NCBI GenBank assembly: GCA_002839505.1
Contig: PGYE01000001.1
Location: 833,995 to 897,994 of the forward strand
Reading direction: 5' to 3'
From: Candidatus Peregrinibacteria bacterium HGW-Peregrinibacteria-1
Lineage (GTDB): Bacteria; Patescibacteriota; Gracilibacteria; UBA1369; LOWO2-01-FULL-3
Length of the DNA: 64,000 nt
Of the stretch, positions 1-64,000 are shown one piece after another (positions within the stretch are counted from its first letter, which is position 1; each line of letters opens with the position of its first letter). The notes under the pieces were generated by a model. That model ran no database searches. It saw only the letters and a program-made list of their open reading frames with translations, and was not told the origin of the DNA. The position numbers and the translations under genes are program-made.

Positions 1-1
1 A

Positions 2-328
2 ATCAATTCCGGAGCATACAGCAAGTGTGCAAACGCCAGCCACTCCGTCCGTGAAGGATTTACCTACAGAATCTTGGCCCCACAAGTTGGTGGCGGATTC
101 CTAAACATCACCAACGAAGTAGTCACCGGAGAACTCGGCGTCGCCACAGTCAGTGCCAGCCTCCTCTTTGGACTTAAAGTCGACAAAGCAGAAGACAAAC
201 CTGAAGAACAAATACCAAAAGACGATGATGAAGGACCAACCGAAGAAGACACAGAACGCCCCGATGAACAGCAAAAACCAAAAGATAGCTCCGAAGGTGT
301 CACCGAAAGTGCCACAGAACGAGATTAA
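2..328 (+). CDS. C-terminal part of a larger protein, cut by the window edge
   Basis: The reading frame is open from the left edge and stops at 326-328, so only the last 108 residues are visible. The visible part has a short ordered stretch (VGGGFLNITNEVVTGELGV) followed by a very acidic, Pro/Glu/Asp/Lys-rich tail of about 50 residues, typical of a disordered C-terminus of an exported or surface protein. It ends 33 nt before the next gene on the same strand, a signal-peptide-bearing surface protein, so the two may be co-transcribed. No family recognised; a TTG at 74 is not needed as a start because the frame continues upstream. Confidence 0.55.
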   Translation: MNSGAYSKCANASHSVREGFTYRILAPQVGGGFLNITNEVVTGELGVATVSASLLFGLKVDKAEDKPEEQIPKDDDEGPTEEDTERPDEQQKPKDSSEGVTESATERD

Positions 329-361
329 AAAATAATAATCAAAGCAATCAAACCAACACAT

Positions 362-3300
362 ATGAAAAATTCACTTAAAATAGCTGCCATAGCCCTATTG
401 CTATCAGTCGTTCCACTGCAGATATTATTTGCTGCCCCTTCTCCTACGAGACCAGGAATCCCCTTCGAACAAGGAGTTACAAAAGGATTGCCCTATGCAT
501 CCTTCAACAATTTCACCGGCAACAACAATATCAGTGAGTCTCGTAACGGCGACGAACGAAATCTATTAGTTGGAAAAAACTGTAAACAAGCTGGCTGTTC
601 TCAAGTTTCATGGGCCGATAATTTAACCTCTACACCACTACAAAGTGGCGACAAAGTAAGGTTTCAGATCTATTACCACAACAATGGTGACGACCCCTAC
701 AACGGCGATGCCTTCAGCTCACCAAACGCCACCAATGTTCAAATTGGTGTCAATCTTAATCAAGTAAATCAAACCACCGTCCAAGCAGTAGGGTCAATAT
801 ATTCCCCCACCAACCAATACCGTATCAATCCCGATGATGCCACAACGGTCATTAAAGACAGCTCCGGAAATATCATCCGTACCGCAACCGACGACATGAT
901 GCTAAATCTGGCATCAACAAACCTTCAACTAAAATTCATCCCAGACAGCCACTATCTCACCACTAGAACTCCAAACAATACCGCGCTTCAAACTCCAATC
1001 ACAACTGCCAATACTCCAATATCTCTACCTGCAAATTACACCTCATATGTCACCCCAATTATCTCAAACAACAACAGCCACGCCTCAGTCCGATTTAATG
1101 AACTACCAGGATGTTTCCGTTTCAGCGGTTTCGTTGAATTCGACGCCATCGTCACCGAAAAGCCTCCCGTCGTTCAACCACCGGCATGTACACAATCAAC
1201 ATTAAAAGCCTACAAGGGATCACACCCCACAGCTCAGAATCTTGTCACATGTCTCGATGGCTCTCTCCACACATTAGAAAGCACCATCACCCTCAACAAT
1301 GTTCCCACCGGAAGTCCGGTATCAATAGAGTGGACCACCACCGACCAAAGCGGATACTTCACCTTCAACGGGCAACAAAGAAGCACCGTGACACAAACAA
1401 CAATATATAATCCGGCAGCCCAATATCGCATTCCCTATACCGGAAAGGGCACCGTAACAATGAAAGTCCTCAACGCCAACGGACAAACTCTCCTTAACCA
1501 ACAAACCTGTACCAAGTCTCTAAACTCCTGCCCCGATATCCCAGTGGCACCCATCTGTACAAATCTACAAGTTTACAACACTTATCCAACTGGTCAGACT
1601 GCTCTCTCAAGCCCTTTAAAACCTCAAACTCTCTATAAACTCCACACTACAACGACATATAGTCCAACCACACCTCCAAATCGTTCCGCCAATTACACCG
1701 CCACCGAAGGGATATTCTTCCCAGGAGGAAATGTCTTCCGACCCATCGCTGAATCACTCCTAATCAGCATGAAAAGCGGATCGAATTACACTAAAAACAT
1801 CGCTCAAAGCGCCGGCCAAACCTTCTCTCAAAACAACATCCCCGACGGTTCACCGGTCTATTTCCTCACCCTCACCGACGCAACGCCCACAGCAACCGCT
1901 CTCACCGTCAAAGCAAACAGCACCGCAGTCCTAGCCTGCCAAAAAAGCTACAACCTAACCAACGCCCCATGCCAATCTCTCAATGTTCAAAAAAACAGCG
2001 ACAGCTTTGACATCATTGGCGGAAATTTCGGTGACTTCACCGGCAACATCAGGGTGACTAGCGTCTGCGACGGAACAACAGAAACATCTAATTACTCAGT
2101 ATCACAAATACAAGCATCCGGCGGAGTCCGTATCAATAAAAACCCAAACAACTGCTCCCTTACAGTCCAGGCCACCGGCATCAACTCCGGAAACCTCTGC
2201 CAATGGTCCCACACTCCCCCACCAGAAGTACCCCCAATCTGTAAAGATCTCGTAATCACGAGCCCTTCCGGCACCTGGGAATACAACGAAACCGACTTCC
2301 GCATCAATGTAACCACCGAACCAGCCGGACACGCCTCCAACTTCACCTACCGTTGGGAAGGATCAAATGTTGATATCACTGACACCACCTCAAACAGATT
2401 GACCAACACCGTCGAAATCGTAAACCGCGACCGCAACGCATCAGTTACCGTAACCGTTCAAGGTGATAACACCCAAGCTTGCCGCGCCACCAAAAATTAC
2501 ACCCCCGATGATGAAGAAGAATACCAAAACCCTGAAATCAGCAAAAAAGTTTACGACACTAAAAATCGTCTTTGGACAGACTTAATCAACATCGGAGGAA
2601 AATACAACAACAGTGACCGATGGCTCAACGCCTCTCACCAATATGTTACATACCTTGCAACAGTTGACACCGGAAGCGCACGCTCCATCGAAATCAAAGA
2701 AAATGCACTCTCCAATCAAAGAATACAATCACAAGAAGATACCGGAATTTTCAATCTGGAATCTCTCGTAATTGCCACTGAAGGCTCTGGAGGACGACAA
2801 GTAATCTACAAATCCGGAAACTTCAACACCTCACGCTACAATGACAGCGTCATCTTCAACAGCTACAAACTTTCAAGCTTCTCAAACTACGATCGCTCAA
2901 CATCCTATTACAAAGATCGTTTCAACTGTGAAGAAGACACAAACAGTATCTGTATCGAAAACTTCGACGAAATCTTTGATGACTTTGGAGACGGCCAATC
3001 CATTAAAATCAACAATACCCGCAACATCAACCACATCTTCTTCGTCTATCAAATGGAAAACAACACCATCATTACCGATCAGTACTGCCAAAGAACAAAC
3101 ATCAACTACTGTGGTGAGACCTTCGACAACACTGCCAGCGTCACCGGCTACAAATCCAGCGACTTTGAAAGTCGATATGCCACCGACCAAGATGATGCCC
3201 AAGCACTAGCCATGTGTTCATTCATCCTAACCCGTCAAAGTGGAGACGCCTTCTTCAAAACCCCCCTGCGAGTAGGAATCGACATCAGCCAATGCTACCA

Positions 3301-4165
3301 AGTCGAAAACTGTGAAGGCCCCTGTATCGTCGAAGAACCTGAAAAAGACCGCGACATTATCAGCACCGGTTCTGGAGAAGATGATGACATCGTCCTCAGT
3401 GCACCAACACATGACATCTGCAAATTCAGCAACACCGACGACAACATCGCAGGCTATAAAAATGCCCTCGAAAGCTTCTCAAGCGCCATCTGTGAACTAA
3501 AAGTCTCTGTCGCTCAAGATTGGCAAGAATCAACTATTAACAAATCGATTTCTGCCAGCGTCGAACGCCTCGCCCGCAACAACACAACTCAAGGCCCAAA
3601 AACCTTAAGCACTATCGACCAACTCAGTACAATTCACCAAAACGGCGTCATTGTCATTGAGGGCAACCTTACAATCAATGGAAGCGGCGGAAAATACATT
3701 ATCGAAAGCAAACCCACCATCCCCGCCGCCCAAACCTACATCATCAAGAACGGTGACCTCACAATCAACAGCAACATAGAATATTCCACAGTATCAGAGC
3801 TAGTCAGCTTTGTCGCACCACACACCATCCCATCAGCCGCCTTCATTGTCCTTGATGGAGATATTATCGTCAGCAACACCGTCACCAGGCTCGACGGCAT
3901 CTACATGGCCCTCGACACCCAAGAACCCAAAGACACCGGAAAAATTCGCACCTCACCCAACACCCCTACCTACGACAACACCCTGATCATCAACGGATCG
4001 CTCATCGGCGATGTCTTCCAACTATTCTCAAACCGCCGCGCCATCGGCGATCCTCTTCGCGACCAAGGTGCAATCACCATCCGTTACGACCAACGCCTCC
4101 TTCTCAACACACCTCCGGGATTAAACACCCTTCTCGACATAACTCAGCTTCGCGTCGCCCGCTAA
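362..4165 (+). CDS. Large secreted modular surface protein (1267 aa)
   Basis: Begins with a clear signal peptide (MKNSLKIAAIALLLSVVPLQ, predicted cleavage after FAA), so it is exported. Residues 60-270 resemble a DUF11-like beta domain (SGDKVRFQIYYHNNGDDPYN). Three tandem modules then each start with a proline-rich linker and a cysteine (QPPAC, VAPIC, VPPIC) and look like Ig/PKD-type beta sandwiches. The last 150 residues carry short beta repeats (EGNLTINGSGG, NGDLTINSNI, NGSLIGD) resembling a bactofilin-like or beta-helix polymerising domain. No enzyme motif was seen. Rich in Asn, Thr and Ser, partly because of the A/C bias of this strand. Probably an envelope or appendage structural protein. 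Followed by a strong terminator. Confidence 0.75.
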   Translation: MKNSLKIAAIALLLSVVPLQILFAAPSPTRPGIPFEQGVTKGLPYASFNNFTGNNNISESRNGDERNLLVGKNCKQAGCSQVSWADNLTSTPLQSGDKVRFQIYYHNNGDDPYNGDAFSSPNATNVQIGVNLNQVNQTTVQAVGSIYSPTNQYRINPDDATTVIKDSSGNIIRTATDDMMLNLASTNLQLKFIPDSHYLTTRTPNNTALQTPITTANTPISLPANYTSYVTPIISNNNSHASVRFNELPGCFRFSGFVEFDAIVTEKPPVVQPPACTQSTLKAYKGSHPTAQNLVTCLDGSLHTLESTITLNNVPTGSPVSIEWTTTDQSGYFTFNGQQRSTVTQTTIYNPAAQYRIPYTGKGTVTMKVLNANGQTLLNQQTCTKSLNSCPDIPVAPICTNLQVYNTYPTGQTALSSPLKPQTLYKLHTTTTYSPTTPPNRSANYTATEGIFFPGGNVFRPIAESLLISMKSGSNYTKNIAQSAGQTFSQNNIPDGSPVYFLTLTDATPTATALTVKANSTAVLACQKSYNLTNAPCQSLNVQKNSDSFDIIGGNFGDFTGNIRVTSVCDGTTETSNYSVSQIQASGGVRINKNPNNCSLTVQATGINSGNLCQWSHTPPPEVPPICKDLVITSPSGTWEYNETDFRINVTTEPAGHASNFTYRWEGSNVDITDTTSNRLTNTVEIVNRDRNASVTVTVQGDNTQACRATKNYTPDDEEEYQNPEISKKVYDTKNRLWTDLINIGGKYNNSDRWLNASHQYVTYLATVDTGSARSIEIKENALSNQRIQSQEDTGIFNLESLVIATEGSGGRQVIYKSGNFNTSRYNDSVIFNSYKLSSFSNYDRSTSYYKDRFNCEEDTNSICIENFDEIFDDFGDGQSIKINNTRNINHIFFVYQMENNTIITDQYCQRTNINYCGETFDNTASVTGYKSSDFESRYATDQDDAQALAMCSFILTRQSGDAFFKTPLRVGIDISQCYQVENCEGPCIVEEPEKDRDIISTGSGEDDDIVLSAPTHDICKFSNTDDNIAGYKNALESFSSAICELKVSVAQDWQESTINKSISASVERLARNNTTQGPKTLSTIDQLSTIHQNGVIVIEGNLTINGSGGKYIIESKPTIPAAQTYIIKNGDLTINSNIEYSTVSELVSFVAPHTIPSAAFIVLDGDIIVSNTVTRLDGIYMALDTQEPKDTGKIRTSPNTPTYDNTLIINGSLIGDVFQLFSNRRAIGDPLRDQGAITIRYDQRLLLNTPPGLNTLLDITQLRVAR

Positions 4166-4203
4166 TCAAATCACCACACATCGCCACACATCGCACCACA
4201 AAT

Positions 4204-4236
4204 AAAACAGACTGCAAAAACAGTCTGTTTTATTTT
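4204..4236 (+). terminator. Intrinsic terminator after the surface protein gene
   Basis: An 11-bp perfect stem (4204-4214 with 4221-4231) and a 6-nt loop are followed by a T-rich tail (TTTTATTTTAT). It lies 38 nt after the surface protein stop and ahead of holA. Confidence 0.85.
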
Positions 4237-4286
4237 ATCCTCAATCCATGATACTTTTGCTTCCACAAACAACAAAAATCACACCC

Positions 4287-5240
4287 ATGATATTCCTCTT
4301 TCACGGCGAAGACACCTACACCTCCAACCAACAAATCAAAAACTGGAAAATCGCCTTCCAAAAAAAATACAACTCCGACTTCCCCCCAGAAATATTTCAC
4401 TACGCCGATCTCAACTTTCGACAATTCATCACCGATTTACCCTCACTCCCCTTTCTTATTGAAAAAAAACTCGTCATCGTCAAAAACTTTCTCTCCGAAA
4501 GCACCAAAGAACAGCAACAACAACTCCAAAAAACACTAGAAACACTCCCCGAAAGCACCGTTATTATCTTCCACGAACAAAAATCCGCCGACAAAAGATT
4601 GGCCCTCTACAAATACCTTAAAAAAAATGGTCAAGAAAAGGAATTCCCAAAACTCTCTCAACCGGAAACCATAAAGTGGATCCAACAAGAAATCCCAGGA
4701 ATACCTTCAGCCCTTGCTCTCAATATCTACAACATCTGCGGCGACAACCTCTGGTACCTAAAAAACGAAATTGAAAAACTAAAACTCTACGGCAAAACCA
4801 ATCAATTAAACAAAGAAACTCTCGTCAAAATCCTCACCCCCCACCCCTCCAGCAGCATCTTCAAACTAACCGACGAACTCGGCAGCAAACAAACCCAAAA
4901 AGCTCTCGACACCTTTCACACACTCATTGACTCCGGAGAAACACCCCACATGGTCTTCTATATGCTCATCGGACATTTCCGAAAAATACTACAAGTCCAA
5001 AGCGTCAACACACTATCCCCAGCAGAAATGAAATCCCGCTACAACATTCACCCCTTTCTCGCCCAAAAACTCATTCAACAAAATCGCCACTTCACACTTC
5101 AACAACTCACCGAAATCCACCAACAATTCCTCCAAATAGACCGCCAAATGAAAAGCGGCATCATCCAAGCAACCACCAACAATCAAACACAACTCCTACT
5201 CGCTATTGAAAAACTCTTCCTGCAAAAATTCCACAAATAA
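4287..5240 (+). CDS. holA: DNA polymerase III delta subunit
   Basis: Clamp-loader subunit that opens the sliding clamp during replication. The N-terminus MIFLFHGEDTYTSNQ matches the family start, where a short strand and the G-E-D turn begin a degenerate AAA+ domain; the family's C-terminal helical collar is represented by HMVFYMLIGHFRKILQVQ. Length (317 aa) is normal. An upstream in-frame ATG at 4248 would add 13 residues that do not match the family, so 4287 is preferred. No Shine-Dalgarno is visible. Ends 123 nt before the TrmB-type regulator, which may be separately transcribed. Confidence 0.85.
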   Translation: MIFLFHGEDTYTSNQQIKNWKIAFQKKYNSDFPPEIFHYADLNFRQFITDLPSLPFLIEKKLVIVKNFLSESTKEQQQQLQKTLETLPESTVIIFHEQKSADKRLALYKYLKKNGQEKEFPKLSQPETIKWIQQEIPGIPSALALNIYNICGDNLWYLKNEIEKLKLYGKTNQLNKETLVKILTPHPSSSIFKLTDELGSKQTQKALDTFHTLIDSGETPHMVFYMLIGHFRKILQVQSVNTLSPAEMKSRYNIHPFLAQKLIQQNRHFTLQQLTEIHQQFLQIDRQMKSGIIQATTNNQTQLLLAIEKLFLQKFHK

Positions 5241-5363
5241 TATACTGTAGACAATTTCTACTACTGCGCAACCAGTCGTTATTGCCAGAAGGCCACTCTT
5301 CGGGTAAATTGCCTGAGCCAAAAAATTATATCATTCCATTAAGACAATCGTCATTTCAAAAAC

Positions 5364-6182
5364 ATGCAAAATCTCATCAAAATACTAATCCCCCTTGGTT
5401 TAAACGACAAACAAGCCAAAGTATATCTCGCAGCTGTCAGTTTAGGCGACTGCCTAATTTCCGAACTTGCTAAAAAATCCAACATCAACCGCATCACCAC
5501 CTACGACATCGTCGAAAAACTCGAAGACAAAAAAATAATCAAGACCTACACCCGCAAACGCATGAAATATGTCTCAGCAATCACCCCTCAAACCCTCCTC
5601 GACAACTACAGAAACTATCTTGAAGACTTAGAAAACTCTCTCTCTGAATTCCCTGCCCCCAACAAAAAAAGCACTGAAAACACCATTGAAATCAATGAAG
5701 ACAAATCATCCGTCGATAAAATAATCAAAGAAATTCAAGCCTACGACAAACCCACAAAAATCATCTGCAACACCGAAAATTTTAGCAAAATCAAAAACAA
5801 CTACATCAACATCCTTGAGAAAATTAACTCCAAGCATCGCCTCACGATACTAACCGACACCCAACTACCATCCGGAGCCCTCACTCCCACAATCGTCTCC
5901 TCCGACACCATCCCCGTAATGAAAACATCAGTAATAATAATCCAAAACCCCCACCTCTACATCATTGAACCAACGGAATCTGGGGCCACCACTACCAAAG
6001 TAAATAACCGCGCACTATCCGAAACCTACAACCATCTTTTCACCTACCACGCCCAAAATCGCCACCACTCGCCCATCAATCCCTCCCAGATCAAAACCGC
6101 TCTCCTAAAAAAGCTCGACGAGACCGAACCGCCAAAGGTTGACAAAGAAGAGGAAAAGGTGGACAATATGACACTATTTTAA
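5364..6182 (+). CDS. TrmB-family transcriptional regulator
   Basis: The first 70 residues form a winged helix-turn-helix of the TrmB type (LGLNDKQAKVYLAAVSLGD, then SELAKKSNINRITTYDIVEK), used for sugar- or stress-responsive regulation in archaea and common in CPR bacteria. The middle is a Lys/Glu-rich helical linker, and the C-terminal half (about 110-240) resembles the effector or dimerisation domain seen in CPR members. The ligand cannot be told from sequence. Followed after 8 nt by a small basic protein, suggesting co-transcription. 272 aa. Confidence 0.8.
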   Translation: MQNLIKILIPLGLNDKQAKVYLAAVSLGDCLISELAKKSNINRITTYDIVEKLEDKKIIKTYTRKRMKYVSAITPQTLLDNYRNYLEDLENSLSEFPAPNKKSTENTIEINEDKSSVDKIIKEIQAYDKPTKIICNTENFSKIKNNYINILEKINSKHRLTILTDTQLPSGALTPTIVSSDTIPVMKTSVIIIQNPHLYIIEPTESGATTTKVNNRALSETYNHLFTYHAQNRHHSPINPSQIKTALLKKLDETEPPKVDKEEEKVDNMTLF

Positions 6183-6190
6183 AAACACCT

Positions 6191-6433
6191 ATGCCCTCAT
6201 CAAAACCGGGACCATGGAGAACTGGTGGAAACTTCCTTCACAAGGGAGGCCACATTGGACCCAAACCAACTCAAACACCTCAAGCTAAGCCCGCTGCCGA
6301 TGAAGACCCCGAAATAGCAAAGCTTCGAAGTGTACTGAACGCCTCACGATCAAAAGGCCCATCACAAGAAGAACCAACGGGATCCAAAGATTTAACACTA
6401 GAAGAAATAATTGAGAAATTAAAAACTCTCTAG
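6191..6433 (+). CDS. Small hypothetical protein (80 aa)
   Basis: Unrecognised. The N-terminal half is basic and rich in Gly/Pro/His (KPGPWRTGGNFLHKGGHIG), probably disordered; the C-terminus is a short amphipathic helix (LTLEEIIEKLKTL). It starts 8 nt after the TrmB-type regulator and its last 15 nt overlap the convergent end of gatA. Codon use matches neighbouring + strand genes, and the regular spacing favours a real gene. Confidence 0.5.
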   Translation: MPSSKPGPWRTGGNFLHKGGHIGPKPTQTPQAKPAADEDPEIAKLRSVLNASRSKGPSQEEPTGSKDLTLEEIIEKLKTL

Positions 6434-7852
6434 TGCTTTTGCCACATTCATAATTCGCCCCTCCTGCCAATGAGGAGCAATAATCTGCACTCCAATCGGC
6501 AAGCCGTTTTTAGATGTGCCGAAAGGGCAACTCATCGCCGGAAGCCCAGCCGCACTTGCTGGTATCGTCAAGGCATCAGCCATATACATCGCCAAAGGAT
6601 TGTCCGCCAACTCCCCCACCTTAAAGGCCGGGAAAGGTGAAACCGGAGTCAAAAGCACATCAACCTTCTTAAAAGCATTATCAAAATCCTCAATAATCAA
6701 AGTTCGCACCTGCTGTCCTTTTTTATAATAAGCATCATAATAACCAGCTGAAAGCACATAAGTTCCTATCATGATTCTTCTCTTTATCTCATCACCAAAC
6801 CCCTCACCTCTAGTCTTATAATAGTAATCAACGGTATCGCTATACTCCTGACTCGTTGGCACCCCATAGCGAATTCCGTCAAATCTCTCCAAATTAGCCG
6901 ATAGTTCCGCTGGCATCGTCACATAATATACCGCAACCGCATACTTAGTTTTTGACAAAGACACATTAATAATTTCCGCCCCCATCGCCTCAAGCTTACT
7001 CGCCGCCTTCTTTACGACCTCACAAGTCTCATCATCCACTCCTTCCCCAAAATATTCCTTTGGCAATCCCACTTTAAGCCCCTTAACATCTCCACCCAAA
7101 AATCCCAAATAATCCGGCACCTCCACATCCAAAGTCGTAGAATCATACTTATCCTTCCCCGCAATCACATTCATAACATATGCCATATCCTCAACCGTTC
7201 TCGTAAAAGGCCCCACGACATCCCATGAACTCGCCATCGCCGTCACACCCGAGCGGCTAACCCTTCCATAAGTTGGCTTCATACCATAAACACCGCAAAA
7301 AGAAGCCGGCTGTCTCACCGATCCTCCTGTATCCGTTCCCATGGAATACACACACATATCTGATGCCAAAGCCGCCGCACTCCCTCCTGATGACCCTCCG
7401 GCCACACGCTCCAAATCATGCGGATTCTTCGTCACCCCAAAACAAGAATGCTCCGTAGAACCACCACAAGCAAATTCATCCATATTCAACTTCCCCACCA
7501 TAACCATTCCCGCCGAATTCAAACGCTCCACCACCGTCGCATTATAAGGTGGCTTAAACCCCTTCAAAAACTTTGAACAACAAGTCGTCTGAATCCCCTT
7601 CGTATTAAATATATCCTTCAAACCGGCCGGCACACCTTCCAAAGCCCCTATTTTCTCACCACCGGCAATTTTATCATCCACCACCTTCGCCTGAACCCTC
7701 GCCTCCTCCTCCGTCACCAATACAAAAGAATTCAATTCCTTATCTTTACTCTTGATCACAGCCAAACAATCCTCCAATACCTCGGTCGCCGAAAACTTCT
7801 TCTCCACAAGCCCGCTGTTAATATCCCTAATATTCAATTTATTTAATGACAT
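6419..7852 (-). CDS. gatA: Glu-tRNA(Gln)/Asp-tRNA(Asn) amidotransferase subunit A
   Basis: Amidase subunit of GatCAB. It releases ammonia from glutamine, which GatB uses to convert Glu-tRNA(Gln) (or Asp-tRNA(Asn)) to the cognate amide. The amidase signature is intact: Lys79 (GVPAGLKD), Ser154 in AGGSSGGS and Ser178 in GTDTGGS give the Ser-cisSer-Lys triad at the usual positions. 477 aa is normal. It follows gatC on the same strand after 25 nt. gatB is not in the window. The tRNA-Gln at 46938 carries the U1-A72 pair that bacterial GatCAB prefers. Confidence 0.95.
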   Translation of the reverse strand: MSLNKLNIRDINSGLVEKKFSATEVLEDCLAVIKSKDKELNSFVLVTEEEARVQAKVVDDKIAGGEKIGALEGVPAGLKDIFNTKGIQTTCCSKFLKGFKPPYNATVVERLNSAGMVMVGKLNMDEFACGGSTEHSCFGVTKNPHDLERVAGGSSGGSAAALASDMCVYSMGTDTGGSVRQPASFCGVYGMKPTYGRVSRSGVTAMASSWDVVGPFTRTVEDMAYVMNVIAGKDKYDSTTLDVEVPDYLGFLGGDVKGLKVGLPKEYFGEGVDDETCEVVKKAASKLEAMGAEIINVSLSKTKYAVAVYYVTMPAELSANLERFDGIRYGVPTSQEYSDTVDYYYKTRGEGFGDEIKRRIMIGTYVLSAGYYDAYYKKGQQVRTLIIEDFDNAFKKVDVLLTPVSPFPAFKVGELADNPLAMYMADALTIPASAAGLPAMSCPFGTSKNGLPIGVQIIAPHWQEGRIMNVAKALESF

Positions 7853-7877
7853 TTGATGATTTTATTTATATGTAAAC

Positions 7878-8165
7878 TTAAATAGTACGCTTCACTCGTA
7901 TCTGACTTGAATCAACCGGCATTTCCGAAGTCGCCAAAAGCTCCTCTCTTGTACATTTTTGATTATCAATTTCGTCTTCCCTCATCACATTTTTCAAACC
8001 AGTGACCTGCGCCGTCAATTCAACTCCAGTAGTATCCAATTCCTGCAACACCTCCACATACTCTAATACACCATTCATATGCACCTTAAATCTCTCAACC
8101 TCCTCATCACTGAGACCCAATCTCGCCAATTTCGCAACATGCCGAACCTCTTTTTCAGTAAGCAT
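7878..8165 (-). CDS. gatC: Glu-tRNA(Gln) amidotransferase subunit C
   Basis: Small scaffold subunit that wraps between GatA and GatB. The start MLTEKEVRHVAKLARLGLSD is the classic family N-terminus, and the mid-region MNGVLEYVEVLQELDTTGVE matches the conserved helix and loop. 95 aa is normal. It is first in a gatC-gatA operon, with a promoter-like sequence about 24 nt upstream. No Shine-Dalgarno is present. Confidence 0.93.
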   Translation of the reverse strand: MLTEKEVRHVAKLARLGLSDEEVERFKVHMNGVLEYVEVLQELDTTGVELTAQVTGLKNVMREDEIDNQKCTREELLATSEMPVDSSQIRVKRTI

Positions 8166-8188
8166 AATATATAAGTTAAAACAAAAGC

Positions 8189-8216
8189 ATTATACAAAAG
8201 CCGGCAAGCAACACAA
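8189..8216 (-). promoter_or_regulatory. Probable promoter of gatC-gatA
   Basis: Read on the minus strand: TATAAT (8189-8194) with TTGTGT 16 nt upstream (8211-8216). The -10 is perfect, the -35 weak. The leader to gatC would be short (about 15-20 nt) and lacks a ribosome binding site. Confidence 0.5.
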
Positions 8217-8292
8217 GCCTCTCTAAGATTTAGGAATAACTTGGCATTTCCAAGCAATACAATTAAACTAAGCATGTTTTTCTATCCTACAC

Positions 8293-8607
8293 ATGAACAC
8301 AATTGAAAATTTCAAAAAGATATCGCTGATTTTGTTCGTCATCACGGGAACTCTCCACTTCACATCCTCGATCATGATTGCCAATGACATCTGGACCTCG
8401 ACAAATATAATAATCAGTAGATCGTTGGACATACCATTTATTCTCACCGGAATAATATACGGATTCTCTTCCCTGCGGCTAAAACTCACAGACCCCAACA
8501 AGCCCCACAAAATACTCGACTCCACCTATATTGCGCTGACTGTCATCATTCTTCTCGCCCTCATATATATCAACATTTTCATCCCAAACATCACTCCAGC
8601 ACTATGA
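8293..8607 (+). CDS. Small three-TM membrane protein
   Basis: 104 aa with three hydrophobic segments (about 10-30, 45-62, 75-98) and a basic N-terminus; an integral membrane protein of unknown function. It ends in TGA, overlapping the ATG of the next gene by ATGA, so the two are probably translationally coupled. No motif or family recognised. Confidence 0.6.
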   Translation: MNTIENFKKISLILFVITGTLHFTSSIMIANDIWTSTNIIISRSLDIPFILTGIIYGFSSLRLKLTDPNKPHKILDSTYIALTVIILLALIYINIFIPNITPAL

Positions 8608-9044
8608 AATCTCCCGAAAAAACAGTAATGCTCTTTGGAACCTTCGACTATCTCCATGCCGGCCACGAAAATATCTTTAAACAAGCCCGAACGCACGGAG
8701 AGAAAATTATCGTCATCATTGCGCGCGATCGCACCGTAAAAACAATCAAAGGCACCGCCCCTGACCACAATGAAAAAACCCGCCTCAAAAATCTGCAAGC
8801 TACCGGCTGGGCCGACCAAGTTGTTCTTGGCAACCTCAAAGACAAGACCAGAGTAATTACACACCACAAGCCCGACATCATCGCGCTCGGCTATGACCAG
8901 TTTGCATTTACATACAATCTCCAGAAGCTAATAATAGACCAAGACCTCAATGCCAGCATAATTCGCCTAGAACCGTACAAACCTGAAATATACAAATCCT
9001 CAATAATAAAAAACAAACTCCTTAAGAACAAGAAAAACACCTAA
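8604..9044 (+). CDS. Cytidylyltransferase-like nucleotidyltransferase (TagD/RibL type)
   Basis: HIGH-superfamily nucleotidyltransferase. MLFGTFDYLHAGHE supplies the N-terminal strand and HxGH motif that bind the nucleotide triphosphate. Relatives make CDP-glycerol (TagD) or FAD (archaeal RibL); the short length (146 aa) fits either, and the substrate cannot be decided from sequence. The C-terminal ISSLL-like signature appears as YKSSIIKNKL. Lies in a packed run, overlapping the previous gene and 12 nt before ftsX. Confidence 0.75.
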   Translation: MKSPEKTVMLFGTFDYLHAGHENIFKQARTHGEKIIVIIARDRTVKTIKGTAPDHNEKTRLKNLQATGWADQVVLGNLKDKTRVITHHKPDIIALGYDQFAFTYNLQKLIIDQDLNASIIRLEPYKPEIYKSSIIKNKLLKNKKNT

Positions 9045-9056
9045 AAAAACTATAAA

Positions 9057-9998
9057 ATGGCCACAAACCACTCCTCAAATTATCGCCTCACTACCAAAGC
9101 AATCCAGCTTGGATTCAACAACCTATGGCGCAACAAATTTTTATCACTCGCCACCATATTCGTCATCGGAACAATTCTATTTATATTCAACATCATGCTG
9201 AATATAAAGTTTGTCGCCAATGAAAGCCTCACCGAAATCGGACAAAAAGTAGACATCAACATTTACCTCAAAGAAACCGTCGATCCCAGCGACATCAACG
9301 AACTAATTAAAATAATTGGTGCACACCAAGGAGTAGAAAACATCACCTACATCTCAAAAGACGACGCCCTTGAAAAATTGAAACTAACACAGCCCGACCT
9401 CTCCACCGCCTTTGAGAAATACAATCTTGAAAATCCTCTTCCGGCCAGCATCAGCATCCAAGTCAAGAGCCCCACATATTTTGAGGAACTCAACACCTTT
9501 CTCTCACAAGACCGTTTCACCCCATACTTCGCCCTCCTCAACACCTCCGAAAACAACAGTATCATTGACAGCATTTCAACCAATCTCAGCAACATCTCCG
9601 GCTTTGTCACACACCTCATACTATGGCTGGTCATCACCTTGATTATCGGAGGAACACTCATAATCTTCAATGCCATAAAAATCACAATCCATAATCGCAA
9701 ACAAGAAATACAAATCATGAAACTCGTCGGCGCCCCTTACTGGTTCATCAGACTTCCATTTATCATAGAAAGTGTCTTATATGTCCTACTAGCCGTAACC
9801 TTGAGCACCATTCTCTTCCAGCTCCTGATAGACCAGATCAACACCGGCACCACACCGTTCTTCCAACATCTCAACAGATTAAACTTCATCAAAATAACAC
9901 TGATCGAAACTATACTGGTCGTAATAATTGCAATCTTCAGCTCCCAACTCTCCCTCCATCAAACGCTCAAATCTAAGATTTCAGCAACTCACTCATGA
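9057..9998 (+). CDS. ftsX: Cell-division permease-like protein FtsX
   Basis: Membrane partner of the FtsE ATPase, relaying a cytoplasmic signal to activate peptidoglycan hydrolases at division. An N-terminal TM (LATIFVIGTILFIFNIML) is followed by the extracellular domain (VDINIYLKETVDPSDINEL) and three C-terminal TMs of the MacB-like fold, with KQEIQIMKLVGAPYWFIRLP as the conserved cytoplasmic loop. 313 aa. No ftsE is adjacent, so the partner gene is elsewhere. Its TGA stop overlaps the start of recO (ATGA). Likely clients in this window include the M23 peptidase at 38233, though that is inference. Confidence 0.87.
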   Translation: MATNHSSNYRLTTKAIQLGFNNLWRNKFLSLATIFVIGTILFIFNIMLNIKFVANESLTEIGQKVDINIYLKETVDPSDINELIKIIGAHQGVENITYISKDDALEKLKLTQPDLSTAFEKYNLENPLPASISIQVKSPTYFEELNTFLSQDRFTPYFALLNTSENNSIIDSISTNLSNISGFVTHLILWLVITLIIGGTLIIFNAIKITIHNRKQEIQIMKLVGAPYWFIRLPFIIESVLYVLLAVTLSTILFQLLIDQINTGTTPFFQHLNRLNFIKITLIETILVVIIAIFSSQLSLHQTLKSKISATHS

Positions 9999-10597
9999 GA
10001 TCAAGCAACCACAACATAATCATCCTTAGTCATAAAAACATCGGAGAATCGGATCAATTACTCAATATTTACGATTTCCAGTCCGGCAAACAAAAAATAA
10101 TTGCCAAAGGAGCTCGCCGCATAAAAAGTAAATTCACCGGCTACCTCCAAACCCTCAATTTCTGCCGAGCTAACCTCTACCACGGTCCCCACAAAATAAT
10201 TCTCCAAGAAATTGAAATCACCCACAACTATCTCCCCGAAACTAAAGATTTTAAGCTTCTCGATAGCGCACTTCGAATATCTGAAATCACAAACCACGCC
10301 CTTTTTGAAAATCAAATCATTGAAACTCTACCACACCTTATCGCCAGCACCCTCACCACACTGCGATTCTCGACCAAATACAACCTAATTCTGCTGACCT
10401 TCATCATCAAACTTCTAGATCAGACTGGCAACATGCCCGACCTCAGAAACACAAAAATAAACATCCCGACAAAATATCAAAATCTCTTAAACTACATCAA
10501 AGAAAAAGGGTATCAAGAAATAATGTCCGTCAAAATCGAACCAGATGACGAACAATTCCTCGAAAAACTAATCGAAAAGCTGTCACCAAGCTACTAA
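9995..10597 (+). CDS. recO: DNA repair protein RecO
   Basis: RecO loads RecA onto SSB-coated DNA together with RecR. The OB-fold N-terminus is recognisable (ILSHKNIGESDQLLNIYD, then KQKIIAKGARRIKSKFTGYL), followed by the helical part. At 200 aa it is shorter than the usual ~240 and lacks the cysteines of the zinc-binding forms. It overlaps ftsX by 4 nt and converges on relA with a 6-nt gap. Confidence 0.8.
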   Translation: MRSSNHNIIILSHKNIGESDQLLNIYDFQSGKQKIIAKGARRIKSKFTGYLQTLNFCRANLYHGPHKIILQEIEITHNYLPETKDFKLLDSALRISEITNHALFENQIIETLPHLIASTLTTLRFSTKYNLILLTFIIKLLDQTGNMPDLRNTKINIPTKYQNLLNYIKEKGYQEIMSVKIEPDDEQFLEKLIEKLSPSY

Positions 10598-10603
10598 AAT
10601 TAG

Positions 10604-12760
10604 CTATCTTCTAATAACCTTCCTGACCGACAAAACGCCACTTACCGCCTCCAAACGATCAAATAAAGTGTCGATCACATCAACCGCTTCAAATCTCAAA
10701 GAGAAAAACATCTCCGTCAAACCGGACTTCAAAGGAGCCACCCCGACATCTTCGATATGAATCCCCAAATCCGAGATAACCGCCGATACATCGCGCATCA
10801 TCCCCACTCTCGAAGCAACCGTCACCTTAAGCTTCAAAATGTAATAATCCACAACCTTACCGGATTGATCCCTCCATTCTGCCGCAACAATTCTCTCTCC
10901 ATTCAAATTATCCAACAAATTACACGAAAACTTATGGACAGTTATTTTTCCTCCCCGCGTAACATATCCCACAATGCGATCACCTAGATTCGGCTTACAG
11001 CAAGATGCCATTTTGATTGGCAAATCCGACTCCCCGCCAATCAAAACTTTTTTTTCAATACTTTCATCATCAAAAGATTTAGCAATATCCACCGGCTTTT
11101 TGGGCACATCAACCGCTCGATCATATGGAAAGACCTTCTTTATTACCTCATGAGCCAGCTGTGATCCCCTCCCCACCTCCTCAACCAAAGTCTCACGATC
11201 ACCAAAAGAAAGATTCTTCCCTAAATAATCTTTAAATATCGAATAGTTTTGATCCAGCTTTGCTTGCCCCAACCTTTCCAACTGAATATTCAATAGTCTT
11301 CGACCCTCCTTGATATTTTTCTCACGATTAAACGAGGAAAACCATGCCTTAATACGGTTTCTAGCCACGCCGGTTTTTACATATGAAAGCCACTGCAACT
11401 TCGGAGCAGAATTATTTTTCGTGATAATTTCAGCCATCTCACCATTTTTGAGATGATAATTTAGCGGCACCACCCGCCCATCCACCTTGGCCAAAACACA
11501 TCGATTGCCGACATCCGTATGTATGCTATATGCAAAATCAATAGGTGTCGCACCCAGCGGCAAATCTTTTACCTCTCCACCGGGAGTCAAAACAAAAATA
11601 CGATCCTTAAAAAAATTAACCTCCATTTCTTTAAGCCCCTCCTCATCACTCGAAAAATCCGTTCTTATTTTCTCCAACACCTTCACCCACTCCTGCCCAA
11701 TAAACTCCTCCTCCACCGTATTAGACTGTTTATAAAGCCAGTGTGAAGCAATTCCGTATTCAGAATCACGATGCATCTTTTGATCCCTAATCTGGATTTC
11801 CACCGGCTGCTCATGATCCTTCGGAGCAAGTCCCAGAACCACCGTATGCAAACTTCGATATCCATTGGGCTTTGGCACCGCCACATAATCCTTAAACCTC
11901 CTTGAAATTGGCTTCCATTTAGTGTGAATTGCCCCCAACACACTATAAAGACCATCAAAAGATTGATGCCCCTCATTATCAAACTGAATTGGCAAAATAA
12001 CTCTTATTGCAAAGATATCGTATAGATCATTGACCGAATGTAAGCCTTTTCGGGTCAACTTCTTATGAATACTATATAAACTCTTCATTCTTCCCGTCAC
12101 CTCAGCCTCAATTCCCTTCCCTCTAAAAAAATCTTCGAGCTGCCTTTGAATCAATGAGATTGAGACATGACAACTCGCCCTCAAAACTTTCAACTCCTTA
12201 CTCAAACGCTGATAATGAAGAGGACTCGTATATCTAAACGCCAAATCCTGAAGCTCCGTCTTCATTCCATATATACCCAATCTTTCAGCTATCGGAACAT
12301 ACAACTCTAAAGTATCCACAGCAAACTCTCGTCTCATTTCCTTCGGAATCGCATCGATATCATACATATCACAAAGCCTTTCCGCCAAATCAATCACAAT
12401 AACGCGCATATCACTCCCCATAGCCAAAAACATTTTCCGCTTAGTTTCCAGCTGGCTACTGCTTCCCCCCTCAACCTTCTTAACCTCCTCCAAACTCCTC
12501 AATCCCTTAACTAGGTTAAACACATCCTCCCCAAATTCATCAATCAAAGCCTCCTTCGAAATCCCCCCATCAATATAAGCATCCTTTAAAAGCAACGAAA
12601 AAACAGTCTCACTACCGGGAGAAAAGGGCAGCAACAGCTTCAATGTCTCCAAAACACGAGTCTCCTTCGAATCCGCAACATACCCTAAAGCAGACCTCAA
12701 CAAATCCAAGTCAAAATCTTTATCATAACTCCTAATTCTATCAATTATTTTATCTCCCAT
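10604..12760 (-). CDS. relA: RelA/SpoT-family (p)ppGpp synthetase with degenerate hydrolase domain
   Basis: Long RSH protein: HD region (about 20-165), synthetase (about 215-345), TGS (about 385-450), CC/zinc-finger-like region (ASCCKPNLGDRIVGY) and C-terminal ACT domain. The synthetase site looks intact (RFKD at 288-291, then PNGYRSLHT and EIQIRDQKMH). The HD hydrolase motif is lost: LLKDAY stands where LLHDVVEDT is expected near residue 60, and LAERLCDM replaces LADRLHNM. It is therefore probably a synthetase only, although it has the RxKD motif typical of bifunctional enzymes, not the ExDD of classic RelA. 718 aa. Confidence 0.9.
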   Translation of the reverse strand: MGDKIIDRIRSYDKDFDLDLLRSALGYVADSKETRVLETLKLLLPFSPGSETVFSLLLKDAYIDGGISKEALIDEFGEDVFNLVKGLRSLEEVKKVEGGSSSQLETKRKMFLAMGSDMRVIVIDLAERLCDMYDIDAIPKEMRREFAVDTLELYVPIAERLGIYGMKTELQDLAFRYTSPLHYQRLSKELKVLRASCHVSISLIQRQLEDFFRGKGIEAEVTGRMKSLYSIHKKLTRKGLHSVNDLYDIFAIRVILPIQFDNEGHQSFDGLYSVLGAIHTKWKPISRRFKDYVAVPKPNGYRSLHTVVLGLAPKDHEQPVEIQIRDQKMHRDSEYGIASHWLYKQSNTVEEEFIGQEWVKVLEKIRTDFSSDEEGLKEMEVNFFKDRIFVLTPGGEVKDLPLGATPIDFAYSIHTDVGNRCVLAKVDGRVVPLNYHLKNGEMAEIITKNNSAPKLQWLSYVKTGVARNRIKAWFSSFNREKNIKEGRRLLNIQLERLGQAKLDQNYSIFKDYLGKNLSFGDRETLVEEVGRGSQLAHEVIKKVFPYDRAVDVPKKPVDIAKSFDDESIEKKVLIGGESDLPIKMASCCKPNLGDRIVGYVTRGGKITVHKFSCNLLDNLNGERIVAAEWRDQSGKVVDYYILKLKVTVASRVGMMRDVSAVISDLGIHIEDVGVAPLKSGLTEMFFSLRFEAVDVIDTLFDRLEAVSGVLSVRKVIRR

Positions 12761-12816
12761 CTATCTGAAGAATTAATACCTTCAGAATATAGTTTTATTC
12801 GACAAATATCAACCAA

Positions 12817-13797
12817 CTAACGATAAATAATAGTTCCGATATCAGAATTATCAACAGGCACCACCCTGTTACCATCAAGAAGGAGATCTCTATTCAATTC
12901 CACATCTCGCAACCTCGGCTCCATATAAAACAAAACATTATCAAACATCTTCGCCAACTCCTTATAAGCATTATGAACGGCTCTAATTTCCACCACTTCC
13001 TGCCCTAAAGTTATAAATGCACTCAACCTCTCATCCGCCTCAATACCACTAAGACTATCTACGGCCTGAAAGAAAAGACCTTCCTGACGAGATTGCTCCG
13101 CCACCAGATTGCCATATTGACGCTCAATATTGGTTAATATTGCATCAACATCCGCTGCCGCTACCTTAACCTCATCAATTAAAAACTCCATTTCAGCTAC
13201 ATATTTATTCAAAGCCTCAATCCTATCCACCGAACTGTCCAAATAGTCATAGACATCGGTATCATAAACATTCTGCACCAACTCTACCAGCTTCAAATAA
13301 CGAGCATATTGAACCATTCCTTCCATACTAACATTCCGCCCCAACGCAAAAGCCAAATCCACAGCTATCGTACCTCCGCTCACAAAATCCGCAATCGGCA
13401 TTCCAACAATTTCAACACGCCCAGCATTACCGACTATATAGGGCACCTCCAAATAAGGCGCTGAATCATCTCTCTCAGTAATAATAGTGTTATCAACCAC
13501 TCCCTGATCATTCCCCGAATCATCACCCCCCCTAAAAACAAATACAAACAGTAAAAACAATAGCCCACAAACAAATAACACAAACCCTATCAATCTGCCC
13601 TTAGTAATCCCCGCCTGCTCCAACACGCCCCAGACCGTCTCCTTATACTCCTCATCCTCACTAAAATAATCAACATCACTATCTTCTTCAACCTCTACCT
13701 TCGAATTCAAAATTTCTCCCTCCACGGCATCAGCCTTTTCCGGAAGATCATAATTTATCGGCTCAGTAGTAACGACACTCTTCTTTTTATTTGGCAT
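12817..13797 (-). CDS. Membrane-anchored coiled-coil protein, unknown function
   Basis: 326 aa. An acidic cytoplasmic N-terminus of about 65 residues is followed by one TM (GRLIGFVLFVCGLLFLLFVFVF) and a large extracytoplasmic helical region (about 150-300, rich in Glu/Ala/Leu heptads) likely to form coiled coils. No family recognised. It could be a cell-envelope scaffold. Its promoter lies just upstream, divergent from the PfkB-type kinase gene. The 56-nt gap to relA shows no terminator. Confidence 0.65.
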   Translation of the reverse strand: MPNKKKSVVTTEPINYDLPEKADAVEGEILNSKVEVEEDSDVDYFSEDEEYKETVWGVLEQAGITKGRLIGFVLFVCGLLFLLFVFVFRGGDDSGNDQGVVDNTIITERDDSAPYLEVPYIVGNAGRVEIVGMPIADFVSGGTIAVDLAFALGRNVSMEGMVQYARYLKLVELVQNVYDTDVYDYLDSSVDRIEALNKYVAEMEFLIDEVKVAAADVDAILTNIERQYGNLVAEQSRQEGLFFQAVDSLSGIEADERLSAFITLGQEVVEIRAVHNAYKELAKMFDNVLFYMEPRLRDVELNRDLLLDGNRVVPVDNSDIGTIIYR

Positions 13798-13826
13798 AAA
13801 ACAAAATAATATATTTACACATTGAA

Positions 13827-13835
13827 ATTATACCA
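13827..13835 (-). promoter_or_regulatory. Extended -10 promoter for the coiled-coil membrane protein
   Basis: On the minus strand: TGGTATAAT, a perfect -10 with the TGn extension, 29 nt before the start codon. No good -35 is visible. Confidence 0.5.
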
Positions 13836-13845
13836 TAAAAACACC

Positions 13846-13873
13846 TTGTTATCGACCGATATTTTAGTAGAAT
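13846..13873 (+). promoter_or_regulatory. Probable promoter of the PfkB-family kinase gene
   Basis: TTGTTA (13846-13851), 16-nt spacer, TAGAAT (13868-13873), 27 nt before the ATG at 13901. Confidence 0.42.
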
Positions 13874-13900
13874 AACAAACAATAAAACTGCACCAAATCA

Positions 13901-14878
13901 ATGAAACTCACAGGTATTGGCCCGGCCATAATCGATTACCATATTCACACCACCATAAAATCTCTTTATGAGTGCAGTGCTATCCTACAACAAGACATAA
14001 AACTCGGTGGCTGGTACCAAATCTCTACCGCCGAAGACTTCGAACAAATCATTGAACATCTTGCCCCCACCCATAGCTACATAAAAATGGCTGGAGGTTC
14101 ACCCGCAAATGCACTGGTCAGCGCTAGCCAACACGGCGTACTCTCCAACTTCATTACAACAGTAGGACAAACCCAAGATATCGACCAAGATGGCAAAATA
14201 TTCATAAAATCTCTAGAAATACACGACATTGAAGTTCATCCAGTACTCAGTCTGGGCCATACCGCTAAAATTCTATCGGTCACAATCCCTGAAACGCGTG
14301 GAGAAAAAACTATGTTCATCTTTGAAGGAGTAAAAAACGAACTGCACTCCCTACCAATCACACCAGGTCAGTATGTCCTGACAGACTGCTACGAATTCTT
14401 GCACGACCCGATGAAAAGCACGATCGATCGACTAATGGACAGCAAAAAACACATCATCGCCCTCGGTCTTGGTAATTTCACAATAGTTGAAAAACTAAAC
14501 ACCTACCTATTAGAAAAAATCGCCGCATCCAAAATCCATATGCTTTTCGGAAATGAAGATGAATTTCAAAAACTACTAGGCGAAAACCTATCAACCATGG
14601 AAATAATCACTCACCCGCTCCTTGCGAATCTCACCGACATAATTCTCACCCAAGGAAGAAACGGAATTACCGCCAGAAGCAACAATGAAATATGCCACCA
14701 AAAAGCATTTTCCATTTCCAAAGATCTGATTGTCAGCACCATTGGAGCCGGCGATGCCGTAGCCGGAACATACCTAGCCGGAACCATAAAAGATCTCCCC
14801 TTACAACAAAGACTTCGAAACGCCGCTCATCAAGCCGGGAAAATCATCCAAACAGAAGATGCCCGGCTCCCCGCATAA
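13901..14878 (+). CDS. PfkB-family carbohydrate/nucleoside kinase
   Basis: Ribokinase-fold kinase, adenosine-kinase-like in layout: substrate lid region with MAGGSPANALVSASQHG near residue 65, and the C-terminal anion-hole motif STIGAGDAVAGTYLAG with the catalytic Asp in GAGD. The usual Asp two residues before the Gly run (DTTGAGD) is Ser here. 325 aa. The substrate cannot be assigned; sugar kinases, adenosine kinase and fructokinase share these motifs. Monocistronic, with its own promoter and a strong terminator. Confidence 0.83.
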   Translation: MKLTGIGPAIIDYHIHTTIKSLYECSAILQQDIKLGGWYQISTAEDFEQIIEHLAPTHSYIKMAGGSPANALVSASQHGVLSNFITTVGQTQDIDQDGKIFIKSLEIHDIEVHPVLSLGHTAKILSVTIPETRGEKTMFIFEGVKNELHSLPITPGQYVLTDCYEFLHDPMKSTIDRLMDSKKHIIALGLGNFTIVEKLNTYLLEKIAASKIHMLFGNEDEFQKLLGENLSTMEIITHPLLANLTDIILTQGRNGITARSNNEICHQKAFSISKDLIVSTIGAGDAVAGTYLAGTIKDLPLQQRLRNAAHQAGKIIQTEDARLPA

Positions 14879-14913
14879 AGAAAAGCCCTTCAATCAATGA
14901 AGGGCTTTTCTTT
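14877..14913. terminator. Bidirectional terminator between the PfkB-family kinase gene and rplY
   Basis: A 16-bp perfect stem with a 5-nt loop (ATCAA, 14893-14897), T-run on both sides (TTTTCTTTTG on +). It can end both the kinase transcript and the convergent rplY transcript. Confidence 0.88.
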
Positions 14914-14953
14914 TGTTTAACTATTGCCAGAAACTCTGTATCAGGCAACCAAT

Positions 14954-15625
14954 TTACTTTTCATTAGAACCACCATCACCTTCCGCCGCAGCTTCTTCCT
15001 TAGCCTTAGCCGCATCTTCAGCCGTCATGCTAGCATCAACAGCGTCTCCTTCTTCTTCCACCTCTTCTTCTCTTGGTGGCGCACAGTTCATAACAAGTTC
15101 ATCAGCCTCTTGCAACAACTCTATTGTCGAAGGCACAACCAAATCTCCCACCTTAATTACCGAATTGAAATCAACCAAGGAAGAAATATCAACCTCAATT
15201 GAGTGCACCAAATCTTTTGGTAAACATTCAACTTCAACCTCATCCAAATGTGTAGTTAAAATACCACCAAGCTCCTTCACTGCTGGCGCCAGACCTGTGA
15301 ACTCCAACGGAATACTGGTCTTTAGTTTTTGTCCCATCTTCACATTTACCACATCCACATGCACAATCTGATCAGTAACCGGATCATATTTAACCTCATG
15401 AACCAGAACATTCAAGTCCTTGCCACCATCAATTTTCAAAGAAACAACTGTGTTTCCACCTGCCTTTCGATAAACACGACGGAAGGTCTGGTAGTCGACC
15501 TGAAACGATTGATTTTCCACGCCATTTCCGTAATATTCAACGGGAATAAAGTCCGTTTTCAACAAATGTTTAGCCCTAAGGGTTTTATCTCTGGAAGAAA
15601 CGGGAAGTTCTACGACATCCAACAT
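14954..15625 (-). CDS. rplY: 50S ribosomal protein L25/general stress protein Ctc
   Basis: Binds 5S rRNA in the large subunit. Long CTC-type form: N-terminal L25 domain (about 1-90) with KHLLKTDFIPVEYYGNG near its start, then the C-terminal TL5-like beta domain (about 98-190) and an acidic tail rich in Glu/Ala/Asp. 223 aa is normal for CTC proteins. The shared terminator lies just after its stop. Confidence 0.9.
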   Translation of the reverse strand: MLDVVELPVSSRDKTLRAKHLLKTDFIPVEYYGNGVENQSFQVDYQTFRRVYRKAGGNTVVSLKIDGGKDLNVLVHEVKYDPVTDQIVHVDVVNVKMGQKLKTSIPLEFTGLAPAVKELGGILTTHLDEVEVECLPKDLVHSIEVDISSLVDFNSVIKVGDLVVPSTIELLQEADELVMNCAPPREEEVEEEGDAVDASMTAEDAAKAKEEAAAEGDGGSNEK

Positions 15626-15683
15626 ATATATAAGATATTAAAATTTTAAGTTCGGGTGAGATTCTAGCCAAAACCCAATAGCC

Positions 15684-15711
15684 TTGCAATAGTTTTTTAT
15701 CACTATAAAAT
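15684..15711 (+). promoter_or_regulatory. Probable promoter of lemA-htpX
   Basis: TTGCAA (15684-15689), 16-nt spacer, TAAAAT (15706-15711), 27 nt before the lemA ATG. Confidence 0.42.
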
Positions 15712-15737
15712 TAAAAAAAACTTTACCCCAAAAAAAC

Positions 15738-16301
15738 ATGACAGCACTATATATCACACTAGGAATATTTGGCTTTCTAATGGTGTTATTCATCATCATG
15801 TACAATACGCTTGTACGCAAACGCAACAATGTCAACGAGGCTTGGAGCGGCATATCTGTTCAACTCAAACGCCGATATGACCTGATCCCAAATCTTATTG
15901 GGGCAGTAAAAGGATACATGCAACACGAACAACAAGTTTTCGAAAATGTCACCAAAGCAAGAACTGCCGCCATGCAAAGTAACAGCATCCAAGAAAAAGG
16001 CGACACCGAACAAGTCCTTTCCGAAAGCCTAAAATCCCTATTTGCCGTCAGCGAAAACTACCCCGACCTCAAAGCCAACCAAAACTTCTTGAGTCTACAA
16101 GAAGAAATTACCGACACCGAAAACAAGATTCAAGCATCTCGATCATTCTACAATAGCGCTGTGCTCAGCCTAAACACCTCTGTCGAAAGTATCCCTACCA
16201 ACATTGTCGCCTCCATTGCCAAATTCGAAAAACGCGAATACTTCCAGCTCGATGAAAATGAGAAAGCAAAAGCACAAAACCCAACATCAGTTAACTTCTA
16301 A
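15738..16301 (+). CDS. lemA: LemA family membrane protein
   Basis: One N-terminal TM (LYITLGIFGFLMVLFIIMYN) followed by the four-helix LemA domain with the signature NEAWSGISVQLKRRYDLIPN. 187 aa is normal. The biochemical role is not settled. LemA and HtpX genes are adjacent in many bacteria, as here (8-nt gap), suggesting joint action in membrane quality control. Confidence 0.92.
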   Translation: MTALYITLGIFGFLMVLFIIMYNTLVRKRNNVNEAWSGISVQLKRRYDLIPNLIGAVKGYMQHEQQVFENVTKARTAAMQSNSIQEKGDTEQVLSESLKSLFAVSENYPDLKANQNFLSLQEEITDTENKIQASRSFYNSAVLSLNTSVESIPTNIVASIAKFEKREYFQLDENEKAKAQNPTSVNF

Positions 16302-16309
16302 TCACACCC

Positions 16310-17314
16310 ATGACCTCAAATAAATTTGGGATTCCACTAAGGGAACAAATCAGACAAAACCAACTTCGTTCGACCTACCTACTGGCAATCTTTCCGGTAA
16401 TCATATTAATGCTGACCTTCCTGGGCACCTTGCTCGGCTTTGCCTTCTCGGAAAGCAAACAACCCCTGGATGAAACCCTCAGATTCATGACAACCGTCGG
16501 CCCATTCATCATATTAGGAACTATTCTTTGGTCCATCTTCGGATATTACAACGGACACCGCATGATATTAGGATTTAGCGGGGCAAAACCAATCAAAAAA
16601 GCCGACAATCCAGCTCTGTTCCGTGCCGTCGAAAACGCTGCCATAGCCGCAGGACTACCAAAAACACCAGACATCTACATCATCCCCGACAACAGCCTTA
16701 ACGCCTTCGCCACCGGAACTAAACCAGAAAGATCCATGGTAGCGATATCCCAAGGACTCCTCGACCGGCTCGAAAAATCCGAGATGGAAGCCGTCATGGC
16801 ACACGAAGTCGGACACATTCTCAATCGCGACATCAAAGTAATGCTCATATCTGTTGCCATTATCGGTGCGATACAACTCGTTGGTCAGATATTGCTCCGC
16901 AGTGGATACAGCAGCCGCAGCAATTCCAACTCCAAAGGAAACATCTTACCCCTTATTGGCTTTCTCCTATTAACAGTCGGCGTCTTCATCAGCACCCTAA
17001 CAAGATTAGCCATCAGCCGAGAACGAGAATATTTAGCCGATGCCACCAGCGCCAGAATCACTAGCAACCCACGCGCCCTTGCCTCTGCCCTCAGAAAAAT
17101 AGCAGCTGACTCCAGAATAGAAAAACTTGATGGTCAAAGCTCAATCTCCGCACTTTGTATCGCCGACCCATCCGCACAAGGACAAGCAAATAATTTAAAT
17201 AGCATAAAACATCACCTCGACACCGACAAAGAAGCCAAAACAAGCCTACTGTCCCGTTTGCTTGCATCACACCCTCCAATTCACGATCGCATCAAAAAAC
17301 TCGAACGATACTAA
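16310..17314 (+). CDS. htpX: Membrane zinc metalloprotease HtpX
   Basis: M48 protease that degrades misfolded membrane proteins. The zinc site is intact: His165-Glu166 and His169 (MAHEVGHILNRD), with the downstream Glu in SREREYLADA as the third ligand. Two N-terminal TMs (about 22-45 and 62-80) and two TMs after the HExxH helix. 334 aa, slightly longer than E. coli HtpX. Second gene of the lemA-htpX operon. Confidence 0.93.
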   Translation: MTSNKFGIPLREQIRQNQLRSTYLLAIFPVIILMLTFLGTLLGFAFSESKQPLDETLRFMTTVGPFIILGTILWSIFGYYNGHRMILGFSGAKPIKKADNPALFRAVENAAIAAGLPKTPDIYIIPDNSLNAFATGTKPERSMVAISQGLLDRLEKSEMEAVMAHEVGHILNRDIKVMLISVAIIGAIQLVGQILLRSGYSSRSNSNSKGNILPLIGFLLLTVGVFISTLTRLAISREREYLADATSARITSNPRALASALRKIAADSRIEKLDGQSSISALCIADPSAQGQANNLNSIKHHLDTDKEAKTSLLSRLLASHPPIHDRIKKLERY

Positions 17315-17380
17315 CAACACCTTGATTAATTAACGATTAAAAAATATCCTTACACGGAAATAATTATCTAAAAAACCAAT

Positions 17381-17665
17381 ATGTTTGATCAGGCAAAAGA
17401 CCTTCTAAAATTAAGAAAAGAAGCAAAAAAAATCCAAAAAGAACTTGAAAAAACTCACATCGAAGCTGAAATCGACGGAGTCAAAATAATTATCAACGGA
17501 AAACAAGAAGTAATCAGTATCGACATATCCGACGATGCCCTTAGCAACAAGAAAAAGACCGAAGAAAGCCTAGTAAAAGCATTCAACAAAGCCGTTAAAA
17601 AATCGCAAGAGGTCGGAGCGTCACTGATGAAAGATGTCATGGGTGGATTTCCCGGGCTGACCTAA
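17381..17665 (+). CDS. YbaB/EbfC family nucleoid-associated protein
   Basis: Small dimeric DNA-binding protein. The family pattern is visible: Lys-rich N-terminal helix, central beta hairpin (DGVKIIINGKQEVISIDIS), C-terminal helix and the Met/Gly ending MKDVMGGFPGLT. 94 aa. In many bacteria it sits beside recR/dnaX; here it stands between htpX and mltG, 20 nt before mltG. Confidence 0.87.
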   Translation: MFDQAKDLLKLRKEAKKIQKELEKTHIEAEIDGVKIIINGKQEVISIDISDDALSNKKKTEESLVKAFNKAVKKSQEVGASLMKDVMGGFPGLT

Positions 17666-17685
17666 ATAACTAAATTCACACAACA

Positions 17686-18702
17686 ATGCGTCTATTTTCA
17701 AAAGTACTAATTTTCGGCTTGTTAGGTTATTTTGGCTTCTATGTTTTTTACAACTACAACATCGACACCCCGGTAGATGAAACCGCCACCGAGCAAATCT
17801 CCTTCATAGTACGCCCAGGCGCTCCCGTCGACACTATCAGCCAAGACCTAAAAGATCAAAGCCTCATCCGCAATGAATTCATCTTCAAACTCTATCTCAC
17901 CAAAAACAAACTCGATAAAGGGCTTCAAAGCGGAAGATTCCTCTTAACCCAACGCATGGACATGAAGGAAATTATCACCACTCTCTCCAGCAGCTCCCAG
18001 GGCGAAACCGTATTAATAATCCAAGAAGGCCTCACCATCAGGCAAATCGACCAAAAATTACAAGATCTCGGAGTAATAAACCCCAATGATTTCATTGAAG
18101 CTGTAAAAAAATTCGACAGCTGGGGGCAATACGCATTCCTAGACCAAACATCCGCTCAAAACCTAAAACATAAACTTGAAGGATTCATCTACCCTGACAC
18201 ATATTTTATTAGCAGCACAAATTTTCAACCACAGGATCTCATCCAAATCTCACTCAATAACTTTCAAAAAAAGCTCTCCACTATTGATCTCCAAGCAAGT
18301 CCCGTCTACCAAAAATATTCATTACACGAAATAATAACAATGGCCTCCATTGTAGAAAACGAAGTGTTTGGAGCTAAAAACCGAGAAATTGTAGCAGGCA
18401 TATTTTGGAAACGTCTAGAAAACAACTGGACACTTGGAGCCGACATCACCTCCATCTATGAAAAAGACGGAGATAGAAACATCACCGCCACCGACCTCCA
18501 AAGCGACTCCCCCTACAACACCAGAAAAAATCTCGGGCTACCTCCAGGACCAATCTCCAACCCTAGTATTGAAAGTATTCAGGCCGTCTTATTTCCGAAA
18601 GAAAGCGACTACTGGTTCTACCTTACAACCCTCGACACTGGCGAAGTCATCTACGCCAAAACCAACGACGAACACAATCTCAATCGCAGCAAATACCTCT
18701 AA
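17686..18702 (+). CDS. mltG: Endolytic murein transglycosylase MltG (YceG-like)
   Basis: Inner-membrane lytic transglycosylase that cuts nascent glycan strands. N-terminal TM anchor (about 5-24), LysM-like segment (LIIQEGLTIRQIDQKLQDLG) and catalytic YceG domain with MASIVENEVFG (catalytic Glu), DSPYNTRKNLGLPPGPISNP and the closing EHNLNRS. In the substrate loop the usual LQSD reads LGAD. 338 aa is normal. Convergent with the FecR-domain gene, 3-nt gap. Confidence 0.92.
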   Translation: MRLFSKVLIFGLLGYFGFYVFYNYNIDTPVDETATEQISFIVRPGAPVDTISQDLKDQSLIRNEFIFKLYLTKNKLDKGLQSGRFLLTQRMDMKEIITTLSSSSQGETVLIIQEGLTIRQIDQKLQDLGVINPNDFIEAVKKFDSWGQYAFLDQTSAQNLKHKLEGFIYPDTYFISSTNFQPQDLIQISLNNFQKKLSTIDLQASPVYQKYSLHEIITMASIVENEVFGAKNREIVAGIFWKRLENNWTLGADITSIYEKDGDRNITATDLQSDSPYNTRKNLGLPPGPISNPSIESIQAVLFPKESDYWFYLTTLDTGEVIYAKTNDEHNLNRSKYL

Positions 18703-18705
18703 CCC

Positions 18706-20064
18706 TTATTCCGCAGCTTCCTCAGCAGAACCTTCAGCTCCACCAGCACTATTTTCTGATGAAGTGTTACTTGCTTTACTCGCTGGCTGATAAAATACCT
18801 TTACTATCAATTTTTCGCTCTCAACACCCTCTGAACTAACTGAATAAATTTCATAAACATTCTCCCCCGGCTTCATTAAATGAGCATATGCAGCATTGGC
18901 ATAATACTTCCACGAAGTGTCTCCCTCCTTAAATTGCTGCAGGGTATAACCATTTACAACAATCTTTGATGCGTTACTCACGGTGCCCATAATTTCCGCC
19001 ACCTGTGATGTCACTACATAAAATCCTTCAGCATTAGTCTCCTTAATACCAGAAACCGAACTCAAAACCGGTTTTGCACCAGACACCGTTGAGATCTCAA
19101 TCACAGGTTCTTCCACCTCTTTAGTGGCCCCATTGCCTTCCTCACCTAATTCATTCTCGCCCCCCTCAACTCCGTCAACCATCTCCCCATCTCCAGCGTC
19201 TTCCTCATTCAACTCTTCATCTTCTTCAAAAACTACCGGCATAACCTCAACAAATTTAATCTGCCCATCATCTGCCTTCACCACAAACTCAGTTGGATTA
19301 CGATCCTCTGCAATATTCCACATATACCAATCATCAACCCTCACCCCATCACTAAAAGGTGATATCACATTTGGACTTTGATACTGCCAATATTTATCAA
19401 GAACTTCATCTGTAAATACCGCCTCCTGCCCCACTGTCATCCTCTCTGTTTCGACCGCACGCCCACCATCTTTACCCAAAATATTAACAGTAATATCATC
19501 ACCCGTATAAACTCTTGTTGTCACACTTCCAATAGCATTATCAACTGAAAAATTAGTCACTCCAGGAACAACCACATCAACAAAACCACTATCCACAACA
19601 AACTCCGATACTGTACTCTTATAAGTTTTATTAACCCACATTCCTCCTCGATTGAGCTTCACGGAGACCTTTGAATCTCTGCCTCCATTGGTAATCAACG
19701 CAAGTTCGATCTCCGAATTTTCATCAACGCGCACTATCGTCCCATCCACAAACTCTATAATAGACTTACTCCCACCCCCAGTCCGCACCATATCTCCTTC
19801 CAACAACAAAACATCTTCATTCAGTGTAAAAAAATCATCCGTTCCCCACTGTTTTACATCAACACTCCCGCTCACAATATGAAGATAAGCCCGCTCATTT
19901 GTATCATCACCAAAAAAAACTTTCCAAAGATTAAAAAGAAGAACAGCAATCACACCAACAGCAATTAAAACCACAAAAGGAAACAAATATCTACCAACAC
20001 TATTACTACCACTCTTTCTCCGTGAACCAACCCCTCCTGAATAATTATTATAACGACGACTCAT
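18706..20064 (-). CDS. Membrane-anchored FecR-domain protein
   Basis: 452 aa: basic Ser/Gly/Arg N-terminus, one TM (LFPFVVLIAVGVIAVLLFNL) and an extracytoplasmic FecR-type beta domain (about 60-165: LHIVSGSVDVKQWG, DGTIVRVDENSEIEL). A long acidic Glu/Gly linker (about 275-320) precedes a second beta domain with an Ig-like look (about 335-430). The tail is Ser/Ala/Glu-rich. The domain is named after the FecR sigma regulator, but no sigma factor is adjacent, so a structural or sensing role at the envelope is more likely. Unrecognised beyond the FecR fold. Confidence 0.72.
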   Translation of the reverse strand: MSRRYNNYSGGVGSRRKSGSNSVGRYLFPFVVLIAVGVIAVLLFNLWKVFFGDDTNERAYLHIVSGSVDVKQWGTDDFFTLNEDVLLLEGDMVRTGGGSKSIIEFVDGTIVRVDENSEIELALITNGGRDSKVSVKLNRGGMWVNKTYKSTVSEFVVDSGFVDVVVPGVTNFSVDNAIGSVTTRVYTGDDITVNILGKDGGRAVETERMTVGQEAVFTDEVLDKYWQYQSPNVISPFSDGVRVDDWYMWNIAEDRNPTEFVVKADDGQIKFVEVMPVVFEEDEELNEEDAGDGEMVDGVEGGENELGEEGNGATKEVEEPVIEISTVSGAKPVLSSVSGIKETNAEGFYVVTSQVAEIMGTVSNASKIVVNGYTLQQFKEGDTSWKYYANAAYAHLMKPGENVYEIYSVSSEGVESEKLIVKVFYQPASKASNTSSENSAGGAEGSAEEAAE

Positions 20065-20089
20065 AAAAGTTTTTACAGAAACATATCCA

Positions 20090-20117
20090 ATTATACAAAA
20101 GGTTTACTTTAATACAA
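20090..20117 (-). promoter_or_regulatory. Probable promoter of the FecR-domain gene
   Basis: On the minus strand: TTGTAT (20112-20117), 16-nt spacer, TATAAT (20090-20095), 25 nt before the start codon. Confidence 0.5.
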
Positions 20118-20142
20118 GGCACAAAACCCCACGCCTTAAGTT

Positions 20143-21582
20143 CTAAAGACCCATATCTCTCTTAATGGCGTTGATATCACGCACTAACCTCAAATCGTTT
20201 CTAAGCAATCTCTCAGTCTTTGTGCAGGCATTGATCACCGTCGTATGCTTGCGCCCCCCGAAACTATTCCCAATTTTCTCATAAGATTGCCCCAACTCAT
20301 TCTTGATCAAATACATACAAATTTGTCTTGGCATCAAATACTCTCGTTGTCTGTTTTTACCAACCAAATCTTCCATCGTCACACCATAAAAATCTGCGAC
20401 CAACTTCATAACATCATCACAAGTCTTTGCCATATGCATCTTTCCCTTTTCGACAATATCATAACCGATAATTGCCTGTGCCTTATTCATTCTTTGAATG
20501 ATCTCCGCCACACTTCTAATCGTCGGCACCCTATTAGACAACTGACTCTCCGCAACCGCTTGTCTCAAAACGCCTTCCAACTCACGAACATTATTGTGAA
20601 CATTATTCGCAATAAAAGACAACACCTCAGGATCAATCAAAATATTAAAATCTTGGCACTTATTTTGCAATATCGCCAGCCTAGTCTCATAATCTGGGAA
20701 TAGAAGCTCAACCACCATACCCATTCCAAAGCGACTCTTAAGTCGATCATCTAAGTCGTCAAGCTCGGACGGCGGACGATCACTGGTCAAAACGATCTGC
20801 TTGTTCTGCTCATAAAGCTCATTGAAAGTATGAAAGAATTCCTGCTGTGAAGAGTTCTTCCTCGCAAAAAACTGAATATCATCGACCAAGAAAACATCTA
20901 CATTACGATACTGATCTTTAAATTGGTTCATTGTCTTTTTTCCAATCGCCTGCACAACCTCATTCACAAATTTTTCCGCAGTAATATACTTGATAACCAG
21001 ATCTGAATGCTGCGCCAAAATACTGTTGCCAATACCTTGAAGCAAATGCGTTTTACCCAAACCAACATCTCCATAAATATACAAAGGATTATAAATCCCT
21101 CCGGGTTGCCCACTCACAGCCATCGCCGCAGCATGCGGAAGACGGTTATCTCGACCGACCACAAAATTATCAAGCTTGTACTTATCATTAAACATCTTGC
21201 TGACAATCACCTCTCCTCGATGTCTTTCACCTCTAACCAATCTGACCTCATTAAGCTTTCTCACCTTTCGCACCTTCTTATTGTCATCCAAAAACAAGGT
21301 GTTCACATCAATTCCACCCCCATCCTTCTGCAACAATCTTGAAGACACCTCATACTCCACCACTGTCACCTCCGGAGCAAGCTCCTTCAACGCATCGGCA
21401 ATATAACCATTATATCTATTTACCAACCAGTCCTTCGTAAACTGAGTCGGCACCCCAATCACAATCTTAGCGCCCTCACTTAAAATAATATCTGTGTTCT
21501 GAAACCATGTAATAAACGGTGCCTTGGGAATAGAAGGTTGTATCGTTTTTAAAACATTAATCCACAAGTCCGTTTTTGTCAT
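20143..21582 (-). CDS. dnaA: Chromosomal replication initiator DnaA
   Basis: AAA+ initiator that binds DnaA boxes and melts the origin. All four domains are present: N-terminal protein-interaction domain (LWINVLKTIQPSIPKAPFITW), variable linker, AAA+ core with Walker A (YGDVGLGKTHLL) and Walker B (VFLVDDIQFF), and the helix-turn-helix with GGRKHTTVINA, close to the consensus GGRDHTTV. 479 aa. Unlike many genomes, dnaN and recF are not adjacent, and I found no cluster of TTATCCACA boxes nearby. Confidence 0.96.
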   Translation of the reverse strand: MTKTDLWINVLKTIQPSIPKAPFITWFQNTDIILSEGAKIVIGVPTQFTKDWLVNRYNGYIADALKELAPEVTVVEYEVSSRLLQKDGGGIDVNTLFLDDNKKVRKVRKLNEVRLVRGERHRGEVIVSKMFNDKYKLDNFVVGRDNRLPHAAAMAVSGQPGGIYNPLYIYGDVGLGKTHLLQGIGNSILAQHSDLVIKYITAEKFVNEVVQAIGKKTMNQFKDQYRNVDVFLVDDIQFFARKNSSQQEFFHTFNELYEQNKQIVLTSDRPPSELDDLDDRLKSRFGMGMVVELLFPDYETRLAILQNKCQDFNILIDPEVLSFIANNVHNNVRELEGVLRQAVAESQLSNRVPTIRSVAEIIQRMNKAQAIIGYDIVEKGKMHMAKTCDDVMKLVADFYGVTMEDLVGKNRQREYLMPRQICMYLIKNELGQSYEKIGNSFGGRKHTTVINACTKTERLLRNDLRLVRDINAIKRDMGL

Positions 21583-22103
21583 ATTACTGGAAAGAGTTAA
21601 CTAAATAGTAACCACCTAGAGCAAATCAGAAAATCCGAATCTGCCCTATACCCCGCAAATCATGTAAGCCCCTTAAAGAGGAATCACATAATTCTAAAAT
21701 GTATTTGCCCATAAACATACCCATATCAAGCAAGTACTTGGTTGAATGAATCTGACGAGTTCCCAGCTCGCAAATTTGTAACACTCCGTAATCAAAAAAT
21801 GTCCCAACATTTTTTAAAAAAGTGATACTCAACCGCAACAACAAAAATTCAAATCCAATAACACTAAACACCTGCAATCTCCCTTGGTAGAGCCCTTTTC
21901 AGCTCATCACCTAATTGCAGAAACATAATAATATCCTTACCAATTCTTTACAAGACATTTACTCCCCTCCCCCTCAACATCAATATAAAGATTTTTCAAA
22001 AGGCATTAGCACTATATTTTGTGTCAACACTCTTATTAAAAAACATTTAGCCACTAATCACAATACTCTTAAGTCATCATTCCGTCATCTTCGCAACATT
22101 TTA
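21583..22103. other. 521-bp gap upstream of dnaA
   Basis: No intact gene recognised. It holds a possibly degraded DUF721-like reading frame (21626-21926, separate entry) and an AT-rich stretch (21930-22100). I searched for DnaA boxes (TTATCCACA and single mismatches) and AT-rich 13-mers and saw no convincing origin. No clean sigma-A promoter for dnaA was found either; TTGACA occurs on the minus strand near 22022-22027, but no -10 sits at the right distance. Confidence 0.5.
21626..21926 (-). pseudogene. Possible degraded DciA/DUF721-like gene
   Basis: Two minus-strand frames follow each other. A 20-codon frame from ATG 21926 reads MFLQLGDELKRALPREIAGV. After a +1 shift the second frame continues for 83 codons from TTG 21877 (FFDYGVLQICELGTRQ, then LRGIGQIRIF at the end). 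The order (LGDELKRAL start, DxGVLxI strand, terminal IRIF) resembles DUF721/DciA proteins, which are often next to dnaA and load the replicative helicase. Similarity is by eye and weak. It could equally be non-coding leader DNA, or one gene with a sequencing error. Confidence 0.25.
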
Positions 22104-23738
22104 TCAGTCGGCAAAAAGTCTCACAAAATCCGAATAAGTAATCAACACTATTAATCCCAATAACAACAAGTACCCCAACAAATGAACGTAAGTCTCAAAC
22201 TTTTGATTAATTCTTCTACGAATCACCATCTCCACCAGAATAAATAGTAATCGTCCTCCATCCAAAGCCGGCACCGGCAAAATATTTAAGACCGCCAAAC
22301 TTATCGACAATATTGCAATAAGCTTAATAATAGTCATCAGTCCGGCATCCACGGCATCACCGGTCAACTGTGCAATTCTTACTGGACCACCCACCACATC
22401 ACTCACATCATCACCACGAATAAATCCAACCAGAGCACTTCCCAGCCCTTGCACCGTCAACTTTGATAGACGCACCGTCTCAGTCAACCCCTTCCACGGA
22501 GCAGACCAAAAAGGATACTTATCTTTCTCGACATGCACTATCGAAGAAAGCATCGCTGAATCATAAAAACTCACACCTTCAACCTCCAATAAATTCGCAA
22601 AATATATTCCGATCAGACCTGTCTCATTCGGAGTTATTGAATACATTTTTTGTTCGCCACCCCTGTCTATCACATAGTCATACAGGATATCTCCGGCACT
22701 CTCACTTTTCACCAAATCAATTTCACTCATCAAAACATCCAGGTCCTCAACCTCTCGCCCCTGAAAGGCAACAACCAAATCTCCCTCCTTCAACCCCGCC
22801 ATATCCGCAGCACCACCACTAACCACATCAGCAATCACCACACCCCTAAAGTCCGAGCTCCCTCCCCCAGCTTCAATTTGAACATTTTCTACAATTCCCG
22901 CCCTATAAACGGACACATCGACAAGCTCCTGATCACTTCCCCTCATAGCATCAACAAACTCCATAGGCGAGTAAACCTGTTTACCGTCTACCCTCAGAAC
23001 CAAGTCATCCTTCTGCAAATCTTCATTACCAACAAAAATTTTCGTCCTCGGTGTTGTCAAAAAATCATAAAACACTCCTTCCTCCCTCCACTCTGTAAAT
23101 ACACCAGCAGCAAACTTCTCGACCAAAACCTCATCACCTCTCACAATTTGTACTGACACCTCACTCTCCGAATCATTACCACTGGTCAAAAGATCCAAGA
23201 TACTTCCTCCCCCCTCAACCCCAACCAAGACATCTCCTTCTCTCAACACAAATCGCGAATCAATCTCAATATCCCGACTAACAACAACACCCTCTCTGAT
23301 TTTAATTGCTTCATCATCTACAGCCTGCAATATTTCTTCCCTACTAGTCCAAAACGGCTCCACCCCAAAAATATAAGCTCCCGTCAACAGAACCCACGCC
23401 AACGCAAAATTCATCACAACACCCGCAATCACAACAATCATTCTCTTCCAAGCTGGTTTAGACACAAAACTTCGCCCATGATCCAGCATCTTAGGATCCT
23501 TACTGTCCTCACCCAGCATTCGCACAAATCCTCCAAACGGAATCCAATTGACTGAATATATTGTCTCACCCTTCTTCTTACCAAAAAGTCTCGGCGGCAA
23601 CCCGAATCCAAACTCCTCCACCTTAATTCCCGCTTTCTTCGCAGCATAAAAATGCCCAAACTCATGCACCAAAACCAAAACCGAAAACACCAAGAAAAAA
23701 ACCACCCCCGTAACCAAATAATCAAAAAATACCGACAC
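22104..23738 (-). CDS. rseP: Site-2 protease RseP (M50 membrane metalloprotease)
   Basis: Intramembrane protease that cleaves single-pass TM substrates such as anti-sigma factors. HEFGH (His25-Glu26, His29) lies in the first TM and the second zinc-ligand motif NILPVPALDGG in the C-terminal TM. Two PDZ-like regions lie between (about 250-305 and 305-375). The first periplasmic part (about 125-245) is an insertion that brings the length to 544 aa, longer than the usual 350-450. GTG start at 23738. Last gene of a pyrH-frr-rseP run, a common bacterial order. Confidence 0.9.
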   Translation of the reverse strand: MSVFFDYLVTGVVFFLVFSVLVLVHEFGHFYAAKKAGIKVEEFGFGLPPRLFGKKKGETIYSVNWIPFGGFVRMLGEDSKDPKMLDHGRSFVSKPAWKRMIVVIAGVVMNFALAWVLLTGAYIFGVEPFWTSREEILQAVDDEAIKIREGVVVSRDIEIDSRFVLREGDVLVGVEGGGSILDLLTSGNDSESEVSVQIVRGDEVLVEKFAAGVFTEWREEGVFYDFLTTPRTKIFVGNEDLQKDDLVLRVDGKQVYSPMEFVDAMRGSDQELVDVSVYRAGIVENVQIEAGGGSSDFRGVVIADVVSGGAADMAGLKEGDLVVAFQGREVEDLDVLMSEIDLVKSESAGDILYDYVIDRGGEQKMYSITPNETGLIGIYFANLLEVEGVSFYDSAMLSSIVHVEKDKYPFWSAPWKGLTETVRLSKLTVQGLGSALVGFIRGDDVSDVVGGPVRIAQLTGDAVDAGLMTIIKLIAILSISLAVLNILPVPALDGGRLLFILVEMVIRRRINQKFETYVHLLGYLLLLGLIVLITYSDFVRLFAD

Positions 23739-23758
23739 TTATAGTTGTTGTTAAATTA

Positions 23759-24319
23759 TTATATAGTCATTACATCACTCTCCTTGACCGCAGCCAATTC
23801 ATCAATTTTTTTGTTTGCATCATCCACTTTGTCCTGCAACTTCTTATCAGCATTTTTTAAATCATCCTCCGTAATTGCATTATCGGCCTTCAATTTTTTG
23901 AAAGCATTGTGGGCATTTTGCCTGGAATTTCGCACCGTGATCTTAGTGTCCTCTGCCAACTTTTTAACCATCTTTACCAACTCTTTTCTCCTCTCCTCCG
24001 TCAGCTGAGGAATGTTAATTCTAACCACATTCCCATCATTAATCGGATTCAACCCAACATTCATGTTTGAAATTGCCTTTTCAATCGCCCCCAGAGCACT
24101 CTTATCCCACGGCTGAATTTGAATCGTCCTCATCTCCGGAATCGAAATATTAGCAACCGCCTTCAAAGGCTGAGTTCCACCATATATCTCCACCAATACA
24201 TCTTCCACCAACCCTGAATTCGCCCGTCCAATCTGCAACTTTGCAAACTGATCCTTTAAATGAACAATAGCTTTACTGAAGTCACTTTCCGCCGCCAAAA
24301 TTGAATCATTTACGCTCAT
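23759..24319 (-). CDS. frr: Ribosome recycling factor
   Basis: Splits post-termination ribosomes with EF-G. Family motifs: AKLQIGRANSGLVEDVLVEI in the first long helix, then IQPWDKSALGAIEKAIS, LNPINDGNVVRINIPQLTEE and the final coiled helix. 186 aa is normal. It lies between pyrH (41-nt gap) and rseP (20-nt gap). Confidence 0.96.
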   Translation of the reverse strand: MSVNDSILAAESDFSKAIVHLKDQFAKLQIGRANSGLVEDVLVEIYGGTQPLKAVANISIPEMRTIQIQPWDKSALGAIEKAISNMNVGLNPINDGNVVRINIPQLTEERRKELVKMVKKLAEDTKITVRNSRQNAHNAFKKLKADNAITEDDLKNADKKLQDKVDDANKKIDELAAVKESDVMTI

Positions 24320-24360
24320 GTTAAATTAAGTTAATTTGTATAAAAATTTTGTTCGCGAAA

Positions 24361-25080
24361 CTAGTCTTTGGAGATATAAGTTCCTGTCCTCCCTCCACAA
24401 ACAATCTCCTTCAGCAATCCTTCTTTATTTAAGTTAAACACCATCATTGGGACATCGTGCTCCCCCATCAAAGCCGCGCAATTCATATCCATAACGCTCA
24501 ACTTTTTTTCAATCACATCACTGTACTTCAAGGTCTCATACTTAACGGCATCCGGATTATCAACCGGATCTTTATCATAAACATAATCAACCTTTGTCGC
24601 TTTTAACAACAAGTCGCAATCAAGCTCCAATGCTCGCAAAGCCGCCGCCGAATCGGTAGTAAAATATGGACTCCCTGTACCTCCGGCGCAAAGCACCACC
24701 TTTCCTGCATTCAACGCCACTATGGCCTCACCAATATCATAATCTTTCAACAAGCGCTCACATGGAAAACTACTCATCCCAATATTATCAACTCCCCGCG
24801 CCATCAAAGCCTCGGAAAACGCCGCGACATTCATACAAGTAGCCATCATCCCAAGCTGATCCGAAACAACTCGCGATAACTCCAATTCCTTATTGTCCTT
24901 GAATCTCCAAATATTACCTCCTCCCAGAACGATCGCCACCTCACACCCCATATCAACAAGCTCCTTAACTTTTCCCGCCAACTCCATCAGCTTGTCTCCA
25001 TCTATTCCGCTTTCCAGCTCGCCCTTCAAAACCTCCCCAGACATTTTCAGTAAAATTCTTTTATAGATAATTTCTGCCAT
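24361..25080 (-). CDS. pyrH: UMP kinase
   Basis: Phosphorylates UMP to UDP in pyrimidine synthesis. Amino-acid-kinase fold with LLKMSGEVLKG at the start, VLGGGNIWR, GTGSPYFTTDSAAALRA and KVDYVYDKDP. 239 aa is normal. It begins 1 nt after the stop of the upstream tail-anchored protein gene, so the two are co-transcribed and probably translationally coupled. Confidence 0.96.
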   Translation of the reverse strand: MAEIIYKRILLKMSGEVLKGELESGIDGDKLMELAGKVKELVDMGCEVAIVLGGGNIWRFKDNKELELSRVVSDQLGMMATCMNVAAFSEALMARGVDNIGMSSFPCERLLKDYDIGEAIVALNAGKVVLCAGGTGSPYFTTDSAAALRALELDCDLLLKATKVDYVYDKDPVDNPDAVKYETLKYSDVIEKKLSVMDMNCAALMGEHDVPMMVFNLNKEGLLKEIVCGGRTGTYISKD

Positions 25081-25081
25081 A

Positions 25082-25453
25082 TTATTTTTTAAATATTAAC
25101 CAAGTAACAACTACCCCGATCACCACCCCGACAACAAAAAGCATTGACCCTTTTTTTTCATCGCGCTCCTCATGACAATTTGCCAGATCCGCCAACAAAT
25201 CCGTACTCATAACAATCTCGTCATCCATGTGACGATCAATAATCTGGTCACAATCATGAGTCATAATCAGAGCAACAAATTTATCAAATTTTACTCGCAC
25301 CTTATCATTTGCCTTCAAGAATGACTTATCCAAATCCTCATCATCACTTTCGTCCTCTCCCCCAGAAACAAAATCATCACTGTCCATCCCAGCATCATCC
25401 TCAAAACTTTCGCCGTTATCACCCCTCAAATCAATCAGGTCTTCGTCTCTCAT
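25082..25453 (-). CDS. Acidic tail-anchored membrane protein upstream of pyrH
   Basis: 123 aa, unrecognised. The N-terminal 45 residues are extremely acidic (Asp/Glu/Ser). A helical middle (KVRVKFDKFVALIMTHDCDQ) is followed by one C-terminal TM (SMLFVVGVVIGVVVTWLIF) ending KK, the layout of a tail-anchored protein facing the cytoplasm. A TATAAT at 25462-25467 lies only 8 nt upstream of the ATG, so its transcript could be leaderless. First gene of the pyrH-frr-rseP run. Confidence 0.6.
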   Translation of the reverse strand: MRDEDLIDLRGDNGESFEDDAGMDSDDFVSGGEDESDDEDLDKSFLKANDKVRVKFDKFVALIMTHDCDQIIDRHMDDEIVMSTDLLADLANCHEERDEKKGSMLFVVGVVIGVVVTWLIFKK

Positions 25454-25502
25454 GTTTATTAATTATAAATCGTCCCGATAATAGCACCTTTGCGAAATTT
25501 GC

Positions 25503-25535
25503 AAAAGATCACTGCATTTTTCACAGTGATCTTTT
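25503..25535 (-). terminator. Terminator after groEL
   Basis: A 12-bp perfect stem (25503-25514 with 25524-25535) with a 9-nt loop, closed by A4/T4, 23 nt after the groEL stop. It separates the groESL operon from the pyrH run. Confidence 0.8.
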
Positions 25536-25557
25536 GACTTTTTCTGGTGTTATCAAC

Positions 25558-27210
<1,653 letters not shown>

Positions 27211-27265
27211 TTAGAATTAATTAATTAGTTAAATTTATAAACATTGAATCTTCTTTCAGAGCAGG

Positions 27266-27556
27266 TTAGACCAACTTCGCATAAATATCTGAAGCCGCAA
27301 GAATCAACACCTCCTTGCCCTCAACCTTTATTTCCGTCGGACCATACTTCGAAAACAAAACTACATCCCCCTCCGAACACTCCATCTCAGATCTACTACC
27401 ATCCTTTCTCAATTTACCAGGCCCTACCGCCACAACCTTCCCCTTCATCGGCTTTTCCTTAGATGCCGTATCCGGAATAATGATACCGGAAGAACTCATC
27501 TCTTCAACGATAGGCTCCACCACGATATTATCACCAACTGGTACTACTTTTGTCAT
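27266..27556 (-). CDS. groS: Co-chaperonin GroES
   Basis: Heptameric lid of GroEL. Beta-barrel pattern with VPVGDNIVVEPIVEE at the start, mobile loop SSGIIIPDTASKEKP, KGKVVAVGPGK and a final ILAASDIYAKL. 96 aa from the ATG at 27556; the frame could start at TTG 27562, but the ATG gives the usual N-terminus. Preceded by a promoter and CIRCE operator. Confidence 0.96.
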   Translation of the reverse strand: MTKVVPVGDNIVVEPIVEEMSSSGIIIPDTASKEKPMKGKVVAVGPGKLRKDGSRSEMECSEGDVVLFSKYGPTEIKVEGKEVLILAASDIYAKLV

Positions 27557-27580
27557 ATACAAAATAAATTAATAAATAAA

Positions 27581-27607
27581 TTAGCACCCTTTATTATAGA
27601 GTGCTAA
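27581..27607 (-). promoter_or_regulatory. CIRCE operator (HrcA binding site)
   Basis: TTAGCACCC-N9-GAGTGCTAA on the + strand, the CIRCE inverted repeat with one departure from the consensus TTAGCACTC-N9-GAGTGCTAA. It overlaps the -10 and start region of the groES promoter, the normal place for HrcA repression. hrcA itself is not in the window. Confidence 0.92.
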
Positions 27608-27620
27608 TTCGTACGGTCAA
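27593..27620 (-). promoter_or_regulatory. groES-groEL promoter
   Basis: On the minus strand: TTGACC (27615-27620), 16-nt spacer, TATAAT (27593-27598). The -10 lies inside the CIRCE element, so HrcA binding would block RNA polymerase. Confidence 0.82.
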
Positions 27621-27632
27621 GATTTTTTAAAA

Positions 27633-28937
27633 TTATTCTTCCACAGATTCCAAACAGGCCGCCATCTCAGCTTCCGCAATATTTACTCTCCATTGTGGAA
27701 CAACATATTCCTCAAGAACACGATCTTCAATTGATGTCGTCACATCAACAACATAATAATTCAAAGAGCTCGCCAACCAAGTTTGGAAATTTTTATCGTC
27801 CGGCACCCAATCAAAATTTGCACACCCTCCCGGAGACCAATCTACTGAAGGAATTTCCTGTAAAACCACTCGCTCACCATCACCCAGTCCCGCCACAAAT
27901 CGCAAATAAGGAACTTCTTCCCCCTCACCTGCAAATCCACTCCACTCATAAACTTTTTCCGCCACATCTTCATTCGCATCATACTTATATAAAATACTCA
28001 TTGTACTACCATCTTCATACGAATACCCATAAGTACTGAAGTACAAGCCATTATCAAACTCAAGCATTCCACTAGAACCAACCGTCCCATACCATCCTCC
28101 ATCACCTTGGCTTACCGTCCAGAACCCATCTCCAACCGGAATAATATTTCCTGCCGGCCCTTCAACCCCAAGAATATGCGAAGAATCTGCTATCCCATAA
28201 ACAAAAGGGTAAAAGTTTTCAATCAGGTAATCCTTTTTGCACACCGGTTCACCACAAAGCCCAAAATCCCCGCTCGTCGTTCCACTCTCAATTGAAGCAT
28301 ATGTCGCTACATAACCATAATACATCCCCAAATATTCATCTAATTGCCCAGCTTCACTCTTAATCTTTCTTGTCATCATATCTGCCATTTCCGCTCTTGT
28401 GATAAGTTGTCCAAAAGAATCAATCGTCAAAGGTATCAGATTGTTATCAGAAGCCTTCTCAACGATCCCACGATACCATGGCTGCGAAGCGAGATTATAT
28501 TCCTCTCCAAACACCTCCAACACAATCTTCATCGCCTCCACAAAATTAATATTCGCTGCCGGACGGAAAAGCCCGTCAGAATATCCTACAACCCAGCCTT
28601 GCTCCTTTGCATAACAAATATATCCTGTGAACCACTCCCCAGCTGGAACATCCCCAAAACAACTTTCATTCGCCAAAGCCGCAAACTCCTGATCCTCATC
28701 CAAATAAGCTGTCTCCATCACCAATTTCATAAATTCCGCTCGATTGATAGTCAAATCATAACCGAAACTTCCATCTGCATAACCAACCACAATCCCCTTC
28801 TCAGCTAAAAAAGACACAGCCTCAGAATAAAAACTGCCCTCTTCAACATCGGAAAAACCTCCAGAAGTTGTCACCGCTGAAACTGTCAACGAAATTGACA
28901 TCAATGAAACAAAAATTCCGAATAATATTTTTTTCAT
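27633..28937 (-). CDS. SLH-domain surface protein
   Basis: Signal peptide (MKKILFGIFVSLMSISLTVSA) followed by three S-layer-homology repeats at about 25-80, 88-145 and 150-200 (FSDVEEGSFYSEAVSFLAEK, GYADGSF, GYSDGLFRP, TRAEM), which usually bind cell-wall polymers. The C-terminal 230 residues form an unrecognised, probably beta-rich domain with several Cys and Trp-Gly segments. 434 aa. It ends just before the groES promoter and its start lies 71 nt from the end of rny. Confidence 0.8.
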   Translation of the reverse strand: MKKILFGIFVSLMSISLTVSAVTTSGGFSDVEEGSFYSEAVSFLAEKGIVVGYADGSFGYDLTINRAEFMKLVMETAYLDEDQEFAALANESCFGDVPAGEWFTGYICYAKEQGWVVGYSDGLFRPAANINFVEAMKIVLEVFGEEYNLASQPWYRGIVEKASDNNLIPLTIDSFGQLITRAEMADMMTRKIKSEAGQLDEYLGMYYGYVATYASIESGTTSGDFGLCGEPVCKKDYLIENFYPFVYGIADSSHILGVEGPAGNIIPVGDGFWTVSQGDGGWYGTVGSSGMLEFDNGLYFSTYGYSYEDGSTMSILYKYDANEDVAEKVYEWSGFAGEGEEVPYLRFVAGLGDGERVVLQEIPSVDWSPGGCANFDWVPDDKNFQTWLASSLNYYVVDVTTSIEDRVLEEYVVPQWRVNIAEAEMAACLESVEE

Positions 28938-29008
28938 AATCTGATATTAATTAGTAAATGTAAGATTAATTATTAACTTATTAAACATCTCAAACTCCAA
29001 TCTCTAAT

Positions 29009-30529
29009 CTATTCAGCATACTCCACAGCTCTTGTCTCACGGACAACATATACCTTCACTGGCTCTGGATAATGTAGATCTTTCTCTATTTTCATAGCAA
29101 TCTGGTGAGAAAGTCTTACTGCCTGCAAATCATCCACCTTCTCCGCATTAACAAAAATTCGCACCTCTGTTCCAGCCTGCACCGCATAACTCTTCTCCAC
29201 TCCATCAAATCCATTACATAGATTTTCAAGCTCCATCAATCTCTTAATGTGTGCATCCAGATTATCCTTTTGAGCACCTGGTCGAGTATTTGAAATCAAA
29301 TTAGCTGCCTGCACAATTTGCGCCTCCAATGTCGTCGGAGCCGGATCGTCATGATGCGCCTCGATCGCATGAACAACATCTTCCGATAGACCAAACTTGC
29401 GAGCAATATCAGCACCTATTTTAGCATGGTGACCAGGTATCTCATGATCCACCGCTTTCCCAATATCATGCAAAAGACCGGCCTTCTGACAAACAGTTGC
29501 ATCAGCGCCAAGCTCCGCCGCCAATCCCGCCGCAATATAAGAAACCTCTATCGAATGCTTCAATGCATTTTGCCCATGTGTAACACGGAACTTCAAACGA
29601 CCTAGAATCTTTATCAAGTTAGGATGTAAACCAGTTACGCCTGTCTGCAAGACCGCCTTCTCCCCAAGATCCTTAATCAAAACATTCACATCTTCCTTCA
29701 CCTTTTCAACCGTCTCTTCAATTCGCGCCGGATGAATACGTCCATCCTCAAGCAATCTTTCCAGTGCCACCTTGGCAACATAACGACGAACCAAGTCAAA
29801 TCCGGAAATGACAATAGATCCCGGTGTATCATCAACAATTACATCAATCCCAGTAGCCTGCTCAAATGCATTGATATTTCGCCCCTCACGCCCAATAATT
29901 CGTCCCTTCATGTCGTCACTTGGCAAATTAACGGTCGTCGCGGTGGACTCCGCAGTGGTCTCCGATGCACATCGTGAAATAGCATCGGCTATTATCCACT
30001 TTGCCTTTTCCCCTGCCTTTTCCTTCAAAGTTTTCTCATACTTTTTTATTTGAGCCACTATATCCTCACTAGCCTCCTCTTCAACTTTTTTCAAAATCAT
30101 ACTTTTAGCCTCTTCCGTGCTCATAGCCGCTACTCTTTCAAGCTCCAAAGATTGCTTTCTGTGAAGAAGCTCTACCTCCTCTCTCATTTTTCGAATTGAA
30201 GCCGCCTTCGAATCTATATCTCCTTTCACCTTATCAATTGCCTCATTCTTATCGTCCAAAGACTTTTCCTTTTGGAGCAACCTTTCTTCAAGCTGATCGA
30301 TTCTCTCCTGTCTCTTTCGTTCATTCTTCTTCACCTCATCCTGCAATTTCAACGCTTCATTCCTTGCATTATACAGTATTTCTTTCGCCTGAATCTTGGC
30401 ATCTCTAAAAGCTTTCTCTGACTCTGAAAGCAAATCCTTATTTTTATTACTGACTTTATTCTTATAATAAAAATAGCCTCCCGCGCCTCCTGCGGCCAGA
30501 CCGATAAATATAAACAACAGGGTTTCCAT
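29009..30529 (-). CDS. rny: Ribonuclease Y
   Basis: Membrane-anchored endoribonuclease that starts mRNA decay. N-terminal TM (LLFIFIGLAAGGAGGYFYY), long coiled coil (about 25-190, Lys/Glu-rich), KH domain (GRIIGREGRNINAFEQATG) and HD domain with LLHDIGKAVDHE and HHAKIGADIA as metal ligands. 506 aa is normal. The 301-nt region ahead of it contains a possible long-range stem, see the separate entry. Confidence 0.95.
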   Translation of the reverse strand: METLLFIFIGLAAGGAGGYFYYKNKVSNKNKDLLSESEKAFRDAKIQAKEILYNARNEALKLQDEVKKNERKRQERIDQLEERLLQKEKSLDDKNEAIDKVKGDIDSKAASIRKMREEVELLHRKQSLELERVAAMSTEEAKSMILKKVEEEASEDIVAQIKKYEKTLKEKAGEKAKWIIADAISRCASETTAESTATTVNLPSDDMKGRIIGREGRNINAFEQATGIDVIVDDTPGSIVISGFDLVRRYVAKVALERLLEDGRIHPARIEETVEKVKEDVNVLIKDLGEKAVLQTGVTGLHPNLIKILGRLKFRVTHGQNALKHSIEVSYIAAGLAAELGADATVCQKAGLLHDIGKAVDHEIPGHHAKIGADIARKFGLSEDVVHAIEAHHDDPAPTTLEAQIVQAANLISNTRPGAQKDNLDAHIKRLMELENLCNGFDGVEKSYAVQAGTEVRIFVNAEKVDDLQAVRLSHQIAMKIEKDLHYPEPVKVYVVRETRAVEYAE

Positions 30530-30830
30530 AATTTCAAATAGTTAATTAACGTATATTAACGAAGATATTTGAGACCCTGCCTGTGAATTAAGCTCAATGA
30601 ACCCTATTTAAAAGCGAATTTACTATTTTTTTAAATCAAGTGTTTATTTAACTCATTCTGCAGGTCTCCATTCTCTTCTTTGGTGAGTCGGCGTTCGAAA
30701 CCGACAACTCTTACATAAAACAAATTAAATATACCGATGCCACCTTAAATGTCAAACAACGATAATTTATATTTTTCTTACATTTTCTAAAGAACCTGCT
30801 CCCAAAATAAACACAATTAACAAATGAAAA
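30530..30830. other. 301-bp gap between rny and the LTD-domain gene, with inverted repeats
   Basis: No gene seen. On the minus strand a segment at 30661-30669 (GAGACCTGC) can pair with GCAGGGTCTC at 30571-30580 (9 bp plus a bulge) across an AT-rich loop of about 80 nt, and a smaller hairpin lies at 30684-30710 (TCGG/CCGA arms). Both lie in the presumed rny leader. The small hairpin contains GTTCGAA, which recalls a tRNA T-arm, but no other tRNA parts are present. Confidence 0.35.
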
Positions 30831-31607
30831 ATGAAAATGGCTATCCTGGCAATAATCATATTCACCACAACAAACTCCGCCATGGCGATCAAAATCACCG
30901 AAGTCTACCCAAACCCTCCAGGCACAGACGCCGGCAAGGAATGGGTCGAGCTTTACAACTCCACTCCTGAAGAAATAAGTCTCGACAAGTGGATAATAAC
31001 CAACAATAAAAACACCTACTCCCTCACTGGCACAATTCCTGCACACAGTCTTAAGCAAATCATCTTCACCAAAACCTTTCTCACAAATGAAAACACTACT
31101 ATCACCCTACAAAACGCCCAAAACAGAATTAGTGATCAAATTAGTTATACAAATAGCCTTGAGGGACAAAGCTACAGCAAAAGCTTAACAAAGGAAAACA
31201 ACACTCAAAAAATCAATTGGTTCTGGCTTACTCCCACCCCTGGCATAAAAAATGCCTCCACTAAAACCATCACCGGATTAATAACCACGCCACCTTCAAT
31301 ATCCGACATATTCTACTTTGAAATCGCAAACGGTCGAGGAAAACACACTATAAAAATTGACAACAACAACATAAGCTTCGATCAAATAAGAGCCAGCCTC
31401 ATCCAAGACACCCTGATAAAAATCACCGTTACCACCGACAACACCTTAATCGCCTATCAGATACTAGATTTCCCGAAACCTGAAATTTACCGCAAAACAT
31501 CAAATTCACTGCAAAACCTACAATTTTTCATCCCCGTCATTGCAATCCTAATATTACTTAAGAATCACCTCGCAAAGAGTCAAGAAACTCAATTCAACAC
31601 ATTATAA
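30831..31607 (+). CDS. Lamin-tail (LTD) domain surface protein with C-terminal anchor
   Basis: Signal peptide (MKMAILAIIIFTTTNSAMA), then an LTD domain (about 20-125: ITEVYPNPPGTDAGKEWVEL, ISLDKWIITNNKNTYSL), the Ig-like fold found in bacterial surface and nuclease-associated proteins. The segment WFWLTPTPGIKNAS is the usual domain end. A second beta region (about 150-215) and one C-terminal TM (QFFIPVIAILILLK) follow. 258 aa. No catalytic motif. It overlaps the convergent SLH gene by 19 nt. Confidence 0.75.
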   Translation: MKMAILAIIIFTTTNSAMAIKITEVYPNPPGTDAGKEWVELYNSTPEEISLDKWIITNNKNTYSLTGTIPAHSLKQIIFTKTFLTNENTTITLQNAQNRISDQISYTNSLEGQSYSKSLTKENNTQKINWFWLTPTPGIKNASTKTITGLITTPPSISDIFYFEIANGRGKHTIKIDNNNISFDQIRASLIQDTLIKITVTTDNTLIAYQILDFPKPEIYRKTSNSLQNLQFFIPVIAILILLKNHLAKSQETQFNTL

Positions 31608-32380
31608 ATAACCCCTGCAACATCACCTCTTCTCAAATTATAGTCCGGTGAAAAAGTATCACCTTGCTCATAAAAACCTTCAACTGCTGCCACATTTGCA
31701 TAGGGCAGAAACCAATCATCTAAATCAACATCACCATAAATTATTTCCGATTCAACCGGAAGCACTAATCCTAGAGCCTCCACAATCATCTTGGTAGCCT
31801 CCGCTTTATTCACGGGTTGATAAGGTCGATAAAAATTACCATCATAGCCTGCTATAAAACCTTTTTCCTTAGCAAAGCAGACATCTGCCGCAAACCACTC
31901 ATTTTTAACATCCTCAAAGCAATTCTCAAGTTGCATGCCACCAAAATCCGCATCAATAGCCTTGTTCAACATAACCCAAAACTCCGCCCTGGAAACCACC
32001 TGATCTGGCCGAAAATAACCATCCTGATACCCCTTGATAACCCCTCTATCATATAAATTTTCAATCTTATGCGCATGCTGTGTATCCTCACCCACATCTG
32101 GGAACACCCCCCTGTGAATATTGTCGCTTAAAGTCTCGTTCGTTTCCACCAAACTATCCCCTGACAACAAAATAGTCTCTCGTGCTTCCCTATCTCTCTC
32201 ATTCGCCAAAAGTAAGTCCGCTTTTAATAAATCAATTTGATTGCCCGTCGACAAATAAAAAGACACCATCGTATAACCAGAAAACAAAACAAATAAGATC
32301 AACAGAATTGTAAAAGCGTGATCATCAAGACCTTTAATTTTTTTCAAAAATGAATCAGCTTTTTTTTCTTTTTTCGGCAT
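31589..32380 (-). CDS. Membrane-anchored protein with three SLH repeats
   Basis: 263 aa. A Lys-rich cytoplasmic N-terminus and one TM (FTILLILFVLFSGYTMVSFY) precede a short coiled segment and three SLH repeats (about 85-140, 145-200, 205-262), with GYQDGYFRPDQVVSRAEF and DGNFYRPYQPVNKAEA. Unlike the other two SLH proteins here it has an uncleaved membrane anchor, so it may tie the membrane to the wall. Follows the AI-2E permease gene after 9 nt on the same strand. Confidence 0.8.
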   Translation of the reverse strand: MPKKEKKADSFLKKIKGLDDHAFTILLILFVLFSGYTMVSFYLSTGNQIDLLKADLLLANERDREARETILLSGDSLVETNETLSDNIHRGVFPDVGEDTQHAHKIENLYDRGVIKGYQDGYFRPDQVVSRAEFWVMLNKAIDADFGGMQLENCFEDVKNEWFAADVCFAKEKGFIAGYDGNFYRPYQPVNKAEATKMIVEALGLVLPVESEIIYGDVDLDDWFLPYANVAAVEGFYEQGDTFSPDYNLRRGDVAGVIYNVLN

Positions 32381-32389
32381 AAAATAATA

Positions 32390-33556
32390 TTAATCATTAA
32401 GAACTTTTCGATACTCCGCCTCATATATGTGCAGGAATGACATCAATAATATATAAACTAGCGGACCAACTATTACTCCTTTCAGTCCCATCGTCATCAC
32501 TCCACCCAAGATAACCAAAAACATCATCAACGGATAAGTCTTTGCCTTTCCTCCAATCAAATAAGGTCGCACAAAATTATCAACTGAGCTTACAATTAAT
32601 AGGCACCAACCTAGTAAAACCAATGCCATCACATACTCACCCAACGCCAACAAAACGATGACCGCCGGCACCCAGACAACCGCAGTACCAATAACCGGAA
32701 CCAAAGAGAAAAAACCTATAGCCGCCCCCCATAAAACCGGATTTGAAACACCCACGATCCAAAACCCTAATCCTCCAACAAACCCCTGCAACACTGCCGT
32801 CAAAAACACACCATAAACAACCGCCTTAACCATGGAGATAAATTTATCTACCAACTGAACTTCATACGCCCTAGGCAAAGGCGCCAACATACTAGCGCGT
32901 TCCATCAACTTGGCACCATCCTTGAAAAAGTAAAACATCCCAAACAACATCACAACAGTAGCTAAGAGAAAACTGCTAATCCCAGCTATCAGCGTCCCCG
33001 TCTGCTTAACAAGACCAGAACTCAAACTCTGAGCCATGCCAGTAATACCAGCCTTTAAATCATCAGTTGTAACATCAACAAGACCCTCAACGCTCGCCTG
33101 CAACCAATCATAAACGCCCTCAATAAAAAGAATATATTTATCAAAATCTCCGGACTGCACCCTTTGATCAACAATTGTATACAAGCTTGCTGCTTCTTCC
33201 GCTAACAGAATCACTAAAATGATAATCGGAATTACAATAATCAAAACCACCAATAAGCAGGTCAAAAAAGACGCCGTTCTCCTCCAGCCTCGCAGCAATG
33301 CCACAAGCTTCAAATAAACTGGGTAAAAAGCTATACTTAAAACCACTGCCAGAAAAATCGGTGTTATAAATGGCCAAACAAGATAAAAAAACAGAATCAA
33401 AGTTCCTACGACACATATAATTAAGAAATATGCCGGCAACTTCTGCAAAACCAACGGGTTACGCAGATCTCTTGAAGATAATCTCTTAATTCCGCTCCGG
33501 CTAGGTTTTTTAGCTCCAGCTTCTTCGCCTTTATCCTTTAACTTCTTTTTAAACAA
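32390..33556 (-). CDS. AI-2E family (PerM/YdiK-type) membrane permease
   Basis: 388 aa with about eight TMs and the family core PVIGTAVVWVPAVIVLLALG and GGVMTMGLKGVIVGPLVY near the C-terminus. Family members export quorum signals or ions, or act as antiporters; substrate unknown here. The N-terminal 30 residues are Lys/Arg-rich and cytoplasmic. Co-directional with the SLH-anchor gene downstream. Confidence 0.85.
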   Translation of the reverse strand: MFKKKLKDKGEEAGAKKPSRSGIKRLSSRDLRNPLVLQKLPAYFLIICVVGTLILFFYLVWPFITPIFLAVVLSIAFYPVYLKLVALLRGWRRTASFLTCLLVVLIIVIPIIILVILLAEEAASLYTIVDQRVQSGDFDKYILFIEGVYDWLQASVEGLVDVTTDDLKAGITGMAQSLSSGLVKQTGTLIAGISSFLLATVVMLFGMFYFFKDGAKLMERASMLAPLPRAYEVQLVDKFISMVKAVVYGVFLTAVLQGFVGGLGFWIVGVSNPVLWGAAIGFFSLVPVIGTAVVWVPAVIVLLALGEYVMALVLLGWCLLIVSSVDNFVRPYLIGGKAKTYPLMMFLVILGGVMTMGLKGVIVGPLVYILLMSFLHIYEAEYRKVLND

Positions 33557-33676
33557 GGTATGAGAATTTAAAAACTAACAATAAAAGATATAGCACACTT
33601 TAAATTATCCAGTAAAATATATTCAATATCATTCTTGATTCAAGCATCGCACAACAGCATAACAAAACAATTTATT

Positions 33677-36600
33677 ATGGATTACAGCCAAGTATTCAGC
33701 GACAGATACAACCAACTAAACGAGCAACAAAAACTCGCAGTTGACACCATCGATGGCCCAGTACTTGTCGTTGCTGGCCCCGGATCCGGAAAAACCGAAC
33801 TTCTGAGTCTAAGAGTTGCCAACATCATAAGGTCCACCGACACCTCCCCCCGCGAAATACTATGCCTGACCTTCACCGACGCCGCCTCAATCAACATGCG
33901 CAAACGACTGCTGTCACTCATCGGGCCTGAAGCCCACCAAATCAACATCCACACCTTCCACAGTCTTGGCGAAGAAATCATCTCCCAAAACCCTCACTTT
34001 TTTTATCAAGGAGCCCGCTACAACACCGCTGACGAAATCATCAAAGTAAAAATTATTGAAGAAATTTTGAAAAAATCAAAATACGACAGCCAACTCAAAA
34101 GCTATAACCCTCGACAAGGCTACACTTACATGAATTCAATCAATCAATCTATTGGCGAACTGAAAAAAGCCGGAATATCGCCATCCACATTCAAAGAAAT
34201 CCTCAAACAAAGCCAATCAGAACTCACAAACATCACCCCCATAATCATACCTCTCTTTAATGAAAGGATCTCCAAAAAAATCATCGAAAAAGCTGCAGCC
34301 ACCCTCCTTGAACTACAAGCAGTCACCCACTCCGAGCACAGCATAACCGCGCACTACATTGACACATTCACTCAAGCGGTGGCCGAAGCTCAAGAAACCG
34401 GAAAAACAGTCCCGATTACAAACTTTAAAAAGAAATACATCACCAAAAATCACCTCGGGGAATTCTATCTCAAAGATGAAGACAACATCCTAAAAAATCT
34501 CGAACTCGCCGACATATATCAACACTATCAAGACCAGCTACAAAAAGAGTGTTATCACGATTTTGACGACATGATTATCACCACTATTAATACTATTTCC
34601 GAAAATCCCGAACTTCGCTTCAACCTACAAGAAAAATACCAATACATCCTAATTGATGAATTCCAAGATACCAACAGCTCACAAATCCAGCTCGTTGATC
34701 AGCTGATCAACATGGAAATATCCAATAACCGCCCCAATATCCTCGCCGTCGGAGACGACGATCAAGCCATTTATAAATTTCAAGGAGCCAATCTTTCCAA
34801 CATACAAGATTTTAAAAACAAATACCTCGACACCGCCACCATCGTCCTCACTGACAACTATCGCTCCCACCAAGACATCCTCGACCTCTCCCGCAGTGTC
34901 ATAACACAGGGATCCGAACGCCTAGAAAATCTCTACCCCAACGAAATTAAAAAAGACCTCATCGCCAAAAACAAAACCATCGCAACCTGCAATATCATCG
35001 AAAAATTATTCCCCACCTCACTACAAGAATATGACTTCATTGCCAAAGAAATCCGAGCGCTAAAAGAAAACGGACATAATCTCGATGAAATCGCCATCAT
35101 CTCCAGCAAACACGCCAGCCTTGAAAGCATCGTTCCCTACCTCAATCATTACGAAATACCCATCGAATATGATCGCAAGAACAATGTCCTCCAAGATCAG
35201 AAAATCAAAGAAATCATTACTATCATAAAATTCATTTTAACCATCAACAAAGCAACCCTACTCCCTTCCGAACACTTACTGCCGGAAATTCTTAGCTTTC
35301 CCTTCTACCAAATACCATCGCTCGAAATCTGGAAACTTTCACTCGCAGCAAAAAAGAACCACAACAGCTGGCTCGAAAACATGATCGAAGGAGAAAACAC
35401 CAAAATCAGAGACATTGCCAAATTCCTCATAGAACTCTCCGGCAAAGCCCACCATTCCACAGCCGAAGAAATTATCGACTACATCACCGGCGTCACAGAA
35501 TTGCAACTCGATGAAACCACAACATACAAAAATCCTTACAAGGATCATTATTTTGACACCTCTGACATCGAAGACAACACCGAATATTTCAGCTTCCTCC
35601 TCAACCTTCGAGCCTTCATCAACAAAATACGCACCCACCAAAACACCAAGACCCTATATGCCGAAGATGTCGTCGAGCTCACAGAACTCTACGAAACCCA
35701 CCATAAGGAATTATCAGTCACCTCATATATCAAGCCCACCACCGCCAGCGTAAAAATTCTTAGCGCCCACAAAGCAAAAGGAATGGAATTTGAAACCGTC
35801 TTCATTCTTCATTCTCAAGAACAACCTTGGATCAAAAGAAATGGCAGCTCCAACATCAGTTTCCCCTCACATCTAAAACTAAAACCCGAAAAAGACAACC
35901 ATGACGACATCCTCAGACTATATTTTGTCGCCATAACTCGCGCCAAATCAAACCTCTACATGACTCGATACCAGTACAATGATAAAGGTGAAGAAGACCT
36001 ACCCCTATATTTCCTATCCAATTTCGAAACCAAAGACAAAAAGAAATCCGCCATCCATAACGCTAAGGTAACGCAATACAATAATGAATATGCCGAAGAA
36101 AACGACCTAATCGAACTACTCGAAAAAGTGACACCAAAAGAGGTGAAAAATGAACTAACCGGGGATCATCGCGCTATCTTCAACAATTTACTTTCAACCT
36201 ATCAACTAAGCATAACTCATCTCAACAATTTCATCGACCTCAGTTATGCCGGCCCAAAGAAGTTTCTCGAACAAAATCTCCTTCAATTTCCCCAAAAACC
36301 AAGCCCTCACAACGCCTACGGCTCAGCCATTCACGACGCACTCGACAAACTACAAAACAAACTCACCAAAACCCACCAGCTCGAACCCCTCCCCGAACTA
36401 CTTCAAGACTTCGAAACAGCCCTTCAAAATCAACACCTCAATCGCCAAGACTTTGACCACCTTCTTCTCAAAGGACAAGAACAACTAACCAAATACTACC
36501 AAGAAAAAGGCCCCAGCTTCTCCCCAAGTGACAAGTCTGAATTCAATTTCAGGACTCAAAATGTTGTCGTCAAAAACGCCAATCTCACCGGTAAAATCGA

Positions 36601-37003
36601 CCGCATGTCGATCAATGAAAACGACAAGACTATCGCCGTCTACGATTACAAAACTGGAAAAGCACTGACAAGCTGGCAAGGCAAAGATGATAGCGCAAAA
36701 ATTAAAAGCCTAAAAATAAAAAACCAGCTCATCTTCTACAAACTACTAGTCGAAAACTCTCGTGTTTTCAAAGACAAGTATCGCGTAGAAAAGGGGATCA
36801 TCGAATTTATCGAACCCTACAAAGACCAACTTATAACCCTCGAACACACCATCACCACCGAAGACATCAATCGCCTAGCCAATCTCGCAAGCATCGTATA
36901 CCAAAAAGTACTCAACCTAGATTTTCCCGACACCTCCCATTACGGCACAAGCTACAAAGACATTCAAGCCTTCATCGATGACCTGCTCTCAGGAAACATT
37001 TAA
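33677..37003 (+). CDS. UvrD/PcrA-type helicase fused to a PD-(D/E)XK nuclease
   Basis: 1108 aa from the ATG at 33677; a TTG at 33635 would add 14 unmatched residues. The N-terminal two-thirds is an SF1A helicase: Q motif (LNEQQKLAVDTIDGPVLVVA), Walker A GPGSGKT (34-40), DEFQDTN and the late motif LRLYFVAITRAKSNLY. The C-terminal part (about 860-1100) is an AddB/Cas4-like nuclease with GSAIHDAL, GKIDRM and YDYKTGK. The pair of activities suggests AddAB/AdnAB-like break resection. Divergent from the permease gene. Confidence 0.9.
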   Translation: MDYSQVFSDRYNQLNEQQKLAVDTIDGPVLVVAGPGSGKTELLSLRVANIIRSTDTSPREILCLTFTDAASINMRKRLLSLIGPEAHQINIHTFHSLGEEIISQNPHFFYQGARYNTADEIIKVKIIEEILKKSKYDSQLKSYNPRQGYTYMNSINQSIGELKKAGISPSTFKEILKQSQSELTNITPIIIPLFNERISKKIIEKAAATLLELQAVTHSEHSITAHYIDTFTQAVAEAQETGKTVPITNFKKKYITKNHLGEFYLKDEDNILKNLELADIYQHYQDQLQKECYHDFDDMIITTINTISENPELRFNLQEKYQYILIDEFQDTNSSQIQLVDQLINMEISNNRPNILAVGDDDQAIYKFQGANLSNIQDFKNKYLDTATIVLTDNYRSHQDILDLSRSVITQGSERLENLYPNEIKKDLIAKNKTIATCNIIEKLFPTSLQEYDFIAKEIRALKENGHNLDEIAIISSKHASLESIVPYLNHYEIPIEYDRKNNVLQDQKIKEIITIIKFILTINKATLLPSEHLLPEILSFPFYQIPSLEIWKLSLAAKKNHNSWLENMIEGENTKIRDIAKFLIELSGKAHHSTAEEIIDYITGVTELQLDETTTYKNPYKDHYFDTSDIEDNTEYFSFLLNLRAFINKIRTHQNTKTLYAEDVVELTELYETHHKELSVTSYIKPTTASVKILSAHKAKGMEFETVFILHSQEQPWIKRNGSSNISFPSHLKLKPEKDNHDDILRLYFVAITRAKSNLYMTRYQYNDKGEEDLPLYFLSNFETKDKKKSAIHNAKVTQYNNEYAEENDLIELLEKVTPKEVKNELTGDHRAIFNNLLSTYQLSITHLNNFIDLSYAGPKKFLEQNLLQFPQKPSPHNAYGSAIHDALDKLQNKLTKTHQLEPLPELLQDFETALQNQHLNRQDFDHLLLKGQEQLTKYYQEKGPSFSPSDKSEFNFRTQNVVVKNANLTGKIDRMSINENDKTIAVYDYKTGKALTSWQGKDDSAKIKSLKIKNQLIFYKLLVENSRVFKDKYRVEKGIIEFIEPYKDQLITLEHTITTEDINRLANLASIVYQKVLNLDFPDTSHYGTSYKDIQAFIDDLLSGNI

Positions 37004-37026
37004 AAACCAGTACTTCCCTGCACACC

Positions 37027-37428
37027 TTATCTCTTCTTTTCTTCTCTACCGTTAACATACACCTTCATCTCCGGATTAATTTGCACCTTCATCGTTCCCA
37101 TCTCCGTCTCCAAATCAAGCTGCACAAATTTTGCCGGCAAAGTCGCCACATATTCATACAGTTTCTCCAAAGAATGCGCTAAACTCTCCTCCAACTCCAG
37201 CTGCTCCTCTCGCAAAGAATTATAATCATCATCCTCCAATAAAGTTGAGCGATGCTCATCCTCCATATCCTTCAGCTGCATTCTCAAATCCTTCACCGTC
37301 TTTCTCAGCTTCTCAAAATCCTCATTCTCAACTTTCTCCATCTTCTTCATCTCCTTTTTAACCAACTTCAAAGTCTCCCTATGTTTAGCCAAATCCTTCA
37401 AAACCAATAAAATCTTTCCATCAACCAT
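37027..37428 (-). CDS. Coiled-coil hypothetical protein
   Basis: 133 aa, highly charged. Residues 10-90 are predicted as long helices with heptad Leu/Lys/Glu (KLVKKEMKKMEKVENEDFEK), and the C-terminus is a small beta segment (MGTMKVQINPEMKVYVNGRE). No family recognised. Convergent with the helicase gene (23-nt gap); radC begins 148 nt beyond its start on the other strand. Confidence 0.55.
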   Translation of the reverse strand: MVDGKILLVLKDLAKHRETLKLVKKEMKKMEKVENEDFEKLRKTVKDLRMQLKDMEDEHRSTLLEDDDYNSLREEQLELEESLAHSLEKLYEYVATLPAKFVQLDLETEMGTMKVQINPEMKVYVNGREEKKR

Positions 37429-37576
37429 AAATCATTAAAATTAAAAACTATGTCGCTCCATCCTAACAGCTCAATAAAAAAACTCTACTTGAATTTTATC
37501 TTTTTCTTAGTTTTTTTTCACCACCCTACCTCACAATTTGACGACACCCCCCCCTCAAACCCATTAAAACAAAAAT

Positions 37577-38221
37577 ATGAGAATAAGAGAGAAATTATTA
37601 AAACTAGGGACAACCCCACTATCCAATGAAGAACTACTGACCCTTATCATCCGTACCGGCACCGCCAAAGAAAACGCCTTGAAAATATCAAGGAAAATCC
37701 TCAAAAAACACACCGTCGAAAAATTCCCAAATCTCACACTCGAGGATTTACAAAAAATACCAGGGCTTGGCTCAGCCAAATCTTGCAGCATTATCGGAAG
37801 TATGGAGCTCGCCAAAAGAATTCTCCTCAAAAAAGAACACAACCTCCTCCTCTCACCAAGCGCCGTCCATCAAGAAATGAAATCCACTTGGGACAAAAAA
37901 CGCGAATACTGCTATGTGTTCTTTCTCAACAGCCACAAACAAATCACCCAAAAAGAGTTAATCTCTGTCGGAACAATCAACAGCACCTTGGCCCACCCCC
38001 GCGAAGTATTCACCTCCGCCATCAAAAACCATGCCCATGAAATCATCATTTCCCACAATCACCCTTCCGGCAACATCACCCCTTCTCCAGAAGACCTCGC
38101 ACTCACAAAACAACTAAAAAACAGCGGCGACATTCTCGGAATCGAATTGATAGATCATGTCATCGTCACCCAAGACTCCTTTTTCAGCTTCAAAGAACAA
38201 GGTCTGCTCGAACAAAAATAA
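37577..38221 (+). CDS. radC: RadC/JAB-domain DNA repair-associated protein
   Basis: N-terminal helix-hairpin-helix (LEDLQKIPGLGSAKSCSI) and a C-terminal JAB1/MPN metalloprotease-like domain with the metal motif SHNHPSG and following Asp (His160, His162, Asp173). 214 aa is normal. Named for DNA repair, but the true role of the family is unresolved. Convergent with the M23 peptidase gene, 11-nt gap. Confidence 0.92.
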   Translation: MRIREKLLKLGTTPLSNEELLTLIIRTGTAKENALKISRKILKKHTVEKFPNLTLEDLQKIPGLGSAKSCSIIGSMELAKRILLKKEHNLLLSPSAVHQEMKSTWDKKREYCYVFFLNSHKQITQKELISVGTINSTLAHPREVFTSAIKNHAHEIIISHNHPSGNITPSPEDLALTKQLKNSGDILGIELIDHVIVTQDSFFSFKEQGLLEQK

Positions 38222-38232
38222 AAACATCCCCA

Positions 38233-38829
38233 TCAAAGTTTTTCATCAAAGAACAACAGCGGATCGAGCCACCTTGTCAACCCACCCTCACTCTCAGCAT
38301 AACCCGCCAACACCACAACGTCTCCCTCCACAATGGAAAAATGCAAATGCTTTCTTTCACCATCCGTTTCTTCGCTATAACCTCTTCCCAAAACGCCTAT
38401 TTGCTCGCCCCTCCTTACCCTCTCTCCCACACTCCAGTCAACAGACTCTAAACTCAAGTGTCCATAAAGAGCACTATAAGTACTGCCTTCAATCTCATGC
38501 GCAATCACCACAACTCCCCCATAGCCTTGCACATCTCTCACCAAACTAATACTTCCATCCGCAATCGCAAACACCGGCACCTCCAAATCAATCTCCTCCG
38601 GAAAAATTTCCGCATCCACCCCCGAATGGTATCCCCTAAATCTCTCTGGACTCACCGGCGAATTATTTGGATCTACATAAGTACCAAATTCTTTCAAATT
38701 AATCCTCTCCTCAAATCTTTCCATCGGATAAACGACACTCATCGCATCCTCAAATTGCCATCCTCCCTCAAACAAAGAAAAACTATAATTCCAAATAAGA
38801 AACACCTTTATAATCACCAGCATAAACAT
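38233..38829 (-). CDS. M23-family (LytM/LysM-type) metallopeptidase
   Basis: Peptidoglycan endopeptidase or activator. A short hydrophobic N-terminus (MFMLVIIKVFLIWNYSFSLF) acts as signal or anchor. The M23 site is recognisable: HSGVD (first His and Asp ligands), HLSLESVDWSVGERVRRG and HLHF (final His pair). 198 aa. It could be a target of the FtsEX system whose FtsX lies at 9057, though this is inference. Confidence 0.83.
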   Translation of the reverse strand: MFMLVIIKVFLIWNYSFSLFEGGWQFEDAMSVVYPMERFEERINLKEFGTYVDPNNSPVSPERFRGYHSGVDAEIFPEEIDLEVPVFAIADGSISLVRDVQGYGGVVVIAHEIEGSTYSALYGHLSLESVDWSVGERVRRGEQIGVLGRGYSEETDGERKHLHFSIVEGDVVVLAGYAESEGGLTRWLDPLLFFDEKL

Positions 38830-38909
38830 ATAATTTCATCATCAAATTCATCAACAGACTAACAGAGTTTCAACACTTTCTACATACAAAAAGGCCAACT
38901 CCCAACAAT

Positions 38910-38938
38910 TTGACACTCCACTACCAACCAAGTAAAGT
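38910..38938 (+). promoter_or_regulatory. Probable promoter of the lipoprotein gene
   Basis: TTGACA (38910-38915), 17-nt spacer, TAAAGT (38933-38938), 32 nt before the ATG. Confidence 0.5.
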
Positions 38939-38970
38939 TATATTTACCCAATCTACTTACAACCATCAAA

Positions 38971-39297
38971 ATGAAAAAAAACAAACTTATTGCTCTACTA
39001 ATCGCCCTCGTTGCAATATCTGCAACCATTATTGGCTGCACCCCTCAAAACAATGAAATGACAGCGGAAGAACAAACTCTCGTCCGAGAATACATTAATG
39101 AAAACATCAACGACATCAGCCCTACAGAACCCGTACTCGGAGGCACTTGGTATGTAACTGACCTGACATTCACCAATCCCAACCAAGTCACCGCAACCTA
39201 TGAAGACGGCCACATCATGGCTGGCTTTACATCAGAATTTAGCATCGACAGTGATAACCAAGTAACACTATCCAACATTCAATCTATTGAATACTAA
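38971..39297 (+). CDS. Small putative lipoprotein
   Basis: 108 aa with a lipoprotein signal (MKKNKLIALLIALVAISATI then IGC, Cys23 as the lipidated residue). The mature part has a helical start (TAEEQTLVREYINENIND) and a beta C-terminus with GGTWYVTDLTF. Family not recognised. Followed 11 nt later by the glutaredoxin gene. Confidence 0.7.
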   Translation: MKKNKLIALLIALVAISATIIGCTPQNNEMTAEEQTLVREYINENINDISPTEPVLGGTWYVTDLTFTNPNQVTATYEDGHIMAGFTSEFSIDSDNQVTLSNIQSIEY

Positions 39298-39308
39298 CCC
39301 AGCCCAAC

Positions 39309-39545
39309 ATGTACCTACTTTTTCACAAAGAAGAATGCCCTTATTGTCTCAAAGTCCGACAATACATGTCCGATAAAAACATTCCCTACATTTCAGTTGT
39401 CTCAAAAACCGATGCCCCAAATCGTAAAATCCTTATGCAGCTCGGCGGCAAAGCACAAGTACCTTTCCTAGTAAACCTAACCACCGCCGACACCCTCTAC
39501 GAATCCAACGACATCATCCAATACTTGGAAAAACACACAAAGTAA
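39309..39545 (+). CDS. Glutaredoxin-like thiol-disulfide protein
   Basis: 78 aa thioredoxin fold with the redox centre CPYC at residues 10-13 and the cis-proline segment QVPFLVN. The C-terminal YESNDIIQYLEKH is typical of glutaredoxin/NrdH proteins. It is co-directional with the lipoprotein and acetyltransferase genes in short steps (11 and 13 nt). Confidence 0.85.
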   Translation: MYLLFHKEECPYCLKVRQYMSDKNIPYISVVSKTDAPNRKILMQLGGKAQVPFLVNLTTADTLYESNDIIQYLEKHTK

Positions 39546-39558
39546 ACCAATCTCACAC

Positions 39559-40005
39559 ATGGCAATTGCCGGCAAACAAGCCCTCCATCGATCAAAAACC
39601 TGGGACCAACGCCAAATCCTCTGGCACATCATCAAAAACAGCACCAACCAAGACCCGCTGCCGATCTTCACGAACTCCCAATGCTACTACCTCAAAAATA
39701 AACAACTCCTCTCATACTGCGTCATTTCTCAACACAAAACCTTTTATCACCTCAAAGATGTCTACACCTTTCCCGAATATCGTCGCCAAGGATTCGCCGG
39801 CCAACTCATCTCTCAATCAATCAAAACACTAAAAAAACCTATTTACCTACTCTGTAAGACCGCACTCATTCCCTTCTATCAGAAATTAGGGTTTCAAAAA
39901 ACTCCTCAGTTCCCATTTAGCATAAAATGGAAAAAAATCTTCGGTGATGTTGCCCTCTACCTCTCGTCACGCGAAACCTATCACGTGATGGTAAAATCCC
40001 AATAA
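39559..40005 (+). CDS. GNAT-family N-acetyltransferase
   Basis: 148 aa. The acetyl-CoA binding motif is DVYTFPEYRRQGFAGQLISQ, followed by the late strand and FYQKLGF of the GNAT fold. The acceptor substrate is unknown. It is the third gene of a run with lipoprotein and glutaredoxin genes and converges on the DUF2179/UPF0316 gene with a 1-nt gap. Confidence 0.8.
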   Translation: MAIAGKQALHRSKTWDQRQILWHIIKNSTNQDPLPIFTNSQCYYLKNKQLLSYCVISQHKTFYHLKDVYTFPEYRRQGFAGQLISQSIKTLKKPIYLLCKTALIPFYQKLGFQKTPQFPFSIKWKKIFGDVALYLSSRETYHVMVKSQ

Positions 40006-40006
40006 A

Positions 40007-40630
40007 CTACTTCCTCACAAAAAACTTCCTCATATTGCCCATAACATCCCCCACAACAAATGGGGTATGAGATACTTTATTCTTCTTTTTTCGAACTCCA
40101 CTAACTTTCAAAGGATAACCAATATCGCTCACCGATTGAACCTCCTCCACCGAGAAGAAAGCGTGCGGATGAACCTCTCGCACCAAAGCAACTACCTTCG
40201 AAACCTCCTTTCTATTTACAATAATCAACAAAACATTCTCACCACCATCAATATCCTCCCCAATTAAATTCACAAATCCATAACCCGCCTCTCGCAACTT
40301 CCTCTGAATCTTCTGAGAATTACTTCGCGTAATAACCCTGATCATATTAATTCCCATCGCCAACTTCTCCTCCACCAAAATCCCCATATAATTACCCGTC
40401 GCAAACCCCAATGCATAAGCAATATAAGCAAACGCATTACCCAAATTCTGCAAAACCTGCGCGATCACCAGTATCCAAATCAACGCCTCAAAAAAGCTCA
40501 CCAGGGGCGCAAAAAGCTTATTCCCCTTCGAGATAAACAAAATCCTCAGCGCCCCCAGCGTCTGGTCAAAGACACGAGCCACAAAGATCAACAACGGTAT
40601 TCCAATAAAACTAATAAATTCCGCACTCAC
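40007..40630 (-). CDS. UPF0316/DUF2179 (DUF5698) membrane protein
   Basis: Three N-terminal TMs with the family pattern VARVFDQTLGALRILFISKG and a GNYMGILVEEKLA segment, followed by a soluble ferredoxin-like DUF2179 domain (about 115-175). 207 aa. Function not established for the family. An extended -10 promoter lies just upstream. Confidence 0.85.
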   Translation of the reverse strand: MSAEFISFIGIPLLIFVARVFDQTLGALRILFISKGNKLFAPLVSFFEALIWILVIAQVLQNLGNAFAYIAYALGFATGNYMGILVEEKLAMGINMIRVITRSNSQKIQRKLREAGYGFVNLIGEDIDGGENVLLIIVNRKEVSKVVALVREVHPHAFFSVEEVQSVSDIGYPLKVSGVRKKKNKVSHTPFVVGDVMGNMRKFFVRK

Positions 40631-40667
40631 AGTATTTTTGTTTTTATTTATTAAAACTCAATACTGC

Positions 40668-40676
40668 ATTATACCA
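40668..40676 (-). promoter_or_regulatory. Extended -10 promoter of the UPF0316 gene
   Basis: On the minus strand: TGGTATAAT, 38 nt before the start codon. No good -35. Confidence 0.45.
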
Positions 40677-40740
40677 CAAAACCGCCAAAACGGCTAATCT
40701 AAACCCGTTTTGATCAAACACATGGACCGAGCACCCTTCG

Positions 40741-42120
40741 CTACTTCAACCCCGTAAAAAATTTCAACATCTCTTTACCGGCAAATGATGGCCAGTTATG
40801 CGTATAATACTGCCCCCTCGAATCATAATCGTTTGTATGCGGACACCACACCACCGGCGTGAAATCTCCACACCCCTGATAAAGCACGCAACTCCCCGCC
40901 GCCGGCTCCACCGGCACCGCCTCCCGCGAACACTGATTCTGATCTAAAAACCAATTCCGCGCCACCTCACCACTCGAAAAAGATGCCAACGCATCATTAG
41001 GATTATGCCACTGCATCACCGCCACCGGGCCAGTACAACTACTATTTGTTCTCGATCCCCCCAGCGACGCCACACCCTTCAACACATCTCCCCTCGCACA
41101 CGCCAAACTGTTTGTAAACCAGCCGCCCAGCGAATGCCCAACCGCATAAATCTCATCCATATTTACACAATACTTACTTGCAACCTCCTCCAAAATCACA
41201 TCAAAAAACTCATAATCCCTCAGATTCCCAGGGGCATCACCGCCATCCGACCAAGTATACCCGGAAGCCCGCTGAATCCCCGCCGGATAAATAAAAATTG
41301 CCTTTTTAAAATCCGCCTTCTCAATTCCATAATAACTTCTCACCCTCTCGTTGGAATTTGTCCGCCCATGAAAAGCAAACACCACCGCCACCTGCTCACT
41401 CGGAATATAATCTCTTGGAATCACCGTAATAGTCGACCGCTCCACACCCCGCACTGTGAACTTTGTCGGCGGAGAACTCGGAGTCGTTTGCCCACATCCC
41501 AAGGAAGCCGTATTGCGCTCTGCATAAAGATAAGACTCATTCCTCTGAATTTCTCCCACCCTATCAACCAAAAACGCCACCTCCTCACGCGTCGCACTCT
41601 TCCCCGGCAAATAACCATACTTTGAAAATAAATCATTCTCATGAGCAAACTCCATATAAGGGATATACCACTTCTCCCCCTCCTTTACCCCATCAACCGG
41701 CAAATCAAAAGACTCCATCACAATCTTTAAAGCCTCCACCATATTCACCTCCGCCCCCGGGCGATAAAATCTCCCCTCATACCCGCTCACAATACCCAAT
41801 TCCTTCGCCCGACACACATACCCAGCAAACCACTCCCCTCCCACATCCTCAAAACACCCTCCACCATAACTCTCAGCACCCTCCTCCAAATAAGCAAAAA
41901 CAATCTTAATCATCTCCGCCCGATTCACCTTATTCTCAGGACGAAAAGTGCCATCAGCATAACCATTAATCACACCCATCTCCGCAAGCCTCACCACATT
42001 CTCCCGATAACGAATCCCCTCCAAATCCGAAAACTCCCCCTCAGCAAAAACCCCATTAAAACTCATAAAAACCAACCCCAAACCAAACCCCGCAACTAAA
42101 AAATTTCTAAAAACATTCAT
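40741..42120 (-). CDS. SLH-anchored esterase (PHB depolymerase/feruloyl esterase-like)
   Basis: Signal peptide to about residue 27, three SLH repeats (28-80, 88-140, 148-192) and a C-terminal alpha/beta hydrolase (about 218-459) of the LpqC/PHB depolymerase type. Catalytic residues by position: Ser330 in GHSLGGW, Asp376 in NPNDAL, His441 in THNWPSF; FAFHGRTNS supplies the oxyanion hole. At least seven cysteines in the esterase region may form disulfides. The enzyme would sit at the cell wall and act on polysaccharide-bound esters or polyester outside the cell. 459 aa. Confidence 0.87.
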   Translation of the reverse strand: MNVFRNFLVAGFGLGLVFMSFNGVFAEGEFSDLEGIRYRENVVRLAEMGVINGYADGTFRPENKVNRAEMIKIVFAYLEEGAESYGGGCFEDVGGEWFAGYVCRAKELGIVSGYEGRFYRPGAEVNMVEALKIVMESFDLPVDGVKEGEKWYIPYMEFAHENDLFSKYGYLPGKSATREEVAFLVDRVGEIQRNESYLYAERNTASLGCGQTTPSSPPTKFTVRGVERSTITVIPRDYIPSEQVAVVFAFHGRTNSNERVRSYYGIEKADFKKAIFIYPAGIQRASGYTWSDGGDAPGNLRDYEFFDVILEEVASKYCVNMDEIYAVGHSLGGWFTNSLACARGDVLKGVASLGGSRTNSSCTGPVAVMQWHNPNDALASFSSGEVARNWFLDQNQCSREAVPVEPAAGSCVLYQGCGDFTPVVWCPHTNDYDSRGQYYTHNWPSFAGKEMLKFFTGLK

Positions 42121-42157
42121 GCCTCAAATATAGCCTCACTACCCTCCCATTGCAACA

Positions 42158-42673
42158 TCAGCAAAACAAATCCGCAAACGCCTCCCTCAACTCCTCAAAA
42201 GAACCAAACTTCGCCAACCCCGCATCGCGACAAAACTCCATCTCACTCACATCCGCCCCCATCCACGCCTCAGCAACAAAACCCTTCTCATCCTCCAACC
42301 TCTCAAACTCCACCTCCACCAGCACCAACCCCTCAAAATTCTCCCGATACCTCTTCACAAACACCCCGGCAAACGGCGTCTTAAACTTCTCATAGACAAC
42401 CCGACTCCCCACCGTCTTCTTCGACAGCTCCTCAAACATCCTCTCCGAAATCTCAACCTTCAACCCCGACCGCACCAACGCCCCCTCCTCAAACTTACAC
42501 TCCAACTCACAAACCCCACCCTTCCTCTGCACCCTCAACTCCTCCCCCTCATTAGCATACAAACAATACCTTTCACACAAAACCCCCTCTCCCTCATTCA
42601 ACTCAAAAGGCAGCTCCCCCATCTTGGGCAAAAACTTTCGCTCTATCTCTTGTTGGTTTTGCTTCTCATGCAT
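42158..42673 (-). CDS. CYTH-domain protein
   Basis: 171 aa. The N-terminal EIERKF is the ExExK metal/triphosphate motif of the CYTH family (thiamine triphosphatase, class IV adenylate cyclase, inorganic triphosphatase), followed by alternating Glu/Arg/Lys strands (ELRVQRKGGVCELECKF, VLVEVEFERLED) forming the tunnel. The product cannot be told from sequence; an inorganic triphosphatase is the commonest role. The end is 37 nt from the start of the SLH-esterase gene. Confidence 0.82.
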   Translation of the reverse strand: MHEKQNQQEIERKFLPKMGELPFELNEGEGVLCERYCLYANEGEELRVQRKGGVCELECKFEEGALVRSGLKVEISERMFEELSKKTVGSRVVYEKFKTPFAGVFVKRYRENFEGLVLVEVEFERLEDEKGFVAEAWMGADVSEMEFCRDAGLAKFGSFEELREAFADLFC

Positions 42674-42707
42674 TGTAAATTTAAGTGAAAAATGATATCA
42701 AAACAGT

Positions 42708-43505
42708 ATGAACAAAATCACACACAATGATCAAAAACAAAAGCATAATTTCCGTTTAATTGGCATGCTAGCAGCAATTTGGTCGATACTATTAGGTTTA
42801 TTAATTACTTTAATGGTATTTACTGGCGGAGCAACTCCTGATTACTCCATACTTTTAAACATGGTGCTTCCGCTTGTTATTATAGTATGTTTTTTAGGTT
42901 TTCTTCCATTTCTACCCTGGCACAAATGGAAAAAATGGCAGAAATGGAAACCTAAACTTAAACAGATCAGCATTCTCATCTTAGGATTATTCTTGTTATC
43001 CGTAGGGGTTTTTATGTTTGCTCAATATTATTCTCAGGAATCATTATATTCACTCAATAATTACACAGACGGAGAATTAGTTTTCAAATTATTTATCCTG
43101 CCAATCACAGGAATTGGAATAATAGCAAAGGGACTAGGCAAAACACAAAAGATCACCATGGTGTTATCAGGGGTCGTAATGCTGTTTTTCGGCATACATT
43201 TATTTACCGAGTTATCCAACAACCAACATGAGAACCTTCTTGAATCACTTTCATATGGCGCTATTTTAACATTTTCAGGAATTATGGTGCTTTCAGCAGG
43301 ATTAGAATTAACAGAATGGATTGATCCATTAATGCAAAAAAGCGGTAAAATATTTGCGAAAACTACCCACATTATAACTATAGTAGGAATTATTGTGGGA
43401 TTATTTTGGATAGCAAGAGCAATAGGCCCACTTTGGACAATGACCATAATTTTATTTTGTATATTGATACTTCTACTAATCTATTTCAAAAATAAAATTC
43501 TTTAA
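42708..43505 (+). CDS. Polytopic membrane protein, unknown (acquired region)
   Basis: 265 aa with about seven TMs and a striking Trp/Lys loop (WHKWKKWQKWKPK, about 72-85). No family recognised. Base composition departs from neighbours: its coding strand is T- and A-rich without the C excess seen in flanking + strand genes, suggesting recent transfer. It is the first gene of the compositionally odd block 42708-46869 and is divergent from the CYTH gene (34 nt). Confidence 0.6.
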   Translation: MNKITHNDQKQKHNFRLIGMLAAIWSILLGLLITLMVFTGGATPDYSILLNMVLPLVIIVCFLGFLPFLPWHKWKKWQKWKPKLKQISILILGLFLLSVGVFMFAQYYSQESLYSLNNYTDGELVFKLFILPITGIGIIAKGLGKTQKITMVLSGVVMLFFGIHLFTELSNNQHENLLESLSYGAILTFSGIMVLSAGLELTEWIDPLMQKSGKIFAKTTHIITIVGIIVGLFWIARAIGPLWTMTIILFCILILLLIYFKNKIL

Positions 43506-43548
43506 TAACAAAGATAAACTTTCAAAGCCAATTTCAACAATTTGCAAT

Positions 43549-44070
43549 ATGACAGATCTCAAAAATGCATTAATTGCAGAATGCAACATCTTAATCCGAA
43601 GACTTGAATATCTCGAAAAAACAAGTACTCAAACCATACCAGCATTTTTAGGAAATGTAGCAAAAGAGTTAACAAAATATAGAAACGATAATGCAAGAAG
43701 AGATATACTCATAAAATCCTACTTCACGAGACTTCTCCTTAATCTAGTCCATCTGTTTGCAAAAGATGAGAAATCTGCTGATATAGCTGAAAAATTTGAA
43801 ATAACCCCACAACAAATGAGGTTTAAAAGAAGAAAAGTCGTAACCATAAATAATCTCAAAGAATTAGTGCTTTTTTTCAGGGACGCTATCTGTCATCCAG
43901 AAGAAAAACCAGGAGAATATTCCCCAAGAAGATCCGTAAAATACAATGTACTAGACGACCATGGGTTTATGACTAGTTTCTATGACAAAACAAGTAAAGA
44001 TACATGTTTCATGATGGGCGATTGTAAAATGAGACTCTCCCAAATAAAGATATTCCTCAAACAAGTATAA
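43549..44070 (+). CDS. Helical protein with HEPN-like RX4H motif
   Basis: 173 aa, largely alpha-helical, with FRDAICHPEEK near residue 110-120. Arg111 and His116 form the R-X4-6-H motif of HEPN ribonucleases and the surrounding F-RD-ICH pattern resembles HEPN-type proteins, many of which act in toxin or defence systems. The fold is inferred from this one motif. A partner antitoxin is not evident; the preceding gene is a membrane protein. Base composition is unlike the host. Confidence 0.45.
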   Translation: MTDLKNALIAECNILIRRLEYLEKTSTQTIPAFLGNVAKELTKYRNDNARRDILIKSYFTRLLLNLVHLFAKDEKSADIAEKFEITPQQMRFKRRKVVTINNLKELVLFFRDAICHPEEKPGEYSPRRSVKYNVLDDHGFMTSFYDKTSKDTCFMMGDCKMRLSQIKIFLKQV

Positions 44071-44204
44071 TTCTGTACTCCGGTCGATATGAAAATTTTT
44101 TTGTGGCTACCTTAGCTGTCTAATGCCAGCAGCCCTCCACCGCCCCCATTTGACATACACAAACAAAAAAGTCATCATAATCCCCTTCCATTTATTTCTA
44201 AAAC

Positions 44205-45068
44205 ATGTCAGAAGTCCCCAAAAGACTAGATCTCGAAGCCGACAACCACGAATCAGCTCAACGCTATATTGAAAATAGAGCCGTGCAGCTCTTGAGACTT
44301 GGAGTACAACTAAAAAGAATAGAAATTAGACAAAAAGTCCTTGTCGCCCTAATGCGCTATGACGACAAAGATTATCAAGCCATCTACATATTGTCCCAAC
44401 ACCGAGGAAAACAACTTTATCCAAAAGTCTTCGAACAAACAGAACTCCCCGTGCTCACATCAGAAGAATGTAATCTCAAAGGCTACCTAGACCACAACGG
44501 GATCGATAACGTCTGCCTCACCATTGAAGACATCCCCGAATACAAAGAGATTCAGACATACTATGGTGATCAAGCAGCTACAAGATCAAAAGTTTACTAT
44601 ATGAACCATATAGACGAAGGCCGTGCAGTACTTAATTGGATTGGAGCAACACCAAGAGCTCATGCAGCTTTCTGCCTACATCCAATCCTGCAAGCAGACG
44701 AAGATTTATTGGCAAACTTTGAAAGAATCAATGATTTAGATACTAGTCAGGAAGCACTGGCACTGGCCATGGAATACCGAAATATTGCCAACGGATGGTT
44801 GGCGGAGCGCAGCACCAGCTCATTTGCCCAATTGCGCTTGTCTCCACTAAAAGACGTCAACCAAATGCTAATTGCCGACAAAGTGCAAAATCGCAAAGAC
44901 TTCGATCGTTACCACAGTGATACACACCCCCGAAGCCAACAACTAGATCGCTATTTTAGAGAGGAATGGCTCCCCGCCCTCGGCATCACAGAAACCAGCT
45001 ATCAAACAATGGTAAACCGCCTCACGCTTTCTCACACAACTGTCAATCAGCCTGAGAGGGAATTTTAG
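44205..45068 (+). CDS. Conserved-looking hypothetical protein with His-rich core
   Basis: 287 aa, soluble and helical. Residues 150-180 hold MNHIDEG, ATPRAHAAFCLHPILQADED and later LAMEYRNIANGWL and DVNQMLIADKVQNRKDF. The spaced His/Asp residues recall an HD-type metal phosphohydrolase, but the canonical HD doublet is absent. I do not assign a function. It lies within the foreign-looking block, although its later half is closer to host composition. Confidence 0.55.
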   Translation: MSEVPKRLDLEADNHESAQRYIENRAVQLLRLGVQLKRIEIRQKVLVALMRYDDKDYQAIYILSQHRGKQLYPKVFEQTELPVLTSEECNLKGYLDHNGIDNVCLTIEDIPEYKEIQTYYGDQAATRSKVYYMNHIDEGRAVLNWIGATPRAHAAFCLHPILQADEDLLANFERINDLDTSQEALALAMEYRNIANGWLAERSTSSFAQLRLSPLKDVNQMLIADKVQNRKDFDRYHSDTHPRSQQLDRYFREEWLPALGITETSYQTMVNRLTLSHTTVNQPEREF

Positions 45069-45102
45069 GGCAAGTGGAATAAACTGCCCACACTCAAGCT
45101 AA

Positions 45103-45130
45103 TTGAGTAAAAAACAGAAACTGCTACAAT
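45103..45130 (+). promoter_or_regulatory. Possible promoter of the kinase-acetyltransferase-hydrolase operon
   Basis: TTGAGT (45103-45108), 16-nt spacer, TACAAT (45125-45130), 60 nt before the kinase ATG and 7 nt before the Nudix-like remnant ATG. Confidence 0.42.
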
Positions 45131-45136
45131 AACAAT

Positions 45137-45193
45137 ATGCTACCAAAAAGATTAGATCGCAAAACGATATATGAAAGCCAACGAACAACATGA
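45137..45193 (+). pseudogene. 18-codon Nudix-like N-terminal remnant or leader peptide
   Basis: MLPKRLDRKTIYESQRTT followed by TGA overlapping the kinase ATG (ATGA). The segment KRLDRKTIYES resembles the start of ADP-ribose pyrophosphatase-type Nudix hydrolases, suggesting the remains of a deleted gene. Its present role may be translational coupling to the kinase gene. The match is short and made by eye. Confidence 0.3.
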
Positions 45194-45756
45194 CAAAAAC
45201 TTTGCTTTTAATAATAACCGGACTTCCTTGCAGCGGAAAAACAACACTTAGCAGAAAGATTGCCAAAGAACTTTGCATACCTCTAATCAGTCGAGATCAC
45301 ATCAAGGAATCTCTTTTTGATTCTCTCGGAGTTGGGGATCGTGAATGGTCAAAGAAGCTCGGTTTAGCAAGTTATAAAGTTCTCTATCAGCTTCTTGATT
45401 CATTCTTGAAAGTTGGCCAATCAGTCATTGTAGAAAGCAATTTTAACCCAGAATTTGATAAGGATAAATTTCTTAATTTGCAAGAAAAATACAAGTTTTC
45501 AACATTACAGATAATGTGTAATACGGATGGTAAAATTCTTTTTGAGCGTTTCAAAAAACGATCAGAGTCTGATGAGCGTCATCCCGGACATGTTGACGAT
45601 CAAAATTACGATGAGTTCAAAAATGTTCTTTCAAAAGGCAAACTACCCGCTCTCGACATAGAGGGTAAGGTTTTAGACATAGATACTACTGACTTTGAAG
45701 GTATTGACTACACTTTGATACTCAGTGTTATTAAATCCGTAGCTAGTAGCACTTAG
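45190..45756 (+). CDS. P-loop kinase (AAA_33/zeta-toxin-like)
   Basis: 188 aa. Walker A is GLPCSGKTTLS (about 10-20); SRDHIKESLFDSLG and VIVESNF match AAA_33 small-molecule kinases. This group includes chloramphenicol phosphotransferase-like and tRNA/nucleotide kinases. The substrate is unknown. First gene of a three-gene operon with the acetyltransferase (10-nt gap) and hydrolase. Purine-rich coding strand, unlike the host + strand genes. Confidence 0.75.
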   Translation: MTKTLLLIITGLPCSGKTTLSRKIAKELCIPLISRDHIKESLFDSLGVGDREWSKKLGLASYKVLYQLLDSFLKVGQSVIVESNFNPEFDKDKFLNLQEKYKFSTLQIMCNTDGKILFERFKKRSESDERHPGHVDDQNYDEFKNVLSKGKLPALDIEGKVLDIDTTDFEGIDYTLILSVIKSVASST

Positions 45757-45766
45757 CAAATAATAT

Positions 45767-46228
45767 ATGCAGGTAAGAAGATATAAACCAGGAGAAGAAC
45801 AAGAATTATGGCAACTTTATCATGATACAACTCACATTATTAACGGAGAAGTTTATACAAGAGAGCAAGTTGAACGTTGGGCACCACATGACAAAGATAT
45901 GGATGAGTGGAAGGAACGAATACAAAAGAAAAATCCTTTTGTCGCTGTAGGTGATGATAAAATCGTTGGGTTTGCAGAATTGGAGCCAGATGGACATATT
46001 GACTACTTCTATGTACACCACAAATACCAAGGAAAAGGTGTAGGGAGTATGCTTTACACCGCCATTGAAAAAGAGGCTATCAATCAAAAAATACCACATT
46101 TGCACGCAGAAGTTAGTGTTCCCGCAAAAGAGTTTTTTTTAAAGCAAGGATTTGAAATATTAGAGAAGAAGAACAATATTATATGTGGTACCCCAGCTAT
46201 AAATTTCATGATGAAGAAACAACTATGA
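45767..46228 (+). CDS. GNAT-family N-acetyltransferase
   Basis: 153 aa with GNAT motif A in FYVHHKYQGKGVGSMLYTAI and the late EFFLKQGFEILEK strand-helix. The pattern (acidic N-terminus, THIINGEVYTREQVERWAP) is like small-molecule acetyltransferases of the YafP group; acceptor unknown. Its TGA stop overlaps the next start (ATGA), so translation is likely coupled. Composition is foreign. Confidence 0.8.
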   Translation: MQVRRYKPGEEQELWQLYHDTTHIINGEVYTREQVERWAPHDKDMDEWKERIQKKNPFVAVGDDKIVGFAELEPDGHIDYFYVHHKYQGKGVGSMLYTAIEKEAINQKIPHLHAEVSVPAKEFFLKQGFEILEKKNNIICGTPAINFMMKKQL

Positions 46229-46869
46229 AGATAATTGATTCCACACCAGAAACTACAAACCAAGCTTTGCCATATCGCATGTATCTCCCGACCAATTATG
46301 AAAACAAAGAAGAATGGCCACTCATAGTTTTCCTTCATGGAAGCGGAGAACGAGGTAATGATCCAAATAAATTAGATAGATACGGTCTTACAAGCCTAAT
46401 AAAAAATAGGACAGATTTCCCATTTATCGTACTTGCACCCTTATGTCCTGCAGAAAAAAAGTGGGAGGCAATATACAACGAGGTAATGAGCTTAGTAGAC
46501 AATATAAGCCAAGCCCACAAAGTAAATCAGAAACAAATGTACTTAACAGGCATGAGCATGGGGGGAGCCGGCGTATGGCATTACGGAGTAACTAACCCAA
46601 ATAAATTTGCAGCGTATGCACCAATTGCAGGCTATATGCATAATCCAGATGAGGTGATTAAGTTAAAAGATAAACCTATTTGGGCTGCTCACGGAAAACA
46701 GGATAAAGCCATACCATTCAAAAAAGCGGAAGAAATCATAAATAAACTAACGGGGCAAAGCAACAAAGTAGTATTTAAAATCTATGAGACTGAAGGACAT
46801 GAAGTTTGCACTAATGCATATAAAGACGATGACTTATATAAATGGTTTTTAGAACAAATAGCACAATAG
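46225..46869 (+). CDS. Alpha/beta hydrolase (phospholipase/carboxylesterase type)
   Basis: 214 aa from the ATG at 46225, which overlaps the acetyltransferase stop; an upstream in-frame start at 46183 would lie inside that gene. WPLIVFLHGSGERG forms the oxyanion hole region; the nucleophile Ser is in TGMSMGGAG; AAHGKQDKAIP gives the Asp and EGHEV the His. Similar to PhoD-independent esterase/dienelactone-hydrolase-like enzymes. Substrate unknown. Last gene of the operon. Confidence 0.8.
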   Translation: MKIIDSTPETTNQALPYRMYLPTNYENKEEWPLIVFLHGSGERGNDPNKLDRYGLTSLIKNRTDFPFIVLAPLCPAEKKWEAIYNEVMSLVDNISQAHKVNQKQMYLTGMSMGGAGVWHYGVTNPNKFAAYAPIAGYMHNPDEVIKLKDKPIWAAHGKQDKAIPFKKAEEIINKLTGQSNKVVFKIYETEGHEVCTNAYKDDDLYKWFLEQIAQ

Positions 46870-46937
46870 ACCATTAAACTTCAAAGCCGCCCGTCTCTCA
46901 TAGGGAAGCGGGTCAACAGTGCTCGATTTTTTCCGTT

Positions 46938-47011
46938 TGGCTGGGGATGAGGGATTCGAACCCCCGATCACGGGACCAGAACCCGTTGCCTTACCACTTG
47001 GCCAATCCCCA
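46938..47011 (-). tRNA. tRNA-Gln (CTG anticodon)
   Basis: Cloverleaf on the minus strand, with the 3' CCA encoded (46938-46940). Acceptor TGGGGAT/ATCCCCA, anticodon loop TTCTGGT (anticodon CTG), T-loop TTCGAAT. The first pair is U1-A72, the identity element used by GatCAB. Lies 17 nt downstream of gmk on the same strand and may be processed from its transcript. Confidence 0.93.
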
Positions 47012-47028
47012 GTATTTACATAAATCAA

Positions 47029-47646
47029 CTACCCTAATTTCTCGATCTCATCAAGAACAATTTTCTCCACCTCCGCCACACAATCCATCGCCTGCCCCCA
47101 CAAATTCTCCACCTGATAATCACAATCATCCGCCATCGCAATCTCCTTTTTCGCGCTTTCCAAACGCTTTTTCAGCTCCTCATCACTCATCTCGCCTCTT
47201 CTCAAAATTCTCGCCACCAGCTCCTCATCACCACCGCCAACCTTAATGAAAATCGACACCAAATTCTCCTTCGGCACCAAATCCCGAATCGACACAAATC
47301 CCTGAATATCAACCTCCCTCATCACCGCCGCCCCGACTCTCAACGGCGCCAAAAACTCCTCTTTCACCGTTCCATAATAATGCTCCCCGTGCACCACCGC
47401 ATACTCCAAAAACTTCCCCTCCTCAATCATCACCTCAAACTCCTCCTTTCCAATAAAAAAATAAACATCCCCATTCTTTTCCCCCTCTCTCGGCGCCCGC
47501 GTCGTATATGAAACCGGATACACAAACCCCTTATACTTCCTCTTAAACTCCTCCATCACCGTCCCTTTCCCCGAACCCGACGGCCCCACCAACAAAAACA
47601 ACTTTCCCGAATACAAATCCGCCGTGTTTTCCAGCCCCTTTGACAT
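47029..47646 (-). CDS. gmk: Guanylate kinase
   Basis: Phosphorylates GMP to GDP. Walker A GPSGSGKGTVM (about 19-28), the GMP-binding SYTTRAPREGEKNGDVYFF and the lid Arg-rich region ILRRGEMSDEELKKRLESA. 205 aa is normal. Upstream of tRNA-Gln; divergent from the structured locus at 47761. Confidence 0.95.
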   Translation of the reverse strand: MSKGLENTADLYSGKLFLLVGPSGSGKGTVMEEFKRKYKGFVYPVSYTTRAPREGEKNGDVYFFIGKEEFEVMIEEGKFLEYAVVHGEHYYGTVKEEFLAPLRVGAAVMREVDIQGFVSIRDLVPKENLVSIFIKVGGGDEELVARILRRGEMSDEELKKRLESAKKEIAMADDCDYQVENLWGQAMDCVAEVEKIVLDEIEKLG

Positions 47647-47725
47647 ATTTTTTTAGTTAACAGAAAGCACTTTAATCATTTTAAGCCCTCAAATCAAACC
47701 TTAAATTAAAATATCCGCATAACCA

Positions 47726-47754
47726 TTGCATAAAAACCCAAAAACTGATATAAT
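47726..47754 (+). promoter_or_regulatory. Promoter of the hairpin-rich locus
   Basis: TTGCAT (47726-47731), 17-nt spacer, perfect TATAAT (47749-47754). Transcription would begin near 47761, immediately before the first hairpins. Confidence 0.62.
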
Positions 47755-47760
47755 TATCTA

Positions 47761-48262
47761 ATTTCAAAAATGACCTTTAACACCACAGCCTCCTCAAAAA
47801 CCTTTGAAAGTAGGGGCTAAAGGGATTGTATCAACCACACAAATACAATCTCTCTACTCCCTACTTTCCGCCTGGGCCCAACAACAAATATCCCTAGGCG
47901 AAAAGGTCCATCACTCCGTTTTGTTTATTCAAACCGGAAAACGATGGATAAAAACCAAAAAACAAACAAAAAAACTCGTCCGCGAAGCGGACACAAAAAC
48001 AAAAACAAAAAACTGAACGCATAAGCGCGCGTTGTAAAAGAAAGTGCTAGAACAGTGGGGAGGCGTGCCATTTTTTGCATCCGATGGATGACAAAAAGGC
48101 CAACACCTAAATGCCAAAAGAACGATTGGGGTTCGCAAAAGGCACACTGCTTCGTAAATCACAATTTCGATTGTGGATTACCAAGCGATACGAAGGGGCG
48201 TTCTAACCCACCTCTGACAATCCGAATGTGATTATCATGTGAAATGGATAGACGCCCCTTAC
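47761..48262 (+). ncRNA. Candidate large structured RNA, unassigned family
   Basis: Successive helices by pairing: 47806-47815 with 47859-47868 (10 bp) enclosing 47824-47830/47844-47850 (7 bp); 47869-47876/47892-47900; 47907-47911/47944-47948 with nested 47917-47926/47931-47943; 47978-47983/47987-47992 (GAA loop); 48016-48020/48029-48033; 48072-48082/48086-48097; 48112-48123/48131-48144; 48150-48156/48189-48195 with an inner UUCG-loop hairpin; 48193-48201/48252-48260. Motifs of RNase P, tmRNA, SRP and 6S RNA were not found. The promoter and the UUCG loop favour the + strand. Its end is uncertain: no U-tract terminator follows the last stem. Confidence 0.5.
47970..47992 (-). terminator. Terminator-like hairpin on the minus strand
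   Basis: GTCCGC-TTC-GCGGAC followed 3 nt later by a run of seven T on the minus strand. It could end the ssb transcript or a minus-strand RNA crossing this gap. On the + strand the same hairpin has no T-run. Confidence 0.5.
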
Positions 48263-48306
48263 TCTTTCAATTATGGTTGCCCAAAATTAAAGACGAAATC
48301 ATACAC

Positions 48307-48792
48307 CTAAAACGGCAAGTCGTCAATACTGACCTCTTCTTCACCTTGTCCACCATCGGCCGGCTTAAAACCGCCATCATCTCCTTGTTGAGCCGCCACG
48401 CCGGCCGCTCCTCCCGCCATAGCTCCGGCAGCCATATCACCACCTCCCATACTCTCACCCTTACGATCCAACATAATCATATTCTCCAAAACCACCTCTG
48501 TTCGGTATCTTTTCACACCATCTTGCCCCTCCCAATCTCTAGTTTGAAGTCGCCCCTCCACAAAAGCCTTGCCACCTTTTTTCAAGTATTGTCCACAAAT
48601 CTCAGCCAATTTTCCCCATGCTACCAAATTATGAAACTCTACCTTAGACTGCTTTTGACCACTATCGTCAGTCCAAGTACGGTTTGTAGCCAGACTAAAA
48701 GTCGTCACCATCTGCCCGGACGGAATCTGCTTCATTTCTGGATCGGCAGTTAAATTTCCAATTAATTGAACTCTGTTTAATGACATTGACAT
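48307..48792 (-). CDS. ssb: Single-stranded DNA-binding protein
   Basis: Coats ssDNA and recruits replication and repair proteins. OB-fold with NRVQLIGNLTADPEMKQIPS, the mid-strand VEFHNLVAWGKLAEICGQYL and VEGRLQTRDW; a Gly/Ala/Asp linker and the acidic DDLPF tail that binds partners such as RecO. 161 aa. The 48-aa membrane ORF starts upstream on the same strand. Confidence 0.95.
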   Translation of the reverse strand: MSMSLNRVQLIGNLTADPEMKQIPSGQMVTTFSLATNRTWTDDSGQKQSKVEFHNLVAWGKLAEICGQYLKKGGKAFVEGRLQTRDWEGQDGVKRYRTEVVLENMIMLDRKGESMGGGDMAAGAMAGGAAGVAAQQGDDGGFKPADGGQGEEEVSIDDLPF

Positions 48793-48889
48793 AAGATATT
48801 TTGATTAACGATTTACCTCCAAAATACCTTGTTAGCAGAAATTTACAACAGACTCCCCTCTTTAAGGATTGCGAAATTAATTTTTCCTT

Positions 48890-49036
48890 TTAAAAATCAA
48901 CACCATACTCCCCTATTATCATTGGCACACGACACAACTCCACCAAATCATAACGAAACCCCACATAACCAAATCCAAAAGCCACCACCATTCCCACTAC
49001 AAAAAGTCCCATTAATTTCCATTCTACAATAGACAT
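48890..49036 (-). CDS. Small single-TM membrane protein (48 aa)
   Basis: An open frame from ATG 49036 to TAA 48890 reads MSIVEWKLMGLFVVGMVVAF, with one hydrophobic helix (about 8-26) followed by GFGYVGFRYDLVELCRVP and ending VDF. It is G/T-rich like other minus-strand genes, has a typical N-in TM pattern, and lies 97 nt upstream of ssb. No family recognised. It fills most of the gap between ssb and the methyltransferase gene. Confidence 0.5.
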   Translation of the reverse strand: MSIVEWKLMGLFVVGMVVAFGFGYVGFRYDLVELCRVPMIIGEYGVDF

Positions 49037-49071
49037 TTTTCTGATATAAGCTAACATACAAAAAATTTATT

Positions 49072-50256
49072 ATGAATTACTACGCCTTTCAACTCGGCCG
49101 CCAACCCAAGATCTGCCTGCATGAGCTGCGCTCCATCCTGCCCAATGACTCCTTCGAAACCAAAATCGGCGAATTTGCACTCTTCAAGCTATCTTCAAGC
49201 ATAGACTTCCCCAAGCTCCAACAACGACTCGGCGGCACCATTAAGATTGTCGAAATCACCGACACCCTCAGCAACGACAGCACCGTTGAGGATTTCAAAA
49301 CAGTACTTGAAAGAATTCTCATTGATGAGTTCACTGACAGATCCGGGAAAATCCCCTTCGGCCTAACACTCGAAAATTTCAAAGGTCAACAATTCTCTTA
49401 TACCAAGCAGTTATTAAGTTTTTCTAAAAAAATCCTAAAATCCCTCGACCTCAATAGCCGCTTCATCAACAAAAACTTCGCCCCACCGGGCTCCGCCGCC
49501 ATCCACAAAAGCAAAGCCCTCACCAAAGGAATCGACCTCAACATCCTCAAAGGCAACCTCGAAACCTACCTCGGAAAAACCATCACCCTCCAAGACATCG
49601 ACTTCTACTCCATCCGTGACTACGAAAAACCCATCCGCGACGCCAAAATCGGCATGACCCCACCCAAGCTCGCTCAAATCATGATCAACTTCATCTCCCC
49701 AAAACTCGACAACAAAAAGCCCTGGACCATCTACGACCCCTTCTCAGGCACCGGCACATACCTCATCGAAGCCAACCTCATGGGATTCAACGCCATCGGC
49801 AGCGACAACAACCCCGACATGGTCCACGCCTCCGAAACCAACTGCAAATGGTTCAAAAACAACTACAAATCCACCGCCCAATTCCAAATTTTTGAAAAAG
49901 ATGTCCAAGAACTCACCGCCCACGACCTCAACACTCAACCCGACTGCATCGTCACCGAAAGCTACCTCGGCCCACCCCAACACTCCTTCCCTGACCGCCC
50001 CACCCAAGACCAAATCTTCGAACACCTCACCCAGCTTCACAAAGTGTGGCTACCCAAAGCCCACAAAATCCTACCCCCAAGAGGAAAAATTGCCATCTGC
50101 CTCCCCGCCTTCCAAAACAAAAGCACCCTCATCTACCACCCCACCTTCAAAAAAATCGCCCAAAACTCCGGCTTCCGCATCACCGAAATATTCACCTACA
50201 GCCGCGCCGACCAGGTCGTCGCCCGCAACATCCTCGTCCTCGAAAAAACACCCTAG
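49072..50256 (+). CDS. TRM11-like RNA/DNA methyltransferase
   Basis: 394 aa. The N-terminal region (about 1-170) resembles a ferredoxin-like/THUMP-type RNA-binding part. The C-terminal Rossmann methyltransferase has motif I DPFSGTGTYLIEA, the SAM-binding GSDNNPDM and motif IV TESYLGPP in place of the NPPY/DPPY core, as in TRM11-related proteins. Probable N2-guanosine tRNA methyltransferase, target position unknown. The preceding 48-aa ORF is divergent. Confidence 0.75.
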   Translation: MNYYAFQLGRQPKICLHELRSILPNDSFETKIGEFALFKLSSSIDFPKLQQRLGGTIKIVEITDTLSNDSTVEDFKTVLERILIDEFTDRSGKIPFGLTLENFKGQQFSYTKQLLSFSKKILKSLDLNSRFINKNFAPPGSAAIHKSKALTKGIDLNILKGNLETYLGKTITLQDIDFYSIRDYEKPIRDAKIGMTPPKLAQIMINFISPKLDNKKPWTIYDPFSGTGTYLIEANLMGFNAIGSDNNPDMVHASETNCKWFKNNYKSTAQFQIFEKDVQELTAHDLNTQPDCIVTESYLGPPQHSFPDRPTQDQIFEHLTQLHKVWLPKAHKILPPRGKIAICLPAFQNKSTLIYHPTFKKIAQNSGFRITEIFTYSRADQVVARNILVLEKTP

Positions 50257-50335
50257 TTGGCGACCTGAAACGCACTGAAAAAATAATATTGAAAACCTCA
50301 AACAACTTCCGTATATTACCCCCGTTGTCAAATAA

Positions 50336-50410
50336 TCCTCTGTAGCTCAGCGGTAGAGCAACCGGCTGTTAACCGGTAGGTCACTGGTTCGAATCCAGTC
50401 GGGGGAGCCA
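50336..50410 (+). tRNA. tRNA-Asn (GTT anticodon)
   Basis: Full cloverleaf, 75 nt with encoded CCA. Acceptor TCCTCTG/CGGGGGA uses two G-U pairs; anticodon loop CTGTTAA (anticodon GTT), T-loop TTCGAAT. It follows the methyltransferase gene by 79 nt. Confidence 0.95.
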
Positions 50411-50452
50411 TTTTAGTACACCTCTACATCCAGACCCGCACTTCACCACACT

Positions 50453-51118
50453 ATGAAAAAACTATTTCTCCATAGTGACCAAATTGATGAAAGCACTCAG
50501 CTTGATCAGGCGCTCCTAAAGATTTTTTCAGGTACAACACCAAAAATAGGATACATTCCATCCCAATCTGACCCCACAAGACATTTTTTTAAACGAAAAA
50601 TTGAATGGTACCAACAATTTGGCATTCCAGATTTGTTCTACTTTGATCTTGATGAAGAATATGACGAAGATAATATCCCCAAATTATTATCTTGCGACGC
50701 TATATTTCTTTCCGGTGGCAACACCTTCACTTTTCTAAGCCTACTTAAAAAACGCAGCTTTATACCAATACTCCGTCAGTTTGTTGATAATGGTGGCATT
50801 TTAATTGGTCTTTCTGCAGGCAGTATTCTCATGTCCGAATCGATAGCTACAACGACAATCGATGCTGATATTAGTGATGATCAGAATTGTGTTGGGCTAA
50901 CAGACCTCTCGGCATTAGCATTGAATAACTTTGATTTTTTCCCTCATTTTGATGGCAACAATGAAATCAAAGAAAAACTCAAAACATACTCAAAAGAAAG
51001 CGGAAAAACCATTTATGCCTGCAATGACGGTGATGGCATTTTCGTAGACGGCAAAGATCTTCACTTCTTTGGTGAGGTCTGGGCGATCAAAGATGGCAAA
51101 ATTACCCCAGCTGTTTGA
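50453..51118 (+). CDS. Peptidase E-like protein (family S51)
   Basis: 221 aa. A Rossmann-like fold with nucleophile Ser121 in LIGLSAGSILMSES and the upstream SGGNTFTFL typical of S51 dipeptidases (Asp-X) and cyanophycinases. FFPHFDGN supplies the catalytic His region. T-rich coding strand, unlike flanking host genes, so possibly acquired. It stands alone between tRNA-Asn and a hypothetical gene. Confidence 0.83.
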   Translation: MKKLFLHSDQIDESTQLDQALLKIFSGTTPKIGYIPSQSDPTRHFFKRKIEWYQQFGIPDLFYFDLDEEYDEDNIPKLLSCDAIFLSGGNTFTFLSLLKKRSFIPILRQFVDNGGILIGLSAGSILMSESIATTTIDADISDDQNCVGLTDLSALALNNFDFFPHFDGNNEIKEKLKTYSKESGKTIYACNDGDGIFVDGKDLHFFGEVWAIKDGKITPAV

Positions 51119-51183
51119 CGAATAACATTAAAGACTGTTCCACATTGGCCGCTCCCCAAAGTGGATTTTCAGTAAACCACCAA

Positions 51184-51687
51184 CTATTTTTTACCACTCC
51201 TATTCCTATATTCTTCCACAACTTCACCTAACACATCGTCCACACAAGCTATTGCACGCTCTCCGATCATCAGTTGTGCCTGTTGGACAGGAAGTGTATT
51301 AGGATCATCTGGATCCAAAAGTCTCAATCCAACATCTTGTAACCCCTCATTCATAAGCTTACGTGCCTCTGGATCTCTCATAAAACCATCCATAATCCTT
51401 CTCAAATCATCAAATGCATATTTCATCGAAAGATCATGCGCTGCCATACAATCAATTACCGCCTCTTCATCACCTGCATTAACCTTTTCCATAAGATATG
51501 CATAGTGATTCAATGAACCCCAGCTTCCAACTATTTGCTCCAAAGCAATCACCTCCTCTCGAGTCATTGTCTCCGATCGTATTGTTTTCTTTGCAAACAA
51601 ATCCTCAAATACTCCAAATGCTTCCCTCTCCGCTTCATCCAGCATGCTATCAAGCTCATCATTTGAAGGCACATATATATCTACCAT
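51184..51687 (-). CDS. Hypothetical acidic helical protein
   Basis: 167 aa, rich in Glu/Asp/Ala/Met, predicted all-helical (DELDSMLDEAEREAFGVFED, VDDVLGEVVEEYRNR). No family recognised. It starts 93 nt downstream of the multi-helix RNA element when read on the minus strand, so it may share its transcript. Confidence 0.6.
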   Translation of the reverse strand: MVDIYVPSNDELDSMLDEAEREAFGVFEDLFAKKTIRSETMTREEVIALEQIVGSWGSLNHYAYLMEKVNAGDEEAVIDCMAAHDLSMKYAFDDLRRIMDGFMRDPEARKLMNEGLQDVGLRLLDPDDPNTLPVQQAQLMIGERAIACVDDVLGEVVEEYRNRSGKK

Positions 51688-52132
51688 ATAATTATATTAC
51701 AAATTTATCATTGCTACTGTACCGCAAATTAAGAAAATGTCAGCCTTGTTGAACTTGCAGCTAACTACCCTTTCTACCAGGGCGCAATCTTATTCTGTTT
51801 AGGCATATCGGAGCCTTTGCGGGCCGGTGCCTCTCACAGACTTAATTCATGGTAATCTTCGCCTATCACTTATTTTGCGTCATCGCGATTATGTCGAGCG
51901 ATCATGCATCGCGAGACATGGGCAAGGCGTACATGTTAGCCGCAGCCCACTTAATCGCTTAAAGCAAAATAAGTATGGTGAAGATCACCTAAAGGCGAGA
52001 TCTGAGGTGCAATTTCCCGCTGGGGAAATTGACACCGTCCCAAACAGAATAAGATTGCACCCCACATTTTTTGTATTGCTATAAATCCCTAATAAGCATA
52101 GATTGCATCTCAATTAAAATATCTCTCACAAA
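51688..52132. other. 445-bp gap containing the multi-helix RNA element
   Basis: No protein gene. The element occupies 51780-52062. The remaining 70 nt before the CxxC protein and 92 nt before the hypothetical gene are AT-rich; no clear promoter was found in either orientation. Confidence 0.6.
51780..52062 (-). ncRNA. Candidate multi-branched structured RNA (283 nt)
   Basis: The ends pair over 24 bp (51780-51803 with 52039-52062). Inside are P2 52006-52036 (13 bp, one bulge), P3 51851-51860/51980-51989 extended by 51868-51878/51964-51974 (11 bp perfect), two branches inside P3 (51891-51919 with a 5-nt loop and 51920-51948), and a smaller stem 51801-51832. Three pairs in P1 and P3 (51783/52059, 51801/52041, 51854/51986) are G.U when read as minus-strand RNA but A.C mismatches on the + strand, which points to the minus strand. 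No RNase P, tmRNA, SRP or 6S signature. A DNA element with terminal inverted repeats (MITE-like) is the alternative. Confidence 0.55.
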
Positions 52133-52561
52133 ATGGTAAATCACAACAAAGGACGCAACGCCGGCAAAGGTCCCAAAAAATATGCCCAAAAAGGCCCGAC
52201 TGGAAGCAATTTTGCCTCAAGAAAATACGATAAAAAATCTGACGAACGCAGCTTCAGACCCTCAAGATTTGCCGACAGAGACTCCGACAATAGAGCTCCA
52301 AGAGTAACCATGCACGAAACCGAGTGCAGCAGTTGCGGAAGAGACTGCCGAGTTCCTTTTAGACCCAGCGGCGAAAAACCCGTTTACTGCAGTGACTGTT
52401 TTCAAAAAGACAATGACAGATCAAAAAACAACCAACCCCGAGCATTCACAAAAGATAACTTCAAAGCGCCAAAATTCAAACAAGCAAGCCCCTCCTCCAT
52501 CACCTCTGAACAGTTTGAAATCCTCAACGCAAAGCTCGATAAGATTCTAGATCGCCTTTAG
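52133..52561 (+). CDS. CxxC-x17-CxxC zinc-ribbon protein
   Basis: 142 aa. A basic Lys/Arg/Gly N-terminus is followed by the zinc ribbon TECSSCGRDC, VPFRPSGEKPVYCSDCFQK (about 62-90), the pattern known as the cxxc_20_cxxc domain, frequent in CPR genomes. A C-terminal helix (SEQFEILNAKLDKILDRL) follows. Probably nucleic-acid binding; function unknown. The last 38 nt overlap the convergent hypothetical gene. Confidence 0.8.
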   Translation: MVNHNKGRNAGKGPKKYAQKGPTGSNFASRKYDKKSDERSFRPSRFADRDSDNRAPRVTMHETECSSCGRDCRVPFRPSGEKPVYCSDCFQKDNDRSKNNQPRAFTKDNFKAPKFKQASPSSITSEQFEILNAKLDKILDRL

Positions 52562-53348
52562 GCTCCTCCGGCTTCAAATGAAACTTTACGAAATTTGCCC
52601 TTTGAGAAGGAGTAAAATAGTCAAATTTGTCCGCCAAAGCCTCGACTTCTTCAAGAGTCTGTGGCTTTTTCCCATAAAAAACATCCCCCAAATCATCAAT
52701 AAATCTGATGTTTCCCCCGCTCCCTAAAAACGCCCGTAACTTCTTCCCCGGAACCAATTTATCCAATTTGTTATAAAAACTCATCGGCAAAGAAATAACT
52801 TCCGCATCAATCGTCTTACAACCTGCCTCTTTAACCAAAACTTTCGAATCATCAGAAATACTCAACGCCGTAACAAAATACTTTGTCGCACTCTTCCATC
52901 TCCAACCATCCGGTAACTCCATATCAGGACTCACCGAAACTCTATTATCCCAATGCCAATTTGCCGCACCAATCAAAGTTTTCGAAGTACCCGCAGAAGT
53001 ATCCAGCACAAAAGTAACACTTCCCGGTTTTGGCAATTCCGGAGGAGCATAAACCGTCTCACCACTAATACCCATCACCGAATAACTGACAACATAACCC
53101 AATCTTGCAAGCATATCACCAAGCTCTCCATCATCAAATTGATGAATCAGATAACCCGACCTCAAAGCATACTGCAAATCAATATGAGCTCCCTTCGGAA
53201 TATTTTTATCACAAATAATATTTATCAATTTCGCGTTCATCATGCGCACACTGGTCGTCAAAACCTCCTCAATTTCTTGCTTCTCCACCGCTTCAGCAAT
53301 CGCCATATTATCCAATCCAACTCCCAAAGAATTATCCAATCTGCTCAT
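52524..53348 (-). CDS. Hypothetical protein (274 aa)
   Basis: Soluble, mixed alpha/beta. Visible segments: IPKGAHIDLQYALRSGYLIH, a GSVTFVLDTSAGTSKTLIGA stretch with a Ser/Thr-Lys loop, and a C-terminal FTPSQRANFVKFHLKPEEPK. I do not recognise a family. It precedes the LOG-like gene in reverse, with a 9-nt gap, so the two form an operon. Confidence 0.6.
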   Translation of the reverse strand: MSRLDNSLGVGLDNMAIAEAVEKQEIEEVLTTSVRMMNAKLINIICDKNIPKGAHIDLQYALRSGYLIHQFDDGELGDMLARLGYVVSYSVMGISGETVYAPPELPKPGSVTFVLDTSAGTSKTLIGAANWHWDNRVSVSPDMELPDGWRWKSATKYFVTALSISDDSKVLVKEAGCKTIDAEVISLPMSFYNKLDKLVPGKKLRAFLGSGGNIRFIDDLGDVFYGKKPQTLEEVEALADKFDYFTPSQRANFVKFHLKPEEPKGDLESYRALR

Positions 53349-53357
53349 AAAAAATTT

Positions 53358-53885
53358 TTAATGAAAAACAGCCCTTACCAATTCCTCCGGATCCGCGCTC
53401 CGAACAATCTCTGGATAATGATCCCAAGAAAGATCCAAAACCTGATCCAAAATTTCATCAATCCCTCCACTATTATCCAAAACCGCAATTCGTTTCCCAT
53501 ATTTCAAAGCAATCGTCAATTCCATCAAAGTACCGCTTCCTTTCCCCATAAAAATACAGACATCTGCACTCTTCACCAGTACAAAATTCCGTCCCTCTCC
53601 CAACCCCGTATAAACCACCAAATCAAAAATACCTTCATCCATCCCCGGATAAAGCTTTAAATTTTCCTCCCAATTATTTCCAACAGAAAACCCCACACTC
53701 ATATCACCTCCTAAAGCCTTATAGCCCACACAGGCCGCCTCGGGATATCCCGTACAAGCCCCTGTCAACAAAACATGTCCGTTGGCAGCAATCAACTCAC
53801 CCAATCTCTCAACTCTCATTAAAACATCCTCTCGCAAATCCCCTTTTGAAGCACCGCAGATTGCAACTTTTAAACGCTTTGCCAT
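53358..53885 (-). CDS. LOG/SLOG-family Rossmann protein
   Basis: 175 aa. The N-terminal strand and glycine loop VAICGASKG, the GACTGYPEAACVGYKALGG region and IFMGKGSGTLMELTIALKYG match TIGR00725-type SLOG proteins related to LOG phosphoribohydrolases and DprA. The active-site PGGxGTxxE of true LOG reads GKGSGTLMELT, so it may bind a nucleotide without LOG activity. First of a two-gene operon with the 274-aa hypothetical. Confidence 0.75.
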   Translation of the reverse strand: MAKRLKVAICGASKGDLREDVLMRVERLGELIAANGHVLLTGACTGYPEAACVGYKALGGDMSVGFSVGNNWEENLKLYPGMDEGIFDLVVYTGLGEGRNFVLVKSADVCIFMGKGSGTLMELTIALKYGKRIAVLDNSGGIDEILDQVLDLSWDHYPEIVRSADPEELVRAVFH

Positions 53886-53965
53886 CCTCGTTAATTAAAC
53901 ATTATGACACCAGAATCCTACCTAAGAAATAACTTCAGTCAACCATAATAACTTTTTAAATCGCG

Positions 53966-56071
53966 TTAATACCTTCCCAAAAGCCTCCTTTTTACAAATC
54001 CCCCCAGCAACAACACCAACCCCAACATCATCAAGAATACCAAGCTTCCACCAAAAGACGGATTTGCCACCAGGGTCAATAAAGATTTTTGAAATAACAG
54101 CACCAACATTGCTGCCGGCAAAACACCCAGCAGTGTCCCCGCCCAAAACTTTAGCAGATTCACCTGTAATGTCCCCGCCAAAAAATTAACCACCGAAAAC
54201 GGCAAAACCGGAAAAACTCGCAATAAAATTATCGGCCAAAACTCCATATTATTAAGACGCACTTTAAACTCCGAATACTCCTTTAAGAATTTCTGCAAAA
54301 CCTTACTATTCCTAAACATCAAACCAAAGAAATAATCGACCACAATCGCCAGACTCATCCCCAGAATCATCGTCACCATCGCACTCTTCAACGGGAAAAA
54401 AGTCGCAATTACAATCACTAAAATATTCAAAGGAATCAGCAAAATCGAGAACAAAACAAACACCAAAGGAGCAATTACCAGCTGTGCAAAACTTCCCGTA
54501 TTATCAACAATAAAATTCCTCACCTCCGCCGTCGTAAACCCCTCAATAAAAACATTCAAAGTCACGAAAGCAATCATCAAAAAACTCAAAAAGAAACCGC
54601 TTCTAAACCACAAACTGTGATGAAACCGCTGCTTCATATGACGCGTCTTCAAATAAATGAAATCAAACATCAAATCCGCCTTAGACGGCGACTCCAGATC
54701 ACAAAACTCACTAAATGTCATATTCTCTTCAAATTTCTGATATTTTTCTATCTCCATAAACTGCAGATACCGTCCCCTTTCAGGATTAGACACCTCCTTA
54801 ATCGCCAAATTCAAGTCGTCCACCTTATCAAGCTCATCCTCCAAGGCACCCACCGAAACCCCCAAATGCTCCGCCACAATATCCAACTTCCAAAATCGAA
54901 ACTTCTCTCGTAAAACTTCCGACTCCGATCCGTCAATCACTAAATCCGTCTCCGTATCCAAGCCCATAGACCTATTAATAGTATTCGCCGAACCAACCCT
55001 AAAATAAGTGTCGTCCACCACCATCAACTTACTATGAATCTTAAAAAACTTCGCCCCATGAACTCGCGGACAATAGATCGCCAAACGATTATATGTATCT
55101 GCTTGATATAATGTCTTCAACATCGGATTTTGCACCCTCCCCACCGTACGATCCTGAAAAACACCACCTGAGTTTTGCGGCAAAATCATCGTCACATATG
55201 GTCCATCTTCCCGTTTCAGGGTTTCAACCAAAGCTGCATGAATCACCTTGGAACTAAAATACTGATTTTCAATAAAAATCTCATTTTTCGCATTTTCAAT
55301 CATATCAACAAACAATCGTTCAATCTCCCTCACCTCCGGATATCCCTTAAATTCAGGTCTTGTTCTCGCAATTCCAATCTTTGCCTCTCCAATTTCCCAA
55401 TCAAAAAAATCAAAATCTCCTTTCCCCTTATCTTCAACCTTCGCAATGTTATCCCTTGTTGCTCGGTACCAGCGCTCTCTCACAAGATCACCCAAATCCT
55501 CCGCCACCTTTCCCTCCACCATCAACTCAACATCGTGAAACGGAACATACAAATCATGACTTGAATTAATTCTCCTTCTATCAACTACCTTATGCGTTCT
55601 TGTGTCCCATCGATTCGCCGTTAGATCCAGACCTCCACAAAACGCCAACTTATCATCAATAACCACCAACTTTTCATGCTGAGACCCCGTAAACGGATGA
55701 CCATTATCTTTCACAAAATGTAATCTCTCCGAAGCCTTCCAGGTAAACCTCAATTTCGAAAACCACTCCCTCTCCTTTAAAAACACCGGATTAAAATCCC
55801 ATGTCAAAATATAAACCTCCAAATCATCATTTTTAGCCAACACATAATCCAAAAGTTTTCTCAAAGTTTTCGGTTTCCCTCGGCTTATTTCATCCCCCCG
55901 CACCAACTCCAACTTACTATCAATATCCCACCCCACAATAAAAATTCTCTTCTTCGCCGCCAAAACCGCCTCATAAAAAGCCTTATAATAATTTTCTCCA
56001 TCGACCAGAAAACTGGCACGGTCACAAGAAGAAATCCTCCAACAATTAGACCTTTGTTTTAATAAACCCAT
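53966..56071 (-). CDS. Phospholipase D-type protein fused to a VTT/DedA membrane domain
   Basis: 701 aa. Two PLD domains with HKD motifs: SQHEKLVVIDDKLAFCGGLD (about 135) and KIHSKLMVVDDTYFRVGSAN (about 350), as in cardiolipin synthases and PLDs. The C-terminal 200 residues form a multi-TM VTT (DedA/TVP38) domain (ILLRVFPVLPFSVVNFLAGT), related to lipid scramblases. The fusion suggests phospholipid synthesis or turnover coupled to lipid movement. The start overlaps the end of the DUF6629 gene by 26 nt. Confidence 0.88.
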   Translation of the reverse strand: MGLLKQRSNCWRISSCDRASFLVDGENYYKAFYEAVLAAKKRIFIVGWDIDSKLELVRGDEISRGKPKTLRKLLDYVLAKNDDLEVYILTWDFNPVFLKEREWFSKLRFTWKASERLHFVKDNGHPFTGSQHEKLVVIDDKLAFCGGLDLTANRWDTRTHKVVDRRRINSSHDLYVPFHDVELMVEGKVAEDLGDLVRERWYRATRDNIAKVEDKGKGDFDFFDWEIGEAKIGIARTRPEFKGYPEVREIERLFVDMIENAKNEIFIENQYFSSKVIHAALVETLKREDGPYVTMILPQNSGGVFQDRTVGRVQNPMLKTLYQADTYNRLAIYCPRVHGAKFFKIHSKLMVVDDTYFRVGSANTINRSMGLDTETDLVIDGSESEVLREKFRFWKLDIVAEHLGVSVGALEDELDKVDDLNLAIKEVSNPERGRYLQFMEIEKYQKFEENMTFSEFCDLESPSKADLMFDFIYLKTRHMKQRFHHSLWFRSGFFLSFLMIAFVTLNVFIEGFTTAEVRNFIVDNTGSFAQLVIAPLVFVLFSILLIPLNILVIVIATFFPLKSAMVTMILGMSLAIVVDYFFGLMFRNSKVLQKFLKEYSEFKVRLNNMEFWPIILLRVFPVLPFSVVNFLAGTLQVNLLKFWAGTLLGVLPAAMLVLLFQKSLLTLVANPSFGGSLVFLMMLGLVLLLGGFVKRRLLGRY

Positions 56072-56699
56072 ACTTCTTTTTCTTCTTAATTAGATAGACA
56101 CATATTATCACACTCAAAACCGCCGAAAAGAAACACCAAACCGAAATAAAAACAGACCTGAAAACTCCCCAAGCCAAAACTGCCGAAATCATCAATGTCA
56201 CCCCAAACACTCTTAACAACTTCTCACTTGAAGCAATAAAGCTTGCAAAGACAACAAGTAAATAGCCACCGGAAAACACATACGGCCAAAACAGCTCCAA
56301 TTTATAATTCAAACACGCATTTAAAATCTCTACATTCGCCGGCAAAGTCAAAGCCCTCACATATAAAAACGTCCCAATAATCACCCCAATCACAAAAAGC
56401 CAAACCATAATCTTTCTTCGAAACTTTTCCCTCTCAATTGCAAAACACACCCATGGCACAAATGCCGGCCACCAAAATAAAGCAAAAAACAAAAACCCCT
56501 GCTTCGAAAAAGCCTCCCACAAATTTCCAGTCCCCACATTCATCCAAAGCACCCCTTCGATCAACTGTTGCAACGCAAAAATCAAAGGAATCAACGCTAA
56601 CATCAAATCTCTCTTTTTTCGCACCTGAGAAAGCGCCACCACTCCTGTCGCCGCAAGCACTCCACTGGCTACGAAACTGGCTGTTGCTGAAAAACACAT
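56046..56699 (-). CDS. DUF6629-like polytopic membrane protein
   Basis: 217 aa from the ATG at 56699, whose product begins MCFSATASFVASGVLAATGV, the hallmark start of the DUF6629 family; a GTG at 56708 would add three residues. About seven TMs. Function unknown. Overlaps the PLD-VTT start by 26 nt, so they are likely co-translated. Confidence 0.78.
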   Translation of the reverse strand: MCFSATASFVASGVLAATGVVALSQVRKKRDLMLALIPLIFALQQLIEGVLWMNVGTGNLWEAFSKQGFLFFALFWWPAFVPWVCFAIEREKFRRKIMVWLFVIGVIIGTFLYVRALTLPANVEILNACLNYKLELFWPYVFSGGYLLVVFASFIASSEKLLRVFGVTLMISAVLAWGVFRSVFISVWCFFSAVLSVIICVYLIKKKKKYGFIKTKV

Positions 56700-56723
56700 A
56701 AAAATCACTTTATTGATTCTCGA

Positions 56724-57497
56724 CTATTTAAGCACTAATAATGCTTTTCTACCAGAATTAATTGTCAAAACACTCCCCGTCCAATCCCGTATTGCATCAA
56801 CAAATACCCCCTGCTTATAGCGAAACCGCTCCCCTCGTCTAGTACCTGGGTCATTCGTGTAAAAATACTTCCCGTCATACCCCGTAACAACCACCATATG
56901 ATAAGGCGGCCCCTCACCACTGAAATTAGGATTACCAAGCATTCTCCCAGCCGCCGGAATAATCACCGGATACCCAGAATCAACCAAAAACTTAATATTC
57001 TCAATCGTCACATCCTCATCATAATACACCTTCCCCTCTCTACCATAATAATCTCTCGCAATATCCGCCAACTCCGCAATCTCCACATCCACAGTATATC
57101 CATTCACAGTCTGCCAGTCATACAACGCATTAATCTCACGATTTGAAATTTCCTTGGTCAACTCCTCACCTCGATAAAAATACTCCACCATCAACAGCGA
57201 AGCCTCTTCACAAGCCTCATCATAAGGCGAATCCCAGTTTCCATCAGGCGCCTGCGATGTAAACGGCACTCCCAAATTCACCTCCCTTCGCAACTCTCTT
57301 CCAACATCCTGCCCATGCAACGGATCAAAAACTCCATCAAAATTCCTCCCTGCATCACTATCCCTCTCAATCACCGACACTTCATTATCGACATTACTAT
57401 CAACAATTGATCCCTGCTGGCAGCCCGAAAACAACAACAAAAAGGAGCATACAAACAACAATTCAGCGCGGAAAAAAGATCTCATAAAATTTTTCAT
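56724..57497 (-). CDS. C39-like peptidase lipoprotein
   Basis: 257 aa with a lipoprotein signal (LLFVCSFLLLFSGC, Cys26). The papain-like fold of the C39_2 group is visible: VPFTSQAPDGNWDSPYDEAC with catalytic Cys96, PPYHMVVVTGYD with His200, and NDPGTRRGERF with Asp216. An extracytoplasmic cysteine peptidase of unknown target. 25 nt from the start of the DUF6629 gene; divergent from typA. Confidence 0.85.
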   Translation of the reverse strand: MKNFMRSFFRAELLFVCSFLLLFSGCQQGSIVDSNVDNEVSVIERDSDAGRNFDGVFDPLHGQDVGRELRREVNLGVPFTSQAPDGNWDSPYDEACEEASLLMVEYFYRGEELTKEISNREINALYDWQTVNGYTVDVEIAELADIARDYYGREGKVYYDEDVTIENIKFLVDSGYPVIIPAAGRMLGNPNFSGEGPPYHMVVVTGYDGKYFYTNDPGTRRGERFRYKQGVFVDAIRDWTGSVLTINSGRKALLVLK

Positions 57498-57573
57498 GAA
57501 CGAATTCTAAAGAAAAAGTTTGTTTTTTCAACACAATTTCGTTAGGATCTGCCAGCAAAAACTTAATCAATAT

Positions 57574-59364
57574 ATGGAAACTTACAATATCGCAATCGTC
57601 GCCCACGTAGATCACGGAAAAACTACCCTCGTAGATGCTCTCTTGAAATCCAGCGACAACTTCAATGTTCACAAAGGTATCGAAGAACGAGCCATGGACA
57701 GCAATGACCAAGAAAAAGAACGCGGAATCACTATCTACGCCAAAAATGCCGCCATCACCCACGACGGTAAAAAAATAAACATCGTCGACACCCCCGGCCA
57801 TGCCGATTTTGGATCTGAAGTCGAGCGTGTACTCCGAACCGTTGACGCTGTAGTGCTAGTTGTTGACGCCTTCGAAGGACCAATGCCTCAAACAAAATTC
57901 GTCCTCCGTAAATCTCTAGAACTAGGCCACAAAGTATTAGTCGTCATCAACAAAATTGATAAACCGATGGCTCGTCCCGACAAAGTCATCGACCTGACAT
58001 TTGACCTCTTTTCAAAACTCGGGGCAACCGACGAACAGCTAGATTTCCCTTACATCTACGCCATAGCCCGCGATGGAATAGCCGTCAAAGAACTCACCGA
58101 CGAACACAAAGACATCACCCCTCTACTTGACTTCATCACTGAACATGTCAAACCATCCGCCGGTGACATTACCGCCCCCTTCAAAATGCAAACCGCAACC
58201 CTTGGATACGATAACTTCTTGGGAAGAATTGCCATTGGCCGAGTTTACGAAGGAATCGCTAAGACCAATCAAACAGTAACTATCATCGACCATGAAGGTG
58301 TAAGAAGAAGCGGAAAAGTAAGCAAACTATTCAGCTTCCAAGGCATGGATCGCGTTGAAGTAAATGAAATACAAGCCGGCGACATCGTCGCCATCGCTGG
58401 AATTCCCGATATCTATGTTGGCGAAACAATTACCGACAATCCTGACACCGAAGCCCTCCCCGCCATCAAAGTAGACCCACCTGCACTTGCCATTGAATTC
58501 ATGGTTAACGACTCTCCGTTTGCCGGACGCGAAGGAAAATATGTTACCAGCAGACACATCAAGGCCCGCCTGGAAAAAGAACTCGAAACCAATGTCGGAC
58601 TAAAAATAGAATTTCAAGAAAACAGCGACGCCATCAAGGTTTACGGTCGTGGAGAAATGCACATTGCCGTCTTGATTGAAACCATGCGCCGCGAAGGGTT
58701 TGAACTTCAAATATCACAGCCCGAAGTAATAATGAAAGAAATTGATGGAGAAAAACACGAACCAATCGAACACGCCGTCATCAATGTACCTGATGAAATG
58801 GCTGGATCAATCATCGAAACCCTCGGAAAACGCAAAGGCATCATGACTAACATGGTCAGTGACAACGGCAACACCACCATTGAAATGGAAATACCAACTC
58901 GCGGACTTCTCGGATTCCGCTCCATCTTCCTGATTATGACAAGAGGAGAAGGAACTCTCTATCATGCGTTTGATCACTTCGCACCACATATGGGACCAAT
59001 CCAAAAACGCACCGTCGGCTCCATGATCTCCGGATTTACCGGCCCAACCATGGCGTACTCCCTATGGAAACTCCAAGAACGCGGCCCACTCTTTATAGGC
59101 CCTGCCGTAGAAGTATATGAAGGAATGATCATCGGAGAAGCAAACCTAGGAAATGACCTATCAGTAAACCCTCTTAAGAACAAAAAGCTCACCAATGTCC
59201 GCGCCTCCGGATCAGACGAAGCCCTAAATCTTACACCGATTGCCCCAATGACCCTTGAACGCGCCATTGAATACATCAAAGAAGATGAATACGCTGAAAT
59301 CACGCCTACCCAAATCCGCCTCCGCAAAAAACTACTCAAAGAACACGAACGCAAACGCCGCTAA
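57574..59364 (+). CDS. typA: GTPase TypA/BipA
   Basis: Ribosome-associated translational GTPase for stress and cold adaptation and 50S assembly. [20 protein letters not shown] gives the start and G1; [18 protein letters not shown] is G3, NKIDKP is G4. The domains II-V include the BipA-specific C-terminus. 597 aa from the ATG at 57574; an upstream in-frame start at 57520 would add 18 unmatched residues. Confidence 0.96.
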
Positions 59365-59390
59365 TCCACCAATCAGACCGTCAAACCCCG

Positions 59391-59786
59391 CTAAAAAACC
59401 AAATAGGAGACACCTAGCCAAGCTAAACCGGCAATCACTCCAAGAGTCAGCATTACATAAAAGGTCAAAGCCGCCTTATCAGATGTCGGCAAATCCGCCG
59501 GATTATGCACAGGTGAATTATCATCAATTAACCTCTTAATTCGATGGTATTGCTTATCACGAGTCCTCACACCAAACAGCTTCTCACCGGGAGTAAGCCT
59601 GTGCCTAAACAAAGCCCCAAAAACCAAATAATAAGCCACCAGGGATATTAAAGCCACTATCGCTAAATGATAATTCTCAAATTCAAAAGAAAACAACAAC
59701 TCAAAACCTAGAAACACAAATAAGAACAGACAAATATAGTCCAAAAAAATTGCACACACTCTATCTAAATTTAGTTTCATATTCAT
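59391..59786 (-). CDS. RDD-family membrane protein
   Basis: 131 aa from the ATG at 59786. The RDD pattern is visible: LDRVCAIFLDYICLF in TM1 and LTPGEKLFGVRTRD after TM2, followed by a third TM at the C-terminus. The TATAAT at 59794-59799 lies 7 nt upstream and includes part of the alternative ATG at 59795, so the transcript may be leaderless. Function unknown. Confidence 0.65.
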   Translation of the reverse strand: MNMKLNLDRVCAIFLDYICLFLFVFLGFELLFSFEFENYHLAIVALISLVAYYLVFGALFRHRLTPGEKLFGVRTRDKQYHRIKRLIDDNSPVHNPADLPTSDKAALTFYVMLTLGVIAGLAWLGVSYLVF

Positions 59787-59954
59787 CCCCACCATTATAG
59801 CATAAAAATATATTTTTATCCATTTGTCAAAAATGTATTGCAGTCACCACAAAAACAATGTAGTGTCGCAAACGCCTAAACTTTCAGCATAAGAAGACCA
59901 CCAATCCAAAATCCTGAAAACACCGGTTCTCAAAATTATTAAACACACAAAAGA

Positions 59955-61574
59955 ATGAAATCATTTCAAGAAAGTGGCTTAAATCCACAAATTATCAAAG
60001 CTCTCGATGACCTTGGGTTCACAGAGCCAACATCTGTCCAACAAAAAGCAATACCAGTAATATTGGAGTCATCACAGGACTTATTGGCCTTTGCTCAGAC
60101 CGGAACAGGTAAAACTGCCGCCTTTGCGCTGCCGATAATTCACAAACTCGATCCGAACCTCAAAGAGATACAAGCACTAATTATATCTCCCACCCGCGAA
60201 CTCGGTCTCCAAATCACCAACGACATTGAATTGTTCACCAAATATGTCCCAAACATCAACACTCTGACAATTTATGGAGGACAACGCATCGACATTCAAA
60301 TCAATGCCCTAAGAAACAAAAATCAGATAATAGTAGGAACTCCCGGACGAATCCATGATCTAATCCGTCGAAAAAAGCTCAACCTTAACCATATTAAATA
60401 CCTAGTTCTGGATGAAGCAGACGAAATCCTCAACATGGGCTTCAAAGACGATCTTGATGCCATCTTGAGTGAAACTCCGAAAGAAAAACAGACTCTACTA
60501 TTCTCTGCGACAATGCCAAGCAGCATTACCCAGATTGCCAAGAAATACATGCAGAATCCTGTGGAAATAAGCTCCGACCAAAAAAACATTGGAACTAAAA
60601 ATGTACGACACCAATACTACATGGCACAAGCCAAAGACCGCTATGAAGCTCTAAGAAGACTTGCCGATAACACTTCTGACATATATGGAATCATATTCTG
60701 CCGCACCAGGCGTGAAACCCAAGAGATTAGCGACAAACTAGCCCAAGACCACTACTCTGCCGAGCCTCTCCACGGAGACCTCTCACAAGAACAACGCAAC
60801 AAAGTAATGGACAGATTCCGAAAAAGACACACCAAGCTTTTAGTGGCGACTGATGTTGCCGCTCGTGGCCTCGATGTTACCGACTTGACTCATGTCATCA
60901 ACTATAATCTCCCCGATCAACTGGAAAGTTATATCCACAGAAGTGGCCGTACCGGTCGTGCCGGAAAAACCGGTGTCTCAATGAGTATAATTCACAGCCA
61001 TGAACAAAGAAAAATATCTCAACTCGAAAAACACATTGGACAAAAATTTGAAAAAAAAGACATCCCTACTGGACAACAAATATGTGAACAACAGCTCTTC
61101 AAGCTAATTAGCCGCGTCACCGAAGAAGAAGTCGACCAGGACCAAATCGAACCATACTTACCCGAAATCCACGCCAAGCTTGAAGGCCTCGACCGTGAAG
61201 AACTACTAAAAAGATTTTTCTCACTTGAATTCAGCAGATTCCTTCAAACCTACAAAAATGCTCCTGACTTAAATGTTAAATCTCGTCCGGAAAACTTCAA
61301 AAAGGAATTCCGTAGAGCTTCCACAAAGCTGAAAACAATCGAATTTCCCCTTGGATTTAAAGACCAAATCAGCCCCAAGAGACTATTCGGAATTATCAAC
61401 AGCAACCCGAGCCTCAAGGGCATGGAAGTCGGTAAAATCAATATTGCCCCTTCCTTTACCACCATCGAAATCGAAGCTTCTCAAGAAAGAGCTTTCTTAG
61501 CAGCAGTAAACCAAAAAGGACGAGGTAAATTCCATGCTCCCAAGAGACCAAATTATTCCAAAAAAAGAAGATAA
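59955..61574 (+). CDS. DEAD-box RNA helicase (CsdA/DbpA-type)
   Basis: 539 aa. All helicase motifs are present: Q motif (GFTEPTSVQQKAIP), AQTGTGKTAAF, PTRELGLQ, VLDEADEIL, SAT, HRSGRTGRAGKTG. The C-terminal part has a DbpA/CsdA RNA-binding domain (SPKRLFGIINSNPSLKGMEV) and a Lys/Arg tail. Roles include ribosome assembly and RNA decay. The 159-nt gap before it has no clear promoter and may hold a leader. Confidence 0.92.
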   Translation: MKSFQESGLNPQIIKALDDLGFTEPTSVQQKAIPVILESSQDLLAFAQTGTGKTAAFALPIIHKLDPNLKEIQALIISPTRELGLQITNDIELFTKYVPNINTLTIYGGQRIDIQINALRNKNQIIVGTPGRIHDLIRRKKLNLNHIKYLVLDEADEILNMGFKDDLDAILSETPKEKQTLLFSATMPSSITQIAKKYMQNPVEISSDQKNIGTKNVRHQYYMAQAKDRYEALRRLADNTSDIYGIIFCRTRRETQEISDKLAQDHYSAEPLHGDLSQEQRNKVMDRFRKRHTKLLVATDVAARGLDVTDLTHVINYNLPDQLESYIHRSGRTGRAGKTGVSMSIIHSHEQRKISQLEKHIGQKFEKKDIPTGQQICEQQLFKLISRVTEEEVDQDQIEPYLPEIHAKLEGLDREELLKRFFSLEFSRFLQTYKNAPDLNVKSRPENFKKEFRRASTKLKTIEFPLGFKDQISPKRLFGIINSNPSLKGMEVGKINIAPSFTTIEIEASQERAFLAAVNQKGRGKFHAPKRPNYSKKRR

Positions 61575-61585
61575 ACAAATCTTAA

Positions 61586-61921
61586 TTAAGACTTACGAAG
61601 GATTACTTCAAGCGTACCACTACCACCACGATCACGCCTTCCTTCGTAAACTCTTTCCACATAAGGAAGACTCAATAGGTGCTTCTTCAAAAACGGCTTA
61701 ATAACTGGCATACCATTTCTGGAATGCAACCCTTTTCCCGTAATAAATAACACCTTCAATAGCCCCCTATCCAAACAATCCGATAAAAAATCATCCGCCA
61801 GCTTTTTTACATCACCCATATGTAAAAATCCTCGATCATGAAAATCAAACTCCGCCTCCGGCTGACTTAAATTATCGTATTTATTAACCTTATTAATCTT
61901 TACCTTGCGCTTTTTTGCCAT
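61586..61921 (-). CDS. Smr-domain protein
   Basis: 111 aa. Basic N-terminus, then the Smr domain: FDFHDRG, LFITGKGLHSRNG and GGSGTLEVIL, the pattern of the MutS2 C-terminal endonuclease domain. The stand-alone form suggests a nucleic-acid binding or cleaving role. Convergent with the helicase gene (11-nt gap). Confidence 0.88.
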   Translation of the reverse strand: MAKKRKVKINKVNKYDNLSQPEAEFDFHDRGFLHMGDVKKLADDFLSDCLDRGLLKVLFITGKGLHSRNGMPVIKPFLKKHLLSLPYVERVYEGRRDRGGSGTLEVILRKS

Positions 61922-61937
61922 TGGAACTCAAAACTTA

Positions 61938-62339
61938 TTAATCCTTTCTGTTCGTCACAAATAAACCACTGAAAGATTTCCTGTAGTAAAAGGCAACCCA
62001 AAGATTTATTACCAATAGGACAACTGAGAAAAACATATTCATCGGCGCCAGAACCAAATGGAAAAGAATGATATTCAAAGTAATCGGTGCCAACAAAATC
62101 ATTGCAAACGGCACCCAAAAATTAAAAATCAAAGACACCCCTGCAATCAAAAACACCGCGTTCACAACAGGAAAAACATACCCTGAAGCCGCTAATGCCA
62201 TCGCAAGATTACCCGCCTCCGGAGTCGAAGGTGGCGGCGTTACCCATCCAAAAATCCCATTCAAACCAAAATAAAGCAGAATCAACCCGGAAACACCCGC
62301 AGAAATTCTATACAACACCCCGTTATTAATTTTGCTCAT
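61938..62339 (-). CDS. DoxX-like small membrane protein
   Basis: 133 aa with four TMs (about 8-28, 45-66, 72-92, 97-118) and the pattern YFGLNGIFGW, AASGYVFPVVNAVFLIAGV, resembling DoxX-family proteins. Physiological role unknown. Followed 16 nt later by the Smr gene on the same strand. Confidence 0.65.
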   Translation of the reverse strand: MSKINNGVLYRISAGVSGLILLYFGLNGIFGWVTPPPSTPEAGNLAMALAASGYVFPVVNAVFLIAGVSLIFNFWVPFAMILLAPITLNIILFHLVLAPMNMFFSVVLLVINLWVAFYYRKSFSGLFVTNRKD

Positions 62340-62440
62340 AAGAATCAGTTAAATGAATATACAAAGTCATTATAACCTCCCTCAGCAATATCCCAAACTC
62401 AAAAACCAAGCACACTCAGAACATACCCACCTCTTTGCGC

Positions 62441-63949
62441 CTACTCAATCAGAGACTCTCCCGTCATCTCAATCGGCTTAGGCACACCCATTACTTCCAA
62501 AATAGTCGGCGCCACATCCTGCAATCCAGTACTCCCACCTCGTAGCCGATACTCTTCCTCAGAAAGCAAAACAAAAAACACATCATTAAAAGTATGTGAT
62601 GGACAAGCCTCCCCGTTTTCATATTTCATCATCTCAGCATTTCCATGATCCCCCGTCACCATTACGACATACCCCTTCTCTCGAGCCAGTAGCACAATGT
62701 CGGCCAGACACTCATCAATCGACTCAACTGCTCTTACAGTGGCCTCAAAATCGCCACTATGCCCAACTAGGTCTGCATTAGCAAAATTAATCAAAACGAA
62801 ATCGTACAAATTCCCCGCCTCCTCAAGCTTCTCAACGACTGCATCTCTAATCTCATATGAACTCATCTCCGGTTTCAGGTCATAAGACGGCACCTTTGGT
62901 GATGGCACCAAGATATGATCTTCCCCCTCAAACGGATCTTTTCTTTGAGAATTGAAGAAAAAAGTAACATGTGGATACTTTTCCGTTTCCGCCACTCGTA
63001 ACTGCCTTTTACCAGCATGTGACAAAACCTCCCCCAAATTGTTCACAACAGGATTAGCCTGAAATAAAACCGGTGCAACCTTTGAATATGGCCCGAAACA
63101 GACAAAAAAAGGACGAACAACACCAAAATCATATACATTCTCCGTAAAAGTCGCCGTCAACTGCTTCGCTCTATCACTGCGATAATTAAAAAACACCACT
63201 GAATCCTCATTTCTAACCACGGCATCCCTGTTTAAAATAATCGGCTTCAAATAATAATCCGTATCAACACCATTGTTATACTGCTTGTCTACGGCCACAG
63301 AAACATCCTCAGCATTATCACCAATCCCCTGTGTCATCAAATCATAAGCAAATTTTGTCCTATCAATATTCTCATCTCTATCCATTGCAAAATACCGCCC
63401 CACAAGAGAAACAATCTCCCCCACACCTAGCTCTCGAATCTTTTCCTCAATCAACTCTAAATACCGCTTCACAGATCGCTCCGGCACATCGCGCCCATCC
63501 GCAATTGCATGAATATAGAGCTTTTCAACACCCTTATCTTTTGCCAGCTTCATCAAAGCGAACAAATGATCAATATGAGAATGAATCCCTTGGTCCGAAA
63601 TCATCCCCACTAAATGCAAAGCCGATCCATTTTTCTGACAATTAACAATTGCCTCAAGCAAAGGCGCCTTCTCAAAAAACTCTCCACTATCAATAGATCG
63701 GTTAATCTCCTGCAAAGACTGCCAAACAATGCGCCCCGCCCCTAAAGTAAAATGTCCGACCTCACTTCCACCCATCGTATTCGGCGGCAAACCCACACTC
63801 TCACTACAACAAGACAATTTAGTCATCAAGCCCTCACGCCTCAGTCTATCAATAAAGGGCGTGTCGGCCCTTGTCACCGCATTATAAGGACTATCAACGC
63901 CCTCCCCATAACCATCAATCACCACCAACATCACTTTCTGAGCAGCCAT
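62441..63949 (-). CDS. gpmI: Cofactor-independent phosphoglycerate mutase
   Basis: Interconverts 3- and 2-phosphoglycerate in glycolysis using two Mn ions. Metal sites: VVIDGYG near the start, catalytic Ser62 in NTMGGSEVGHFTLGAGR, HSHIDHL and the late VTGDHGNAEMM. 502 aa is normal. Its presence fits fermentative glycolysis. No operon partner is visible at the right edge. Confidence 0.96.
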   Translation of the reverse strand: MAAQKVMLVVIDGYGEGVDSPYNAVTRADTPFIDRLRREGLMTKLSCCSESVGLPPNTMGGSEVGHFTLGAGRIVWQSLQEINRSIDSGEFFEKAPLLEAIVNCQKNGSALHLVGMISDQGIHSHIDHLFALMKLAKDKGVEKLYIHAIADGRDVPERSVKRYLELIEEKIRELGVGEIVSLVGRYFAMDRDENIDRTKFAYDLMTQGIGDNAEDVSVAVDKQYNNGVDTDYYLKPIILNRDAVVRNEDSVVFFNYRSDRAKQLTATFTENVYDFGVVRPFFVCFGPYSKVAPVLFQANPVVNNLGEVLSHAGKRQLRVAETEKYPHVTFFFNSQRKDPFEGEDHILVPSPKVPSYDLKPEMSSYEIRDAVVEKLEEAGNLYDFVLINFANADLVGHSGDFEATVRAVESIDECLADIVLLAREKGYVVMVTGDHGNAEMMKYENGEACPSHTFNDVFFVLLSEEEYRLRGGSTGLQDVAPTILEVMGVPKPIEMTGESLIE

Positions 63950-64000
63950 AATTTATAAATTAGTACCACTCAAAATTATCACAATTACCCAGAACTACAA

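Follow-up and report, generated by a model that had tools for sequence, protein, structure and literature searches.

The window analysed here is a stretch of 64,000 nucleotides (positions 833,995-897,994 of PGYE01000001.1, assembly GCA_002839505.1, forward strand) from Candidatus Peregrinibacteria bacterium HGW-Peregrinibacteria-1 (Patescibacteriota; Gracilibacteria; UBA1369), whose genome consists of one contig of 998,424 bases. An element at 51780-52062 sits between two divergent genes, 51184-51687 (-), encoding a 167-aa protein without Pfam match, and 52133-52561 (+), encoding a treble-clef zinc finger protein (PF23477). Its closing helix is an inverted repeat of 24 nt with 92% complementarity, made by the ends 51780-51803 and 52039-52062. 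Folded as RNA, the minus strand of 51780-52062 reaches -133.1 kcal/mol, against a mean of -78.5 for shuffled sequences (z -10.6; 0 of 200 shuffles), and the plus strand is about equally stable (-127.6, z -11.1). Folding as single-stranded DNA gives z values of -9.9 and -9.0 for the two strands. The structure is confirmed, and the multi-stem anatomy with a 24-bp terminal helix, described in an earlier note on this DNA, is present in the sequence. That note was also correct about both imperfect positions of the closing helix, which are G.U when the minus strand is read and A.C when the plus strand is. The Rfam search that it proposed (release 15) returned zero families at the gathering threshold and nothing meaningful at E<=10, so the element is absent from Rfam. 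Beyond what had been seen from this single locus, the element is multi-copy, nested and a member of a lineage-wide family. Its parts are given below; the strand is that of the sense orientation, the G-rich chromosome strand, common to all 17 loci of the genome.

51780..52062, minus strand: whole composite A{B}, in which the apical part of module A holds module B (fold, inverted repeat, copy comparison)
52039..52062, minus strand: 5' outer arm of module A, GGGTGCAATCTTATTCTGTTTGGG (inverted repeat)
51780..51803, minus strand: 3' outer arm of module A (inverted repeat)
52006..52036, minus strand: module A hairpin, GGTGTCAATTTCCCCAGCGGGAAATTGCACC (sequence, fold, copy comparison)
51851..51990, minus strand: module B inserted in module A (sequence comparison of copies)
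51964..51974, minus strand: 5' arm of the 11-bp perfect helix of module B (inverted repeat)
51868..51878, minus strand: 3' arm of the 11-bp perfect helix of module B (inverted repeat)
51876..51965, minus strand: double hairpin conserved as the core of module B (66.7 bits with covariance model R1, whose training set includes this copy)
51918..51950, minus strand: core hairpin 1 (P3), near-invariant apex CTAACATGTACG at 51928-51939 (alignment, covariation)
51892..51918, minus strand: core hairpin 2 (P4), apex RCATG between A-T closing pairs (alignment, covariation)

Related DNA is found at 17 dispersed loci of the 998-kb genome, all on the same strand, the short opposite-strand matches being palindrome arms. 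The copies lie in intergenic DNA and are composed of two palindromic modules, A (GCAATCTTATTCTGTTTGGG...CCCAAACAGAATAAGATTGC) and B (GGTAATCTTCACCATACTTATTTTGC...GCAAAATAAGT...GAAGATTACC). In the window the nesting order is A{B}, module B standing in place of the GCTCGCCTCACTTCGTTC of uninterrupted A copies. Module A is enclosed by B at C1:133, 652 and 679 kb; in such B{A} forms, the A copies are inserted at core hairpin 1. The order is B{A{B}} at C1:420 and 493 kb, and right-hand remnants at C1:83, 924 and 947 kb reveal additional nesting levels. Nesting reaches up to three or four levels, some module halves having been identified by eye. Pairing is kept where sequence is not. Other copies of the module A hairpin bear the paired substitute GCCGTTAATTT...AAATTACGGC, and the outer arms of module A are unlike between copies yet still paired, for example at C1:338, 924 and 947 kb.

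Across the order, an exact pattern with CTAACATGTACG and RCATGAT as the loops of the double hairpin matches 12 of 89 genomes, and the reversed pattern matches none. Among 84,980 species genomes scanned, 21 stretches matched, and their titles all name Peregrinibacteria, Gracilibacteria or Peribacteria. The exact loop pattern was not found in viral contigs, and a viral carrier was therefore rejected. The search for CPR homologues with a covariance model, as proposed in the earlier note, was carried out with a model (R1) of the module B core built from 25 copies. It found the core in 24 of the 89 Peregrinibacteria genomes of the order and in 0 of 264 other genomes of the class; core counts per genome are lower bounds, 12 candidates of each genome being scored. 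Variants with a core of about 127 nt and an extra pair of small hairpins within the stem-loop of hairpin 2 are seen in two of the genomes (L141-L147, from G061 and G068).

Alignment of 25 cores shows that 24 of the 33 pairs have changed on both sides. Double-changed cells number 170, where 58 are expected from shuffles (0 of 500 shuffles) and at most 74 are obtained when the partners are slid. Outside the core, the outer arms, which reach about 30 bp, are unlike between copies and complementary within each. At four orthologous loci, 27 pair positions have swapped from one Watson-Crick pair to another, and the single-side changes comprise 13 G.T, 12 A.C and 8 others. The copies share no foot or end sequence; their ends differ. 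The loops, with an apical CATG in both hairpins, are nearly fixed across the 25 cores, an invariance that must be read knowing that the set was partly chosen by the exact loop pattern. In the model search, for which loops need not match exactly, most have CATG and a few CGTG, and three copies carry CGTG in both loops. The RCATG of hairpin 2 could kiss the CATGT of hairpin 1. This possible 5-bp contact between loops 1 and 2 would use standard pairs in 25 of 25 cores, and covariation does not prove it because the loops are almost invariant. CGTG/CGTG loops would still pair as RNA (with G.U), not as DNA. Compensatory changes in helices, a criterion for structured RNA, are thus abundant; they are also expected of a folding DNA element.

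RNA and DNA may be told apart by the imperfect pairs. A count that used no energy model gave 56 G.U and 90 A.C on the sense strand of relatives, over core plus outer stems, with some alignment noise in the outer-arm numbers; the copies of the window's own genome give 16 and 16. In comparison, 30 distinct tRNAs from the same contig set gave 48 G.U and 0 A.C, a control that is indicative only, since the pairing rules of ARAGORN favour such an outcome. G.U is therefore not preferred over A.C across the family, and the argument of the earlier note that the G.U/A.C asymmetry assigns an RNA to the minus strand fails at this scale. In a genome with such a strong strand bias in composition, a single copy could easily acquire two or three G.U sites. 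The pairing pattern is Watson-Crick complementarity, as expected for DNA.

The orientation of the copies bears on the same question. With long ORFs taken as flanking genes, 15 copies are sense to both neighbours, 15 antisense, 19 convergent and 6 divergent, and genes near copies are co-oriented in 219 cases and opposed in 230. Within the window's own genome, orientation relative to flanking genes is also mixed. With respect to GC skew, 21 copies of relatives lie on the G-rich strand and 2 against it (where |skew| exceeds 0.1 in stretches of at most 20 kb), a count to which nine genera besides that of the window contribute. Some of these copies, from sister genomes, are not independent, so that the p values for this bias are too strong. 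All loci of the own genome (17:0) are on the minus, G-rich strand. Plus-strand GC skew ranges there from -0.10 to -0.40 in 36 of 36 sampled stretches, the window included, and its sign never switches. The own genome was covered by stretches surrounding hits together with spaced samples. The G-rich strand is normally the leading strand, and leading-strand sequence equals that of the lagging-strand template. Thus, if the leading strand is G-rich as in other bacteria, the sense strand of the element would be the lagging-strand template. One-sided skew, suggestive of unidirectional replication, has been reported for Microgenomates, while Peregrinibacteria were called normal (PMC7143001). Since orientation ignores flanking genes and follows replication polarity, the role of leader for the gene at 51184, suggested in the earlier note, is not a property of the family.

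Comparison of matching sites in related genomes suggests that the element is mobile. Genomes G002 and G025 have a palindrome of about 200 bp where G020 reads GACAAATCAAAATAAAG, and G025 has a copy of about 160 bp where G002 has GAAGAAGGTGAATTCTTTGC. The empty sites of sister genomes lack the entire palindrome, arms included, and insertion of a core into pre-existing terminator hairpins was therefore rejected. A possible target duplication, AAAA, is seen in one A-rich site, where it is ambiguous, and none is clear in the other site. Left halves without right halves persist upstream of 11704-11793 (minus strand) in L116 and at about 6590-6640 in L132, so that copies are also broken by deletion; one presumed empty site was actually a truncated half element. 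In an apparent groES-groEL intergenic region (judged by start codon and neighbours), G002 and G025 carry copies (L117:11634-11724 and L127:11359-11448) that have different arms and a core inverted in one of them. One of the two copies lying against GC skew is found here.

Candidate enzymes were sought. The own genome has no match to the Y1 (HUH) transposase PF01797, for which control genomes gave matches, and no reverse transcriptase was detected in it. Hence mobility of the RAYT/IS200 type or by reverse transcription was rejected. Nor is Y1 associated with the element among relatives (6 of 24 carriers, 17 of 65 non-carriers). Two Xer-type recombinases are present. The second tyrosine recombinase (L175) gave no match above cut-off to the integron-integrase model, and a close homologue occurs in about half of the genomes, carriers and non-carriers alike; with neither match nor association, it was rejected as the mover. 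This gene (L177, G000:C1:526000-541000, 6933-7826 (-)) adjoins six consecutive same-strand ORFs split by attC-like repeats ending CGTTAnnTGAAAT (L177, 8285-13075), an array that resembles an integron cassette array. Elsewhere, its homologues are often near contig ends. No transposase-bearing relative of the element was seen, in enzyme searches that covered Y1 transposases, reverse transcriptases and tyrosine recombinases.

Considering these properties, the best explanation is probably a small mobile palindrome of non-coding DNA. Its sense strand would fold while single-stranded in the lagging-strand template. An enzyme would then recognise the folded double hairpin via its apical loops and shift it into other single-stranded template. 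Arm complementarity would be kept by template switching at the palindrome and/or by selection for folding, and nested forms may arise by modules A and B inserting into, and recombining with, one another. Counting against mobile DNA are the lack of a mobilising enzyme among those sought, the lack of a clear target duplication, the two copies against skew and the three with CGTG/CGTG loops.

The last of these fits G.U-tolerant loop-loop pairing in an RNA, which would belong to a new structured class, be transcribed from the minus strand, contain two kissing hairpins and act either in cis or as a small RNA. Such a class would also account for the strong covariation with invariant loops and for the stable RNA fold. 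It is nevertheless unlikely, given that G.U is not favoured over A.C, that orientation is random to flanking genes (including the 15 antisense and 6 divergent cases), that no promoter was found beyond chance and that the long arms are unlike between copies. Taken together, gene-random orientation, the link to replication and the lack of G.U preference indicate that the covariation points to folding of single-stranded DNA, and the element likely behaves not as a functional RNA but as DNA that folds in its single-stranded state. Of the new structured RNA class proposed in the earlier note, what stands is an unlisted covarying family absent from Rfam; its RNA nature and strand assignment do not, in view of the G.U counts and of orientation.

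A mobile element of classical type may also be envisaged, namely a MITE derived by deletion from a DDE-transposase IS and moved through recognition of its terminal repeats. Terminal inverted repeats, a size of about 150-300 bp, intergenic placement, nested insertions and empty sites speak for it. However, the ends vary between copies and the apical loops are conserved instead, and a strand bias is unexpected from double-strand cut and paste, which makes this origin quite improbable. Of the marks by which the earlier note would have recognised a MITE, multiple copies, inverted ends and empty sites are found, whereas a conserved end sequence and a clear target duplication are not. The orientation tied to GC skew and the intergenic placement would in turn suit a polar chromosomal signal, selected for its orientation in replication, segregation or DNA uptake. 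This appears very unlikely for an element that is patchy (24 of 89 genomes), has one to about 17 copies per genome, is present or absent between sister genomes and occurs in truncated and nested copies.

In terms of mobile DNA, the element of the window thus likely belongs, as a single copy, to a family of small mobile palindromes in Peregrinibacteria that had not been listed before. The family would best be filed as new, with loop-only conservation and replication-linked orientation. Only tentatively may it be imagined as a new kind of mobile DNA, in which the apical-loop letters alone are conserved, the remainder is freely replaced if paired, and a mover that is neither Y1 nor reverse transcriptase acts on the lagging-strand template. 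Covariation with invariant loops is usually taken as proof of a functional RNA, and screens for new RNA classes could mistake such DNA elements for RNAs. In uncultivated CPR bacteria, the family also preserves a natural record of mobility that is strand-specific.

Several known systems invite comparison. Integron attC sites have hairpins with RYYYAAC...GTTRRRY boxes at their foot and stand in a cassette array; the element does not fit them, its conserved bases being apical and its copies dispersed, and the cassette-like repeats beside the second recombinase offer a comparison. REP/REPIN sequences and their TnpA-REP (RAYT) are closer, being intergenic palindromes recognised strand-specifically as folded single strands and moved in trans (PMC8266576, PMC6006769). 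However, REPs are 20-50 nt long with a GTAG guide at the stem foot, whereas the element, of about 150-300 nt, keeps sequence only in the apical loops, lacks a GTAG/GTGG at the foot of a 20-50 nt palindrome and resides in a genome without Y1 transposase. Members of IS200/IS605 (IS608, ISDra2) also move as single strands and target the lagging-strand template (PMC6006769), and their orientation is therefore tied to replication. In contrast, the element has neither tnpA nor tnpB, and instead of a pair of subterminal hairpins flanking a gene it consists entirely of the hairpin. In common with MITEs, it is dispersed in multiple copies that end in inverted repeats, and empty sites are seen. The MITEs and palindromic repeats of bacteria (Correia, ERIC, RUP, Rickettsia palindromic elements, Caulobacter CIR) share a length of 100-200 bp, an intergenic location and long stem-loops, and CIR has two arms and a conserved motif in the terminal loop (PMC2229807). 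These are recognised by conserved sequence or ends, whereas the stems and ends of the element are free and its orientation follows replication. Finally, the GC clusters of yeast mitochondria are mobile palindromes without an enzyme of their own, which merge into larger hairpins under structural constraint (PMC4478555); unlike the element they are mitochondrial, smaller (GC42 has 42 nt and the merged form 86 nt) and flanked by short direct repeats. On present evidence the element is not a REP, having neither guide motif nor Y1, not an Rfam RNA and not an RNA class. By analogy, it would act most like hairpin-recognised single-strand mobile DNA of the REP/RAYT and IS200/IS605 kinds and like the merging palindromes of mitochondria.
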